A DNA stretch of 64,000 nucleotides from Rhodamnia argentea. Taxonomy: Eukaryota > Streptophyta > Magnoliopsida > Myrtales > Myrtaceae. Shown piece by piece: positions 1 through 64,000 of this stretch. Under the pieces are notes generated by a model, which saw only the letters and a program-made list of their open reading frames with translations, was not told the origin of the DNA and did not search any database. A program made the position numbers and the translations under genes. Positions within the stretch are counted from its first letter, which is position 1; each line of letters starts with the position of its first letter. The stretch is from the NCBI RefSeq assembly GCF_020921035.1, contig NC_063152.1, forward strand, positions 29,511,903 to 29,575,902. The letters are read 5' to 3'.

Positions 1-812
1 CCGTACCCAATTCAATCTAGATATATATACCCATGAAGGCCGCCTTTAAGCTCAGAACCCCCAAATACAAGAGTTTGCTGCAGCTCACTGGATTTGATTA
101 TGCAAATGGAAGACTGGAAGCATTCACCATAGATGTAGAAAGTGTAATTCTGGAGGATACCAGGCACATTCGGTATCATAATACTAAGAAAGATCGGTAG
201 TTCTACAGCAAGCCTCCCAGCAAGTGCTAGGAAGACACACTTGGTGCCAAATGACCCAACTAATCTCCATATGGTCCACTAGATACACTGTCTACGAAAA
301 CATTTTCACGAGTTCAATTTCACAGCTGGGCAAGCTCAAGAACTGAAATTTTTCTCTCCCTTCATCATTAAATGAAAGATTTAGGCACTAGTAGTTATGC
401 ATGCTGGCATAATCTGATGATAGCAGAATCTATCAAAGTGCCATTCTATCTGACCCCCAAAAAAAAAAAATTAATAATAGTGCCATTTCCTAATTATACT
501 CAATCCTCTCTGTCTTGAGCAGAGATCTAGAGGAAACCATCCATCTAATCACGAAAACAACACTTTCTTTCTTATTTTGTTCTTCCAAGGAGAACGGCTC
601 TTCATAATTTTTTTTTCATCCTTCATGTAACTAATCAACACTTGATGAATTTATCCTGATGTTGTGAGGTCCAGCCAAAAGGAAAAAAAAAAAAACAGAT
701 AATACATAAACCTACAATATCCAGCTTCATCACAGCCATAATGAGCAACAATTGACAAACTCAAGAGCATAAAGTAAATTTAGGTGAAGATAAAAGAAAA
801 AAAAGAGCATAC
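1..812 (-). other. Intron 1 (partial) of the TOM2A-like gene
   Basis: This stretch lies between the donor site of the tetraspanin exon at 812-811 and the left edge of the window. It holds no sequence resembling the second tetraspanin exon (the Cys-Cys-Gly loop start) on the minus strand. The next exon must therefore be outside the window, and the intron is at least about 0.8 kb. I see only AT-rich sequence with short poly(A)/poly(T) runs and no other gene. Confidence 0.6.
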
Positions 813-1051
813 CAAGCTTTGGGCAAATCATCAAAAATGCTGCTTGACAGAGAGACTGTTGTGAGCATCGGTCTGCCAAGCTCTATCAAATTCCCACCAG
901 TGCCCACAGGCGAGACTGAGACAGTGTCGCTGGATGAATTCATGTACACGACGAACAAGTAGATCCCATATCCCACCATTGCCAAACCCGCAAGCGTTAG
1001 CAAGAAGTTCAAGAGCTTCAAAAGGCACTCCAAGAACCCTCTGCACGCCAT
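813..1051 (-). CDS. TOM2A: Tetraspanin TOM2A-like, first coding exon (partial gene)
   Basis: The exon encodes the N-terminus of a tetraspanin of the TOBAMOVIRUS MULTIPLICATION 2A type (tetraspanin-18/19/20 group), a vacuolar/endomembrane protein. The start MACRGFLECLLKLLNFLL, the first transmembrane segment and the phrase LSSSIFDDLPKAW fit what I recall of Arabidopsis TOM2A (At1g32400). The ATG is at 1051 and the coding part ends at 813, splitting the Trp codon, with donor GT at 812-811. The remaining three membrane segments and the large loop lie off the left edge. Upstream on the minus strand a donor-like GTAAGT at 1671 and an acceptor CTACAG at 1076 suggest one intron in the 5' UTR. The identification is strong for the fragment. 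The rest of the gene cannot be judged. Confidence 0.88.
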
Positions 1052-1752
1052 CGTCTATATCCCCTCTCCTTTTTTCTGTAGATATCAAGTCGGTTTCCTC
1101 TAAATCATCAACCAACTTGTTACCTAATCACAAGCACGAAACAACAGATCAAACATAAGACGCCCTGTAAGAACTCAAAACCAGTGATGCGGGGTTACAA
1201 AGAAAATGAGAATACCCATATGCCTCTCCAAATAAATTACAAGCTCAGCTAACTCAGATCAGTTTGACTTCCGTCCTAGACAAACTTAATCCGCAAATGC
1301 ACGAGACTCAAACCTAAACCTCCCGGTCATCGATAAACTGCCTCAGCAACGTGAGCACGAACTCCTATTCTCAGCATTTCTCAGACCGTACCTACATCTA
1401 ATCCAACCTTTCCCCAATCCTAGTCAGCAGCCAGCAGGACTCTCCAGCTATACGCGCTACGCACTCCAATCTCCAGCAAAATCGAATGACGAACGCGAAA
1501 CTTTCACCAGCAATCAAAACTGAAATAAGAAGGCCGATCGCATCTCCAGCCGAAACAAGCGGCATAAACATCGACGAACGGAAACCCAAACTGATGGACG
1601 ATTACAGTACCGATCGAGCTTCAAACAACTACACGAGCGTGAGATCGAACGGAGAACTTACGAGTTTGAAGTCGGATTGATTCTTCGGATTCCGAAATCG
1701 CAGAGAGAGAGAGAGAGAGACGGGGAGCGAGAAGCTTGAAGGTGGCGACGAA
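1052..1752 (-). promoter_or_regulatory. 5' UTR with probable intron and (GA)n leader of the TOM2A-like gene
   Basis: A minus-strand donor (CTC|GTAAGT near 1671) and acceptor (CTACAG near 1076) would remove about 600 bp. This leaves a leader exon that contains a (GA)n tract at 1702-1720 on the plus strand (CT-rich in the mRNA). CT-rich leaders and 5' UTR introns are common in plant housekeeping genes. The splice sites were chosen by eye and the transcription start is not determined. Confidence 0.45.
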
Positions 1753-3825
1753 AGTTAGAAGGGCATCTGTCTTTCTCTTTCCAGAATTTGCTGGTTTCGA
1801 TTTTGCCAGGTTGGCAGTTTTTATTTCTTTGGTGCCTCCACCTGGAAAAAAAAATGAAAATTAAAAATATTCCCCGATTACCAAAATTTAATACTGAAAA
1901 ATTAAAATATTCAGCTGGACTTTCTTAGTTTTATTCTTGCGGTCTTTTTAGGTGTACGGGACTTTATCAATTGATAATTAAATGTATCCATCGCGAATAG
2001 GAAATTCGATATAAACGTCACACGGTATTTTATAGACACGCGGAGGTTAATTTTCGGGAAAATATGATTAATTAAAAGGGTTATTAAAAAGCATCGAGTT
2101 ATTTTATTTGGGCTTCAGAACTCGAAGTTCCAACTTGAGCAGCGCCCTAATTTGAAAACTGGCATCATTTTTGGCTCGAAATAATCAAAGAGAAAAAATG
2201 ATCCTTACAAGTGATTTTGTCACACCAACAGAAAACGTAAACTGGAAGTGCACGGTTCAACATAAGTGATTGGTATAGCGGGTCGAGTGTTGTCCGGGCC
2301 GGGCTTCGTGTGTTTTGACCGATCCACCTGCATGGGCGATATTAATCAATTGTATTCAGGATTTTACTCTTAAAGTGCTCGCGATAGGGATTGAACTCAA
2401 GCGATAAGCAAACTCTCTTAGTGTACAACTCAATCCCTATCGGTGTATGTTAGGAGCGCATAACAAAAATATGATACCTTCACCCAGGAATATCGCTAGT
2501 AAAGAGCACAAGTTCGAGACGGTCAATGTATCCAATTGAACTCATTTCCACTCGTAAGTTTGAACCGATAAGTTATAAGTCACCTAAAATATATTAACTG
2601 CTACAAGCCGATATGGGACTTATTCTAACACAATTCACATGTATATCTCAGCAATCAGAACTTTGATCCCCTTTATTCACGTATCTTTATACATTAAGAT
2701 TTCTCAACTTAAATATCCAGCATCCACCTTCATCCCTAGTCCCTTTCTCCAAACCAAACAATAGGAGCTGTCATTGGGACTCCATTGCTACACCATAAGT
2801 TCTACCTACCTACGTAAGTTCTACCTACCTAGAAAATCGGGTTGGTCACCAAATTCTTTCTTCGAGATATTCACCACACAATGGAATAGATTGAAGACCC
2901 ATTAATCTACCATCAGCCCCATCTATTGGGAGCGCACATCAAAAAATCAAATATGTTAATATATTCAGTTGAACCTACTTTCACTCAAAAGCTTAAACCT
3001 ATGAATCATCGGCCAATTTGGATATATTAATTGTTTCATACTACATCAATTTTTTGACGTAGAACTTTCTAATACAACTTACACATGCAACTTAATAATA
3101 TTCATATAAGCTTTCGAAATCACGACGAATCACGCTAAGATAAAAGATGAGTGACCTATTGGGGTGCATTGCAGAAATAGTGCGCTCGAGAGGACTCTTC
3201 GTCATTATGGAATACATTTATTAATCATTTTTGAACCACTCTGCGGGTCCGCAGCAAAGTGATAAAAGTTTTTATTCACACATTTTGGATCCACTTGTTT
3301 CACGAAAAATGAATGATTTGAAAATAATTTCGAAAAGATAATCATTTGCATCACTTATAAAAAGTAGTTGATGCAAATAGTTTTCCATCCATAAAAATGT
3401 TTAGATACGAATTGTTATAGATAATAATTTTTTTATTAATTAATTATTTTAAGCGATACGAGCAATCATCTGTTAAAAAGTATTTTATCAATCATTCATG
3501 GCGCAAACGGAGCCTTGATTCCAATTTTCAAATGAAACATCAAGACGGCCTGCGAATTCACGAAATTGAAGCTCGGTTAAAGTCAAGAGATGAGTATGTG
3601 AACATGAGCTGGTCAGCACAAAAGATGAACGGGAAGTGTTTGGGCGGTGCGACAGCGATCGAATCGTTGCGTGGTGTCCATTTCGCAGGTTGTCCCCAGC
3701 CCAGTAAAAATGCCTCCATTCCTTCTCTGTTGTTGAACTCAAATACCACTTTTATATTCGTGGATCAGACGACAGCGAGAGACCGGAAAAATTACCAACA
3801 AAGGCCCAACCATATTTTCATTGAG
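1753..3825. other. Gene-free spacer with diverged repeats
   Basis: No convincing coding region is visible. Two diverged stretches, about 2446-2640 and 2935-3090, share motifs in the same order: gagcgca near the start, ttgaac followed by c/a-rich text, atatattaa, and a 'gacttattctaacac' type end. They look like two copies of a dispersed repeat, perhaps ends of a small non-autonomous retroelement. A short ctacctac tandem lies near 2808-2832. The ORFs around 3488-3828 overlap on both strands and have no recognisable domain. Confidence 0.4.
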
Positions 3826-5245
3826 TAATTTTTTAAATATGCCGATCAAGTCCTAAACATTTTCATATTTTTTCAATTGATTCCATCTAATTGATTTTGG
3901 CTATGAATTGACGACGTGGATGCCGCCCCTCCATAGGCGCCGGCATGGAAATTATTTGACTTTTAAAATTTTAATTTTTTGTTTTTTCATTTTATTTTCT
4001 TTTTTAGGGCAGGCAGGAGGCCACCGGCCGAGGTCCAGCGACCTCTGCCAACCACTAGGCGAGGATCGCGACTCGTTCACGGATGGGCAAGATCCGTGAC
4101 CCTCATCGTCGTTGGCGACTCGCAACCCTCGACCAATGGTCGGTGGCCTCTTGCCGACCTCAATAATAATAATAATAAATTAGAAAAGATCAATATCAGC
4201 ATCAACATCAACATCACCTCTATCCTAAACTAGTTAGGGTCGACGGTTGATGAACCAAAAAATAAATAAAATAAAAGCAAGACTGATTGAGGAAAAATAA
4301 ATAATTATATGAAAAATAAATATATAAATATATAGGGAAAAAGGGACTAAAAAGGATAGTTTGTAACATAGGAATTTTACCTCTCCTTAATAGCTTTCCT
4401 CCACTCCGTCCTAAGACAAACCGTACTAGCTATTCCTACTTCATTAATTACTGTTTTACTACTTTCTCCCAAGTAAGTTTCAGCCTACCTCTTCCTTTCT
4501 TCATGTCATGCTCTCGGTAACAAGCTTCTGTTGTCACCGGAGCATCTAGGAATCTTCGAAGAATATGCCCAAACTATCTCAATCTATGTTCTCTCATCTT
4601 TTCTGCCACCGGTACTATTCCAACTTTTCGTCGAATATCTTCATTTCTTATTTTATCCATCCTTGTATGACCACACATTTACCTTAACATTCTTATTTCC
4701 GCTACTCTAATTTTATGCTCATGTTGCCTCTGTGCTGGTCAACATTCAGCTCCGTATAGCATTGCAGACCTCACTACTGTTTTGTACAATTTTTCTTTTA
4801 GCCTAAGAGGGATTTTGTGATCACACAAAAACTCTCATGCACTACGCCATTTCATCCAATCTACTCTGATTCTATGGCCTACATCCTTATCAATTTCTCC
4901 CCCTTTTTGCAATATTGATCCCAAAAATCTAAAGGCATCTTTCTTGGGTACCTCATGTCCGAACATATTCACGGATTCTTGATCTCCTCCTCTTGCCGTG
5001 CCGAGCTCACACTTCATATATTAGGTCTTACTTCGACTTAACATAAATCCTATATATATTTATATAATTGAAATTCAAAACAAATCCACGTCAGTGTCGA
5101 TAATACCACGTTGGGATGACCGGCGTTTATGTAATCAATTTTCGATCAAAATTGACTGAAGAAACCCAATTGACAAAATATGAAAATGTTTACGATTTCA
5201 ATTGGTGTAACTAAAAAATTTAGGGCTGAATTGACACAATCGCAT
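3826..5245. mobile_element. Foldback element family A, copy 1 (contains a LINE tail)
   Basis: The left arm near 3848-3875 (containing tcctaaacattttcat) is the inverse of the right arm near 5181-5200 (containing atgaaaatgttt). Next to the arms sit the diagnostic 'gacgtggatg' and 'ccacgtcagtgtcgataa' blocks, followed by a GC-rich core (about 4008-4165). The same layout occurs at 15.1, 19.1, 21.9, 49.0 and 60.4 kb. In this copy the interior also holds a minus-strand LINE fragment. There is no transposase ORF, so it is non-autonomous. Confidence 0.6.
4375..5040 (-). pseudogene. Degenerate LINE reverse transcriptase C-terminal fragment
   Basis: Read on the minus strand, the sequence contains FRFLGSILQKGGEIDKDV, HRIRVDWMKWRSA, then stretches recalling LYGAECW, VAEIRMLR and CGHTRMDKIRNEDIR. 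This is the well-known tail of plant and insect non-LTR reverse transcriptases. Only the segment at 4835-5017 stays open. The rest is broken by stops and shifts. It is an inactive 3' fragment inside the foldback element. The family is clear, but the subclade cannot be assigned from the fragment. Confidence 0.8.
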
Positions 5246-7000
5246 CTTGAATTTTTTTGGTAATTTTCTTGTGACATGTCCTACTATGTATTTCCGCTTT
5301 TATAAAAAAAAAAAAATTCTTGCGATTGATCCACTGAAAAAAAAGAAGGAAAAAAAAAAAAACACGACCACGTCCCAAGAATTGCTGCGCGGCACGAGCT
5401 CAGGTTTGGCGGGAGAATGTACGTGCAATGGGGCCCTTTTGACGGGCGAAGCGTGAAGGCGGGAATCATCTCAACGGTCGTTCAAGACACCAACTAACGG
5501 TCAAGTATGACAGAGGGCCCCACGCCTCCCTCAATCTCAATGATTGAAAATGTCCACGGACAACATGACAAGTGGCTTTTACTATTGCGGTACAGTAATT
5601 CTTAATTATTTCTAAAGTGCTCACATGCCTTTGAACTGAAAAGGAGGGTAAAAAAGAATTTTTATTAGTTCAACCTACGGGGAATCTGAAATAATTGATT
5701 GTCAGGTTACATTTTGAATTTTACCATGCGCCAAACATTGACTAGATTATAATATTTACAACATCAGGGATCAAAGGCAGATTATATTTATCGAGAAATT
5801 GACAAATAATTATATATACATATTTTGTACGGATGTCAATTAAGTTTCAAGCTCATCAATTTGGCTGATTTAAATGTAGGAGTTTGCGCAGAATTTCCAT
5901 GTATCCATTCCCGTCAATTTTTCCAGAAATCTGAGTGGATCACAACGTCGGCCATTTCTTGATGAAAATTGATCGGAATGACCATATTGAAATTTCGCGC
6001 AAAAAAATTAGAACTACTACATTGATACAATTAAAAGAGTTTAGGACCTAATTGTCATATGTAATGGATTTAGGACCGATGCGTTAATTTTTCCTTTTTT
6101 TTTCTCTCTCTCGTGCAACGGACTATAATCGATCATCAAGAAATGGGCACGTACTTATCTTACTTATGACAGTCACGCCACTCGAGAGATAAAAACGAAT
6201 ATCATTTAGGGCGAAAATGGAGTCACTGTGCTATCTATCAATCGATCAGCTCGAGATACAGAATCAGTCATGAACGGACTCCCTCGTAAGATATTTTCTT
6301 TCATTTAATTTGGTCTCCCTATTTTGTTTTCAAAATAAATTTACCAATGCTATCATTGAAGGTGCGATTAAGGATCCACATGTTATATCACCAGTTACGA
6401 GAGCATTCCGAACACTTCCAACAGAAAGTCAAAAATGATAACTATTAGTCACATTGGTTATATGACCATGAACCAAAAGCATCACTAATCCCTGTCAACT
6501 GAATTGAATAACTCATAGCTGCACATTTTCTTCTTCCAATTGATTCGAATCTACCGTGACAAGCCCGACATTTCTTTCTTTTCTCACATCCCCTCTCTAT
6601 TGTCGTATCTCTCTCGCGAGCGAGCGCACAGTCAAAGGCACGCGATTTTATTTATGTTCCTCTCGTAGTTTCGAAAATTCAATCACATGAAGGATGTGTT
6701 TGTTTAAGATAAAGAATTTCTCGCAGGTGTCTGGTTTGCTGAAAATGATCAGTCGACGAGAAGACGTTTACAGTCAAATAAGATACGCATGCTTAAAAAA
6801 AAAAAGAATTCCTTAATCTGGAAAATGAAAAAAAAATGAAGGATAATTGTTCGAGAAATATTTTCTTTTATTATGAAATTTTCATGGGAAATCCCAAAAT
6901 GACCCATTATTTGAGACTAGACAGCTGACAAAGCAATCCCCATTCTCAAACGGACCAAAATCCAACCAAGGCTCAACTAACGTAACTCCAAATTCCAAGC
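5246..7000. other. Gene-free spacer
   Basis: AT-rich sequence with short homopolymers. The small ORFs here have poly-Lys or poly-Phe stretches created by poly(A)/poly(T) runs and are not credible genes. I see no RNA gene or clear transposon ends. Confidence 0.5.
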
Positions 7001-7425
7001 CCTGTTCCTCTTTTGTTGTAATAGGCGACTTGACTTTTATGTTATTTTACAACCACAGACGCCACCAAAATGCGGGGAGGAGTCGACCTACGTGGCGATT
7101 TCCCAGCCGCCCACATCGCCTGCGCCTCCCGGAAAGCTTCTGGTTGCCCACCTTTATTCTCCGCCGTTGGATGAGATCAAAGCGCGCGCGCTCACCTCGT
7201 CGCCACGTCATATCCTACCACACGGCGCGTGATTCCCACGCGCCTCCTTTTGTCGAACGCCGAGCAGAGGGATCCGGGAGTCACCTTGACGTCGGCCAAA
7301 TTTGGGTGGACCGGGAACATGAACCGTTGGATCGGGTAGGTCCTCGCGCTGTCCGTCAATCTAGGGGTCCGGACTCGGGGAGCCGCTAAGTTTGTTGGGG
7401 ACGGAGCCGGCGATGGCCGGCCATG
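7001..7425. other. GC-rich segment 3' of APRR2 (3' UTR or unassigned)
   Basis: This segment directly follows the APRR2 stop codon on the minus strand and is clearly more GC-rich than its surroundings (cgcg-rich between 7150 and 7390). A plus-strand ORF at 7030-7389 is rich in Arg/Pro/Ser and has no recognisable domain, so I read it as a composition artefact. The proximal part is probably APRR2 3' UTR. Confidence 0.35.
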
Positions 7426-10400
7426 TCAGCACGGGCCGGGGCGGTTAGCATGGGGAGGGATGCTGGGGATACCTTGCCTGGAGAGCTCGGCTAGGACAGA
7501 GTCCGTGGAAGGAGGCTTGAGCCCCAAGGGCAAAGGCAGCCATGGCTTGCTTATCGCCTCCTTCACAATGTTGTCAATTACTTCCTCATCCTGCCACACA
7601 AAATGTCACAATCATATGCATAACCAAAAAGGGAAATTCCTTGTCCTTTTTGTCATGAGATGTCTGATAATTTTCTCTATGAGAAGTATAGATTCTGAAG
7701 GCAAAAAGTGCAAAGAACCAAAGCCAAGATCCTAAGACTAGGTATTGTCACTCCTCCTGAAACTTCAGGGATTTAGGCAAGCTGCTGCACTTTTTGGGGG
7801 CCTAGGACTAAAGTCTTGCCACATAATACTGTAGAAATGTCGATGAGAATGCCCATTTACCGGATGATAATCAAACAAGTTTCCGGCGAAGCTGTTTTCC
7901 AACCTGTCGGGACCATGGCAACCGGGTGCATTCTGCAATTTCCCACGAAGGACCAAATCAAATTCAGCGTACTAGGCCAATGGACAACCTTGTATCGATT
8001 ATTTAGGACACTCACCGGAGGAAAGGCAAAGCCGGGACTGTGATGAGAAGGCGGCATCACTGGGCAACCCCACACGTCGGCGTGCATCTGAAAACCGCAG
8101 ATACATGAAACGGTCACTCAGTCGCAAACCCTTTGTGTATGTCACTGTTAAGAGTGACAGTGGTTACTTACCCCAGGATAGGCAGGCTTCCAATGCCAGT
8201 TTTCAGGAGTGTGCCATGGCGGATAGCCAGGCGGCCCCCACATCTGCAAGCCAGCCGGATGGTTACTGGGCGGCGCCCACACTGGATAGGCTGCTCCTGG
8301 TGGAAGGGGGTGACCAGAGTGGTGAGGCGGATAGGCCATGATGGGTCGATGCGGATAGTAACTCCTGGCGACCCCATCGCGAGAGTGCGGCCATCTTCGT
8401 TCGTCTTCCTTGGGCAAGATGTGTCTCCTATGCATACGGTATTTCTGCGAAATGCCAATGCACTTCACTTTTACACGCCATGAAGTGATGCCGGTTTAAG
8501 GCCAATCACGACACAAAAAAGAGAGCGTGAACTTGCGCGAGTTTAAGTGACACTTAGATCCTACTACGGTGAATAGCTGACAACATTACATGAATCTTAG
8601 ACAAAAGCATTTCCCTGACCTGGAGATGACTCGCCACGTTATGCCTTGTCAGGCCTTCGACTTTCATAAGGTCAAGTATGCGAGAAGGTATGGCTTGGTC
8701 CACACCAAGCTGCTCCACCGCCTGCACAAATTTCTTGTGCAGTTCTGGCGTCCAGTCAACCTGAAATGGTGAACGAAATAGACCAAATGGACTAAAGTCA
8801 CTGAATCACAAGGCTCTCCTACCAGATTGTCAACTGAAAGTTTAACTAGCAATCATAGAGCAGTTAAGCACTAATAACTCTACATAGCAAATCACAAAAA
8901 ACTTGAATTTACAAAACTTACGGAGGCTCGGTAGGAAAGTTAATTTTGGGACCACTAGGATGGAAAGGAGAAACAGCTAAACCAATGTATGGGTTCGCCG
9001 ATTGGCAAGTGAAGGGAGTAAAGAAACATCAGAAACAAGGGAAGATGGACAGGGATGGATTTCGGATGGTTCTCCGCAATTTTCCATGAACAAAACATAG
9101 TGTATGGGCATTTTTGAGATAAACTCTGCAAACTAAGTCTTTTATCGATCCTACATTAAGGCAGGGGAGGTTGACGGAACAAAGATTCTTTCCACGCATA
9201 CTAGGAAATGAAGAAAATGTTTTTCATAGAAAAAGATGATGTTAAATTTTAAGCTTTTCATATCAATCATCTGAAGATGGATCAGATTAAACCCATTCAG
9301 CTAAAAGGAAAGCAATCCTCACAAGCATACCTTCATCTTCTTCCTGTTAACCCGTGTTCCGACAGAATTACGAAGACTAGATGCTTTGCTTAGATTATCG
9401 TCGGAACCATGTGAATCGCGGGGCCCATCTTTGTTTTCGGAGAGCGGAGATACCATGCTCTCGCACTTAGAGTTGTCGGCTGAATTGTCCTCCTCTTTTA
9501 CCGGCCCCTCCCTAACTCTCTGGCCTTGAGCTTCCCGGGGGTTCTCAGACATTGAATCATCACAAGTTGTTTCGACGAATTTTGACTCTCCATCTTGCTC
9601 CCCGCTCTCCTTCTCGACTGTGCTGTTGGTTTGATCTTGGCAATCCCCATCATCCAGGAGCAGCGTGCCTCGCTTCAACTGCGGAGTCGATGGCGCTGGA
9701 TACTTATCACTCGCGGTGGACATCTCTCGATCGGTTTCATGAAGGGATGCTTTTCTCGTTTCTACTGACTCGTCATTGTTCTCATCCTCATTTTTCACTG
9801 GAAGCTGCAACATGGAGACCAAAGTTTCTTTGACGGGTTTCAAAGAATCCGAGACCCCTCCGACCCCTGCATTAAATGCCTGCTCGAATTTCATGATTCA
9901 GAACGATCATTTCTTCGCACTCTTGCACAAAAAAAGTAACATTATCGGCAAAGAAGAATGAAAAGAACACAGTCGAACCTTGTGGGCGACATGCTGCCAA
10001 ATATTCCTGAGCTTGTCCTCACAGAGCGGCTTGGGGAGGAACTCCACCGCACCAAGCTGAAATAAATGTGAACTTTATGCATTAGCACCAAGACATCTGA
10101 CCAGTTTACCATCGAGACTCTGAATATCTTATTTAAATTTTGCAAACAATGAACTGTTTTGCAGCAGCAAGTATATGATTGCTCAGGTTACAAGATAAAG
10201 AATCCAAGTCTAGGTGAACACTTTGAGAGACATCGATTTCGAGTATAGAACAAGTGAAAAAGCAAAAAAACTTACGGCTATGCATTTCATCATGGTGCTG
10301 AGACAATGGTTATTTGACATCACTGCAACAGAAGATGTCATTCATTGCGTCAGAAACTGCACAAGGACTAATACTTACAATACAATGCATATCAGCTCTG

Positions 10401-11775
10401 TGACGATAGCAAGGAGAGTTGCAATGAGAATTTGCTGGGGAGCCCGGAAAAGCAAATTGAAAGTTAAATCTACTTAAGGGGGCAATAAAAGAAACTCCAC
10501 AAGAAGGTTCATCATTGGCGTGCTGATCATACATGATTGCCGTCATGAAAATTCAGGCACAAAAATTTCAAACGTACTGATGGTAGGCAAGTCTCTAGCG
10601 GCTTCAAGGAACTGGAAACTGCCATCACAGCTTGTATTCACCTGCACCCATCGACACATATCAGGTAGAAAAGCAACAAAGGAGATAAACAATATGCGAT
10701 CGAAATCAGTTTTTCTTCATTGTAATTCGTAAACAAATCGAACTGAGTGGTTAGCTTGATCCAGCTAGAATAAACATATTGGTGCAACAATGTGATACAA
10801 AGATGCATTCCGAAGAAAGCAGCATCCTTCTTCCACAGAATTCCACTCTCACAAAAGGTGTTCATAAATTTTCAAATCTCAGGCTGAGAAGTTGATGGTG
10901 CTTATACCTCTACCAAAGCTATGTGGAAGCTATCAGGTTTGCTTGCTATTGCCAATAGAGCCTCGTCCTCATTGCAGAATGTAGAAACTGTCGAAATGAA
11001 AGGAGAATAAAAAGCTTATCAAAGACATGGAAGTAGGCCATAATTCGCAGGGATGGTACTAAAAGCTTTGAGTCAAGGATAATAAAACTCAAGAAAATTC
11101 TCATGTTTAAAAACCATAGGATCACCCGAAATTTTTAGCAAATGCAGTCACAGGAAACACCTTAATTGGTACATAGTACGAAACGAACACTTCGAAAATC
11201 CAAATTAACATTTCATTAGTGCTTAAAATAGGCTTTTGGCTACTCCCGCAACTGCAGGTTACCAAATAAGGACAAGAAACATGGCAACGTGGAACTGGGT
11301 ACGTGCTTGGATCTTCTACTGCTGCATCCCTTTAAAGTTGGATTTTCAGCCTTGCAAGAAAGTGAATCGTGATCCACAAATGACATCATTCACCATCAAT
11401 GTAAAGTGTTGTGCGTAAGTTGAAATCCCAAGATCACTTTGGCATCAAGAACCAAACTCCATCCTAACTAAAGCAATGAAGCTCCAATAAAGATGCCTTG
11501 GAAGGAAAATCTGGGACCGGTTCATAAAAGATTAGTTGAGGCAACGAGGGTGAAAAGGGCAAAAAAGTTGCAATTTTTTCTGACGCAGGAATCAGAATCT
11601 GTACATTTATGGTAACTGAAGCGTAAGGGAAGAGAATAATCTAACCAGTATAGTCCATTAACTCCAGCTTTGATCTTATCTCTGATGCAGAATCAGAATC
11701 TTGGTCAAGAAGAAGGACCTTGAGCCCCTTTGGGAAGTCCTTCCATTCTTGTAGATCACTGGCGGTGCAAACCAT
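7426..11775 (-). CDS. APRR2: APRR2-like two-component response regulator-like transcription factor
   Basis: Eleven coding exons join in frame to 556 aa: 11775-11646, 10987-10908, 10641-10578, 10322-10276, 10056-9979, 9879-9331, 8760-8620, 8444-8172, 8087-8016, 7932-7861 and 7590-7426. All introns are GT-AG and phases match throughout. Residues about 17-125 form a receiver-like domain ([15 protein letters not shown] ... FLPKPL) in which the phospho-accepting Asp is Glu (HIALVEVN). A long acidic linker follows. Then comes a GARP/Myb-like DNA-binding domain ([18 protein letters not shown] ... [18 protein letters not shown]) and a Pro/Trp-rich C-terminus with the conserved [14 protein letters not shown] block. 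APRR2 proteins are nuclear regulators of chloroplast and pigment development, for example of fruit colour in tomato and cucumber. Start choice: [11 protein letters not shown] aligns with the family N-terminus and has a good context (G at -3, G at +4). No breaks are seen, so the gene looks functional. Confidence 0.95.
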
Positions 11776-11789
11776 AGCTGGTTTGGCAT
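11676..11789 (-). promoter_or_regulatory. Upstream ORF overlapping the APRR2 start codon
   Basis: An ATG at 11789-11787, with A at -3, opens an out-of-frame ORF. It runs across the APRR2 ATG (11775) and stops at TAA 11678-11676 inside the first coding exon, 37 codons plus stop. Translation from it would bypass the main start, so it could lower APRR2 output. Whether the mRNA leader includes it depends on the unknown transcription start and splicing. Confidence 0.5.
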
Positions 11790-12900
11790 TGTTTCTCAGG
11801 CCACCAACATGTCTCTCAAGTCACACTCCACCAAGAAAGATTCTGCATAAACCCAGATGAAAAATCAAACTCAATTCCAAGACACCACGAGTTTTCATGT
11901 TACTGCTCGGGACAAAATCTATCCCAGAGAGAGAAGGGAAGGGCCATAAGTAAAGAAACTTCACATGCCAGAAGGGAAAAAATGCTCGAGTTCTCGGGGA
12001 TCTGATGAATCTGCACAGAGATGAGTTGAGGAAAGGATTTTACAACTCACCCACCTGATCACTCTGGTCTTATTGCTAATGCAATTTTCCAAGATAAAGA
12101 TTCCTCTAGCAGGATGAACTCGTACGAGCATGTGATAGTTCAGCCGAGACTGACCAAATTGTGAGTGATCACCATATAAGCATGTATGACTTCAGCAGAA
12201 GAGGGAGATCTTCGTTCAAAAGCAAGGATTTTTCCTGCGCTTGATGGTTTTCTGCAGAACCAGCAAATGAACAGAATCACATGTAAGATCACGAAAATGG
12301 AAAAAGAAGAAGAAACAAAAACTAACCCAGAAAGGAGGAAAGAAAAAAAAGAAGATAGAAAGCCCAGAGTACCAACATAGATCGTTGCAAAAATCTCCAA
12401 CGTGACTAAAAGAAGGGAGACCAACAACAACTATGAATTCCCAAAAACTCGAAGCAACATACAGATAACAGAATCACCAGATAATCAACAAACACTGAAA
12501 GTCAAGCCATTACTGAAGTGGTTTTACGAAAATAAAAGGGGAGGGTCAATTCTTTTCCCTCTGCTCTTGCAGTTTTCACCACCTTTGGTAGACAGCAAGC
12601 AAGTCTCTTCCTAGTTTCAGCCTTTTTCACTTTGTTACTTCTCTGGTTCGGGTGCATGTAGAGAGAGAGAGAGAGAGAGAGTGAAAGAGAAAGAGAGAGA
12701 GTCCTGTGTAGTAAGAAGCGAGAAGGGGGCCTGTTTGATTTAGGTGCACTATCTGAAATGGTGTCTGTGACTTCTGAGTAGTTGCCATCAGCTGCTACAG
12801 GCCACAGGATCCCGGGAAAAAAGATTTTCTTTTTGTCATTTTTTAAATTTTTAGAAAAAGGGGGTCTTCCCAAAGGGAAATGAACTTTTTGTTGAAGGCC
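11776..12900 (-). promoter_or_regulatory. APRR2 5' UTR, leader intron and promoter region
   Basis: An acceptor-like TTTATGCAG precedes 11842, so the coding exon continues into a leader of about 67 nt and at least one 5' UTR intron lies further up. A (GA)n-type tract spans 12660-12700 (CT-rich in the transcript), a usual feature of a plant leader or core promoter. The exact non-coding exon(s) between about 12200 and 12800 were not resolved. ORFs here are low-complexity. Confidence 0.4.
11796..11810 (-). promoter_or_regulatory. Five-codon upstream ORF in the APRR2 leader
   Basis: The minus strand reads ATG TTG GTG GCC TGA, 20 bases before the main start region. It sits in the exon that begins after an acceptor-like TTTATGCAG at 11843. 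Together with the overlapping ORF it makes two upstream start codons in the last 70 nt of the leader. Confidence 0.5.
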
Positions 12901-13079
12901 TCCTTTCTAGGTGAATTTCTAAAGAATCCTGAAAAAAAAGTAGACAAAAAGTCTTACAGTAGCACGGTGAATGCTCAAAAGCATTTTTTTTTTGTGGAAT
13001 GCTGGTGGTCTGTCATGTTATCCTCATGCTTCTAATCATTATATGATCAAACATTGGTGCTGTTATAGTGATAATATTA

Positions 13080-13490
13080 GGAAAAATTTCAAATTAATAC
13101 ATCTATGACAAACTTACTCTCAACTAAATTTTCAACTACTAAAAATCCTAAATTGATACACCCAAGATAAATTTACCATAAATTAATTTTTTAACCACGA
13201 CAAAAATCCAAACTACCACCCTTGTGATAAATTTATCCTCCTTTAATTTTCGATAAATTGGATTAATGCTATGAAAAACACTCGATTGACACGTGATAAA
13301 CAAATGGTAAAAATTTCAAATTGATACATCCATCTACCGCCACGTATCTTCTAACTCGGTAATGTGATTGTAAAATTTAACAAAAACTAACATCGGGTAA
13401 ATTTGTCACAAATATGCTAATTTGGAATTTTTGAAAGTCGAAAATTTAATTTGGGTTAAATTTGTCATATTTGTACTAGTTTGAGGTTTT
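13080..13490. repeat. Family B minisatellite/foldback array, copy 1
   Basis: Tandem diverged units of the form 'aaattaatacatctatgacaa' and 'aaatccta/caaa' occur on the left. Inverted units of the form 'gtactagtttgaggtttttt' occur on the right, around a short core with 'acacgtgat'. The same units recur at 15.9, 50.1/54.4 and 56.9 kb. There is no ORF. It is a non-coding foldback repeat. Confidence 0.6.
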
Positions 13491-14914
13491 TTGTTTTATT
13501 AACCCTCCGAAATATAATGAAGTGTGTGTCTATATATATAGTTGAATCCGACGTGTTTAATTTGAACCCGTGCTCATTTTCTATTTGCAATATTCTCGCA
13601 TTTAATGACACGATGGCATCGATTCCTCAAATTTAATCACTATTGTCTTTTTTTTTTTTTTACGAATTCTACGTCTTGGGACATTATCATACTATCGTCT
13701 TAATTATAAGCTTTTGATTCTTCATGATGCACTGGTCTCCCAACTTTTTGGTCCCTACCCCTCGTTTCAGTTTGGAAAAGGCAACTCACGTGGTGATTAG
13801 TGATTAAAATATAATTTACTCTTATCCAACTAAGTCCGTGCTAAAACTTGTTTGCTTGGGATTAAGTTGGTAGTCGTTGATTGTATTTAAAGTTGAATTT
13901 ATAGGATGCTCTTGAGCGTATTTCCTTTACCGTGCATCGCCAATCAAGTAGGGTCTCGCGATCACTCTTTACTATTATTAATTATGAGATGTTTTCGAAC
14001 TTTATCCGAAAATGGAAAATGTGCCATCCTCTGATTTTGAAATGCTAACAATACTCGAATCGAGAAGTGATTTTTCATCTTTAATTAGTATTATTGGTGA
14101 TTAAAACAAATCTTCACAAGCACCGTAAAAGAACCATAGCAAGAAGGAGCCAATAATGTAGTTTTATTTTGGTTTTAAAAAAAGGGCCTAAACCGATTGT
14201 GCATTTTCCCGTTCAATTTATATATATAATATACATTTCAAAAACTTGCGATATTTTAAAAAGTTTCGAACATAATGCATAGAGAAGTGAAAAAACAAGT
14301 TTAAAAGAAATCTTTTCTTTTAGAATGTCGACATAAAAGGATCTTGATTACTGACAATAAATTACTCAGATTTAACTGATGTTACTGCTTAATTATTCTC
14401 ATTGTTTCTAAAATTGCGAAATGCGAAGTGTCTAAGAAAACATTTACTAAAATGTTATCGACTTAGTGAAATATGTCAAAATATGAACAATTTGCTTTTG
14501 ATCCACCGGGTTCAATTTGCACAAGATAGGTGCGCCACACAATAACAGTTTCTCCAAAAACGTAATCCTATGTAATAATGAAAAGCACACGAATGACATG
14601 TCATCCTGAGCAGGATAGGAGTCAAAAGTTGGGAACTTGGTATTATCACGTACCCCTTGTGACTCAATTACAATTCACAAGCATCCTAGTAAAGAATTTT
14701 CCGTGACATATTTATATGATTTGATAAAAGTAATTGGAAATATTTCGACCATTCTCTGTTGTATATTTAAGTCACCGATCTATTTTATAAATAAGACGAC
14801 GAAGCAGAGTTAATATATCGAACAAATAGATGAACGAATTGACGCCCTGTTTACAATTAGTGATATCGATTATCTTGCATGATCACGATCTTTTGATGAA
14901 GAAAAAAAAGTTTG
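13491..14914. other. Gene-free AT-rich spacer
   Basis: I see no ORF, RNA gene or well-defined repeat in this stretch. Confidence 0.45.
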
Positions 14915-15129
14915 TGAGAATTGCACAAATGGTCATCAACTTTTCATTCAATATGCAACGTCATTCTTAAGTTTTTTATTCAACTTGGTCCATGAACTAT
15001 TGGTATATATCCAATCTAATCTCTAAACTATATGAAAATGTTCAATGCCATCCTTTTGTTAATTCAAGTTAGCGGAATCTACTGATATGAGTTCCAATCT
15101 GTTAAGTTTATAACATGGCCAACAAAATA

Positions 15130-15835
15130 AATAGGAAAAATTATCAAAAAATCATAAAACTATTGCAATTATGCCAATTCAGTTCTAAACCTTTGGTTAT
15201 TTTTCAATTCAGTCCATTTTGAACAAAAATCATTGATGTAGATACCAACCGTCATACATAGCAATGTCCGTGCTGACTTTGACAATTTTCATGATTTAAA
15301 AAAAAAATTGAATTTTTTCTCTTTTTTTCATTCTTAGTTTTTGTTGTTTCACCGTGGTTGGCAAGGTCGGCCTCGCCGGCGATTGCGGTGGCAATGGTCG
15401 TGCCTCGCCTAGTGACTAGCAAGGCTTGAGCCTTCGCTGGAGACCATGAGGTCGAACCTCGTGGCCTTCGACCTTGTGACCTAGGGTAGGGACTAGGCGA
15501 GGCATGACTATTGGTGATGTTGACTTTGCCCAATGAAGGTGAGATCGAGCATCGCCGACCTCGTCGGCCATGATGAAAAACAGAAAATAAAAAGAGAAAA
15601 AAAATAAAATAACCATAATATAATCCATGAAATTTTATATAATTACAAATATTATCTATGTCGGTGCGGTGACGCCGTGTAAGACAACCAACGTTCGAGT
15701 CAGCAATTTTCAGCCGTAATTGACAGGATGGGCCGAATTGATAAATTGTCAAAAGGTTTAGAATTAAATTGGCCAAATTAAAAAGTTTATGACTAAACTA
15801 GATATTGCAATAGGTTTAGGTTTTCTTTTTTGGCA
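15130..15835. mobile_element. Foldback element family A, copy 2 (nested)
   Basis: The left arm (attgcaattatgccaattca) and the right arm (gactaaactagatattgcaa) are inverted. The interior has T-rich and A-rich flanks around a GC-rich core (about 15355-15570) built from gcctcg/cgaggc-type words. The antisense ORF at 15252-15776 is Arg/Ser-rich and arises from the core, with no known domain. Confidence 0.65.
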
Positions 15836-15869
15836 ATTTCCCAAAAATAAATGCCCATGGATTATCCAA

Positions 15870-16470
15870 GTACGATATTCATTTCAAATTTGGACACAAC
15901 AATCAACGTTGTCATTGGTTAATACCACAAAAAAATTCAAACTGATATACCTTATAAATTTACCCAAAATTAATTTTTTAACAACAAAAAATCCCAAACT
16001 AGTATACCAGTGATAAATTTAACCTTAGTTATTTTTTGTTAAATTTTACGATCAAATTACTAAGTTGGATGACATGTGATAGTTGACGGGTATACCACTT
16101 TAGGGTTTTTATTCTCTGTCGACACAAATGTACTAGTTTGAAGTTTTTCATGATAATAATACAATTTAACGGAAGCTAACAGAGAATATATTTATTACAA
16201 ATGTACCAGTTTGAGGTTTTTAGTGGTCAAAAAATTAATTTGAGGTATATTTGTCACAAGTGTACTAATTTTGGATTTCCCATGGTTAAAATATTATTTT
16301 TGGGTAAATTTATCAAAATTATACTAATTTGAGATTTTTCGTGGTTAAAAAATTAGTTTTTGATATACTTATCACAAGTGTACCAATTTGACATTTTTCA
16401 TGGTTAAAAAATTAGTTTGAAGTAAATTTGTCATGAGTGTACCAGTTAGGGCTTTTCGTGGTATTAATCC
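15870..16470. repeat. Family B foldback array, copy 2 (nested)
   Basis: Inverted tandem units: the left side has 'accacaaaaaaattcaaact' and the right side has several 'gtaccaatttgacatttttc' type units. The core carries 'gatcaaattactaagttgga'. It is non-coding and AT-rich. Confidence 0.65.
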
Positions 16471-16748
16471 CACAATGATAGACATGTTAATGTCCTAATT
16501 TTCTTTTTCCTTTTCTAAAGTGGATGAAATTAAAAACATGAACATATTGACTAATCATTTATAACAATCCAAATCAATATATAATAGTCAACGTCATAAA
16601 ATAATGTTTGATTTGTAGGTTGAACATACAAAATGATTACAATGAACATTCACCAATAGTTTGAATCACACTGAACAAATTAAGGGTCTAAGGACGAGAT
16701 TGTTTATTGGACAAAAGTTCATGGACCATTTGCGTCATTCTCCAAAAA

Positions 16749-18100
16749 TGTTTTGCACTTTTAAGTGTATAGATCACATTCAGTAAGTGAAGCAAATAAG
16801 TTCAATAACATGTGTTCACGTTATAGTCGGTCGGTCGGTCGGTCTATCACAAGGTAATCATGTATTGGGCTCATATAGATCACTTTCGCACGAAGTGGTA
16901 ACAAATTGCATACGCATAAATTGCTTATCCAGCGGGGAATTTCTGAAATTACTAAAAAATTACATGACTGCAAGTTCAAGTCATAGCAATGTCATTATCT
17001 AAGCGATTGGCTTCAAATTCAAGTAACGTGATAAGGGGGTAGATCACTATCCGTTACCAGTGGCGCCTCAAATTTGAAATTTCTTTCTACAGGATAAGGA
17101 CCCATTTTCACCTTCATGTGACCCTCGTGGAAAAAAAGTACATGCTCGATATTATCTCAATGCTTCCACAAAATCAAAACTATATTTTTAAATATTGAGA
17201 TGCGAGCTGCTAAGTATAGTAAATTCATATGCTGAAAGTAGTCTTAGTTTAACGGCGAATCGGGATAAACTTTTGTATCTCGATTTCTCTTTCTCGCTTT
17301 TATTCTTTGCTTCATTGTGATTGTGCACCGAATCCTAACAATTTTTTCGGGTCCTATGTATCTCCAAGTTCAAAGGACAAATGATTCCATGCATTACGTG
17401 TTGAAGTTTGTTTGTAAAACAAATAAAAAAGTTGTCTTTTCAATCCCACATAAGATGGGAAGAAGAGCACAAGTCTCTTTATTAGATGGCTATTATGATC
17501 TTTCAAATTAAAGAAATGGGCAAGTAGGCTAGACCTTACTATACCCGCACGTATGGGTGCACAATTATTAAATGCACTTAGCACTTTGCATGCTTACGCA
17601 CCATGGACGAAAATAAGCCTTAATCAAATTTTTTTATTTCAAAATAAATTTTTTTATAATTATATTTCATTATTTTTTTTATTGTGACTGCTTGGATATG
17701 AACAGTTGGGTCCAAACGGTGATTATCACACATGAATGGTTGTGTCCGAACGGCTGTTATCAAATACGAACGATCAAGTCCGAATTGTAATTTTTCGGAC
17801 ATGAATAGGTGCATTCATATATGAGCAGTTTGGATATCAAGATGTGTGTTCTATTAGTATTATATAATGGTCAATTCTATTCAATTTCAATTGGTTACTT
17901 TCATTTTTTTCGTTTTTTTAAAAAAAGAAGAGAGACAATCATCTTTCAATTGTTTCGCAGAGAGTTTTAAGAGATTTATTGAAATTGCTATCTAGTATTC
18001 TCATCGTATGAAGGGAATTTGCCAGAAACTTATAACAACTTTGTAGGACAAATTGATTATAAAAGAAAATGATTACACACCTCAAAATCCGATTAAATCG
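16749..18100. other. Gene-free spacer
   Basis: Contains a short (ggtc)n tract near 16827-16843 and two diverged tandem phrases near 17700-17820 (tgaacagttgggtccaaacg and relatives). No gene or RNA could be supported. Confidence 0.45.
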
Positions 18101-18118
18101 TTACTATATTTCCTCCTA

Positions 18119-18535
18119 TTATTTTCCAACATTATGAACCGTAAAACCTGTGAACTGCCTTTTCTCCCGTATGCAGTTCCACGTGCTGCTTTGCCGAATG
18201 AACGAAGCCCCCACGATTCTATCAGGGAAAGTCTCCACCAGAATATCCAATGCATGCCCAGGATTCAACAGGAACAGATTACTCTTCTTGCGTCCCCTGT
18301 GGCCTGTGCCGTCTGATGAAATGCCTGGCGTTTGACGGCAAAAATGGAAGACAATACATAAGATTCTGCAGCAGCGACCTTTGTCAAGGCATCCTCTGCG
18401 TGATCTTGTTCTTCCCTTTTGCTGGGGGTCTCTGCATCCTCTCCTGTTTATCCATGCACGGCAGAAAGTAAGATCATAATTGCATGGATCGCAAAAGCAT
18501 GACGAAAAGACCTGCCTGGGCTCTGTCATTGTCAT
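18119..18535 (-). CDS. Unassigned ORF (138 codons, doubtful)
   Basis: An open frame of 138 codons lies in a locally GC-balanced island within AT-rich DNA. The C-terminal half reads like ordinary protein (HRGRKKSNLFLLNPGHALDI and onward), but I cannot place it in a family. Plus-strand frames are also partly open, so it may be a decayed exon or chance. No TATA box, splice partner or paralogue is seen nearby. Confidence 0.15.
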   Translation of the reverse strand: MTMTEPRQVFSSCFCDPCNYDLTFCRAWINRRGCRDPQQKGRTRSRRGCLDKGRCCRILCIVFHFCRQTPGISSDGTGHRGRKKSNLFLLNPGHALDILVETFPDRIVGASFIRQSSTWNCIREKRQFTGFTVHNVGK

Positions 18536-18539
18536 GCAA

Positions 18540-19140
18540 TTATAGCTTTCTAAGTTTCCTTTGTGGATAAAGAGTGCTTCTTTGAAACTCGCTTTAGTCT
18601 TATTGAACGTGTTTTCGCAACTTAAAAGAAAAATTAATACGTGAAAGTCATAATTTTTGTACGACGTTTATTTTAATATTAAAATTTTTTGACGGATCAT
18701 TTCCGTGCTGCTTAAGTATAAAAAATTATAAAAAAAAAGTGATCATGTAAGTGCCAAATTTGACCTCCGATGTTAATACGTGGCAATATTTTAATATTTT
18801 TTTGACCGATGTGGCTTGGAGGAGCTCCGAGTCGCATTAATAGCCCTAAACGATGCCGTTCAACAAGTTTGTCCCAAATTTAAACATTAATTCAAACAAA
18901 TCAAGTCATTTCTCCTTTTTTTAAACCCTAATTCGGGACTATTACTCCTGGAGTTGGCCACAGAGAAACCAGGTAGGGTTGAACTAAGACTTGGTGAAGC
19001 CAAGCACGAATCAACCTGCCTTCTGATTCAGCCAACAACTGCAAGGGCATGATAGAGGGACTCAGGAAGGCACGCCCGGACATCGAATAGAGGCACGGTG
19101 AAGGCCATCAAGAGGAAGAGGCTTGCGCGTCGATCAGCTT
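18540..19140. other. Gene-free spacer
   Basis: No gene is visible. The segment has AT-rich text and an 'aaaccctaattcgggac' phrase that could be a decayed leader sequence. Confidence 0.35.
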
Positions 19141-19144
19141 CTGG

Positions 19145-19757
19145 AGGGAAAAATTGTCAACAAAGTCCTAAACCTATTGCATTAGTATCAATTCAGTTCT
19201 AAACTTTTTTTTTATGCCAATTCAGTCCTAAACCTTTTATTAGTGCCAATTCAGTCCTAAACCTTTTATAATATTACCAATTTAGTCCTAAAAATTTTGT
19301 ATTTATGCCAATTGAGTTGATTCGGTCAATTTTGATTGGAAATCACTAGCATGGACGTCAATTATCCTACGTGGCACGGTTAGCGCTAATGTGGATATTT
19401 TTTAATATTTTAAATAATTTTTTTAAAAAAAATTGAAAAAAATGCTTAAAAATTATTCAAAATATTAAAAAATTGTCCAAGTTAGCGCTAGCCGTGCCCT
19501 ATAGGACAATCGATGTCCACGTCAGCGATTTTTGATCAAAATTGGCCAGATTAACTCAATCGGTATAAATATAAAAGATTTATGACTGAATTTGCAACAA
19601 TACATAATGTTTAGGATTGAATTAGCATCAATAAAAGGTTTAGGACTTAATTGACACCAATGCAAAATGTTTAGGACTGAATTGGCATCAAAAAAATATT
19701 TAGGACTGAATTGGCACTAATGCAATAGGTTTAGGACTTTTTTGACACTTATCCCGC
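19145..19757. mobile_element. Foldback element family A, copy 3 (best preserved arms)
   Basis: Both arms are made of several copies of a unit of about 25-35 bp. The left arm repeats 'cctaaaccttttattagtgc' style units. The right arm repeats the inverse 'ggtttaggactgaattggca'. The ends are nearly perfect inverses (gtcctaaacctattgcatta against taatgcaataggtttaggac). The GC-rich core is absent here; an AT-rich centre (about 19395-19480) is flanked by inverted blocks containing acgtggcacggttagcgcta. This is the simplest form of the family. Confidence 0.8.
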
Positions 19758-21860
19758 TTCCGGAGACCCTTTTTTTTTGTTTGATGGAGTTTTTTGTGGT
19801 GTTCGAGAGGGTAGTGAAAATGGGATCTGTGAGAAAGATTGGGGATTTACGTTCCAAAAATTAAAGAATTGATTCCGACGGGTAAATTGTGAGTTTTAGC
19901 CCGAAAATTTGACTGAAGCCTGCGGTGCCTAATTTCCCCCTCTAAGTCAAATAAACGTGGAGATCGGACCGACCACATATCAGGATCTTAAACTTTTTCG
20001 ATGGATTGACATGAGGCTTCAGTGCAATAATTCCGAAGACCCAATTGTCCTGCCTTTGTATATTCAAAGTCAAAGATAAAAGTGTGGCTAAGAAGAGAAG
20101 CTCCTGCCCAGATTTTCACGCCAATTCAAAAGTCCCAAGTTGAATAGGAATTGGCCCTCTCTGTCAATTCGAAATTGCCACAATCTACTCTATCATGACA
20201 ATTCATAGATTCATCACTACATTTTTCCTCTAGTTTCAAAAGGACTTCCCCGCATTTTTTTTATTGGTCTATCCTATGTCGAACTTTCTATTCTCTCTCC
20301 GACTTTTATTCTGTCTCTTTGTGGAACGTAAAAGTCGAACCCTATACTTATGATATTAGCGTTCTCATCCTCAAAATTTTTTTACCAGCCCGACATGGGC
20401 ACTTGTCTATTATGGTCGAAGCAACATTGGATGAGGCAAGGGGCCCTTGGTGGTTCACATCATGAGCTGTTTCACATCTTTGCCACGTAATTTTGAGTAA
20501 AGTGGCACAATGATTGATTTGGCAATCCCCCACTGCCAATATTTTTCGAGCAACAAATTTTTTTTGAGAAATGATATAAAAAAAATATCAGCATAACAAT
20601 TATTTTTCTGACAATTAACGTTATCTTTTGCAAGAAGAACAACCTGTATTTCTCCCGTGTAACTGTTAGGTCTAAACTTGTTGGTAATCCGGGTTCTAAT
20701 ACCAGTATTTAGTGGTCTTATGCCTCTCTCATCCTAAAAGCTAGCTCAAAAGTTGAGACTTTTCCTCATTTATAAACTAACCATCATCTCCTTCTACAAC
20801 AGATGTGGGACAATCCCAATAGCTTTATCATTACGTTGAACCTTAAAAAAACCAAAAATACAAAGGTTACATATGGGGTAACTTGATTTAAGTTTATCCC
20901 TTGCATATTTTCTTCTTCTTTCTTTCTTTTTTTCCACTTAGGATGAAATTGGTGATTTTTTTTTTCCCAAAAGAGTAGTTTTTTAGCTAACTAATTATTG
21001 TGTTGAAGAGTTGCGTATGTTTGTGTTTTGTACCAGGAAACCGTTATCCTAAAAATAATCTTAGCGCAAGAGGGAAGAGAACCATCCATTAGTTTTAATG
21101 AATGCACGTGGTTTAATTAAAATTTTAATACATGCCGCCGTAATTCGTGTATTTTAATTGCTTAACTTTCGTTTTATTTGGTGAATCTAATAGTTCTATT
21201 ATTTTTTATTTATTTTGTACTAATTATAAAATGAAAGTTCAGCAGTTCAATAAACAGACTATGACGTAATGATATATATTCATGTATTAACTATACAAAA
21301 TGCATTCATTAAAACTAGTCGATGATTCTCTTCACTCTTGCTTGTGCCTAGGATGGTTTCATACTAAAAAAATAGAAGGAAAGATTCAAATGTATAAGTA
21401 GTTTAGGCAATAATTAGTTCACTATTTGTCAATAAATAATTTTTTTTTCGGAAAAAAGGGTCACAAGTTTCGTCGTAAATGGAAGGAAACCAAAAATATA
21501 AGAAAATGCAGTCAATGACCTTAAATCAAGAGCGACCCAATATTTGATATTAGTCTTCGCAACTGAAATATTTTACGATCTATTGGTATGCTAAAGTAGC
21601 CAGGAAGGGATATATAATATCGTCTACTGAAAGTAAAAAGGTGTCTCCAACCATATCCGGTGTGGAAAAAGCGTGAACCTTATTGGAATTACAACAATTA
21701 TCAATTGAACTCCGCTAAATGTAATTAAAGACGCGTGAATCTACTAATTTATTGATAAATCACAAATCACATTGTGACAGAAGAATTGATTTGGTATTAA
21801 TAATTGGGTTTATATACAACATGAGGAAGAAAGTACCTATAGGCAGGCTAACTGTGAGAA
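19758..21860. other. Spacer with one dispersed repeat
   Basis: There is no gene. At about 20640-20835 is a stretch ending in 'gatgtgggacaatcccaat', with 'gcctctctcatcctaaaagc' before it. It resembles a widely dispersed plant repeat I associate with LTRs or TRIM elements (low certainty). The remainder is AT-rich and featureless. Confidence 0.4.
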
Positions 21861-21861
21861 A

Positions 21862-22618
21862 GTGTCGAAAAAGTAATAAACCTATTGTCTTTGTGTCAAT
21901 TTAGTCATAAACCTTTTAATAGTGCCATTTTAGTCTTAAACATTTTGATCTAGAGCCAATTCAGTCTTTTCAGCTAATTTTGGCCAAATTTTATTGACAT
22001 GGACGACGGTTAATTCACATGGCACGGTTGGCGGTGACGTGGACGATGTTTATTGATTTTCATTTTTTCATTCTTTTTGTTTCTGTCTTTTTTTACTCTT
22101 TCTTTTTTTTTTTTCTTCTTTCCCCGATGGCTACAAGGGCGGACACTCGCGAGGCCGGGTGTCGCATGGGCCGAGACGAGCCCGGTGAGGTTGCCCTGGT
22201 GTAGGCAACGCCCGGCCTCACCCGATCCGGCGAGGGCGGCCTTGCCGACGTTCGCCCTCGCCCCAACTAGGTTGACCGTCGTTGTGATGGAGAGTGCCAG
22301 CCTTGCTCGGGTGAGGCTAGCCCTCTCTGGCCATCGGGATAGAGGGAGAAAAAAAAAGAAAGCAGAAAAAAAGACAAAAACAAAAAGAAAGGAAAAAAAA
22401 AAGCAAGAAAAATAAATAAATAATAATTATTAAAATATTAACAAATACTTTTTATGTCAACGCCGATCGTGTCACGTAGGCCAGTCGACGTCCATATCAG
22501 CAATTTCCGGTCAAAATTGGCCGGAATGACTAAATTGACTTTAGGTCAAAAGGTTTAGAACTTATAACTAAATTGGTATCAATACAATAAGTTTAGGACT
22601 TTTCCGATACTTTTTCCG
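21862..22618. mobile_element. Foldback element family A, copy 4
   Basis: The left arm (tcgaaaaagtaataaaccta) mirrors the right arm (ataagtttaggacttttccg). The interior carries 'cacatggcacggttggcggt', a T-rich stretch, a GC-rich core at about 22125-22345, an A-rich stretch, then the inverse block 'cgatcgtgtcacgtaggcca'. ORFs in the core (22019-22415) are Arg/Pro-rich readings of low-complexity sequence. Confidence 0.75.
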
Positions 22619-23284
22619 GCTAATTAGTGTTACTCGAAAGGTAAAATTTTATAGTAGGACAAAATTCAACAGGTGGAGATTCGAGGGATTAACATTTAAT
22701 AGAAAAATAAACCTTTCTATGATTGTTTTGTGATCCTTAGGCTTTATCAAAAAGGTGTCAACAGTCACTTGATGAAGTATTATCTCAATGATAGAAGACT
22801 CAAACTCAACATGCAGATGAGACAAGCAAAGCTTATTCTCAAACTTTTTATTTTATTTTATAATTTTTGTTGTTGAAGACTTAGTGGGGGGAGCCCCACG
22901 GTATTATTATATAGACCTTTGTCTGCTAAATTGTCTGAAGAAAAGCCATCATTTTCAATCTTGAACCAGCTCTTGTCTACAAACCCAATTATTTTTTTTT
23001 TCTGTAAGTCCATGTCTCATTTCGGATGAATAATGAGATTACACGATTTGTTCATCATTTGGGCCGCCCACACTTTTTGATCTGCATTAATCATCTTTTT
23101 GCCTTATGATTGAGAACCACAAATTGCTTAATCATGACACGTCTAGCATTAGTTTTGCATATCAAACATGATAGGCATATTCCTCTCTCTCTTCTCTCGT
23201 GAAGGCCTACTAGTGCCAAGCACAGTGTCTTTGAAACTAGAGGTATGTCATTGACAAGTCGGTTAAAAAATATTGTGCAAAGAA
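22619..23284. other. Gene-free spacer
   Basis: I see no gene, RNA or clear repeat. Confidence 0.4.
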
Positions 23285-23700
23285 CAGGTCGACAACGTAG
23301 GAGTCAAAGCTCCGATGATTCACCCCAGGCGCGGGACGCTATTATATGATCCTACTTGATAGTACCCATTTGAAGATGACATGGAGTCTCTCTTCTCTAC
23401 AATCACATCCCTAAGTTGAGAGAAAATATTGTTTTTCTCTTCATCCTAAGGAATACCCCTGAATTTTACGTCATAGAATTCAAACGAAACAGTTTAAGGA
23501 CTTTACTCAAGTCCAATGTCATTGTATGAGCACACAGGATCATTTTGATGCCAGTTCCAGCAAACTCATTGCTACAAAACCCTAATCCTGACCACCAACT
23601 ACCATACCCGGATAGGAAAGTTGAAACTTCAACAAGATTCTTGACGTGCAACTGACTAGACACGTACTGTCTCCCTACGCTTTCAGCTTCCACTTTTGGA
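23285..23700. repeat. Dispersed repeat, copy 1 (partner at 43430-43690)
   Basis: Shared ordered phrases with 43430-43690 include 'gatgattcaccccaggcgcg'/'gatgactcaccctaagcgcg', 'ctaagttgagagaa', 'gaattttac' and 'taaggac'. The ORF on the minus strand (23466-23693) lies in the repeat and has no recognised domain. Confidence 0.45.
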
Positions 23701-23949
23701 GATTAGGTGAACACAGAACTAGTGAAGGAGGTTGAACTCAGAAAAGTGCAATGCAAGTGCGTTTTTCCTCCAATGTCTATCTTAATCGATGAGCACAAAA
23801 ACATTGAAAAATCATCATATGAGACCAACCCGAACCAGAAGACCTACGTGAGTAATTAGGGCACAAGAGAAAACAGATGCAGAAAATTGTAAATGACGCC
23901 AAAAAATAGCTGATTATGTATTGTCAGTTCCGAGTTTGCAGAAGGATAA

Positions 23950-24215
23950 ATGACACAAATGGTCCTCAAACTTTAGCTTAAAGTATAATGTGGTCTCTGA
24001 TCTTTAGCAAATAAATGCGCAGTGTCGTCCATGAACTTTTAATTTGATTATTATGATCTTTAAACTTTTGGTACATGTTCAATTTCGTCCCTAGACTGTA
24101 TAAATATGTTCAATATTTTGAACAAATTTAAAGTTCATGGAAGACATTGCACATTGAGCTAAAGTTCATAAATCACATTGCATATTAAGTTAAAGTTCAT
24201 AAACCAGTTATGTCA
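23950..24215. repeat. Family C foldback, copy 2
   Basis: The left half has 'acacaaatggtcctcaaact' and 'ggtctctgatctttagc'. The right half has inverse units of 'aaagttcataaatcacattg'. The whole forms a short inverted-repeat element without coding sequence. Confidence 0.5.
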
Positions 24216-26756
24216 CCATCGCTTTGCAGACCTTGTCAAGCAACCATTCTTTAGGTGCATAAAGGATGAAAGACTACATATGGAATGACCCCTTGAGTTT
24301 TTGGACTCTGTTCTTTTTGCACCAAAGTCCAAACGCCTTCTCTGAAGGCGAATGGTCAATTTAGTGCTGAAAGAACAAAGAGGTCTACAACTAAAGCACA
24401 TAATACAGGTTCCACGTTTTAAATGCATGGCTCAATTAATTCTTTAAAGAAGTATGATACTACGCATTATCAGGTTATTAGGCATTAAAATCTTCGTTGT
24501 ATTTCGAAAGATATTGTACATGCAATCTCACCTTTTCAAGTCCTTGAGTTGAGTTTCGGCTAGTGTCATAATAAGATGAAGAAGATGGAACTCACCGGTA
24601 GAAGTGGAAGTTGCGTCTCTTTTTCTCACCGGCAAAGTTGTTCAGTCCTTCGGCATCTGCGGCACGATTTTTGAAAGTGGTTGCAGGGTCAAAATTGATG
24701 CTATTCAACACAAGGGATTTTGTCCTCGTAATATTCATCCTTTCGCAGCGAACTGTCGCTTCCTACTTAGCAACAACCCGGGATGGACTTTGAAGTGGAC
24801 CAATAGACCTATTAATTTAGTCTTTTTTCGATTTGTCATTTTAATGTTGGCAATGGTTCCTCTTTGTAATATTTCGACGGCTTTTGGTGGAACGGAAGGT
24901 TAGGTTTAGGAAAAAAGAAGAAGAACAAGTCACGAGGTTGATGAACATTTTCTGAGTCGTGGTATCTTCAAGGGAAAAGAGGGTGGTGTCTGAGGCATCC
25001 AGGGTTAAATCAAAATGCCAGGGGGCCACAACAGTGGCCCCAAACACATGACCACCAACTTGGGCAGATCCCCATGTAAGCAAAATTTTCCATTGGGTCT
25101 TGACAAGATCATGAACAAAAATCAGGTACTCAGCCCACAGATTTGGGTATGTCAGTGGATGGATGGTATATTGAAATCAACGATCAGACAATGATGGCAT
25201 CGATTTAGTCAAGTATTGTTGTTGATGTTTAAGCTGACATGAGTAAGTGTCAGATTCAACAGTTGTCAAATGTTTGGTATGCTTTCACTTGATTCAAGAG
25301 GCAGGAGCATCAAGAAGAAATTTGCCCTTGCGCATGCACAAGCTGTGCTGCTCGTTAAGTGGAGAAGCTCAGAGATCTTTCTTCTCTCCTTTGGGAGAAA
25401 GGAGTTGGATCTCTCGTAATTCATTTCAAGGAGAAATATTTTCCGATTGGAATGCTTTTGCCACGCCAACAACTGTCCAATCCAAATTGTCATAATCAAA
25501 GGCAAGGAAATCAATGCTTTGTCTCCTGCTTTCTTGGTTGCCACATAGACAAGTGGGTCTCCAAATTATGTTTTAATTCTTGATTCCATTTCATTACATG
25601 ATCCACTGCATTCTGACATTATTCCCTCTTATCATACCAAACATACAAATAATTGAACCAGATAGTCGAGACTAACTGCTGTATCATGATAACGTTTGGT
25701 GGCCTCTGCCTCTGCCTCTGTCGGCCATTGCAGGGAAACAGAAGGGCCATTGGACCAAACAGCAGATGAGCAGGAAAATTTTGGGTCAATGTGTTATGAT
25801 ATGCGTTCATTTCCTTTGTGCTGGTGCATGAGAGGGGTCCAAAAGCAACAGCAACAAATAAAACAGCTACATTTTTCTCTACAATTTCCTATACAAACCC
25901 ACCATTGATTCACTAGCTGGAATACTTTTCACTCAAAAAACAATGAAGAATAAAGGTCTGTCAACGAGTTGCATTTGTATTTTCTAGTTCTTAAGAAAAC
26001 TTCATGATCGCTGTATCAAGAGGAAGACTCGTGTTCCAAAAGACCAAGCACCCGCCTGCTCTTTGGTCTTGCAAACACCATGTATCGTGGGTTGAGTTTT
26101 ATTCAAGCTGAGAACTTCAAAAAGATCATACACAATCCCCTGGAAGCAAATTCACCTTATCATCTCGAGAGCATTTGGCCAGATCCTAAGGGTGGTTGCT
26201 TCATCATGAATGGACTGCCTTGTGTTCATCGATTAATTGCGGGCTTGCTTGAAGATCTGTTCAAAGAGTTATTATATCCATTAACCGATTTACAAATAGA
26301 GCAAAACAAAGTTAGCCGTTTGCCAACTTAAGCATCACAAGGCATAACCAGTGTTCGTATAGTAATCTAGTTACACGCTATAACGACCTATCTAAAACTT
26401 TAAGTAATCTAGCCTTCTGTATGTGACAAGTCAAAAGACAACTCATGACATAGCAGCCTGGCCTTCGCTGTTAGGCTCAGAGTAGGCGTGACGGTTGACG
26501 CCATCTTAACTAGATCATTATTTGGTTCTGCAGAACACAAAAGATAGCTATACTAAGTAAGATGTCCTCAAGTGAGGATTATGTCAAGTCATCATCCTTG
26601 ACTTCCAATTATGCTTACATCATACTGCAGAATGCCTTGACCTCTCCAATACCATTCTTCATGAGCACATGCTGGTCTATCAATGTACAAGTAGGTTCTA
26701 ATTGTAAACAGATGCAAGTCTAAGTGACAAATGATTCCGAAGCAGATCAGCAATCA
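24216..26756. other. Region with unassigned ORFs, possibly a decayed gene
   Basis: On the minus strand the frame through 25083-24841 can be read upstream to about 25160 as ordinary-looking protein (containing KTQWKILLTWGSAQVGG). Another open stretch at about 24735-24600 contains TKSLVLNSINFDPATTF. I recognise neither, and no splice scheme links them convincingly. Plus-strand ORFs at 24604-24903, 25247-25583 and 26080-26331 are equally unsupported. The part near 26756 is probably 3' UTR or downstream sequence of the Man1-like gene. Confidence 0.25.
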
Positions 26757-29700
26757 TCAAATATTAAGAGAAGTGGAAAACAAATATGCACAGTCCAACA
26801 GCTCACCTCTTCTTGATTTGTGGGATGGTTGATTGAAATTGGTATGCCCTCCATGACTAGACTTAAGTTTTCCTTGTTCTCCCTTCTTCCTTGATATTGA
26901 GGAGCTCAGAGAGCCTTCGACTAACAAAAACAAGAGAACTGAGTTAGGGAATAAATCAGAGAAAGGAAGACTTCTTTAGATTATACGAAAAATCTTGTCG
27001 AGGCCAACTCAACATGTCAAATTAAAACGAGAGACTTTAACATTTTGCATATTCTACAGACACTACAATGGTTATATGTGGCGGGCATAGTACAGATAGT
27101 TCGTCAAGCCCTATCATATACCCCACATGAACTCGTCTTCCTTTTCTTATCAGTAGAGCAAATGAACTCTTGTTCTGCCGCAAATGAGATCTGTATTTAT
27201 AATTATACATCCAGCCAAGTGATGTAGTTATACATATCCAAGTAAATTTGATGCTTCATAGTCCTTGTAGAAAATGATGATCCTCAATATATTTTGCCCA
27301 TATATTCACAAGTATTAAGAAAGGCAATTCTGCTTCAAATGCATCACGTTCCTCATGTCATTGATGAAAGATTGTCTTGTAGCTATCCCAAAATAGAGTT
27401 ACATGCTCATCTCTTCTCCTTTCAACCCGTTCTCCTTCTTTGCTTTCTTGTAAATGAGACCATAATATAATACCCAGAAAAAGCTGAAACATATTTTAAT
27501 CTCAATGCTGTCATCTAATGATTGCATAGTTATTGACCTTCTTTTCTTTGTTTTATATGTCATATTAACATTGAAATAAAGAATCAGATGACTTTTTTAA
27601 TATTGTCCAAAACATGCAATTCAAGTTAGTAGGCAGAAATTTCCGTAATATTCTATGGACACTTCAACTACACAAACCATGAAACAGATGACAAATGGCG
27701 CTGGTTGATAACATGGTGGCATTTCTTGTGAGACACAGAAATGCAGAAACTACAGAACGTAGAAAAGTGCAGCACCATGGAAAAAACCGTCAAAACATTT
27801 GCAAATACAATGGCGTGGAATTTTCTCTGCACTGTGTTTCAGGTAGAGAAATGAGCCAAAGCATTTGTGACTGTGTTTTCGATATTTCAAATAGTACATC
27901 TAACTACGAAAAACAACCATTCTGCTGTGATCCTCTTCAAGTGATCCAACTTGTGGAATTATGTTACAAGTTACACAAATTAAACATGTGCAAATTCCGA
28001 TACCTTGCCACTCCCAGACCACTTTTGATTCACCCTTAACCAGCTTTGGATATCTATCTATGCGAGAATCTTCCTGGACCAACTCTTCAAGCTGCCACAC
28101 AAATGGATATTAATACAGACAACTCTTTTCTTTTTGCTGGAAAATGAACAAGGGGAATTAGAAAAAACATGCTATCAATAAATGCCAGAGCACACATGTG
28201 TCATTAAAATGTTATCTGTCCAGAATTGGGGGTGTACGAACCTTCTTCCACAGGACACCATCTTTCCTTTCTTTCGGTAAGAGAAGGTGATCTCGTAGCC
28301 TAGCAGCAACTACCCATGGCTCAGTTTCGCCATTACCCTTCTTTGATGTCAAGGCATTCTCCTCGAGTATGTCACAAACCTATTGGTAAGATTGCAATCA
28401 ATGGTCAGACATGAAGTTGCAAGTAAAATGGAAGAACAGTACGAGACTATTAAATAGCTTATATAGCCCATCAAGCTCAGCCACTAGACCAATGTTTGTA
28501 AATCATTCTATAGAGTCATCTCTCTCTATGTTCATGATGGACGGAAAAAATATAAGATCAAGGCCCTAATCATCTCAAGAACAGGCAGTCAAAGTCTTCA
28601 TTTAAGTTAAGTGCCTGAAAAATACATCTTATGAGGCAAAAAGGTGCAGATTAAAAGATGGGACATGCATTCCAGATTTAAGCAGGTTCTCCACGAGGAC
28701 AACTGGACAGGAGAACTAATATGGCGGAGACAGCTATAATGAGTATAAAGCATGGGTTGACTCCAATGAATGAAATTACAGTTATGTCTTATCTTTGCTT
28801 TTAGTTATCTCCAATGAACTAAGTACTTTTTAATAATCAGCCAGATATATCCCTTGACTACCTGATGGTAAAGCTCTTCCACTCTAGTTGACAAATGCCA
28901 TCTGCGACGGACTTTCCAGAATAGCATTGCAGAAGCCACGAGCTGTATACCTTAATACAGTCAACAAGCTTTGGTAGTATAGATGGTAAAACATAAACAG
29001 TGAGATCTGCCCAAGAATATAATACCAGCAAAGAAACTGGCACAACCAATAACACATGCTTGAAGATCCATTGACGGATTCGGCAGGTGTATGGCTTGAA
29101 AAGTTCTGCTACTGAGTCTGGACACTTCAGCTCTTTCATCCTGCTCAAAAGTACTGAAGCATAAATGCACGTCCTCACTACATCTTCACCTGACTTTTCA
29201 ATTAATGCAAACAACATACCCAGAAAAACCTGTCCTGCTCTCCATTATTTTTCCAGCAATTTCTACTGCCTTCTGTTTTGTATAAATGAAAATAGCAGTG
29301 TCCCAGCCAAAGTTCTTCATCAGTGGGTGTCCGTCCAAATCATTCAATATCTCTTCAGCTGGAACCTGACAATACTTAGTTAGTTGTTTAAGCAAACAAG
29401 TAATCTGTAACTTTATTTAAACGCAAAGAGACATAAAATGAGTATGTAATTGTTCCAAAGTGACAGAGGAAGAGATAAGCAGCAAGAACATACCCAAGCT
29501 GTCCCAGTCCCATAGCAGAGAAGCTGAGCATTCGCTGCACAAAGACGGTTTTCAACCCATTCTGACTGAAATCACGATGATAGATTGCACGATCCGCGTC
29601 AAGATATTACATCCAACAAAAACGACACAATGAGTACAGTAGAATCAATGAGACTCATAGCATACAAGTTTCCTGGCTGTTTCATTTATATCTCCATCTT

Positions 29701-30612
29701 CCACACATGACCTCCCAAGCTTTCTGTATCCACGAGGACAATCCAGTTTGCCCTGATGGCATTCTCCATGACTTGGACAAGGCTCACAATCATCTGTAGT
29801 CATGAGAGTTAATGACAATACTGCCGATGTAAGCACTACAATGTAATTTATAGCCACGTAATTTAAACACAAAAATGCGAAAGAAAACTGCTACTGGAAG
29901 GTTCCGCCAGAAAGAGTTTGGGTATAAATCATTTAGTCTTTGCATAATGAAAAACTGAAACGTCTTCAAGAAAAGAACGTCAAAATGCCAATGCACAACA
30001 TGTCAGTACGATTTTGCCCAAGAAAGACACCTTCAGTTTTCCGACATGGAAGGGAACACAAACACCAAGCGGGCCAACAGTTAGATGATCAACACTTACC
30101 CATGTAAGAGCAGCTACCTGATCTAGCTAAAGATTCTACCTTGTGCTTGCCAAAAAGAAATTACATCATATGACAGCGATCTCGAACTCAAGCGGCCATT
30201 TAGACTTACAATCCAGCCAAAAGTGCGCTTCTCATCGCAGCTTAATGACACAATTAACAAAAACAAAGAACGCAAGCGCGACGACAAACGGACCCACGAA
30301 CCAGGCACCGAAAGCACAGGACTAGAGAAACCCATCAACATTGAAAAGGAAGGAACCTGCGAATGCATCGAGAGGGTCGATATCGCTGTCGCAGAAGGGC
30401 TTCGTCTGGGGGCGGAGGAAGTTGGCGAAGAAGTTGCAGGTGACGGCGACTGAAGAAGCGATGGCGAGCACAATCACGAGCCTCAGCAGCTCCTGCTTCG
30501 ACGGGAACAAGAATTGCGGCGGCTCCAGTGCGATCGGCGATCTCCGGGATGAAGGACGAGGAGAAGGAGAGGAGATTTTGGGTTTTGGGCGCTTCTTTGG
30601 CGTGGACGACAT
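26757..30612 (-). CDS. Man1/Src1p C-terminal (MSC) domain protein
   Basis: Nine exons join in frame to 395 aa: 30612-30357, 29793-29666, 29565-29494, 29365-29220, 29140-29026, 28942-28862, 28379-28242, 28091-28004 and 26920-26757. The N-terminus is short and basic (KKRPKPK, S/P-rich), followed by a transmembrane segment at about 45-62 (LVIVLAIASSVAVTCNFF). A Cys-rich luminal stretch contains DDCEPCPSHGECHQGKLDCP, and a second membrane segment at about 230-250 spans the exon 5/6 junction. A winged-helix-like MSC domain (VEELYHQVCDILEENAL ... EDSRIDRYPKLVKGESKVVW) completes it. The family sits in the inner nuclear membrane. Arabidopsis At5g46560 is the homologue I recall. No LEM/HeH domain is present, as in other plant members. 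The last exon reads on past a strong GAG|GTGAGC donor, so the true C-terminus may lie in a further exon. An in-frame ATG at 30684 would add 24 residues. Confidence 0.88.
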
Positions 30613-31101
30613 TTTTCTTTTCTGCATCCAAATGTCGAAGCTTGGAAATGCAGTTTGCTCTTGTTCGGCTGTTTGGTGGGACAAAACAAAAGGGTCGCGC
30701 TATTTCCATACTTATTTTGATTATTATTTTTTTCAATTAACGGACGGAAATACCATTCTTTCTTTTCAATTTATTATTTTTTATCATCGTAATCAATATA
30801 ACTGCCTTTATTTATATTTTCTCTCTTAAATTATTAATTTCGCAATATAACTGCCTTCATTTACATTTTTCTTTTCTGCATCCAAATGTCGAAGCTTGGA
30901 AATGCAGTTTGCTCTTGTTCGGTTGTTTGGTGGGACAAAACAAAGGATCGCGCTATTTTCATACTCATTTTGGCTAATGTTTTTTCAATTAACGGACCGA
31001 AATACCATTCTTTCTTTTCAATTTATTTTTTTTATCGTCGTAATCAATATAACTGCCTTTATTTATATTTTCTCTCTTAAATTATTAATTTCGCAATATA
31101 A
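30610..31101. repeat. Tandem duplication of the Man1-like gene's upstream region
   Basis: Sequence from 30611 to 30864 is repeated from 30865 to about 31101 with a period of 254 bp and only scattered changes. Matching landmarks are tctgcatccaaatgtcgaag, 'ggtgggacaaaacaaa', 'aattaacgga' and 'ctctcttaaattattaattt'. Copy 1 abuts the start codon. Copy 2 even keeps an ATG at the equivalent place, but it is followed at once by TAA on the minus strand. The duplicated block therefore contains the 5' UTR and proximal promoter. Confidence 0.85.
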
Positions 31102-33339
31102 ATATCAAATTACACTCAATAAAATATTATCTTATCATACATAATGTTATTACTTTGTCAAGAGAAGATCGTTATTTTTAATTTATGGTCTCATTTTTTT
31201 AATTACAAAATTTTTATAAAATGTTAGAAACTTTTAATTGTAACGGCTGTTGAACATACAATTAAATGGCTATGTTTTATGAAATAATTTGAGGAAAACT
31301 TATAACTCAGTCTATCTAGCAGATTATAACCTAGTGGGTGATTTTGCGAATTAAATTTGCAGGTTTCTAAAGTTAAACATTGTTGATTTGTGCTTTCTTT
31401 TTAGCTTTTCGCATTTTAATATGAATTACTATATGTTGTTGAAAATTTATTTACACATTTTGTACTTTCAAACTCGGGTAAGATTTGACCCCAAAAAAAA
31501 AAAAAGCTTGCGTAAGATTTTTTTTAGGAAAATTTTTAAGCATATTTAAAAATTTTGATCTACTTGCTATGAGAGTGAATTTACAAATTACTTTCTTTGT
31601 AGGAAGAGTTGAGCAGTAAGAAGTTTTGTGTTTTTTTCCTTTATGCGTTTATCCTTTGTTAATATTTAGATATGATCTAAATTTAAATATGTTTTACATT
31701 TGATGCTTTTAACAAATTAACCTTTTACATATTTTGACTAATTTTTCTTTTCCATTTTTATCAAGATTGGTTGAATAATTAAATTGAATTTTAATTTTTG
31801 ATTTTTTTTTTATGATAATGAATTTTTGACATGGAAATATAATCTCACTCACACTGTTAGGGAAAAAGGCACTTAATTGTATGTTCATAAATTATCATAA
31901 TTAAAAGTTTCTTGTGAATGAAAATATAAGCCGTGAATTAAAATTGACAACATTCTCCAGAAAAATGATACTAAGATATGGTAAATTGAAATCTTGACGA
32001 GTGTAATGGAGCATTTATATTATGAAATTAATGAAAAAAGTGATAAAAATAAAGGTAGTTTTGTGGATTAGCCTAATAAAAAAAGAAATAATAAATTGAA
32101 GAGAGAGAGAAGGGTATTCCGATAAGTTAACTAGAATAAATGAGTGCCTAAGCCAAAATGGGTGAAAAAATAGCTCCGCCCTTAAATAAATATGTAAATA
32201 TATATAATATATGTTCATTTTCATATAGGGTTATTGGTTTCTTCTCCAATGAGCTGTTTCTTTTCATTAAAAAAAAAAATCAATTTGCCTCTCAAATCAC
32301 GAGCTGAGGGCCCACTTGATACTTGAACTAAAGGAGTATAAATATAAAATATTCAATTCCTTTTTTTTCTATAGCCTGATTGGATTATTTTGTATATATA
32401 GTAATTACTAGTTTAAGTAGTATTATAGAATTCGAATTGAGCTTGCCAAAACATAAATAAAGTAGCATAATTCGAGTTTGCCAAAACAGTATTTTTTGGT
32501 TGAATAATTTCTCTATTTTCGTTTTTGGGTCTAATTGAATTTAACCATTTACTTAACATTTATCTAAAGCTACAAAATTCATGCTATGCATGCTTTATAT
32601 AAACAGTACATATGATAAATTTCCTGGGATATGATGGGAGTTTGCGTGCCTCGCTAGGAAAGAGGTCACCGAGATGTAGCGCAATATCACCTTCTCTTGC
32701 TGCCATGGGGTCAACCTTTGAAGAAGGATAACCCAATTTTCGACCCCCGCCAAAAAAAGGTGAACCCAATGGGAACCATTCAATTATTAAAAGTAGAGAT
32801 TGTCACATATGTTATTTAACATTTTCAAACAATCATGGATTTATTGTTGTGAAATTGAACAAACAGGTTCTCAAATCTAAACTAAGGGATATTATGTTAT
32901 CAAAGAGATGGAGTTATATTAGGAGAACTAAAATTTGCATCTAAAGATAATAAATTATTATGGTCTTCGTTCTTATTATAATTAATTATGTTGTTTATTC
33001 ATTTATTGAACCATGACCAAATGTCACCTAAATTTATTGTATGACCAAATGTCACCTAAAAAAAAAAATGCTTGAAAGTGCTATCTCTCAGTAATTTCAG
33101 GGGGGTGAAAGGTGGCTACAGTCCTATTTTAAAAAAGAAAAATTTAGTCACTAACTAATTATCTCAAATAATATGAGCAATTATTACTTTTTTTGGTCGA
33201 AAGCAATTAATCTTAAGAAAATGTTTGTGGAATTATTTAGTTTTCACGAGAGCAATATGCAATATCCATTAGTATTCAATTCGATCAAATTCAACAAAAG
33301 ACAATGAAAACTCCTGGTCGGAATCTCCTTTGCTCTCGG
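31102..33339. other. Gene-free AT-rich spacer
   Basis: Strongly AT-rich with homopolymer runs. ORFs are Phe/Ile/Lys-rich composition artefacts. No repeat ends or RNA genes were recognised. Confidence 0.45.
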
Positions 33340-34414
33340 CTCCCTCCGTTTCTCTTCCATAGCCGTTTCTTAAAGGACCCGCAAATTGCACGGTAGATTC
33401 CAAACGGACGAGGCTCAATCTAAGCTCCACCTTTCTTGAATCTTCTTTGCATTTCCGCCCCTTTCCAGCCTTTTGCCAGGTGCGTTTGCGTATTCTCTTT
33501 CACGGCTTGATTCGACCGATTTGGTCTGAAATTATCTCGGAAGTCGCTCGTCGGGAGCAAACTTATGCAACTATGTCGTTTTGCTGCCTTTCTGGAGGTC
33601 CCATGTCGCTGTATAGTTGCATCTGGATAAATGTCGGAGAGGTCGACGTTGCCGTGAGGAGTTAGATTCGATCGGAATCTTGCAATTCGAGTAGTTTTGT
33701 TTCTTTCGGAACCAGACCCAGTTAGGGATACGATCATTTTACTGGTTTAGCATTGCTGGTTTCATGATCTAATTGTAGATAGTTGGGTCATGGTTAGTGA
33801 GATTAATAAGGATGAAGCAGAAGAAACCCAGTATCTGTACGATTCATCGATTCATGACAGCAGACTCAAAGTTGTGATTTTTTCTTCTTTGTTTTCGGAA
33901 CTGACTTACAGTTGTGAACTTCATAAGCCAAATTTTAAGACTTGAAGTTAAAAATTGCTTCCATGCTTACATTGTGCCTCTACCTGATGGTCTGAGTTCT
34001 TGAATGACACATGAATCTTTTGCTATCACAATACAGTTTATTTTGAGTCATTGGGTTGAATGTATTTCACATGCTACACTGGCCGTGCCTTCATTTTCTC
34101 GTGATTTATACATCATAACTTGAGAGTGTTTAGTTCGGCTTTTTTTCATTTATTGCTTTCTTGTGATACTTTCATTGAAGATTGACGTTTCTGAAGCACT
34201 TGGTGAGAGTTCTCCTTATATTCTGAAGGATCAAAACGTTGGGTTTCTTGAAGTATTGGCAGGCACGAATACTTTGCGTTCTTGTTTTTGCTGTTTTTCT
34301 GCTGCATTTTGATATTCCTCCTGTATATGGAACAGCTCTCTAATACGTTTCTCTCGAAATTATCTTCATTTCAGTTTTGATCCCATATGAGGTGACCGGA
34401 ACCGGATTTGCTTA
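33340..34414 (+). promoter_or_regulatory. VPS55 leader exon and 5' UTR intron
   Basis: A donor-like GCCAG|GTGCGT at about 33479 and an acceptor TTTCAG at 34374 would splice a leader exon (about 33400-33478) to the exon that carries the VPS55 start at 34415. Short CT-rich leader sequence precedes the donor. Short ORFs in both directions here have no protein features. Confidence 0.4.
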
Positions 34415-35761
34415 ATGGCAGACTTACCGGGGTATATGCGTGCCTGCTTGCATTCAGGGAAACTTGCTTTCTTGGCAATTTTGGTCTCTGGTGGAATTGT
34501 GTTGCAAATTTTGGTTAGTATCAGTGGTTTTACCAGAACTTTGTTTGAGTGAAATAATAAAAAGATTCCCTTGCGAAGCACCAAGTGTCTTCTAACATTC
34601 TAATGATGTGCTGCAGGCATGTGCTTTGTACGATAACTGGTGGCCGATGCTAAGCTGTAAGTGACTGTCTCCTGGAGTATTGGATGTCATAACCTTTATT
34701 TGCATGAGCCCATGTTCACTAAGGAATTTGGACTCTCCAGTTCTTCTTTTATTGTATGGCATCTTAGCTTTTAACAAACTTAAATATGGTCATAGTCGTA
34801 TGAAATCGAATCAATTGTCAGTAAGATTGTGTCCTAACCAATAATCCTGATTCTGAATGCTTATCTTATGATTTATTGTTATGTTAACATTTCCAGAGAC
34901 AGACAGAACTGCAAGAAGTTACCCTAACCGACTTCTCTTCTTTTGTATCTTAGGGGACATACCTAATATAGACTTTCTAGCTGATAGCACCTGTGATAAT
35001 TCTAAATTATGACTCTTGGATAAATTTGTTTCAGAAACCGAGAATTTAGAAAGTGAATTACCGTTGCTGTCAGTAAGATACTGTTTAGAGTGTGTCTCTC
35101 TATGTTGAACTTCTTATCAGCCTGTGCATCTAGTGACAATATGCCCTACATGGTTATGTAGCTTTGCTTATTTATCAATCATTTTGTTTGCTTATCAAGT
35201 TGTACTTTTAGATCCCATAAAGATTTTTTGACTCAAGAGACGAATGTCGTATGACTTCAATTCCTTTTGCAATTAGAACTTCAGTCCTATAAAAGCCCAT
35301 TTTACATACGCTTCGGTTAAGTTGCTTGAGCACATGCATGACTTACAAAATCCTCATCCTTGCAGTAATCATGTATGTGCTCCTGCCTATGCCACTGCTC
35401 TTCTTCGCTGGCTCTGATAGCTCTGCTCTGTTTTCTGAATCTGATAGCGGGTTAGTCCAATTTCCTCCAACGAGAGTCCTTATCCTTTCTTTCTTATTTT
35501 CTATTTGTTTGAGCAAATGCATGAGAATTGACAAGTCCTTATTTGTTCTTTGGTGACCGATAAAACAGATGGGTGAACGCAACCAAGTTCCTGACTGGAG
35601 CTTCAGCAGTCGGAAGCATTGCCATACCTGCGATCTTGAAGCACGCCGGCGTTATCGGCTGGGGAGCTCTGGTTTTGGACCTGTCGTCATTCTTCGTGAT
35701 TGTGCTAGCTATCATGTGCTACATCCGGACAAGTGACAACGAGGAATACAGGATACTGTGA
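34415..35761 (+). CDS. VPS55: Vacuolar protein sorting 55 (VPS55/LEPROT family)
   Basis: Four coding exons, 34415-34513, 34617-34656, 35366-35450 and 35569-35761, join in frame to 138 aa, the usual size of the family. Landmarks are MADLPGYMRACLHSGKLAFL, LACALYDNWWPML, IMYVLLPMPLLFFAGSDSSA, WVNATKFLTGASAVGS and ILKHAGVIGWGALVLDLSS. Four hydrophobic segments are expected. VPS55 works with VPS68 in late endosome to vacuole transport. The Arabidopsis homologue I recall is At1g32410. Exon borders are GT-AG with matching phases. No defect is seen. The neighbour downstream on the same strand is the PPR gene, as in Arabidopsis. Confidence 0.95.
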
Positions 35762-36733
35762 GATACGACGCCACAGTAGCAGCTACAAAGAGAAACCCCC
35801 CTAGACCATTTGCGTCTCGTATGACGGCGCATCTTGTTACATCGGAGACTGTATCCATCTGTGTTGACAGAGAATTCGTTATTGTTTTTGAGCGAGTGAT
35901 TCTTTGGCTTTGTCTGGTGAGTGCTTTTGTTGCACGGTGACTTGTTAGCCTCTTGTTGTACAGACACTCATGATGTTAATGAATTTGGGAAGGAAAGCAG
36001 AAATACTCCTGTTTCTCCATGTGCAAGGTGGTGTAACTGCAGAGAAGAACTTGGTGCGCTCCACATAATTAGACAGCTGACACTGGTGCAGCTAAGAAGA
36101 ATTCAAATGTCTGATGGGTCTCCGCAATCCGTTCTTAACTATCGTAAGAGTATCTTTTGAAAAAATTTCATGGGTTAATTTCGATAAGACAGACAGAGTC
36201 ATTGATTGATTCTTTTGACAAATATGTTCTGCCCATACACAATGAACATGATGATAGATCTAGCTACCAGGTGAACGATAGGTTGATGGGTCGTGTCGGT
36301 CCGAAACAACACGGTAACAAGTGCAATCCCCGAAGAAAAAATGCCGAGAATGAAACATTCATGTACAAAATCAAGATATGTGCTCCTACTTTGGATCGCT
36401 TGAGGAAATCCCGAGTAAATGAAGCACCTTTTCGGACAAAAATTCTTCCTTTGACCGTTTGCTGCTTGGTACTGGTAGCATCTATTTTGGTTTAGGTTTC
36501 TCTTCTCTTAGAAAATAAAAAAGCTTCATTTAAAGGAACTTTAAAATGAGGATGTTTTAGAAAACCAACTCGAAATACAGTTGTTGCCCGCCTCGTGTTC
36601 GTATAACCTCAACAGTCGTTTTGTCTGTCAAATCGATGGAAGATTTAAAATCCTGCCTTGTCCTCTCACTCTTTCCCTTTTTCCACACCCAGTTGACAAA
36701 GCTCCGCACCTTGTCACACCAGGCACTCTTCCA
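35762..36733 (+). other. VPS55 3' UTR and PPR gene upstream region
   Basis: Intergenic space between two genes on the same strand. Open frames at 35758-36160 and 36157-36495 lack domains and conservation cues and partly use non-ATG starts. The open frame of the PPR gene also extends up to 36581, but only through a non-ATG codon. Confidence 0.5.
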
Positions 36734-38878
36734 ATGATTCCGAGATACGGCTCTCGCTCTTTTCTGGATAGCATAACGTGTTCGACCTTTCGATGGACGC
36801 TGGATTATCTCCGCAAGGGTAAGCTTCTAGATGCACGGAACGTGCTCGAGAGAATGCCCGACAGAGGACCTCATGGCCGAGTCGGGCACTGGACATCGCT
36901 GCTATCGAGATTTTCTAAATTTGGTTTCATTGATGAAGCTAAAGCTCTCTTCGACATCATGCCGAAGAAAAACCAAGTGACATATAATGCAATGTTGTCT
37001 GGGCTCGTTCAAAGTGGGAGAATTAGTGAGGCTTGTAGCTTTTTCGAGCAAATGCCGGAGAGAAATGTCGTGTCATGGACTTCAATGCTTTGTGGGTATG
37101 CGAATGTGGGGAGGATTGATGAGGCGAAGAGGTTGTTCAGTGCTATGCCGGAGAGGAATGTTGTCTCTTGGAACGCCATGGTTGTTGGGTTGATTAGGAA
37201 TGGCAATTTGGACGAAGCTAAGTGGGTTTTTGATGCAATGCCTATAAGGGATGTAATTTCTTGGAATGCTATGATTTCTGGGTACACTGAGAATTTCAGA
37301 ATGGAAGAAGCTAGGAATTTGTTTGAAGAAATGGAGGAAAGGAATATTGTTACTTGGACCATTATGGTAACTGGTTATTGTAGAATTGGAAATGTAGAAG
37401 AAGGTTATACTTTGTTCAAGAGAATCCCCGAGCAGAATGTTGTTTCTTGGACTGCCATGATTGGAGGGTATGCCTGGAATGGCTTCTACAGAGAGGCTCT
37501 GTCTATTTTTCTAGAAACAAAGAAGAATTTCAATCTCGAACCAAACAAGGAAACCTTCATCTCGCTCGCATATGCCTGTGCTGGAGTTGGATTTAGTCAC
37601 CTTGGCAAGCAGCTACATGCAAACTTGATACTCAGAGGACTGGAGTCTGATGATGATGATGGGAGGCTAAGCCAAAGTTTGATACACATGTACACTTCGT
37701 TTGGAGTAATGGACTTTGCTCATCACATTGTTGTCGGAAACATAAAGAGCTGCTCTGCCCAGTTGTGTAATTTGATGATTAACGGTTATATTCGGAGTGG
37801 ACAGTTGGAAAAGGCTAACAATTTCTTTGTCACGGCACCTATGTGTGATAGGATCTCATGGACATCCATGATTGATGGTTATTTGAGTGTTGGACAAGTT
37901 TCTAAAGCACGTGAGCTCTTCGACGTCATGCCTGATAGGGATGCTGTGGCATGGACAGCAATAATATCAGGTTATGTCCATAACGAGTTGATTGTTGAGG
38001 CTATTGACTTGTTCTCTGAAATGCGGAGTCAGGGGTTTCATCCTCTTAATCTTACATACGCAACTCTAATTGGAGCAGCTGGTGCAGTGGCAAATCTTGA
38101 CCAGGGAAAGCAGTATCATTCACTCTTGCTGAAATCTAATTTTGAGCATGACCTGACCGTTCAAAACTCACTGATCTCTATGTATGCTAAGTGCGGGGAG
38201 ATAGATGGTGCAAGTAGTATTTTCACGAGCATGATAGATCGGGATATTGTTTCGTGGAATTCCATGATCATGGGTTACTCGAACCATGGGTTGACGAATG
38301 AAGCTCTGCAGGTTTTTGAGTCCATGATAAAATGCGGAAGCCACCCAAATTCGACGACCTTCTTGGGGATTTTGTCAGCATGTAGTCATGGAGGGTTAGT
38401 TGACCGTGGGTGGGAGGAGTTCAATTCCATGAGGGACGTCTATGCAATTACTCCAGGCCTGGAGCACTATATCTGCATGATTGATCTCTTGGGCCGTGCA
38501 GGAAAACTAGAGGAAGCTGAAGACTTCGTGCTGCGGCTGCCTTTCGAACCAAATTCAGCTGTTTGGGGGGCTCTTCTTGGTGTATGCGGATTAAAGAAAA
38601 ATTCCAAAATTGCTGCCCGTGCTGCCAAGAAGCTTCTTGAACTGGATCCTTTAAATGCACCAGCCCATGTGGTGCTGTGTAACGTATGTGCAGCAAATGG
38701 ACAGTACATCGATGAGACAATTTTGAGGAAGGAGATGGGTCAGAAGGGTGTACGGAAAACTCCTGGATGCAGTTGGATACCACTGAAGGGGAGAGTTTAT
38801 TTGTTCCTATCAGGGAGTAAAATATCTTTGGAAGCTGATGAAATGCTATCTCTCCTGCTTGGAAATCTTGATGAGTGA
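36734..38878 (+). CDS. Pentatricopeptide repeat protein (PLS class, E-type), organellar
   Basis: A single-exon gene of 714 aa counted from the first in-frame ATG (MIPRYGSRSFLDS). The frame is open to 36581, but the extra 51 codons contain no ATG. About 15 PPR motifs are visible, with classic phrases such as KNQVTYNAMLSGLVQSGRI, ERNVVSWTSMLCGYANVGRI and RDVISWNAMISGYTEN. The C-terminus has E-type motifs (LEHYICMIDLLGRAGKLEEA, PGCSWIPLKGRVYLF) and no DYW domain. PPR proteins of this class bind organellar RNA, often for C-to-U editing. The start is compatible with a mitochondrial presequence. It resembles Arabidopsis At1g32415. The absence of introns is typical of the family. Confidence 0.93.
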   Translation: MIPRYGSRSFLDSITCSTFRWTLDYLRKGKLLDARNVLERMPDRGPHGRVGHWTSLLSRFSKFGFIDEAKALFDIMPKKNQVTYNAMLSGLVQSGRISEACSFFEQMPERNVVSWTSMLCGYANVGRIDEAKRLFSAMPERNVVSWNAMVVGLIRNGNLDEAKWVFDAMPIRDVISWNAMISGYTENFRMEEARNLFEEMEERNIVTWTIMVTGYCRIGNVEEGYTLFKRIPEQNVVSWTAMIGGYAWNGFYREALSIFLETKKNFNLEPNKETFISLAYACAGVGFSHLGKQLHANLILRGLESDDDDGRLSQSLIHMYTSFGVMDFAHHIVVGNIKSCSAQLCNLMINGYIRSGQLEKANNFFVTAPMCDRISWTSMIDGYLSVGQVSKARELFDVMPDRDAVAWTAIISGYVHNELIVEAIDLFSEMRSQGFHPLNLTYATLIGAAGAVANLDQGKQYHSLLLKSNFEHDLTVQNSLISMYAKCGEIDGASSIFTSMIDRDIVSWNSMIMGYSNHGLTNEALQVFESMIKCGSHPNSTTFLGILSACSHGGLVDRGWEEFNSMRDVYAITPGLEHYICMIDLLGRAGKLEEAEDFVLRLPFEPNSAVWGALLGVCGLKKNSKIAARAAKKLLELDPLNAPAHVVLCNVCAANGQYIDETILRKEMGQKGVRKTPGCSWIPLKGRVYLFLSGSKISLEADEMLSLLLGNLDE

Positions 38879-40300
38879 GACTGTTTTATGGATTACATCT
38901 AATAACTCTCTGTGCGTCTATTCTGAACTGCATCGGTCAACAGGATTCTTGTTGGTACACACGCAATTCGCATTGGTTGTGTGAGACCAGTCATTAACAT
39001 GCCGCCAGTTGCACAATTTGCATATAGGATAGTAATAAATGGAGAGAAGATGGAGCTGTTTTGTGAAAGCTTGAGGAGAAACCAGCTGAATAACAAGGTG
39101 TAGACATAGCAAAGCAGCGAAGATCAGAAACTATTGCTGCGAAAAAAAGTTTGCAATATCAACAAATTTGGCGTACGGAGGTAACTATCGTTACTCAGTT
39201 TTGGAGTGAGATTGTCATTAACAAAACAGAAATGCAATTTTTGATTTTAAGTTTCACATTAGGCGTGAACCAGCAAAGGGACTGAGCTTACCACACCCAA
39301 TCCTCAAAATGAAAGTAAGTTGTAGGCTTCTTGGATTCAATGTTGAAATTGAGGAATGTGCATTATCCATACGAGAGATTCTACTGACAGATACAAATCT
39401 TCCCTGATCATCGTCGTCGCAATCTTTTCCAGTTGTTTTTATGGGGGGTTATAGATATCATACTTGATCATTCATAATTTTGCCGCTTCCATTCACAGGC
39501 TTGAAACATTAGGGTTAATCTGTTGGGACTAGGGATTTCCCTGTACTAGGATATCTGTTGCATAACAGAGGACTTCGTGTTTGTGCCGACAGACTTCGTC
39601 GACATCATATTCATTATCAAATTAAGATGGAACAGCATTCGTTCTCGTGCAAGCACTCGATGACTTATCCAGTTGAATGCCACTGAGCTTTTGATGGGAG
39701 CCCCTCTTCTGAGATTCTTAGCATTGATAATGCAGACATCTTGCTTGGAGCTTCTTCTCATTATCAATCATAGTGAATTACTATGCAGGCATCTCGGAGA
39801 ATGCCGATGTTGCAGATCTCACCTTGTTCTCTTACATTCTGTTTTTCTGGTTTACCGATGCATTGTGAAGATCGAAACTTTGCCAAGATTACAATCCCGC
39901 AATGCTTAATCAAGAGAATTTCTGCATCTACAATGTGGGAAGGTAACTGCAAACTTTATATGTTGGACAAGTTCATTTACAATTTATCTTTAAGCTGTAT
40001 AATTTTAGTGTGTTGCTCGCAGGTTGTTCATTTGAGAATTGTGCAAGTGCAAAGCATCAAATCAGGGCCATTTCGTTCGATCAAATCGTACCCAGCGATA
40101 TCAAGAACGTCCCTTCACAGCAGCACTCAAATTTATTTCACGAAGATTGCTCGTTTCCTAAGATAATGGAGTCACATTTTTTACCCAATCCAGACACAGA
40201 AAAAGATGCTCATATGAATCATCATCCTCAACAGTCGTCATCTATATAAAAGCAAAAATCATATCTTTTACCCCTCAATCCCAGACATCGAACGACAATC
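38879..40300. other. PPR gene 3' flank, no further gene recognised
   Basis: Includes the probable 3' UTR. Overlapping short plus-strand ORFs at 39673-40249 share no domain and have no splice partners. I see no repeat ends or RNA genes. Confidence 0.4.
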
Positions 40301-40365
40301 CCAACAATTCACACTCTTATTGTACAAAGCAGGACACCCAAAAGCGGGTTGCTTTCCTCCTCCTC

Positions 40366-40656
40366 TCAGAAGACCACGCGAAACTGCGGCGCATCGGAGC
40401 CGGCCGCCGGGAGGACCTCCCAGCGGCAGGGCTCGAGGTCGTCGGAGACGGGACAGTACCCTGCGAGGGTGACCTTGTCGGCGGTGGCGGCGACGGACCC
40501 GAACTCGAAGACGGTGACGCCGGCCGGCCGGGGGACCTCGACGGCGCCGTTCATGCCCGGAGCTTCGGAGGGCGAGTTCGGAGCAGTCGACGCGTTGGAG
40601 GGCTTGGGCTGGGATTGAGGTTTGGGAGAGCCTCTGAACCAAGAGAGAAGACCCAT
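40366..40656 (-). CDS. Short conserved-looking plant protein of unknown function
   Basis: A 96-aa single-exon gene in a clearly GC-rich stretch, starting MGLLSWFRGSPKPQSQ at 40656. The first 35 residues are Ser/Pro/Gln-rich and probably disordered. Residues about 36-96 look structured (MNGAVEVPRPAGVTVFEFGS, AGYCPVSDDLEPCRWEVLP, QFRVVF). The frame is open upstream to 40767, but MGLL has a better context and composition. I recall similar short uncharacterised plant proteins but cannot name a function. No signal peptide or membrane segment is seen, so it is probably soluble and cytosolic. Confidence 0.7.
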   Translation of the reverse strand: MGLLSWFRGSPKPQSQPKPSNASTAPNSPSEAPGMNGAVEVPRPAGVTVFEFGSVAATADKVTLAGYCPVSDDLEPCRWEVLPAAGSDAPQFRVVF

Positions 40657-40864
40657 GGCGTGTCTGTGGGATGCCGCTGCGAGTGATTCCCTGTTGGATG
40701 TTTGTGGATTAGGGTTTTGCAGGATTTGGGGATTGTTTTTGTGGGGAGGAAGGTCGTGAAAAGACATAAATGCCCTTCGTGGGTTTTCCCCCCACTGTCC
40801 GGCGGCAAAAATTGCCGTTCGAGGTTGAATGTTAGCTTACGTACAATCAACCGATGCCCGGTCA

Positions 40865-41125
40865 AAAAAAGTAAAATCACACTAATGATTTCTAAACTTT
40901 TAATTTGATTAATATAATTGCTGATCTTTAATTTAATATGTAATGTGGTCTCGAGGGGACGAAGTTGAATATGTTCCAACAGTTTAGGGATCATATTAAT
41001 CAAATTAAAAGTTTAGGGATATTTTACATATTGCATTAAAGTTTATGGTTCATATTGGTCAAATTAAAAATTTAGGGATTACATTACACATTTGATCAAA
41101 GTTTAAAGACCATTTTTATCACTAT
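40865..41125. repeat. Family C foldback, copy 3
   Basis: 'aaacttttaatttgattaat' on the left and 'attaatcaaattaaaagttt' in the centre are inverse units. Further tandem copies follow (ggtcaaattaaaaatttagg), ending in 'aaagaccatttttatcac'. It is non-coding and lies just upstream of the MGLLSWF gene. Confidence 0.65.
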
Positions 41126-41149
41126 ATATAAAAAAAATAGTGCCTTTAA

Positions 41150-41885
41150 TTGATCTTATTCTTTAAAAAACTTTTAACTTTATGTCCAGTCCCAAATCTA
41201 TCATGAACTTTTTCTTATCTTAGAAAAAACTCTCAACTTTTGATCCAGTCCCAAATATGCTTTGAACTTTTCTTTGTCTCGGGAAAAGCCCCAAACTTTA
41301 GTTCTAATCCCAAATCCGCCTCAACTTGTATAAAAAAATTTCGCAAAATTTCAATTTATTCTCAAATTTATCCAAGTGGTCCATCCTAACTTGATGTGGC
41401 ATTTCCACATCGATAAAAAAACCATGTTGACAAAGTAATGATGCGATAGGTACAAATCAACGTGGCATTTTCACGTAAATAACAAATTCACGCCAATAAA
41501 AATTATTGAAAATTTTCAAAAATGAAACCATTCTCGGATATGAAAAGTAAGGATGACTAATGATGATTTTTGGACAAAGGGCTAATGGGGGTATATTTGA
41601 GATTAGAGTAAAATTTGGTTATTTTTCGCTTAGAAAAAAACATTCGGGGTAAATTTGGGATTAAACCTAAAGTTTGGGGGGTTTTTTATTAAACAAAAAA
41701 AAGTTCGGGGTACACTTGGGAATGGACTGAAAGTTGGGGATTTTTTCCGAGACAATAGAAAGTTCAAGATAGATTTGGGGTTGGACATAAAGTTAAAGAT
41801 TTTTTACGAGACAAAAAAGTTCGAGACCGGACTTAAAGTTGGATTTATTTTTTTTTTACGGAATTGGGAAGTGAATGGGGGAAGA
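41150..41885. mobile_element. Family D foldback element
   Basis: The left arm has tandem units 'aactttatgtccagtcccaa' and 'aaacttttgatccagtcccaa'-like text. The right arm has the inverse 'ttggggttggacataaagtt' in several tandem copies. The centre (about 41340-41540) holds 'tggcatttccacatcgataa' and 'cgtggcattttcacg' blocks. The ORF at 41655-41888 is a translation of the right-arm minisatellite. Confidence 0.7.
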
Positions 41886-41929
41886 TGACTTTTCTATATA
41901 TATTTTAATATAATTTAATTGATATTAGG

Positions 41930-42965
41930 GAAAATTTTAAATAAGGAGTTGAAATGTTTTTATTTTTTTAAAAAAAGACATTAAGTGGATATTATTTCAA
42001 ATAATGGCATAAAATGATGTTATTTTCTTAAATAAGGGTCTGAAATAAATATTATTTCAAATAAAGGCATGAAGTGGCCAAATGCAGTCTCAAAAAAGGG
42101 CTTGGCCTTGAGGGCTGTTTTGTCATTTGCTTTTTGTTTTTCTATCTTTTTTTGTCCTTGTTTTTACTTTTTCTGTTTTTCACATAAAAAAGATAAAAAG
42201 TGGAAGAAAAAAAAAATACAAAGCAGGGGATTCGAAGGGACGTGCCTTCGTACTATTTTCTTGCGAACTTGTCCTTCTTTTTTTTTTTTTGGTCCAACGC
42301 GAACTTGTCCTTCGAAGAGTACAAACAGGGGGCAAAAATCGGGCCTTTTCACCTTCGTCTTCGTCGTCACTTCATCTTTTCAACCTCTCGCTCGAGCTTC
42401 ATCCTCGTCTATTCATTTTGACAAAAAAAAAAAAAAAAAAGTTTAGTTCTTCACCAAACTCAAATCTCTTTTTTTTTTTTTTTTTCATTTCAATGGCACC
42501 TAAAAAGTACGGGCAGCCCTCCTCTCTGTGGCCCCCGCCCCATCCCCAGAGGCGAGGGCCAACAAGCCCTCGCCCCTATCTGGACAAGGGCCGCGGCCCT
42601 CTCCCAATTCCAGCAAGGGCCAACAAACCCTCGTCTCTCGCCTGCGAAATCGCTGGCCACATGTAGGGGGGGGACAACTTTCCTGCCAGTTTTTTTTTTT
42701 TTTAACTTTCAATTTTTAAATTTTTGTAAAAAATAGAAAAACGAAAAAACAAAGATGAAAAAGATTAAAAAAATAAAAAAAGCGAATGAAAAAAGTGCTA
42801 TTGAAGTTAGGCTCCCTTTTTGAGACTATATTGTCATGTTGGGTACTTGTTTGAAGCAAGTTATGTCACTTCAAATTCTCATTTGAAACAACGTTTATTT
42901 CGGATCTTTATTTAAGAAAATAATAGTACTTCGGGTTTTTATTTGAAATTTTCCCTTGATATTAT
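41930..42965. mobile_element. Family E foldback element with GC-rich core
   Basis: The left arm (gaaaattttaaataaggag, ttattttcttaaataagggt) is inverse to the right arm (tttaagaaaataatag, atttgaaattttccc). Inner blocks 'gtctcaaaaaagggcttggc' and 'ctccctttttgagactatat' also mirror. T-rich and A-rich flanks surround a GC-rich core at about 42510-42670 made of gagggcc/ccctcg words. The ORFs here are low-complexity readings. Confidence 0.65.
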
Positions 42966-44140
42966 GATTTGGACCAAAATGACATTGTTTTAGATTTATA
43001 TTTCATGTTTTAATAAATTGAATAACATGTAGGAGATAAAAAAATAGAAATAAAAAAGCACGTTAGCATTTAAGTTGAACAAAATTAAAGAAGGGATTTA
43101 ATTTCATCAATTTGACAAGTTTTAGAACTTGGTTGCACTTTTTTAAGTTTTAAGATACAATTGTGCTTTCACGATAAATTTTAGGGCTTCTGGTGAACTT
43201 GTCTTTTTTTTTTTTTTTTTCCTCCTAACTAAATAAGAGCTGGTCTTGGACACCTCTGGTCTTGGACTACTTCGATGCGGTGGAACTGCTGGTGGGACAT
43301 TTAACTAATTTGGTCGATTGGGACATCGATGAAAACAAAGCTTTTAACTTGTATTTCTATGTAAGAAATGTGGATAGCCACATGTTTGGTTCTAACACCA
43401 AATTATTCAGCGCAAAATCTACTGTGCAAAGCAGTGCTCACATGCCAGCTGCGTAATAGCCAAAACTCTGATGACTCACCCTAAGCGCGGGAGACTACTA
43501 TACTTGCTTACCCGGCGGTAGCCAACCGAAATCGACATGAAGTGGGGCACTCCCTTAAGTTGAGAGAATATATTTTCCTTCCCTTCTTCTTAAGAAATGC
43601 CCTTGAATTTTACATTCTAAAGTTCGGATGAAGCATTTTAAGGTCGTGCTTAGGACCAAGTGCAAAATCTATTGTGTGTCCTCGTGAAATTTGATAAAGT
43701 GAGTGGGTTGTATCTTATTATATTCGTGAACTTGAAATTCTCTACATTAATAATTTCCGAAAAGTTCTGTCTGATTACACTTAAGCAAAAGCAAAGAGCA
43801 ATTTCTTAATTTCTCGATAAAATTTTAGCTATTATTTAATTTTCAGAAAATTGGGAATTGCATGTGAATTTACGCGTAGGCATTTATATGTTTGGGAAGT
43901 TTTAGAGAGTTCAGGTTACGAAAAGTTTAAAGTATGTCAATGAAAATATCTAAATTACGTGAAAGATATATGTAGTCCATAATTCGATAGACAAATTATT
44001 AGCCTTGAAAACGTTTCGGCTAGGCTCTTCCTCGTCTTCTTCATCGGGCGGGGGAGGATTCTGGTTTGATAGTGACTTTGGAAAGGTGCAAACACAAAAA
44101 AAAAAAAAAAAACAATATTAAAATGAATAAATATAAAATA
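42966..44140. repeat. Spacer with dispersed repeat copy 2 (43430-43690)
   Basis: 43430-43690 is a diverged copy of 23285-23560, sharing the 'gcgcggga' and 'taagttgagagaa' phrases in the same order. A 64-codon ORF at 43262-43456 precedes it and has no recognised domain. The rest is AT-rich. Confidence 0.4.
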
Positions 44141-44149
44141 AAAACGCCT

Positions 44150-44156
44150 TATAAAA
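44150..44156 (+). promoter_or_regulatory. TATA box of the candidate gene at 44236
   Basis: TATAAAA lies about 80 bp before the ATG at 44236. That spacing fits a short leader with transcription starting near 44185. Confidence 0.45.
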
Positions 44157-44235
44157 ACCCTGGGTTTGACGGACAAATTCGCGCAGGCGTTAAAGAAAAC
44201 AACAACTCTCTTTGTGCGAAAGCTAACTCAGATCA

Positions 44236-45019
44236 ATGTCCGACATCAACTTAACTACAACTGAAGCTCGGAGGTTCGTTTTGCATTCAACCCGTCGGAG
44301 AATTTACATTGATTACTGCTCTTCATTGTCTGAATACGTTCGTCTCGTTCCTTATGAGCCGATCAAGAGTCATTTGTTACTTAAATTGCAACTAATCCGT
44401 CTAGATGAGGTATATGGACCTTTGATATTTTTAATGCTGAGCTTTAGTTTGTAATTTTGGATTCACATACGACATCATGTAATGCAATTTTGGAGAAACT
44501 CTTACTATAATATTCCATATGTACAATCATATGATTGTACAAGTAAGCTTCCGCCGAGCAAAATTTAAGCATGCAAGTCAACCCCTCTAGCTACGAGCTT
44601 CTATTATTACTTGCACGATGGGTTAGTGATTTTACATTTCGTTGTTCTTTTACGTTGATTTGGAGAAGAAGAAGATGCCATCGATGAAAAATCGAAAGAT
44701 TTCTCTCCTCGGAGTTAAGGATCCACTCATAAACATGCATGCAAACTTCATCACCTTAGCCATAGCTCTCATCACTCTCTTTGTCATCAGCTCGCTAGCA
44801 ACACGAAGCAATCGTGGAACGGCTTTCATCAATTGCGCGTTTCTCATCTTAGGCTGTCTTGTTGTTGGAAAAGCATTCGACTCGATCGTATTGAATTTGT
44901 ACATCAAGAGGGTTATCGATGGTATGTTCTTTGCTATGGTAGCTGCAAATTCCAATTACCAACAATTTCAAGAGACAAAACGAGTCTTCAAGTCCACGTG
45001 CGAAGCAACTTTTTTGTGA
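44236..45019 (+). CDS. Candidate small two-exon membrane protein, unknown
   Basis: The proposed exons are 44236-44409 (58 codons, ending GAT GAG before donor GTATAT) and 44666-45019 (117 codons plus stop, after an acceptor-like TTTGGAG). Together they give 175 aa. The first part (MSDINLTTTEARRFVLHSTR) is soluble-looking. The second has two hydrophobic stretches (FITLAIALITLFVISSLA and FINCAFLILGCLVVGKA). A TATA box stands at the right distance. I recognise no family. Each half could be independent or a decayed fragment, and the acceptor is weak (no polypyrimidine-AG of good quality). This is inference only. Confidence 0.4.
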
Positions 45020-46947
45020 CTCAAAAACTTGTTCATTCAATCACAAGCGTCTATTGAAAATCTTTTGAAGATTAATGTTGTGGACGGAGAAGAATCGTCG
45101 ATGAATAAAAATCCTGCCACTCCACCAGCCGGCGATGACGGAGGCGGGGAGGACATTGTGTAGTTGAACTCATCCCAGAGACTACACTTGATGTCTTGAG
45201 TGAGAGAGGAGCAACTTAATTTTTAAATGCAGAGGTTTGGGAGTTTGAATCTTGAACCACGAAGGCAACTTAGTAGAATATATATCCCTACCTTAAAAAT
45301 TTTACTCCCTAAATTAAGACATGACTTAAATTTGATTCCGAGTTATTATTCACCAAACATGGTAACGAGGAAATGAGAAAGTTATTCCGATTAGTTCTCT
45401 TTCATTTTGGCCGTGTGACTTCAATTAAAAGACTCATGGCGACCATTTGCTGAGACAAAAACAGTAGCAAATGAATGGCTTGAACCTAGAAACGTATAGT
45501 GACATTCTAGAGATTCATCCTAAGAGTTTGTTAGGGGATTCAATAAATCCCGAGAAACAGTTTATGGGGAATTGGTGACCATAGGATCACAAAATAACGG
45601 ATATCAACCGTTCGCTGATAGTTTTAAGACTTCTAATACTTTAGGACACTTTGAACAAGAACCAAAATAATGTGATTTCGATAAGTTATGACCGCAGAAT
45701 AAGTCTATTGAGGGACCATAGAATTCCCCTTGTAGGACCAGAATTCTCAAGTAATGATAAGTACTATAGGAATTACATCACTCATTCCCAAGAGTGTGGA
45801 TACACAAACTCAAATCGATCTACAGCCGAAGGACTCGAGAGAAGTCATTGCACTGTCAACAGCAGGCATTCCTAAAAGGAGGCAAGTCTTTAGCACCAGG
45901 CCTCCTAAATTTTTGCCTTGTGAGGGAAAGATAAAAGCAGGCAGGACACAAAATTAGGAGGAGAATGACACAAAAGAGAGCGCTATCAACATCAGCAGTG
46001 TCTTATAGCTACAAAGACTCTTCTTCAGCTGGAGGGTTTCTGAAGATGGTCTAACTTGATACAACTGGGTCACGAACAGTGATTCGATCGATGATAAAAA
46101 AAGAGAATTCTGGATTCAGTTTTCCACCTTAGACCGAATTGGAGTTCACTGCCCAACAATAAAACGAAGAGACTAAATTGGAGGAGAGAAACACAGTGAA
46201 GTGAAAGGTAGCTCCTTTCTGCTGGAGCTACAACCTAGAGATTAATTTGTTAAATCTGGTGGCGTCATGGGAAAGAAACAGGCTTAACTCCGGAGTCTGA
46301 CAACTTAAAACGACATCATGCTAATTAATGTTCATGCCATGCCGTGAAAATCTGTAAAGTGACAGAATATCAATCTACCTTATATCCACAACAGACACCC
46401 TTTGGAGATTCGTAATGATTCATGAAAGCACAATCCGCTATGGCTTGTGAAGAGCTTGAGGGATGAATCCATCTAAAGCTTTCCATTGCATACATTCGAA
46501 CATGAAACTAGGTCTTGCACTGAAGGTCTAAGAAACTACACGAACACAACATTGGACCAACAATTTTGTCCGTTCACACAGTCCGCAATGGGAGATATGA
46601 CAGTGCTAAGTATAGCTATTCATTCCTCAAAAATTGGTGTCCAACTTAGTTGAGCGCAACCACCGCAATTGTCGTGTACAACACAAGTTTCTATGAGTTG
46701 TAACACCAAATGCAAGAATACCTCATAGAGCTAAACAAGGTCAATAACAGGAAGATAATTTAGTGGCAAAACAACATGCCCATCTTATTGGGAGTGTGTG
46801 GTGTACAGAATCCCAACAGGACTCTATGGTCATGATCACTATCTTATTCGATCCTCTAATCTGGCTACAATAAACCAATCAAGAACGCAATATGTTGACT
46901 CAAACAATGGAAAATCAATGCCAAAATTGAGTGAAACCTACCAATTC
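45020..46947. other. Gene-free spacer and 3' flank of the maMYB gene
   Basis: No credible gene. Short ORFs at 45651-45957 have no domain. The stretch from about 46500 to 46947 is probably the 3' UTR and downstream sequence of the minus-strand MYB gene. Confidence 0.4.
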
Positions 46948-47922
46948 TCATTCTTCCATCTGTCCCTCTTTGGCGGCTTTAGAACTCCGAAAATCCTTCT
47001 TCAACTCCGAGACCCTCTTGACACAATCCACCTTCGTCTTACCCGGGACGGCAGCTGCAATTTTCTCCCACCTCATCAGCGCATCCTTTGGAAACGCCTT
47101 CAATGCATTGAGCAGCGCAATGTCTTCCGCGCTGCTCCATTCACTCTCCCTTCTGACCTCGCCACTGCCATTACCATCCGCCCCCTCATTCAGCCTCTCG
47201 TCCAGAGGCTTCCTGTTCTTCAAGAACTGAGCGTACGAGTCCTTGTCGCTCGACTTCTTATCGGCCAATTCCTTTGCTTTCTTGATCACACTCTCCAATC
47301 TGTGACCCCCATTGAAAGCCTCTGCAATTATCTCCCACCGCCTCGGCTTCCCTGCCGGATGCTTCACCAGTTGCTTCCTCAAGAGCTCGATCTCATCCTC
47401 ACTCCAATCCTTCTCCTTCTCCCGAAACCCTAGATCACTCTTCCCCTGAATCACTAAACCATTTCCCTCGATCTTCTTCCCCAATTGTTCATCAATTTCA
47501 GCAATTGGCGGTGAAAACGCAACATTATTACCTGGAGGCTGCCCTTTAGGCCGCTTCTGGGACGGCTTCCTCTTCGTTTCCTCCACGACCTGGGGTTGCT
47601 GATCGGGGAACTCGACGATCGGGCCGCGGCCGACGCGGACGGAGCCGCCGGTGAGGGAGGACGGGGCGAAGGGGCCGACGAGGAGGGAAAGGGAAAGCCA
47701 GAGGAGGAGAGATTGGAAGGGCTCGGAGACGTAGAGGAGCGAGAGAGAGATGAGGACAGCCGAGAGTGCGGTGGTGACGAAGAGGAAGGGCTTGTTCAGC
47801 TGCTGCCGTTGATCGGAGGTTGAAGAAGAAGAAGAAGAAGACGACGACGACGGAGGAGGAGGAGGAGGAGCCGCGCGCGCTTGGAAGAGGAAGCGAGGTC
47901 GGTCGGCGTCTATGAACTCCAT
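46948..47922 (-). CDS. Membrane-anchored MYB-like transcription factor (maMYB type)
   Basis: An intronless gene of 324 aa starting MEFIDADRPRFLFQARAA at 47922. The frame runs upstream to 47952, but only through a GTG. A Pro-run and a run of ten or more Ser (about 20-36) precede two hydrophobic segments at about 46-85 (FLFVTTALSAVLISLSLLYV, then LLLWLSLSLLVGPF). Two SANT/Myb-like domains follow: WSEDEIELLRKQL ... RRWEIIAEAF near 173-220 and EWSSAEDIALLNALKAFP ... RWEKIAAAVPGKTKVDCVKR near 262-312. This matches Arabidopsis maMYB (At5g45420), an ER-anchored MYB linked to root-hair growth. The Ser/Pro runs come from perfect trinucleotide repeats and are probably length-variable. Confidence in the family is high. 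Confidence 0.92.
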   Translation of the reverse strand: MEFIDADRPRFLFQARAAPPPPPPSSSSSSSSSSTSDQRQQLNKPFLFVTTALSAVLISLSLLYVSEPFQSLLLWLSLSLLVGPFAPSSLTGGSVRVGRGPIVEFPDQQPQVVEETKRKPSQKRPKGQPPGNNVAFSPPIAEIDEQLGKKIEGNGLVIQGKSDLGFREKEKDWSEDEIELLRKQLVKHPAGKPRRWEIIAEAFNGGHRLESVIKKAKELADKKSSDKDSYAQFLKNRKPLDERLNEGADGNGSGEVRRESEWSSAEDIALLNALKAFPKDALMRWEKIAAAVPGKTKVDCVKRVSELKKDFRSSKAAKEGQMEE

Positions 47923-47948
47923 GGATCTCCACGCCTCCGGGACTGCGC

Positions 47949-47957
47949 TCACGCCAT
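47949..47957 (-). promoter_or_regulatory. Minimal upstream ORF before the maMYB start
   Basis: The minus strand reads ATG GCG TGA, ending 26 nt before the maMYB ATG. A two-codon upstream ORF this close could reduce initiation if it lies in the mRNA leader. Confidence 0.45.
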
Positions 47958-49029
47958 TTCAGCAGCTCGGGGTTTGGAAGTCAAACCGTTAGTGGTTGGG
48001 CGGGCCGGGCCGTTTGTAGTGGTTGGACCGGGCCTGCGGCCCATCATGTTTGGTCTTTATCATATTATTGAGATGGTTTGATGAAATATGACCACACAAT
48101 TGTATTGTCGGCTCAACAGCAATCTGTCAACAAGGGAAATATAGCATTTGTCTAATACTCAGCATAGCCGACATTGACTTTATTTCGTTAATGACTTTGT
48201 TTTATCACTTCACGCCCGCCTCTTAAAATATTTCTCTCTACGTCAATGGTCTCAACCCTTTCAAGTTTCATCAATATATGCTCGAATTGGTATCCTATTC
48301 GGTGCATAGCTGATGTATGGTCAATGACATTAATTGCTTATTTAACTCCGACTCTTTTACATCAAAGTTTACGTTTTTTAGGGTGCAACACATATCCCCA
48401 ACACCCAAATCCATGAGTAATGTAATCAAATATTTTGTGCCATTATCGAAAAACTCATTTAGTTGATGGTCACGAATTGACATTTTTACCTTCCAAACGA
48501 CATCGCGTCCGGTCATGACCTCAATTTCCTTTTCATTTGAGCTCAGCCAAAGTCGAACGAATCATCTCTGCATCTGCTTTTGGCTCATATTCCTTCCTCT
48601 TTGACTGTGCTTTATGGTAAACTCTTCTCCATAATAATCGTCAAGCTTGAACTCAACTCACCTCTAACAGCGAATCTTCATATGGAGTCCATTTTAATTT
48701 TCAAGCTCAAACTTGGGTCGATGAAATGTTTTATTCTATTGAGCCCTACTAATAATGCGAGTTCAAACTCACGCGCGAACTAAAATTCTCGAAAATGATC
48801 AAGTAAAAGAGAAAAGCGGGTTTAGTAACGACAACCAAAAGAAAGCAAAGATTAACTACGTTAATGTCTAAAGTTTATTCCGTTCTGTCACTATAGAGAA
48901 GGGGAAAAACGTTAAGATTACATACTAAATGATCAACTATCTAAGGGTCAAAAGGCAAATAATAGTGATAGTAAATCAAATTAATCTCTCTCGCAAGTGC
49001 TCACCGTTTGTGAGATAGATAAATGTAGG
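47958..49029. other. maMYB promoter side and spacer with a dispersed repeat
   Basis: A GC-rich stretch (47990-48050) is probably leader or core promoter. About 48640-48860 shares ordered phrases with 58690-59150 (attttaat..tcaagct, aagtgttttatt, 'aaagcggg/tttagtaa', 'caaccaaaa..aaagatta'). The ORF at 48295-48516 (minus) has no recognised domain. Confidence 0.35.
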
Positions 49030-49895
49030 ATCAAGAAAAAATTGCTCAATAAGTCCTACACTTATTGCACATTAACCAGTTCAATTTTTAACCTTTTTAA
49101 TTGTATCAATTTAGTCCTAAACCTAATGTACGAAGGTAGTCTTAAACCTTTCATTGTGAAAATTTAGTACTAAACATTTCGATCATTTGTCAAATTAGTA
49201 CTAAAACTGTTGATAATTTGCCAATTTAGTAATTATGGTCAATTTTGGCCGAAAAGTGCCAGCGTGGACAATTCTTGTAAATTTTCTGATTTTTTTGCCT
49301 TTTTTCCTTATATTTTTTTTTCATTTTTCTCTCCGCTAGTCATTGTCGCGCCTTGTCGATCCACAGGCCATCGGTGAAGGCCTTGACACCCTCCCCCGAT
49401 CCGGTAAGGTCGGCCTTTGGCAACCTAGGCATGGGCATCCCTCGCTTGAGGCCGACAAAGGTTGCTTGCCATCAATGAGGCCGATGATGGCCAACAAAAG
49501 GAAAAAGAGAAAAAAAAAATACAAAGGAAAAAGAAGGAAAAAATAAAAAATTTAAAAAATTACAAAAATTATTCATGTTCGTGCTGGCCGTGCTACTTTT
49601 GATGACCAACACTAACTAGCCGTAGCGCCAATGATTTATGTCAAAATTGGTCGAAAGGACTATATTGGCAAATCGTTAAAAAATTTAGAATTAATTTGGC
49701 ACAATTGAAAAGTTTATGACTAATTGAAAAATCGTTAAAAGATTTAGAATTAATTTGGAAAAATTGAAAAACTTATGACTAAATTGGCAAATTGTCAAAA
49801 GTTTTAGGACTAAATTGGCACAATTGAAAGATGTAGGACTGAATTGGTCACAGTACAATAAGTTTATAAATTTTTGGACAATTTTTTGTAGGATT
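49030..49895. mobile_element. Foldback element family A, copy 5
   Basis: The left arm (ctacacttattgcacattaa, several 'ttagtcctaaacc' units) and the right arm ('ttaggactaaattggcacaa' units, ending 'cagtacaataagttta') are inverted. A GC-rich core lies at 49338-49500 between T-rich and A-rich flanks, bounded by 'agtgccagcgtggac' and 'ccaacactaactagccgtag'. No transposase is present. Confidence 0.75.
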
Positions 49896-50074
49896 AATGG
49901 TTAATTTGATTATAAGGAAATAAATTTTAAAATTATTATTATATAGTCTAGTCTGTTTTATATATTTTGTGGAAATCATCAAGGTATTTATTATATTAAA
50001 TGCGCAGAGCAACTCCCAATGTTGATTTGTTAATAGTGTGTTTTAGAAAGAAAAAAAAGAAGGAAAAAGCCTTA

Positions 50075-50370
50075 AGAAATCCTAAACTATGGACATTGTG
50101 ACACATTTACCATAAACTTTTTTTGGTGACATAAAAATCCTCAACCCATGTAAGATATTTACCCCAAATTTATACCAATGTGACACGTTTATCCCAATCT
50201 TTTTTTATGACATCAAAAATCCTAAAATTTGTATCCGTGCGACACGTTTACCTCGAAATTTGGGGTAAATGTGCTACATATCCATAAGTTTGGGGGGTTT
50301 TTAGTGCCACAAAAAATTAATTTAGAGTGAATGTGTTACGTGGATATAAGTTTGGGGTTTTTTTATTTTT
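50075..50370. repeat. Family B array, left part (split by the LINE)
   Basis: Tandem units of 'gtgacacgtttatcccaatc' and the inverse 'taaatgtgctacatatcc' type lie immediately before the LINE 3' end. The array resumes at 54416 (gataaatgtgtcacggtgtc), so the LINE landed inside it. Confidence 0.6.
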
Positions 50371-53300
50371 ATTTTTATTTTTTGGTAAGATAAGTATGTA
50401 TTGATCATCCAAAAAGCTAGGTACAAAGGAGCCGGACACAAAGAAACCATGAATTCAAGATGGCACAGAATGTGGCATAGGGAGTTCATGGGTGAAGCAA
50501 CTGCAAAAAAACAACAACGAGATGAACGGAACAAAGGCAAACAAGCCAAAAGAAGAAGGCCAAACAACCGGCCAAAAGCTAAGGGGCAAACAAGCAAAGA
50601 AGAAGTATAGGCCAAACAACCGGCCGGAAAGTAAGGCCAGACAGACGGCCAAAGACTAGCAGGGGATAGCAAACTAGAGAGAAGACCTAACTGTACATGT
50701 ACGGGAAGGGGAAAAGCAACAAGGCAAAAAAGAAGGGGGCTGTGGAGGAGTGTGCGGCGGCTCCATGGCAGCAATCCCGAGAGTGACAAGAGAAGATAAC
50801 AGCGGGAGCAAAAGGCCGGCAGCCTTGTTGAATGGAGTGAAGGTCCCGCCCGTAGCAAGTGGCGGGAGGTGGTGGCCTGAGCAAGAAAACCAGAAGCAGC
50901 GGACTTGTTGCAAAGGAGCAGCGGCAAGTTGGCAGCAAGAAGAAAAGCCTTCCGGGTAGCTTCCGAGAGGAGAGCCAGCAATAGGAGCAAGTACAACAAC
51001 CTGGAGAAGACAGCAGCACCACCGGAAGTGGATGGTTGACGAAGAAGTAGCTTCTGAAGAAGAGCGTCCCAAATAACGCCGGAGGTGACATCTCCGATAG
51101 GGAACAACGGCGGTAGGGCTCCAACAAACCAACATCGGTGTGTTTAGTGGAGGAAGGCACATCCACCTCCCAAGAGCAGAAGAGATGTCATTGTTGACAT
51201 GTTGGAGAAAGGAGCAGCAATAGGTAAGGGAGAGAAATGACAGCAGCAGAAGAAGAGAAAGGCGGCACGGAACCGGGCTAAAAATCCGCAAACGGGGAGG
51301 AGATCATAAGTAGGAAGGCTCCCATAGTCCGGTGTCGTCAGAGTCATCCGGATCAGCAACAACAGAGGACGGCAGCAAATATATGTCACACTAGGAAGGG
51401 CATCCATACCATGGGGACAGCAAAGGCAACATCCATGAACCAGCGTGTAGACATGTAGTAGTTGCAACAACTACACCCGACGTGAAGGCTCATTAAAGAT
51501 AGAAGCCGAAAGTCCCCAGTTGGTTTGAATGCGTACATTACACGAATGATCTCGAATATGGCCCAAAGATAAAGCTTTATCCTTGATGAGTTTGGTGAGG
51601 TGGGACAGCATCGCGTGCAGAAAAAGCTGCTTATTGCGGAATAGTATATCATTCCATGTAGTCCATATAATGTGGCATAGTGCACCAAGGGAAAATCTCG
51701 CGATCCTATGAGAGAAGGAAGATGCACCCAAGTGTGTCTTTGCCCATCTAATAAACCCGTCCCATGGCCGATTACGCCAATGTAAGAGACAGTTGGAAGC
51801 CCAAGTGGAGGCTAGTTGACCGGTGATAGAGCATCCAAAGAAGAGATGATCCACAGAGTCCGGTGTACTATGGCAAAAAGCACAAGAGCCATCGTCTATC
51901 CTACAATATTGAAGAAGTAAGATTTGGGTAGGAAGACGATTGTGGGATGCTAGCCACATAATAAAAGTGTATCTTGGAGCGAAGGCCTTATCCCATATAA
52001 AAGAGTGTCAATGGACAGCTTGGCCTCTCGGCCTAATAATGTCCCAAGTCGAAGAGACAGAGAAGCGACCGGAAGCTTGACCACTCCAATAGAACCTGTC
52101 ATCCATACTTTCCACTAAAGATGGTGGCGGATCCAACCAAGGCTGCATAGTAGTAAGTAAGGGAGATGGTGGGAAATCGGAGGAGAAGAAATCCCGTACC
52201 GAGATTGTGTGAGGGATCCCAGCTCTATATATTTCCCCCGGTGTAAAGAACTTGTAAAGCGGGCCTTTAACATGCCGGTGATCAAACCGGAAGGATGTTG
52301 AGACTCCATTTCCCAACTTCCACTTGAAATGGTCAGAGAAGTCTTGGCGAAGGTCCAGGATTTTCTTCAAAGACCATGAACAAATCGTTGGTCTAGTGAC
52401 AATCCGGAAGTTGGATTTCCGTAGGAAATTGGAATGAATCCACTTACACCAAAGAGATTCCTTATCGTCGAAGAGAGATCAAATATGTTTTAGCATCAAG
52501 GCCTTGTTACAATCCCCAAGCCTACGAATCCCCAGGCCACCTTCCTTTTTAGGGCAACATATATTTGCCCAGGAGACTTTGGCCCCTCCAACCCCAAGAT
52601 TAGGGCCCTTCCATAGAAATTGGCGTAGGATAACCTCAATGTTCTTCAAAACTGATTTCGGGAGGGAGAATACGGTAGCCCAATAAACTTGGATGGAATG
52701 GAGCACCGATTTCGATAGTTGTAGACGGCCGGCATAAGATAAGTAGCGCCGAGCCCACGAACGTGCTCTGGCCGTAATAGCGTTAACTAGGACATTACGG
52801 TCATTCTTGCTAAGCCTGGATGAAATTACCGGGACTCCCACGTAGCGGAAGGGTAGTTTCCCTTGTTGAAAGTTCAGCACGTGTTGAATTTGTGTAAGCG
52901 TGGTCGGGTGCCCACCAGGAGCGTAGAACTCGCTCTTGTTTGGGTTTGGAATGAGGCCCGACCAATCGGAGAACAAGTCCAAACCATTCTTAAGTAGCTC
53001 GATAGATGGCAAATGGCCTTCCGAAAATAGTAAGACATCGTCGGCAAAAAATAGATGGGAGAGCCTAAGATGTTTGCACCTCCAATAAGGTTTAAATCCA
53101 GCGCTTGAAGATTTGTCGAGTAAAATTCCGGAAAGCACTTCCATAATCAATGTAAAGAGGTAGGAAAGAACTCGTGTAACTCCCCGTTAATCGCGACCGA
53201 GAATTTTGGCGTAGTAACACACTCCATGATCGGGCCAACAAGATAGTCCGGGAAACCGAAGGCTTGAAGGACTAGCCTAAGGAACTCCCAACCGACAGTG

Positions 53301-54418
53301 TCATATGCTTTTGAGAAATCAACCTTGATAGCACATCTAGAGCTATATTGAGGATGGTGGAAGTTCGCAAAAAGTTCTTGGGCAATCAAGATATTGTCGC
53401 TGATTCTCCTCCCTTTAACGAAGGCTGTCTGCGAATGGGAAATGATCGATGGCAAGATGGAAGCCACTCTATTGGCCAAGAGCTTAGTGATGCATTTATA
53501 TACTGTGTTACAACATGCAATGGGCCTAAAATCATTCATTGCCAAAGCATTGGGTGACTTTGGGACAAGCGATAAAATGGTTGCATTTAGTTCCTTGAGT
53601 AGCCGGCCACTAACAAAGAAGTCCATGACTGCGGAGACGATGGAAGGGCCAATGATATCCCAAGCCGATATAAAGAATTCCGCATTGAAGCCGTCGGGGC
53701 CCGGTGCTTTACCTTTAGGTAAAGAGAGAAAGGTTGCACGAATCTCCTCCTCGGTGAATGGTCTTGAGAGAGACTCCACCCGATCGTTCGAGAGGGTGTG
53801 GGAGATAAAGCCCACGATCTCAGCAACACATGGCCGAGTAGTAGCCGCTTCCGAGTTGAGAAGTGTCTCATAGTGGCTAACAATTCGGGCCTTCACTAGA
53901 TTCGGTTCCGTAAGAGTTGAGCCATCGGATCCGATTACTGAAAGAATGCGGTTATGCAGTCTTCTCTTGTTGACAAAGTGGTGAAAGTATTTAGTGTTCA
54001 AGTCTCCCTCCTCGAGTCACTTGATTCTTGACTTTTGTTTGAAGAAAGACTCCTCTTGTAGTCTAAGAGTTGCAAAAGTCTGTATATGTTCCCGCTCTCG
54101 GTCTACTAAAGCCTCATTCATGGGGTCATGTTCCAATGCCTCTTGGATCAATGATAATTCAATCCTGGCTTGTTCCGTGCGTTCCGAGATATCGGAGAAG
54201 GAACTCCTATTGAGTCGCTTGAGCCGGCATTTGAGTAATTTCAGTTTAGCACATATCACGAACATCGGGGTGCCGAGAAAGGGGGTAGCCCAAACCTGTG
54301 AGACTATCTCCTTGAAGGAGGGGTGAGTGGACCAAAAGTTAAAAAACTTGAATGGTTTCTTGGATTGAGGAGGGGGCAGAATTTTCACTACCATAGGAGT
54401 GTGGTCACACGAGTACAA
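50371..54418 (-). mobile_element. L1-type LINE, 5'-truncated and inactive
   Basis: Minus strand. The element begins inside the end of the endonuclease domain (YSCDHTPMVVK at 54418) and lacks ORF1 and most of the endonuclease. The reverse transcriptase follows: KGKAPGPDGFNAEFF, FRPIACCNTVYKCITKLLAN, CAIKVDFSKAYDTVGWEFL, then FFADDVLLFSEG at about 53040, and a zinc-knuckle zf-RVT region near 51880 (CAFCHSTPDSVDHLFFGC). Breaks: the GLRQGDPLSP block is deleted at about 53150 with a frameshift, and in-frame TGA codons stand where Trp is usual (54017, 52479, 52008). After the ORF there is about 1.1 kb of 3' UTR ending in an A-rich tail at 50370-50385 (T-rich on plus). The ORFs in that tail are not genes. 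Confidence 0.9.
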
Positions 54419-54650
54419 ATTTGAGATAAATGTGTCACGGTGTCCATAATTTAGGATTTTTTATAAACAAAGTGTGAAAATAACGTCATCTCATATACTG
54501 CAACTGATTATTGTCTTACCAGTAAAAGCAAATCAAAGTATAGTATCAAAATTCGAAGATAAATCTGTAGAAGTAGCAACTCAATAACTATACCTTCCAT
54601 TTTTGAATTTCGCAATTCCGGAAAATCCAAAGATACCAAAACTCGAGACA
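54416..54650 (+). promoter_or_regulatory. Family B array remnant and upstream region of defensin-like gene 1
   Basis: The residual array (54416-54475) is followed by sequence homologous to the region before gene 2 (tactgcaa, ttaccagtaaaagc). At the place where genes 2 and 3 have a TATA box, this copy reads 'catcaatacaagaccc', so the box is lost. Confidence 0.5.
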
Positions 54651-54729
54651 TCAATACAAGACCCATTTCCGTGGAGGGACATGACACCTGTCAACCACAT
54701 CTGTCTCCAAAAGTCTCAAAACCTAGGAA

Positions 54730-55185
54730 ATGGAGAAGTGTCAAACCAAGCTCAGTGCATTGGCAATTCTGCTGGTGATTGCATCATGTAGGTGGCCCCC
54801 TTTCATTCATTTTCTCTGATCCCTCACTTATCATTGCCGCTATCATTGTCATGATACTGGTGATTGTTCCTTCTTTTAAGGTTTTGTGGTCTCGCAAGCT
54901 GAGGAAGTGCGCTGCCAGACTAACCCGGATTGCGAACCTAAGCAGTGTGATGCTGGGCTTGTTCCCATCTGTGTGAAGGACATAGGCATATGTGTATGCA
55001 AAAGCTACGTGATGGCTCGAGTTGCGACACGCCTGAGGACTGTCGCTACATCTGTGGTCATCCATCGGACCCAACCTGCTTCACCTGTTCCCAGAGAAAA
55101 TGTGCCTGCTTGTGTTGGTGAGGGCGCGTGTACGGGAGATTGTTTGAACGAATCGATCTTTGTCCTCAATAAGACGTGTTGTTGA
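54730..55185 (+). CDS. Defensin-like secreted peptide gene 1 (second domain out of frame)
   Basis: Exon 54730-54787 encodes the signal peptide MEKCQTKLSALAILLVIAS. The intron has GT at 54788, and exon 2 starts at 54881. The mature part opens with one six-Cys domain, C-x5-C-x4-C-x7-C-x6-C-x-C (about residues 31-59), a spacing like CS-alpha-beta/defensin-like and NCR peptides. A 2-nt length difference at about 55007-55010 relative to gene 2 then throws the frame off. Translation runs to a stop at 55185 (120 aa total) through non-conserved sequence. The signal-peptide exon with a phase-1 intron at its end is the standard gene structure of plant defensin-like peptides. Expected location is extracellular. 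The TATA box is degenerate. It may be a decaying gene or one that now makes a single-domain peptide. Confidence 0.65.
55011..55121 (+). pseudogene. Out-of-frame second Cys domain of gene 1
   Basis: In the frame not used by the upstream domain, 37 codons end at TGA 55119-55121. They carry Cys spacing C-x5-C-x3-C-x7-C-x2-C-x4-C-x-C-x-C and the phrase ICGHPSDPTC. This matches the C-terminal domain of gene 3 (ICGHPKEPKC ... GKCVCPC). It shows that the ancestor encoded two Cys domains in one chain. Confidence 0.75.
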
Positions 55186-56899
55186 CCGAGACAACTTGCT
55201 TCGTTCGTGTGTAAATGATGATGGCTAAATTGCTTAGGAAGATCAAAGCTGAAAGCAGCACTCAAGTTAATTACCATCGGGAAGCTTGAATAGACTCACA
55301 AATCGCTGATACTAGCGGCTCTCTGCAGTATCACCGAGATGAATGCATGTTTCACTCGATTACAAATTCTGAATTGATGTCGGATATATATATATATTGT
55401 ACTATCAATCTAAGTGTCTACGAATATCGACGACTCTGGAAAGAATAAACGAAGGAAAATCCAATCAATCGTCGATCACTTTGGTGAAAAAGATTATTTT
55501 CTAATACAGCCAACTAAATTGACTCCCTCGAAGATTATCCAATGATTATTTTGGAGATTGAAGATATTACAAGAAGATCAACGGATGCTGAATCGAAGAA
55601 GAAATCGGCTCCGAATAGAGAAAGTTTTATACATTGATCCAGTGATGCTCTTGTCAAGTTGCTGAGCAAGAAGTTCATTCACCGAGAGCATTTGTCACTG
55701 ATTGTATGTCTTTTAAAAAGTGTACGAGTACTGTAGTAGTGCTGGGAATTTGGGAGTGATAATCCAGCTTTGAGTAGTAGCACCAGCCACACAGTGACTA
55801 CTCAAAACATTACTCGTGGATTCCACCCTTTGGGACCTTTAGTTTGGAAGAGTGGACATTAACTTGATCTAAGCCAAATAACTATAAGATCTGTGTGCAA
55901 CGTCTTCTATTGTTTTACTTATTTTCATATTTATTTGATAGAAGCATATATTGTATTTGATATAATCAATTTATCCTTGCATATTTTAAACGTGATTTCG
56001 ATAATTTTGTAAAAACTACACAGTTTCAATAATCAACTTACTTATCCCCTTTAGGTTGTACATTTAGCCATAATAAAGTGAAGCGGGATTTAGTAACTTC
56101 GTGGGGGGTTGCTGGTGGCAAGAAAGTCGACATTCAATCCAACTCAATGATCGGACATTCAAACCAGCTTGAATATCCAGATATTTACAAAACATGATAT
56201 AAGATATTCAAAATTCTATTTTTCTTCAATCTGACCTATATATTCCATCCGATAAAAAGTTCCAAACGACCAATTCATCGCAAAGGTAGGACAGATGGAA
56301 CAAACTACTGGATAAGTGAAGCAGAAAAATGTGGGTGCTTATCATCTTTTGATTTAATAGACAAGAAACATATATTTCTCCAACTGTTTTCATTTTTTTT
56401 TTTTAACACGGGTGTAAGATCTTGAGTTACAATCAACATATTAAAGAATAGGACAATCAAGGACAGTCTGGTAAACATAGATTGGACACCAAATTCAAAG
56501 ACTCTGATTTATAACAATAACATATTTAACCAAAAATCCCCATTGAGATGCTTTGGGAATTGCTGTAGCTTTATGTTTCATGTTTTAGCCACGTCATCGC
56601 CACGTAAGAGAGAGAATATTAAAGAAAGCCACGTCAGCATTTTCTGTTAGTCATGGGTGGATTTATCGGAATGACTCGATAGCACCAATTTGACAAATTT
56701 TAAGACTTGATTGCACTTTTTGTAAATTTTATGATTCAATTGCTCTCTCGTGACAAATTTTAGGACTTCCGATGCATGTATCCCAAATTAGTATTAGACA
56801 GTCTAGTCTATTTCGTATATTTTGTGGAGCTCGTCAAGGGACGATATTCGACATCAAATATATGCGCAGAGCAATTGTTGATGTTAGTCAATTAATATA
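55186..56899. other. Spacer between defensin-like genes 1 and 2
   Basis: The gene 1 3' UTR ends near 'tcaataagacgtgttg' (about 55165-55185), conserved in gene 2. At 55560-56060 a stretch with 'ggattccaccctttgggacc' and 'ctataagatctgtgtgcaac' resembles the inside of a copia LTR (low certainty). A (ta)n run sits at 55386-55399. No other gene is present. Confidence 0.4.
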
Positions 56900-57366
56900 A
56901 AAATGGTTAATACCACGAAAAATCTCAAATTGGTACACTTGATACACATTTACCCCAATAACCACCAAAAAGATTAAACTGGTACATCTTTGATAAATTT
57001 ATCTCAAACTGTTACTCTTGTGGCAAATTTACCTTTTGTTAGTTTTTTATTAAATTTTATCGTCAAATTGCCGGTTTGGTTAACATGTGGCAATTATCGG
57101 ATGTACATCTTTGGGGTTTTTACTCTGTATTTGTCACATGTGTGTCAATTTGAGATTTTTGGTGGTATTAATCTAATTTAACATAAACCAACGAAGGGTA
57201 AATTTGTGACGTGTACACCAGTTTGAGGTTTTTGATAGTCAAAATAATTAGTTTAGGGAAAGTTTGTCACACGTGTACTAGTTTGAGGTTTTTTATGGTA
57301 AAAAAAATAGTTTATGGTAAATTTGTTACGGGTGTACCAGTTTGAGGTTTTTCGTGGTATTAACCA
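56900..57366. repeat. Family B foldback array, copy 4
   Basis: The ends are inverse: 'ggttaataccacgaaaaatc' at about 56905 against 'tttttcgtggtattaacc' at about 57348-57365. Several tandem inner units of 'gtaccagtttgaggtttt' are present. The position directly upstream of gene 2 parallels the split array upstream of gene 1, so array and gene were duplicated together. Confidence 0.7.
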
Positions 57367-57367
57367 A

Positions 57368-57600
57368 TATAAAAATTGTGTGTTTTGGTTAACAAAAATG
57401 GTGTGGAAATAGCATCATCATATATACTGCAAACTAATTATTAACTTACCAGTAGAAGCGGATATGCATTTCGATGAAGGCCCATATAAAAATTGTGTGT
57501 TTTGGTTAACAAAAATGGTGTGGAAATAGCATCATCATATATACTGCAAACTAATTATTAACTTACCAGTAAAAGCGGATATGCATTTCGATGAAGACCC
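57368..57600. repeat. 116-bp tandem duplication upstream of gene 2
   Basis: 57368-57483 and 57484-57599 are almost identical (landmarks atataaaaattgtgtgtttt, 'tagcatcatcatatatactg', 'agcggatatgcatttcgatg'). Gene 1 has one diverged copy at the corresponding place. The block ends about 285 bp before the gene 2 ATG. Confidence 0.85.
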
Positions 57601-57781
57601 ATGAAAGGTTACCCTAAAGGAAAACCCAATAATATTAGCAGGGTTACACGATGAATCAGCAGAACTAGCAACTTAATAATTACACCTTCCATTTTTTTTT
57701 TTTTTTTGGTAAGGAATTACACCTTCCATTTTTGGATTTCAATTTTCCAAAAATTCCAAAAATGCCAAAACTCATGACATC

Positions 57782-57788
57782 TATATAA
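57782..57788 (+). promoter_or_regulatory. TATA box of defensin-like gene 2
   Basis: TATATAA stands about 100 bp before the ATG at 57885, in the context 'catctatataaggcccc'. Gene 3 has the same element in the same context. Gene 1 has lost it. Confidence 0.75.
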
Positions 57789-57884
57789 GGCCCCCTTTCC
57801 ATGGAAGGAGGGACATGACACCCATCAACCACATCTAAGCAAAACCCAAATCCTCTCTTCTTCTGTCTAAACAAAACCTAGGAA

Positions 57885-58198
57885 ATGGAGAAGTGTCAAA
57901 CCAAGCTCAGTGCACTGGCAATTCTGCTGGTGATTGCATCATGTAGGTGGCCCCTTTCAGTCATTTTCTCTAATCCTGCGCTCATTATTATCATAATTAT
58001 CATGATTATACTAATGATTGTTCCTTCTTTTAAGGCTTTGTGGTCTCCCACGCTGAGGAAGTGACTTGCCAGATTGACCCGGATTGCAAGCCTAAGAAGT
58101 GTGATGTTGGGTATGCTCCCATCTGTGTACAAGGCATATGCGTATGCATCAAGACCAAGAGCCTAGATGGCCCGATTGCAGATGGCAAAGAGCCTTAA
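57885..58198 (+). CDS. Defensin-like secreted peptide gene 2 (single domain)
   Basis: Exon 57885-57942 encodes the same signal peptide as gene 1 (MEKCQTKLSALAILLVIAS). The intron ends at 58034, and exon 2 runs 58035-58198 to a TAA. The product is 73 aa with one Cys domain, C-x5-C-x4-C-x7-C-x4-C-x-C (TCQIDPDCKPKKC ... GICVC), after a predicted cleavage near SHAEE. The downstream second domain is present in the DNA but in another frame. The TATA box, intron sites and 3' UTR (tctcaataagacgtgttg near 58330) are intact, so a short secreted peptide is plausible. Six-Cys spacing of this kind suggests an antimicrobial or signalling role, but no function can be assigned. Confidence 0.7.
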
Positions 58199-58199
58199 A

Positions 58200-58280
58200 G
58201 ACTGTCTCCCTGTCTGTCTCCATCCAACTAAGCCAAGTTGCTCCATCTGCACCGAAGGAAAATGTGTCTGCTTGTGTTGA
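58200..58280 (+). pseudogene. Out-of-frame second Cys domain of gene 2
   Basis: 27 codons in a different frame carry C-x3-C-x7-C-x2-C-x4-C-x-C-x-C (DCLPVCLHPTKPSC, EGKCVCLC), ending TGA at 58278-58280. The domain lacks an intact first Cys in the same frame because of small indels between 58170 and 58200, and it lies behind the TAA that ends the gene 2 product. Confidence 0.75.
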
Positions 58281-59150
58281 TGTTGTGTGTCTATGTGAGT
58301 ATTGGAGATTGTTGAATTAATCGATTTTATTCTCAATAAGACGTGTTGACCCGACACAAGTCATTGGCTTACTTTTAAGCACTTGCTTCATTCGTGTGTA
58401 AAACAAGATGGCTACGCCCCCATGAGATGGAGCTCCTCCTTCGTGAAACCTGATCCTGCCCCAAGTTGAGATTACTTTAGGGTGCGTTTGTTTATCTTAA
58501 AAATTCATGATAAAGGAAAATATTTTTCATGAAAATATTTTTAAGAAAAAATGATTAGTTTTTATTTATTTGTTTTCAGTCCATGGAATCATCTTTTGTA
58601 GATCTATTAGCTTTCCATCATCCAAACATTGGAAAGTCGGAACATAATTTCCCAGAAATATTTTTCCTTCATATCTGAACCGAATCGAACCGACATCTAA
58701 TGGTGGAGCCCCATATCGACTTCATTTTAATCATCAAGCTTGAACTTGGCTCAATAAAGTGTTTTATTTTCTTTCACTCTCCTGAAACTGTAAGCTCAAA
58801 CTCAGGCTTGAACTAGAATTCTTGAGAATGATTAACACTTCCTTTAGCCTTCGTTTGTTTTGTAGAAAATGAACGTTTTGAAAAATATTTTGCTAAATCA
58901 ATTCTTATATCATTTACAAGATGAATGATTGAAAAATATTTTCGTCGTTCATGAAGATATTTAAATATAAATCATTAGCGATGATGAAAATATTTCTTAT
59001 TGAGCTAGTTATTTGTAGCGGCACATGTGATCGTTTTCAGTATGAAATTGGTCACATCAATAGTTGTCGTTCTTGGAAAAAGGAAAAGAAAAAAGCGGTT
59101 TAAGTAATTGCAACCAAAATAACTAAAGATTAGATAGGGTAAAGTCGAAA
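58281..59150. other. Spacer with dispersed repeat (partner at 48.6 kb)
   Basis: Gene 2 3' UTR, then about 58690-59150 related to 48640-48860 in ordered short phrases. No gene. Confidence 0.4.
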
Positions 59151-60135
59151 AAGCTTATAACACAACTCGTCCTACTTGATCAAACTAGCTTTGTTCCTTG
59201 TAGACATATTTAGGACAATGCCATTATAACACGTGAAGCAATTCACAATAAGCAAACTCCAAGAAAAATGTTGATATATGATCCTCAAAATTGACTTGGA
59301 AAAAGCGTAGGATCATCTTAAGTGGTCATGTATTGAGGAAACTCTTCACATGTTTGGCATTCCTTAATGTGTGGTTGAGTTATTTATGAACTGCATCACT
59401 TCAGCATCCGTATAAGTTTTGTGGAAACGCGATACGACAGAGGATTTCTTTCCAAGTGGGGAAAATCGTCAGGGCGACCCTCTCTCGCCATATATCTTTG
59501 TGGTATGCATTGAAAGACTATCTCAACTTATTGATGCTGCAGTAAAGTCAAAGCGGAAGAAACCTTTTCATTTTGGAAAGAGAGGGCCAAGAATTTCTTA
59601 TCTGATGTATGCAGACGATCTATTGTTAATGGCTAATCAAGGAATTATGTTGAAGTTATCATGAGGCCTCAACACTCAACCCAACTGTCTCTAGGCACAG
59701 GTTTTGAATGCCAAATATTGTTCACAACAAAATAATGTACATGCTAAACCTGGTGACTCGACTTTGTGGAAGGCGATTGATGGTCGGCTTTACGGGGCAA
59801 AGCTTTGTGGAACTAGGAAATGATCGACAAGTCGGGTTTTGGATAGATAGATGGATTCCAGATATAGAGCCTGTTTGCACTATAGTTAATTATCAATTAT
59901 CTCCGGTCGAGATGGGCAAGAAAGTATGTGCTCATGTGATGAATATGAATCGAAGTTTTTAGGCAATTTTGGGAATCGCACCAGAAGAAATAATTCTTCG
60001 ACGAGAAAGAAATTCTCATATGATAGGGAAGGAACCGTCCTGCTAATTGACTTGCCGATCTTGTAATAGAGAAGTGATTGGACATTGCGTTCTACTCACA
60101 ACCTCCCACGGTGTTATTTCAAACGTTGTTAGGTG
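59151..60135 (+). pseudogene. LINE reverse transcriptase fragment
   Basis: The plus-strand text includes an upstream part recalling QTSFVPCRHI and then GENRQGDPLSPYIFVVCIER, and YLMYADDLLLMANQG (about 59598-59640), the RT catalytic YADD box. Further down is GFWIDRWIPDIEPV (about 59840), a typical LINE C-terminal phrase. Stops and shifts break it throughout. The first 530 bp are repeated at 63585-64000. Confidence 0.85.
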
Positions 60136-60374
60136 ATAAAATAGGGGTTTCGACGTTAGGACATAATCTTTATTTCCTTTGGTGTACCGAAACATAGTAC
60201 ATGAGATAAAACAGGTTTTTTTTTTTTTCTATGAACACAATATGTAAAAACCATTAGTTAAGGATATGTAGGAAAGTAAAGAAGGGTTAAATCCCATAAA
60301 AGTAGGATCAATGGCATGGATTAGTGAATAAACAATTGTGGGTGATTAACAGAGAACACATGTATTTCTCTAGG

Positions 60375-60960
60375 GAAAATTGCTGAAAACATTTTAAATC
60401 TATTATATGGGGCCAATTCAGTCATAAACCTTTCAATTTTTGTCAAATTAGTCCTAAATGTTATTGTATGACATCCAATTAATTCGTAAACATTCAAATT
60501 GTGTCAATTTAGTGCCAAATATGTTGAAGATCGTCAATTTAGTCCTAAACTTTTTAACTAATTGTCAATGTAGTCCCTCTGACTGACTTTGGCCGGACAT
60601 TGCTGGCGTGGCAGTTTAGTAAGGGTTGATCATCCTACATGAGTGGCCACCACTTATGTGAATAAATTTTCAATTAAAATAATTTCTAATTTTTTTATTT
60701 TTTTCTGTTATTTTTCATAATTTCGATAAGTCCGGTGACCTTCGTCAGCCCCTGGGCTAAGGCAACATCGCCTTGGGCGATGGTCATGGGCCACTGAAAG
60801 GGCGTTGTAGCCCTTGCCTGTCATAGTTGTGGCTAGTGGGGGCTTGGGCTAGGGCTCATGACGTCCTCGCTCAAATCTAATGAGGGCTGCAATCCTTGTC
60901 GGCAACGAAAGTTTGATTTACTGTCAACAAAGTGAAAAATGATAAGAAAAACAATGACGT
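60375..60960. mobile_element. Foldback element family A, copy 6 (right arm missing)
   Basis: The left arm has tandem units 'ttagtcctaaatgttattgt' and 'gtcaatttagtcctaaac', followed by 'ttgctggcgtggcagtttag', a T-rich stretch and a GC-rich core at 60730-60905. After the core the sequence departs from the family and no right arm is found, so it is truncated or interrupted. Confidence 0.55.
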
Positions 60961-61512
60961 TTTAGTAAAAATGAATTAGATGCCAAATCAAAATTTTGTT
61001 TTATAATGTTATAGACTCCAAAAGAAAAAAAAAATCCAAATTAAGTTCCTTAGCGAGTTATGCAAAACTAAGCAGCTATTGAAGTGGAAAAGCTTAAAAC
61101 CCAAGAGTTGGATTTTTAACATTCACACTTTGCACTTTGTTCGATATTATTAAATTGTGCATATTTAAATCGGGTCCAAAAATGATATTTTCGAGGAAAA
61201 AAAGAAGAAGGAAAATTTATCTGAGGAAATACATACATGTCAGGTATCTTTTCTCATATTATGGTAGGAGAATCATGAATTATCCAAAAAGTGCGCCGAT
61301 TATAGTAGGAAAATCTCAAAATATCCAATCGCATGCCATGATTACTGATTGTTGTGCACATTTAAATTGAGACCAATGAAATAAATGTAAAAAAAAAGAA
61401 AAAGGAATGATATCAGCAGCTGAATATGAATATGTAGCAAGCTAATTACTATTCATCCAAATTTCGAATCTTGCATTTGCTCGAAATCCAAAAATACCAT
61501 CCTTTAAACATC
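60961..61512. other. Upstream region of the repeat precursor gene
   Basis: AT-rich sequence. The last 100 bp (tttcgaatcttgcatttg ... aaaaataccat) are related to the gene 2 promoter. No other gene is present. Confidence 0.4.
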
Positions 61513-61519
61513 TATATAA
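61513..61519 (+). promoter_or_regulatory. TATA box of the repeat precursor gene
   Basis: TATATAA in the context 'catctatataaaccc', about 140 bp before the ATG at 61655. Sequence and context match gene 2. Confidence 0.75.
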
Positions 61520-61654
61520 ACCCACTTGAAGGGGACTCATGGCACATATCTTCCACAACTATCTCTAGTAATCAAGCCCAAATTTCCCCTCTATAATCCT
61601 AAAAAACTCTCTCCATAATCATACCTCAGACAATCAAGCCTATCATATTTGAAA

Positions 61655-63112
61655 ATGGAGAAGGGTCAAGTAAAGCTCAGTGCATTGGTCCTTCTATTGG
61701 TGATTGCATCAAGTAGGTTTCTCTCATCCCTCATTTATTATTATTATTATCACTTTCAAATGCAGAACTGCACTAATGAATTTTCCAAACTCCCCTTCTT
61801 TTAAGGTCTTGCCATCTCCCAAGCTGCAGAAGGAGAAGGCGCATGTCTTCCGGAGATGTGTCCTGGAGGGTCACGTGCCGTCTATGTACATGGCAAGTGC
61901 AAATGTGCCCCGCCTTGTGCATCAGATCAGTGTCCTGTTGGGTCTCAAAAGGTCTACACACACGGCAAATGTTTCTGCGTTCCATCAGAGCGTCGGGATG
62001 TCGTGGCTAGTCAGGAAAATGGAGGCGCTTGTATTCCAGAGTGTCCTCAAGGGTATCATGCCATCATTGTAGATGGAAAATGTCAATGTGTTCCAACAGA
62101 GCGTCGAGATGTCGCGGCTAGTCAGGAAAATGGAGGCGCTTGTATTCCAGAGTGTCCTCAAGGGTATCATGCCATCATTTTAGATGGAAAATGTAAATGC
62201 GTTCCAACGGAGCGTCGGCATGTCGCAGCTAGTCAGGAAAATGGAGGTGCTTGTATTCCAGAGTGTCCTCAAGGGTATCATGCCATCTTTGTAGATGGCA
62301 AATGTAAATGCGTTCCAACAAAGCATCGAGATGTCGCTGCTAGTCAGGAAAATGGAGGCGCTTGTATTCCAGAGTGTCCTCAAGGGTATCATGCCATCAT
62401 TGTAGATGGAAAATGTCAATGTGTTCCAACAGAGCATCGGGATGTCGCGGCTAGTCAGGAAAATGGAGGCGCTTGTATTCCAGAGTGTCCTCAAGGGTAT
62501 CATGCCATCATTGTAGATGGAAAATGTCAATGTGTTCCAACGGAGCGCCGGCATGTCGCAGCTAGTCAGGAAAATGGAGGCGCTTGTATTCCAGAGTGTC
62601 CTCAAGGGTATCATGCCATCTTTGTAGATGGCAAATGTAAATGTGTTCCAACGGAGCGCCGGGATGTCGCGGCTAGTCGGGAAAATGGAGGCGCGTGTAT
62701 TCCAGAGTGTCCTCAAGGGTATCATGCCATCTTTGTAGATGGCAAATGTAAATGCGTTCCAACGGAGCGCCGGCATGTCGCAGCTAGTCGGGAAAATGGA
62801 GGTGCTTGTATTCCCGAGTGTCCTCAAGGGTATCATGCCATCTTTGTAGATGGCAAATGTAAATGCGTTCCAACAAAGCATCGAGATGTCGCTGCTAGTC
62901 GGGAAAATGGAGGCGCTTGTATTCCAGAGTGTCCTCAAGGGTATCATGCCATCTTTGTAGATGGCAAATGTAAATGTGTTCCAACAGGGCACCGGGATTC
63001 CTTGGCTAGTTGTGTCGGCACTCATGACTGTGTCTCTATATGTGGCCATCCGAAGGAGCCAAAATGCTCGGTGCGTGCCAAGGGAAAATGTGTATGCCCG
63101 TGTAACCATTGA
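61655..63112 (+). CDS. Secreted tandem-repeat cysteine-rich precursor (defensin-like family, 454 aa)
   Basis: Exon 61655-61712 encodes the signal peptide MEKGQVKLSALVLLLVIAS. The intron is 61713-61805, and exon 2 runs 61806-63112. After cleavage near SQAAEG come two diverged modules (ACLPEMCPGG ... HGKCKC and CASDQCPVGS ... HGKCFC). Nine nearly identical 37-aa modules follow (61988-62986), each with C-x3-C-x12-C-x-C (GGACIPECPQGYHAI, VDGKC-x-C). The chain ends in a DEFL-like domain (CVGTHDCVSICGHPKEPKC, GKCVCPCNH). CX3C plus CXC is the core of the CS-alpha-beta fold, so each module could be a two-disulfide mini-fold. Linkers VPTERRDVAAS/VPTKHRDVAAS carry basic pairs that could be protease sites, as in multi-peptide precursors. 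The frame is intact over 1.3 kb and the TATA box is present, so it is probably expressed. The function is unknown. It is not a match to any family I can name. Confidence 0.85.
61988..62986 (+). repeat. Nine exact-length 111-bp coding repeats
   Basis: Units start at 61988, 62099, 62210, 62321, 62432, 62543, 62654, 62765 and 62876, with no indels. The middle of each unit (tgtcctcaagggtatcatgc) is invariant. Variation sits in the linker (gagcgt/aagcat/gagcgc; cag/cgg) and before the last Cys pair (attgtagatggaaaatgtca versus tttgtagatggcaaatgtaa). Units 3-4 and 8-9 share linked variants. Confidence 0.97.
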
Positions 63113-63584
63113 CTGATGCGTATTGGGAGCGTGTCCGTGTTAGGATAGGAAGCAAGAATAAAAGGGAATAAGAGACAGGCGAGTCATATGTGTCGGAGAT
63201 TTTCATGCATCAACTTTGCTCTTAATAAGATGGGTTCATACTATTGAGTATTCGACTTATCATCGAAGCATGGTCTAGCAATTTTAACTAGGCTGAACTT
63301 CTTAAAGCCTTGTTAGTTCTGATTTCGAAAATGAAGCAATCGGAGTTAATATGTAATTTCAGACCAAGGGAAATACTTCCTTGACAATACTGCTGGGGAT
63401 GGAGCAACCTCAACCATAAACCCACGAACCATCACCGCATATTTTGCATAAATTACTCAACAAAAATAACTAGCTGTACTGTCAAACCGTGAGGGTAGTA
63501 GCTTCCTCGGACCAATTAGTTTGTGTAATGCCGGTTACAAAATTCTCACCAAAGTAACTGTTAACAGATCAAAGGAAGTGCTAC
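63113..63584 (+). other. 3' UTR of the precursor gene and flank
   Basis: The segment with 'ctcttaataagatgggttc' (about 63219-63237) matches the 3' UTR motif of genes 1 and 2 and probably holds the polyadenylation signal. The rest shows no gene. Confidence 0.5.
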
Positions 63585-64000
63585 CACAACTCGTCCTACC
63601 TCATCAAACTAGCTTTGTTCCTCGCAGACATATTTAGGACAATGCCATTATAACAATTGAAGCAATTTTCAATAAGCAAACTCCAAGAAAAATGTTGATA
63701 TATGATCCACAAAATTGACTTGGAAAAAGCGTAGGATCATCTTAAGTGGTTATGTATTGAGGAACTCTTCACATGTTTGGTATTCCATAATGTATGGTTG
63801 AGTTATTTTTGAACTGCATCACTTTAGCATCCGTATAAGTTTTGTGGAAACGCGATACAACAGAGGATTTCTTTCCAAGCGGGGAAATTCGTCAGGGCGA
63901 CCCTCTCTCGCCATATATCTTTGTGGTATGCATTGAAAGACTATCTCATCTTATTGATGCTCCAGTAAAGTCAAAGAGGAAGAAACCTTTTCATTTTGGA
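63585..64000 (+). pseudogene. LINE reverse transcriptase fragment, second copy (cut by window edge)
   Basis: Nearly identical to 59161-59580 (offset 4424 bp; landmarks agctttgttcctcgcagaca, 'gttttgtggaaacgcgatac', 'cagggcgaccctctctcgcc'). Together the two copies bracket the precursor gene. The YADD part would lie beyond the window end. Confidence 0.88.

What the first reader, a model, noticed from the sequence alone, without database searches (positions are those of the whole stretch)
61655..63112. Secreted precursor with eleven CX3-4C-x12-CXC modules plus a defensin-like cap
The sequence shows a signal peptide, two diverged and nine near-identical 37-aa modules, and a final six- to eight-Cys domain. 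CX3C with CXC defines the CS-alpha-beta core, and here it is reduced to four Cys and strung into one chain. Plant defensin-like genes normally encode one domain. I know of no described plant family of this build, so it is a candidate new class of multi-peptide precursor.
Basis: partly seen in the sequence, partly recalled or inferred. Interest (0 to 1): 0.92.

Follow-up and report, generated by a model that had tools for sequence, protein, structure and literature searches.

The report
Plant gene with repeated mini-defensins
A plant gene, one of a local family of small secreted-type cysteine-rich peptide genes, has multiplied one peptide unit into eleven copies within a single protein; the layout resembles known plant multi-peptide precursors, but the unit comes from a different peptide family.

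Summary
Window 61655-63112 (+) is a two-exon gene (intron 61713-61805) for a 454-aa protein: signal peptide, eleven four-Cys modules (C-x3/4-C-x12-C-x-C; two diverged, nine near-identical of 37 aa) and a seven-Cys C-terminal domain. The array frame is the only stop-free frame of six, with pN/pS 0.24; amino-acid changes are depleted (7 of 17 events, 12.6 expected, P 0.0011).

It is not alone. Three tandem paralogs (two in the window, one 3' of it) share the exon layout, and ten short relatives sit on the same chromosome. In paralogs A and B the first domain is six-Cys and resembles late-nodulin/NCR peptides (below Pfam's cut-off). The repeated module is that domain lacking Cys1 and Cys4, presumably one whole disulfide.

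Motif and ancestry differ here, so this looks like a convergent variant. Processing, expression and function are untested; models gave beta-hairpins, not a confident CS-alpha-beta fold.

The parts
61655..61712 (+). Exon 1 of focal gene F: start codon and most of the signal peptide (MEKGQVKLSALVLLLVIAS)
   Evidence: 15 of 19 residues identical to exon 1 of A and of B. Signal peptide judged by eye; no predictor was run
61713..61805 (+). Intron, 93 nt, phase 1, GTAGGT...TTTTAAG
   Evidence: same position in A (93 nt), B (92), G (87) and two short relatives (92, 94)
61806..63112 (+). Exon 2: rest of signal peptide, eleven modules, C-terminal domain, stop
61844..61906 (+). Module 1 core, diverged, C-x4-C-x12-C-x-C
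61916..61978 (+). Module 2 core, diverged, C-x4-C-x12-C-x-C; groups with the first C-x4-C module core of paralog G (support 91/86)
62015..63013 (+). Modules 3-11: nine 37-aa (111-nt) units, C-x3-C-x12-C-x-C; the last residue of the ninth unit is the first Cys of the cap
63011..63109 (+). C-terminal seven-Cys domain ('cap'); homologous to the second domain of A, B and G
   Evidence: tblastn E 1.5e-9 (B) and 7e-9 (A); whole-genome search lists 4 places, all in this cluster
54730..54787 (+). Paralog A, exon 1
54881..55185 (+). Paralog A, exon 2 (in-frame product 120 aa); six-Cys first domain at 54913-54999
   Evidence: PF07127 E 4.7e-4, 20.9 bits, below cut-off 30.4
55023..55115 (+). Paralog A, second domain (8 Cys), in another frame than the first
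57885..57942 (+). Paralog B, exon 1
58035..58198 (+). Paralog B, exon 2 (product 73 aa); six-Cys first domain at 58067-58147
   Evidence: PF07127 E 5.3e-5, 23.9 bits, below cut-off 30.4
58203..58277 (+). Paralog B, second-domain sequence (7 Cys), after B's stop and in another frame

Best explanation
Gene F is an expanded member of a local plant family of secreted-type cysteine-rich, NCR/late-nodulin-like DEFL genes. An ancestor with a signal-peptide exon, a six-Cys domain and a second Cys-rich domain was duplicated in tandem. In the F/G lineage the first domain lost Cys1 and Cys4 (by analogy with CS-alpha-beta peptides, one complete disulfide) and was then multiplied inside exon 2 by unequal exchange. 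Most likely working (inferred): the protein enters the secretory pathway, each module closes with two disulfides, and proteases cut the exposed 17-residue linkers (VPTERRDVAASQENGGA type), so that one transcript yields about eleven copies of a small peptide plus the cap, in the manner of alpha-hairpinin precursors. The peptides would most likely serve in defence or in extracellular signalling. Shown: gene structure, family, frame, selection, the reduced Cys framework, near-identity of the units. Inferred: direction of Cys loss, secretion, disulfides, cleavage, role.
For: Gene model and modules. Paralogs A, B and G with the same two-exon layout. Six-Cys domains of A and B align with the eleven modules, with Cys2, 3, 5 and 6 shared and Cys1 and Cys4 missing in 11 of 11. 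PF07127 matches for A and B, below cut-off. Two complete short relatives with the same exon layout carry one C-x3-C-x12-C-x-C module each. Selection on the array. Seven G units form one group (85/99) and module 2 of F pairs with the first C-x4-C core of G (91/86). Architecture precedent with released peptides: Sm-AMP-X, 12 motifs (PMC7191063, passages).
Against: No expression, proteomic or cleavage data. No linker protease motif is strictly shared by F and G: the Asn of F's ENGG is Gly in G, and RR (5 of 9 units) or HR (4 of 9) in F is HK in 6 of 7 G units. Modules carry little charge (net -3 to +1), unlike typical cationic antimicrobials. F's cap has an odd number of Cys. Models are low-confidence and show no helix in the module. 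PF07127 matches are under the cut-off. In three of the four cluster genes the second domain is cut off by a frame change or a stop. G's array shows weak constraint (pN/pS 0.55, another frame 0.58). The A/B second domain has dN/dS 0.75. In the tree F's own units are not a supported group and only 1 of 18 inner branches is strongly supported.
Confidence: 0.55

Rival explanations
1. The protein works as an intact multivalent chain: eleven small disulfide-held hairpins on fixed-length linkers act together outside the cell (binding many copies of a target, or as a matrix or decoy protein), and are not cut apart.
For: Nine of the eleven linkers are 17 residues long (from the translation; the one after module 1 has 3 residues and the one before the cap 11), while no protease motif is strictly shared by F and G. 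MtDef5's two separate domains together did not equal the linked protein (PMC5700942, passages).
Against: No direct evidence. In alpha-hairpinins, the nearest precedent, peptides are released, and an uncut cassette of MiAMPs had very little activity (PMC7191063, passages).
Confidence: 0.27
2. Minisatellite-like expansion in a decaying gene cluster: the array is a by-product of slippage or unequal exchange and has no function of its own.
For: A and B have the second domain out of frame and G has an internal TAG. Of the ten short loci, three have stops, one is a fragment and two lack GT at the expected donor. No transcript evidence.
Against: F is open over 454 aa; array pN/pS 0.24, the lowest of six frames; nonsynonymous changes depleted, P = 0.0011; all 36 core Cys of the nine units present; F/G cap dN 0.122, dS 0.333.
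Confidence: 0.13
3. F is an alpha-hairpinin (Sm-AMP-X-type) precursor.
For: Same build: signal peptide, many four-Cys modules, C-terminal domain; the linkers reported for EcAMP, 16-27 aa, include 17 (PMC7191063, passages).
Against: The defining motif C-x3-C-xn-C-x3-C is met by 0 of 11 modules, the second pair being CXC; A and B are six-Cys DEFL-like; the models give beta-hairpins (low confidence); F has an intron, whereas the wheat genes described had none.
Confidence: 0.03
4. A Furin-like or EGF-type cysteine-rich receptor region, as Pfam reports (PF00757, 33.1 bits, above its cut-off of 26.8).
For: E 6.2e-8 over the array; BsNagA_N is also above its cut-off.
Against: Four arrays of eight units with shuffled non-Cys residues also gave unrelated families, 3 of 4 with at least one above its cut-off (for example DUF6140 at 3.3e-18), so scores summed over repeats are unreliable here; G's first 205 aa of exon 2 give no match.
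Confidence: 0.02

Closest known systems
Alpha-hairpinin multimodular precursors (Sm-AMP-X, Tk-AMP-X, EcAMP)
   Same: Plant precursors with signal peptide, 5-12 tandem four-Cys modules with linkers and a C-terminal domain (PMC7191063, passages)
   Different: Second Cys pair CXC instead of CX3C; nine of eleven modules near-identical; DEFL-like relatives; intron present; the C-terminal domain is itself Cys-rich and DEFL-like
NCR / late nodulin peptides (PF07127)
   Same: Signal-peptide type; six-Cys version in A and B matches PF07127 weakly; NCRs have four or six Cys (PMC8110993, passages)
   Different: Below curated cut-off; F itself has no match; eleven modules in one chain; nodule expression unknown. 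That four-Cys NCRs keep other Cys positions than these modules is recalled, not tested
Bi-domain plant defensin MtDef5
   Same: Two defensin domains in one plant gene, joined by a linker (PMC5700942, passages)
   Different: Two 50-aa domains and net charge +16, against eleven near-neutral four-Cys modules plus a cap
Ib-AMPs of Impatiens
   Same: Several four-Cys peptides from one transcript (PMC4695807, passages)
   Different: CC and CXXXC motif, basic 20-aa peptides said to lack homology to other peptides; not compared here by sequence
Nasonins-2 and -6 of Nasonia (insect) and fungal defensin-like peptides
   Same: Internal repeats of a defensin unit, 4-5 in nasonin-2 and -6 (PMC2853521, passages); altered cystine frameworks in fungal DLPs (PMC5234102, abstract)
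   Different: Animal and fungal; each unit of nasonin-6 has its own exon, here all units lie in one exon

Membership tests
Alpha-hairpinins | Cys motif C-x3-C-xn-C-x3-C | tested here: not met
   0 of 11 modules; all end in CXC
Alpha-hairpinins | Precursor of signal peptide, tandem four-Cys modules, C-terminal domain | tested here: met
   against PMC7191063 (passages)
Alpha-hairpinins | Helix-loop-helix fold | tested here: inconclusive
   Model shows beta-hairpins, mean pLDDT 52.9
NCR / late nodulin (PF07127) | Pfam score above curated cut-off 30.4 | tested here: not met
   B 23.9, A 20.9 bits; F's first 89 aa not listed; F whole not listed
NCR / late nodulin (PF07127) | Four or six Cys in the mature peptide | tested here: met
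   A and B first domains six, F modules four per unit; the whole F chain has 51
NCR / late nodulin (PF07127) | Expression in symbiotic nodule cells | not testable with these tools
   No expression data; host species unnamed
DEFL / CS-alpha-beta peptides | C2-x3-C3 and C5-x-C6 motifs | tested here: met
   9 of 11 modules CX3C + CXC; 2 of 11 CX4C + CXC
DEFL / CS-alpha-beta peptides | Full framework including Cys1 and Cys4 | tested here: not met
   Absent from 11 of 11 F modules; present in A and B first domains
DEFL / CS-alpha-beta peptides | Helix packed on a beta-sheet | tested here: inconclusive
   No helix in the module or in B's first domain; short helix 79-84 plus hairpin in the cap, low confidence; Foldseek with B's domain none at E<=0.001
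Furin-like (PF00757) | Score above cut-off that is specific to the sequence | tested here: not met
   Above cut-off, but shuffled arrays gave false matches above cut-off in 3 of 4 cases

The most novel reading that the evidence does not exclude
An NCR-like defensin peptide has been turned, by coordinated loss of its Cys1-Cys4 disulfide and in-exon multiplication, into a polyprotein that releases about eleven copies of a new four-Cys (C-x3-C-x12-C-x-C) peptide class, independently of alpha-hairpinins; repeat number, free to change by unequal exchange, would then set peptide dose and could vary between individuals.
Probability: 0.33. Interest if true: 0.74.

Novelty: new variant of a known kind. 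Interest (0 to 1): 0.52.

Why it matters
The family shows the apparent steps side by side: six-Cys domain genes (A, B), short relatives with a single four-Cys module of F's type, and two genes (F, G) with arrays of distinct unit sequence. That makes the origin of plant multi-peptide precursors testable from one chromosome, and suggests that the alpha-hairpinin type of polyprotein has arisen more than once, from different peptide families.

Tried and rejected
Homology by protein search: 3 of 3 searches gave nothing useful. Whole F protein: one match at E 8, named ferredoxin, not meaningful; 148-aa piece of exon 2: none; alignment A1: none. The collection seems poor in plants (inference), so this does not show rarity. 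PDB by sequence: none. Foldseek with the six-Cys domain model: 28 matches at E<=10, none at E<=0.001; scorpion toxins and a four-module eggshell-membrane protein are among them and were treated as noise. The second model (mean pLDDT 52.9) was not searched.

Considered and dropped: Furin-like domain (shuffle control); a universal Asn-Gly cut site for asparaginyl endopeptidase with possible cyclisation (idea from recall): Asn is in all nine 37-aa units of F, but G has REGG before six of its seven 38-aa units and LEREG before the first; a second intron rejoining the domains in B: there is no GT between the end of its first domain and the second-domain sequence (letters); taxon: not determined, 'Myrtales' left open.

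Not obtained: genome-wide count with PF07127 (six requests, none answered). One search failed on a file name and was rerun.

Literature: eight searches (one search returned 0 because all six terms were required; the lists were capped at 25 of 109, 15 of 148, 15 of 73, 15 of 45 and 12 of 29 papers). Nothing in the titles and abstract starts listed showed a plant precursor of DEFL-derived four-Cys modules; this covers open-licence PMC papers only, in part.

Full report
OBSERVATION. Gene F has exon 1 at 61655-61712, a 93-nt phase-1 intron at 61713-61805 and exon 2 at 61806-63112. The product is 454 aa with 51 Cys: a signal peptide (by eye), module 1 (CLPEMC...GKCKC), module 2 (CASDQC...GKCFC), nine 37-aa units (ENGGACIPECPQGYHAI[IF][VL]DGKC[QK]CVPT...) and a seven-Cys C-terminal domain. 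The DNA array has period 111, 9.3 copies, 92% matches.

IS IT CODING? Over modules 3-10, frame +0 is the only stop-free frame of six and has pN/pS 0.24; the other five give 0.47, 0.77, 0.85, 1.37 and 2.68 (pairwise comparisons, not independent). Counting changes against the consensus, 7 of 17 are nonsynonymous against 12.6 expected when the same changes are placed at random, P = 0.0011. Module 11 was left out of both tests because its end is fused to the cap, and modules 1 and 2 because they are diverged. This speaks for translation and purifying selection, but is not a transcript.

FAMILY IN THE WINDOW. With F masked, tblastn found two paralogs on the same strand. A: exon 1 54730-54787, intron 93 nt, in-frame product 120 aa. 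B: exon 1 57885-57942, intron 92 nt, product 73 aa. Both have a six-Cys first domain, CQTNPDCEPKQCDAGLVPICVKDIGICVC (A) and CQIDPDCKPKKCDVGYAPICVQGICVC (B), and both carry a second domain homologous to F's cap, but in another frame than the first; B also has a stop before it. The frame offsets differ between A and B, so the losses look independent (inference). The 7 shared Cys of the two second domains are all kept despite 22 base differences over 75 nt, P = 0.00075 under random placement, which suggests constraint for much of their divergence; against that, dN/dS between A and B is 0.75 for the second domain and 0.54 for the first.

ORIGIN OF THE MODULE. In the alignment of A, B and the eleven modules, Cys2, Cys3, Cys5 and Cys6 of the six-Cys domain are shared and Cys1 and Cys4 are missing from 11 of 11 modules. 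In CS-alpha-beta peptides Cys1 pairs with Cys4 (recalled). If that pairing holds here, one entire disulfide was lost. A and B match Pfam Nodulin_late PF07127 at E 4.7e-4 and 5.3e-5, but at 20.9 and 23.9 bits, under the cut-off of 30.4. The direction (six to four) is inferred from the commonness of six-Cys frameworks, not from an outgroup.

BEYOND THE WINDOW. The window is C3:29511903-29575902 of an unnamed 346.7-Mb assembly in 74 contigs. A fourth gene, G, lies 3' of the window at C3:29578091-29579380: the same exon layout (87-nt intron), two diverged modules (the first C-x10-C, the second C-x4-C), seven 38-aa units (C-x4-C-x12-C-x-C) and a cap 79% identical to F's over 34 residues (dN 0.122, dS 0.333 from 9 and 6 differences). 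G has a TAG in its fourth 38-aa unit in this assembly. Over six of its seven units pN/pS is 0.55 against 0.58 to 1.16 in the other frames, so constraint there is weak. tblastn showed no further copy in 10 kb 5' of the window or in the fetched 39 kb 3' of it (only matches of E above 0.02 in L004-L007).

GENOME-WIDE. F's exon 2 as query gave 9 matches, all on C3: F, G and 7 short ones at 16.98-17.01 and 17.93 Mb. The exon 2 of a short relative gave 28 matches: 9 to F, 5 to G, 13 to short loci on C3 (16.98-17.01 and 17.90-17.97 Mb; ten loci, three of them seen as two pieces) and 1 weak on C11 (E 0.5). The cap gave 4 matches: F, G, B, A. Gene B gave 2, B and A. The tool calls its counts lower bounds. 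Of the ten short loci, I tried a spliced model for the 5 with a recognisable exon 1: 2 gave a complete 91-aa product with the same exon layout (C3:16983408 and C3:16992360, minus strand), 2 have no GT at the expected donor and 1 has a stop. The two complete ones have a first module with only 2 or 1 Cys and end in a single module of F's type (C-x3-C-x12-C-x-C).

EVOLUTION. A tree was built of 19 module cores (11 of 11 from F; 8 of 9 from G, its first being left out by the pattern used) and 2 first domains. F module 2 pairs with the first C-x4-C core of G (91/86), the other seven G cores form one group (85/99), and A and B stand apart (100/100, midpoint root). F's remaining units are unresolved; 9 of 18 inner branches are weak and only 1 is strongly supported. 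The pattern fits an ancestor with more than one module, followed by separate homogenisation in F and G, but does not prove it. Within F, modules 3/6 and 5/10 are 98.2% identical, as expected from block exchange.

STRUCTURE. AlphaFold2 with a 13-row alignment gave B's six-Cys domain mean pLDDT 69.6 with a beta-hairpin and no helix. Two modules plus cap, with 10 rows, gave mean pLDDT 52.9: a beta-hairpin per module, and in the cap a short helix plus a hairpin. The fold is open, and the claim of a CS-alpha-beta core is not confirmed for the module.

PFAM CAUTION. Pfam reports Furin-like, and also BsNagA_N, for F above their cut-offs. Four arrays built from eight of F's units with the non-Cys positions shuffled also gave unrelated matches, 3 of 4 with at least one family above its cut-off. 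Whole-protein scores over near-identical repeats should not be used here.

MECHANISM. Most likely (0.55 for the whole statement) F is a secreted precursor of about eleven copies of a small two-disulfide peptide plus a cap. Nine of its eleven linkers are 17 residues long; the nine 37-aa units carry RR (5 of 9) or HR (4 of 9) after the CXC, but the exact motif is not shared with G, so the protease cannot be named. Release is inferred from alpha-hairpinins, where Sm-AMP-X was isolated and the other 11 peptides of its precursor were confirmed by mass spectrometry (PMC7191063, passages). Low net charge (-3 to +1 per unit) argues against a simple cationic membrane-lytic role. The main rival is an intact multivalent chain (0.27).

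KNOWN OR NEW. The build is known from alpha-hairpinin precursors; a two-domain plant defensin (PMC5700942, passages) and insect defensin arrays (PMC2853521, passages) are also known. F is not an alpha-hairpinin (0 of 11 modules meet the motif) and not a formal PF07127 member. I rate it a new variant of a known kind.

Noticed in passing
L003:2689-3978 (C3:29578091-29579380): Second multi-module gene (G) just 3' of the window, with its own 38-aa units and a TAG in one of them
   Followed up: yes
C3:16.98-17.01 Mb and 17.90-17.97 Mb (L010-L016, L024-L032): Ten short relatives, several of them broken; weak matches to B's first domain lie among those at 16.98-17.01 Mb
   Followed up: partly
window 51474-51959 (-), 53150-54001 (-), about 63860-64000 (+): LINE-type reverse transcriptase pieces flank the cluster (RVT_1 and zf-RVT; the last judged by eye)
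   Followed up: no
window 36611-38875 (+): Single-exon PPR protein with E motif
   Followed up: no
window 46951-47952 (-): Protein with two Myb-like domains
   Followed up: no
window 57363-57602: A 117-nt tandem duplication, 96% matches, 5' of paralog B
   Followed up: no
window 16190-16444, 19164-19738, 49656-49847: Several arrays with a period of 59-60 nt scattered over the window
   Followed up: no
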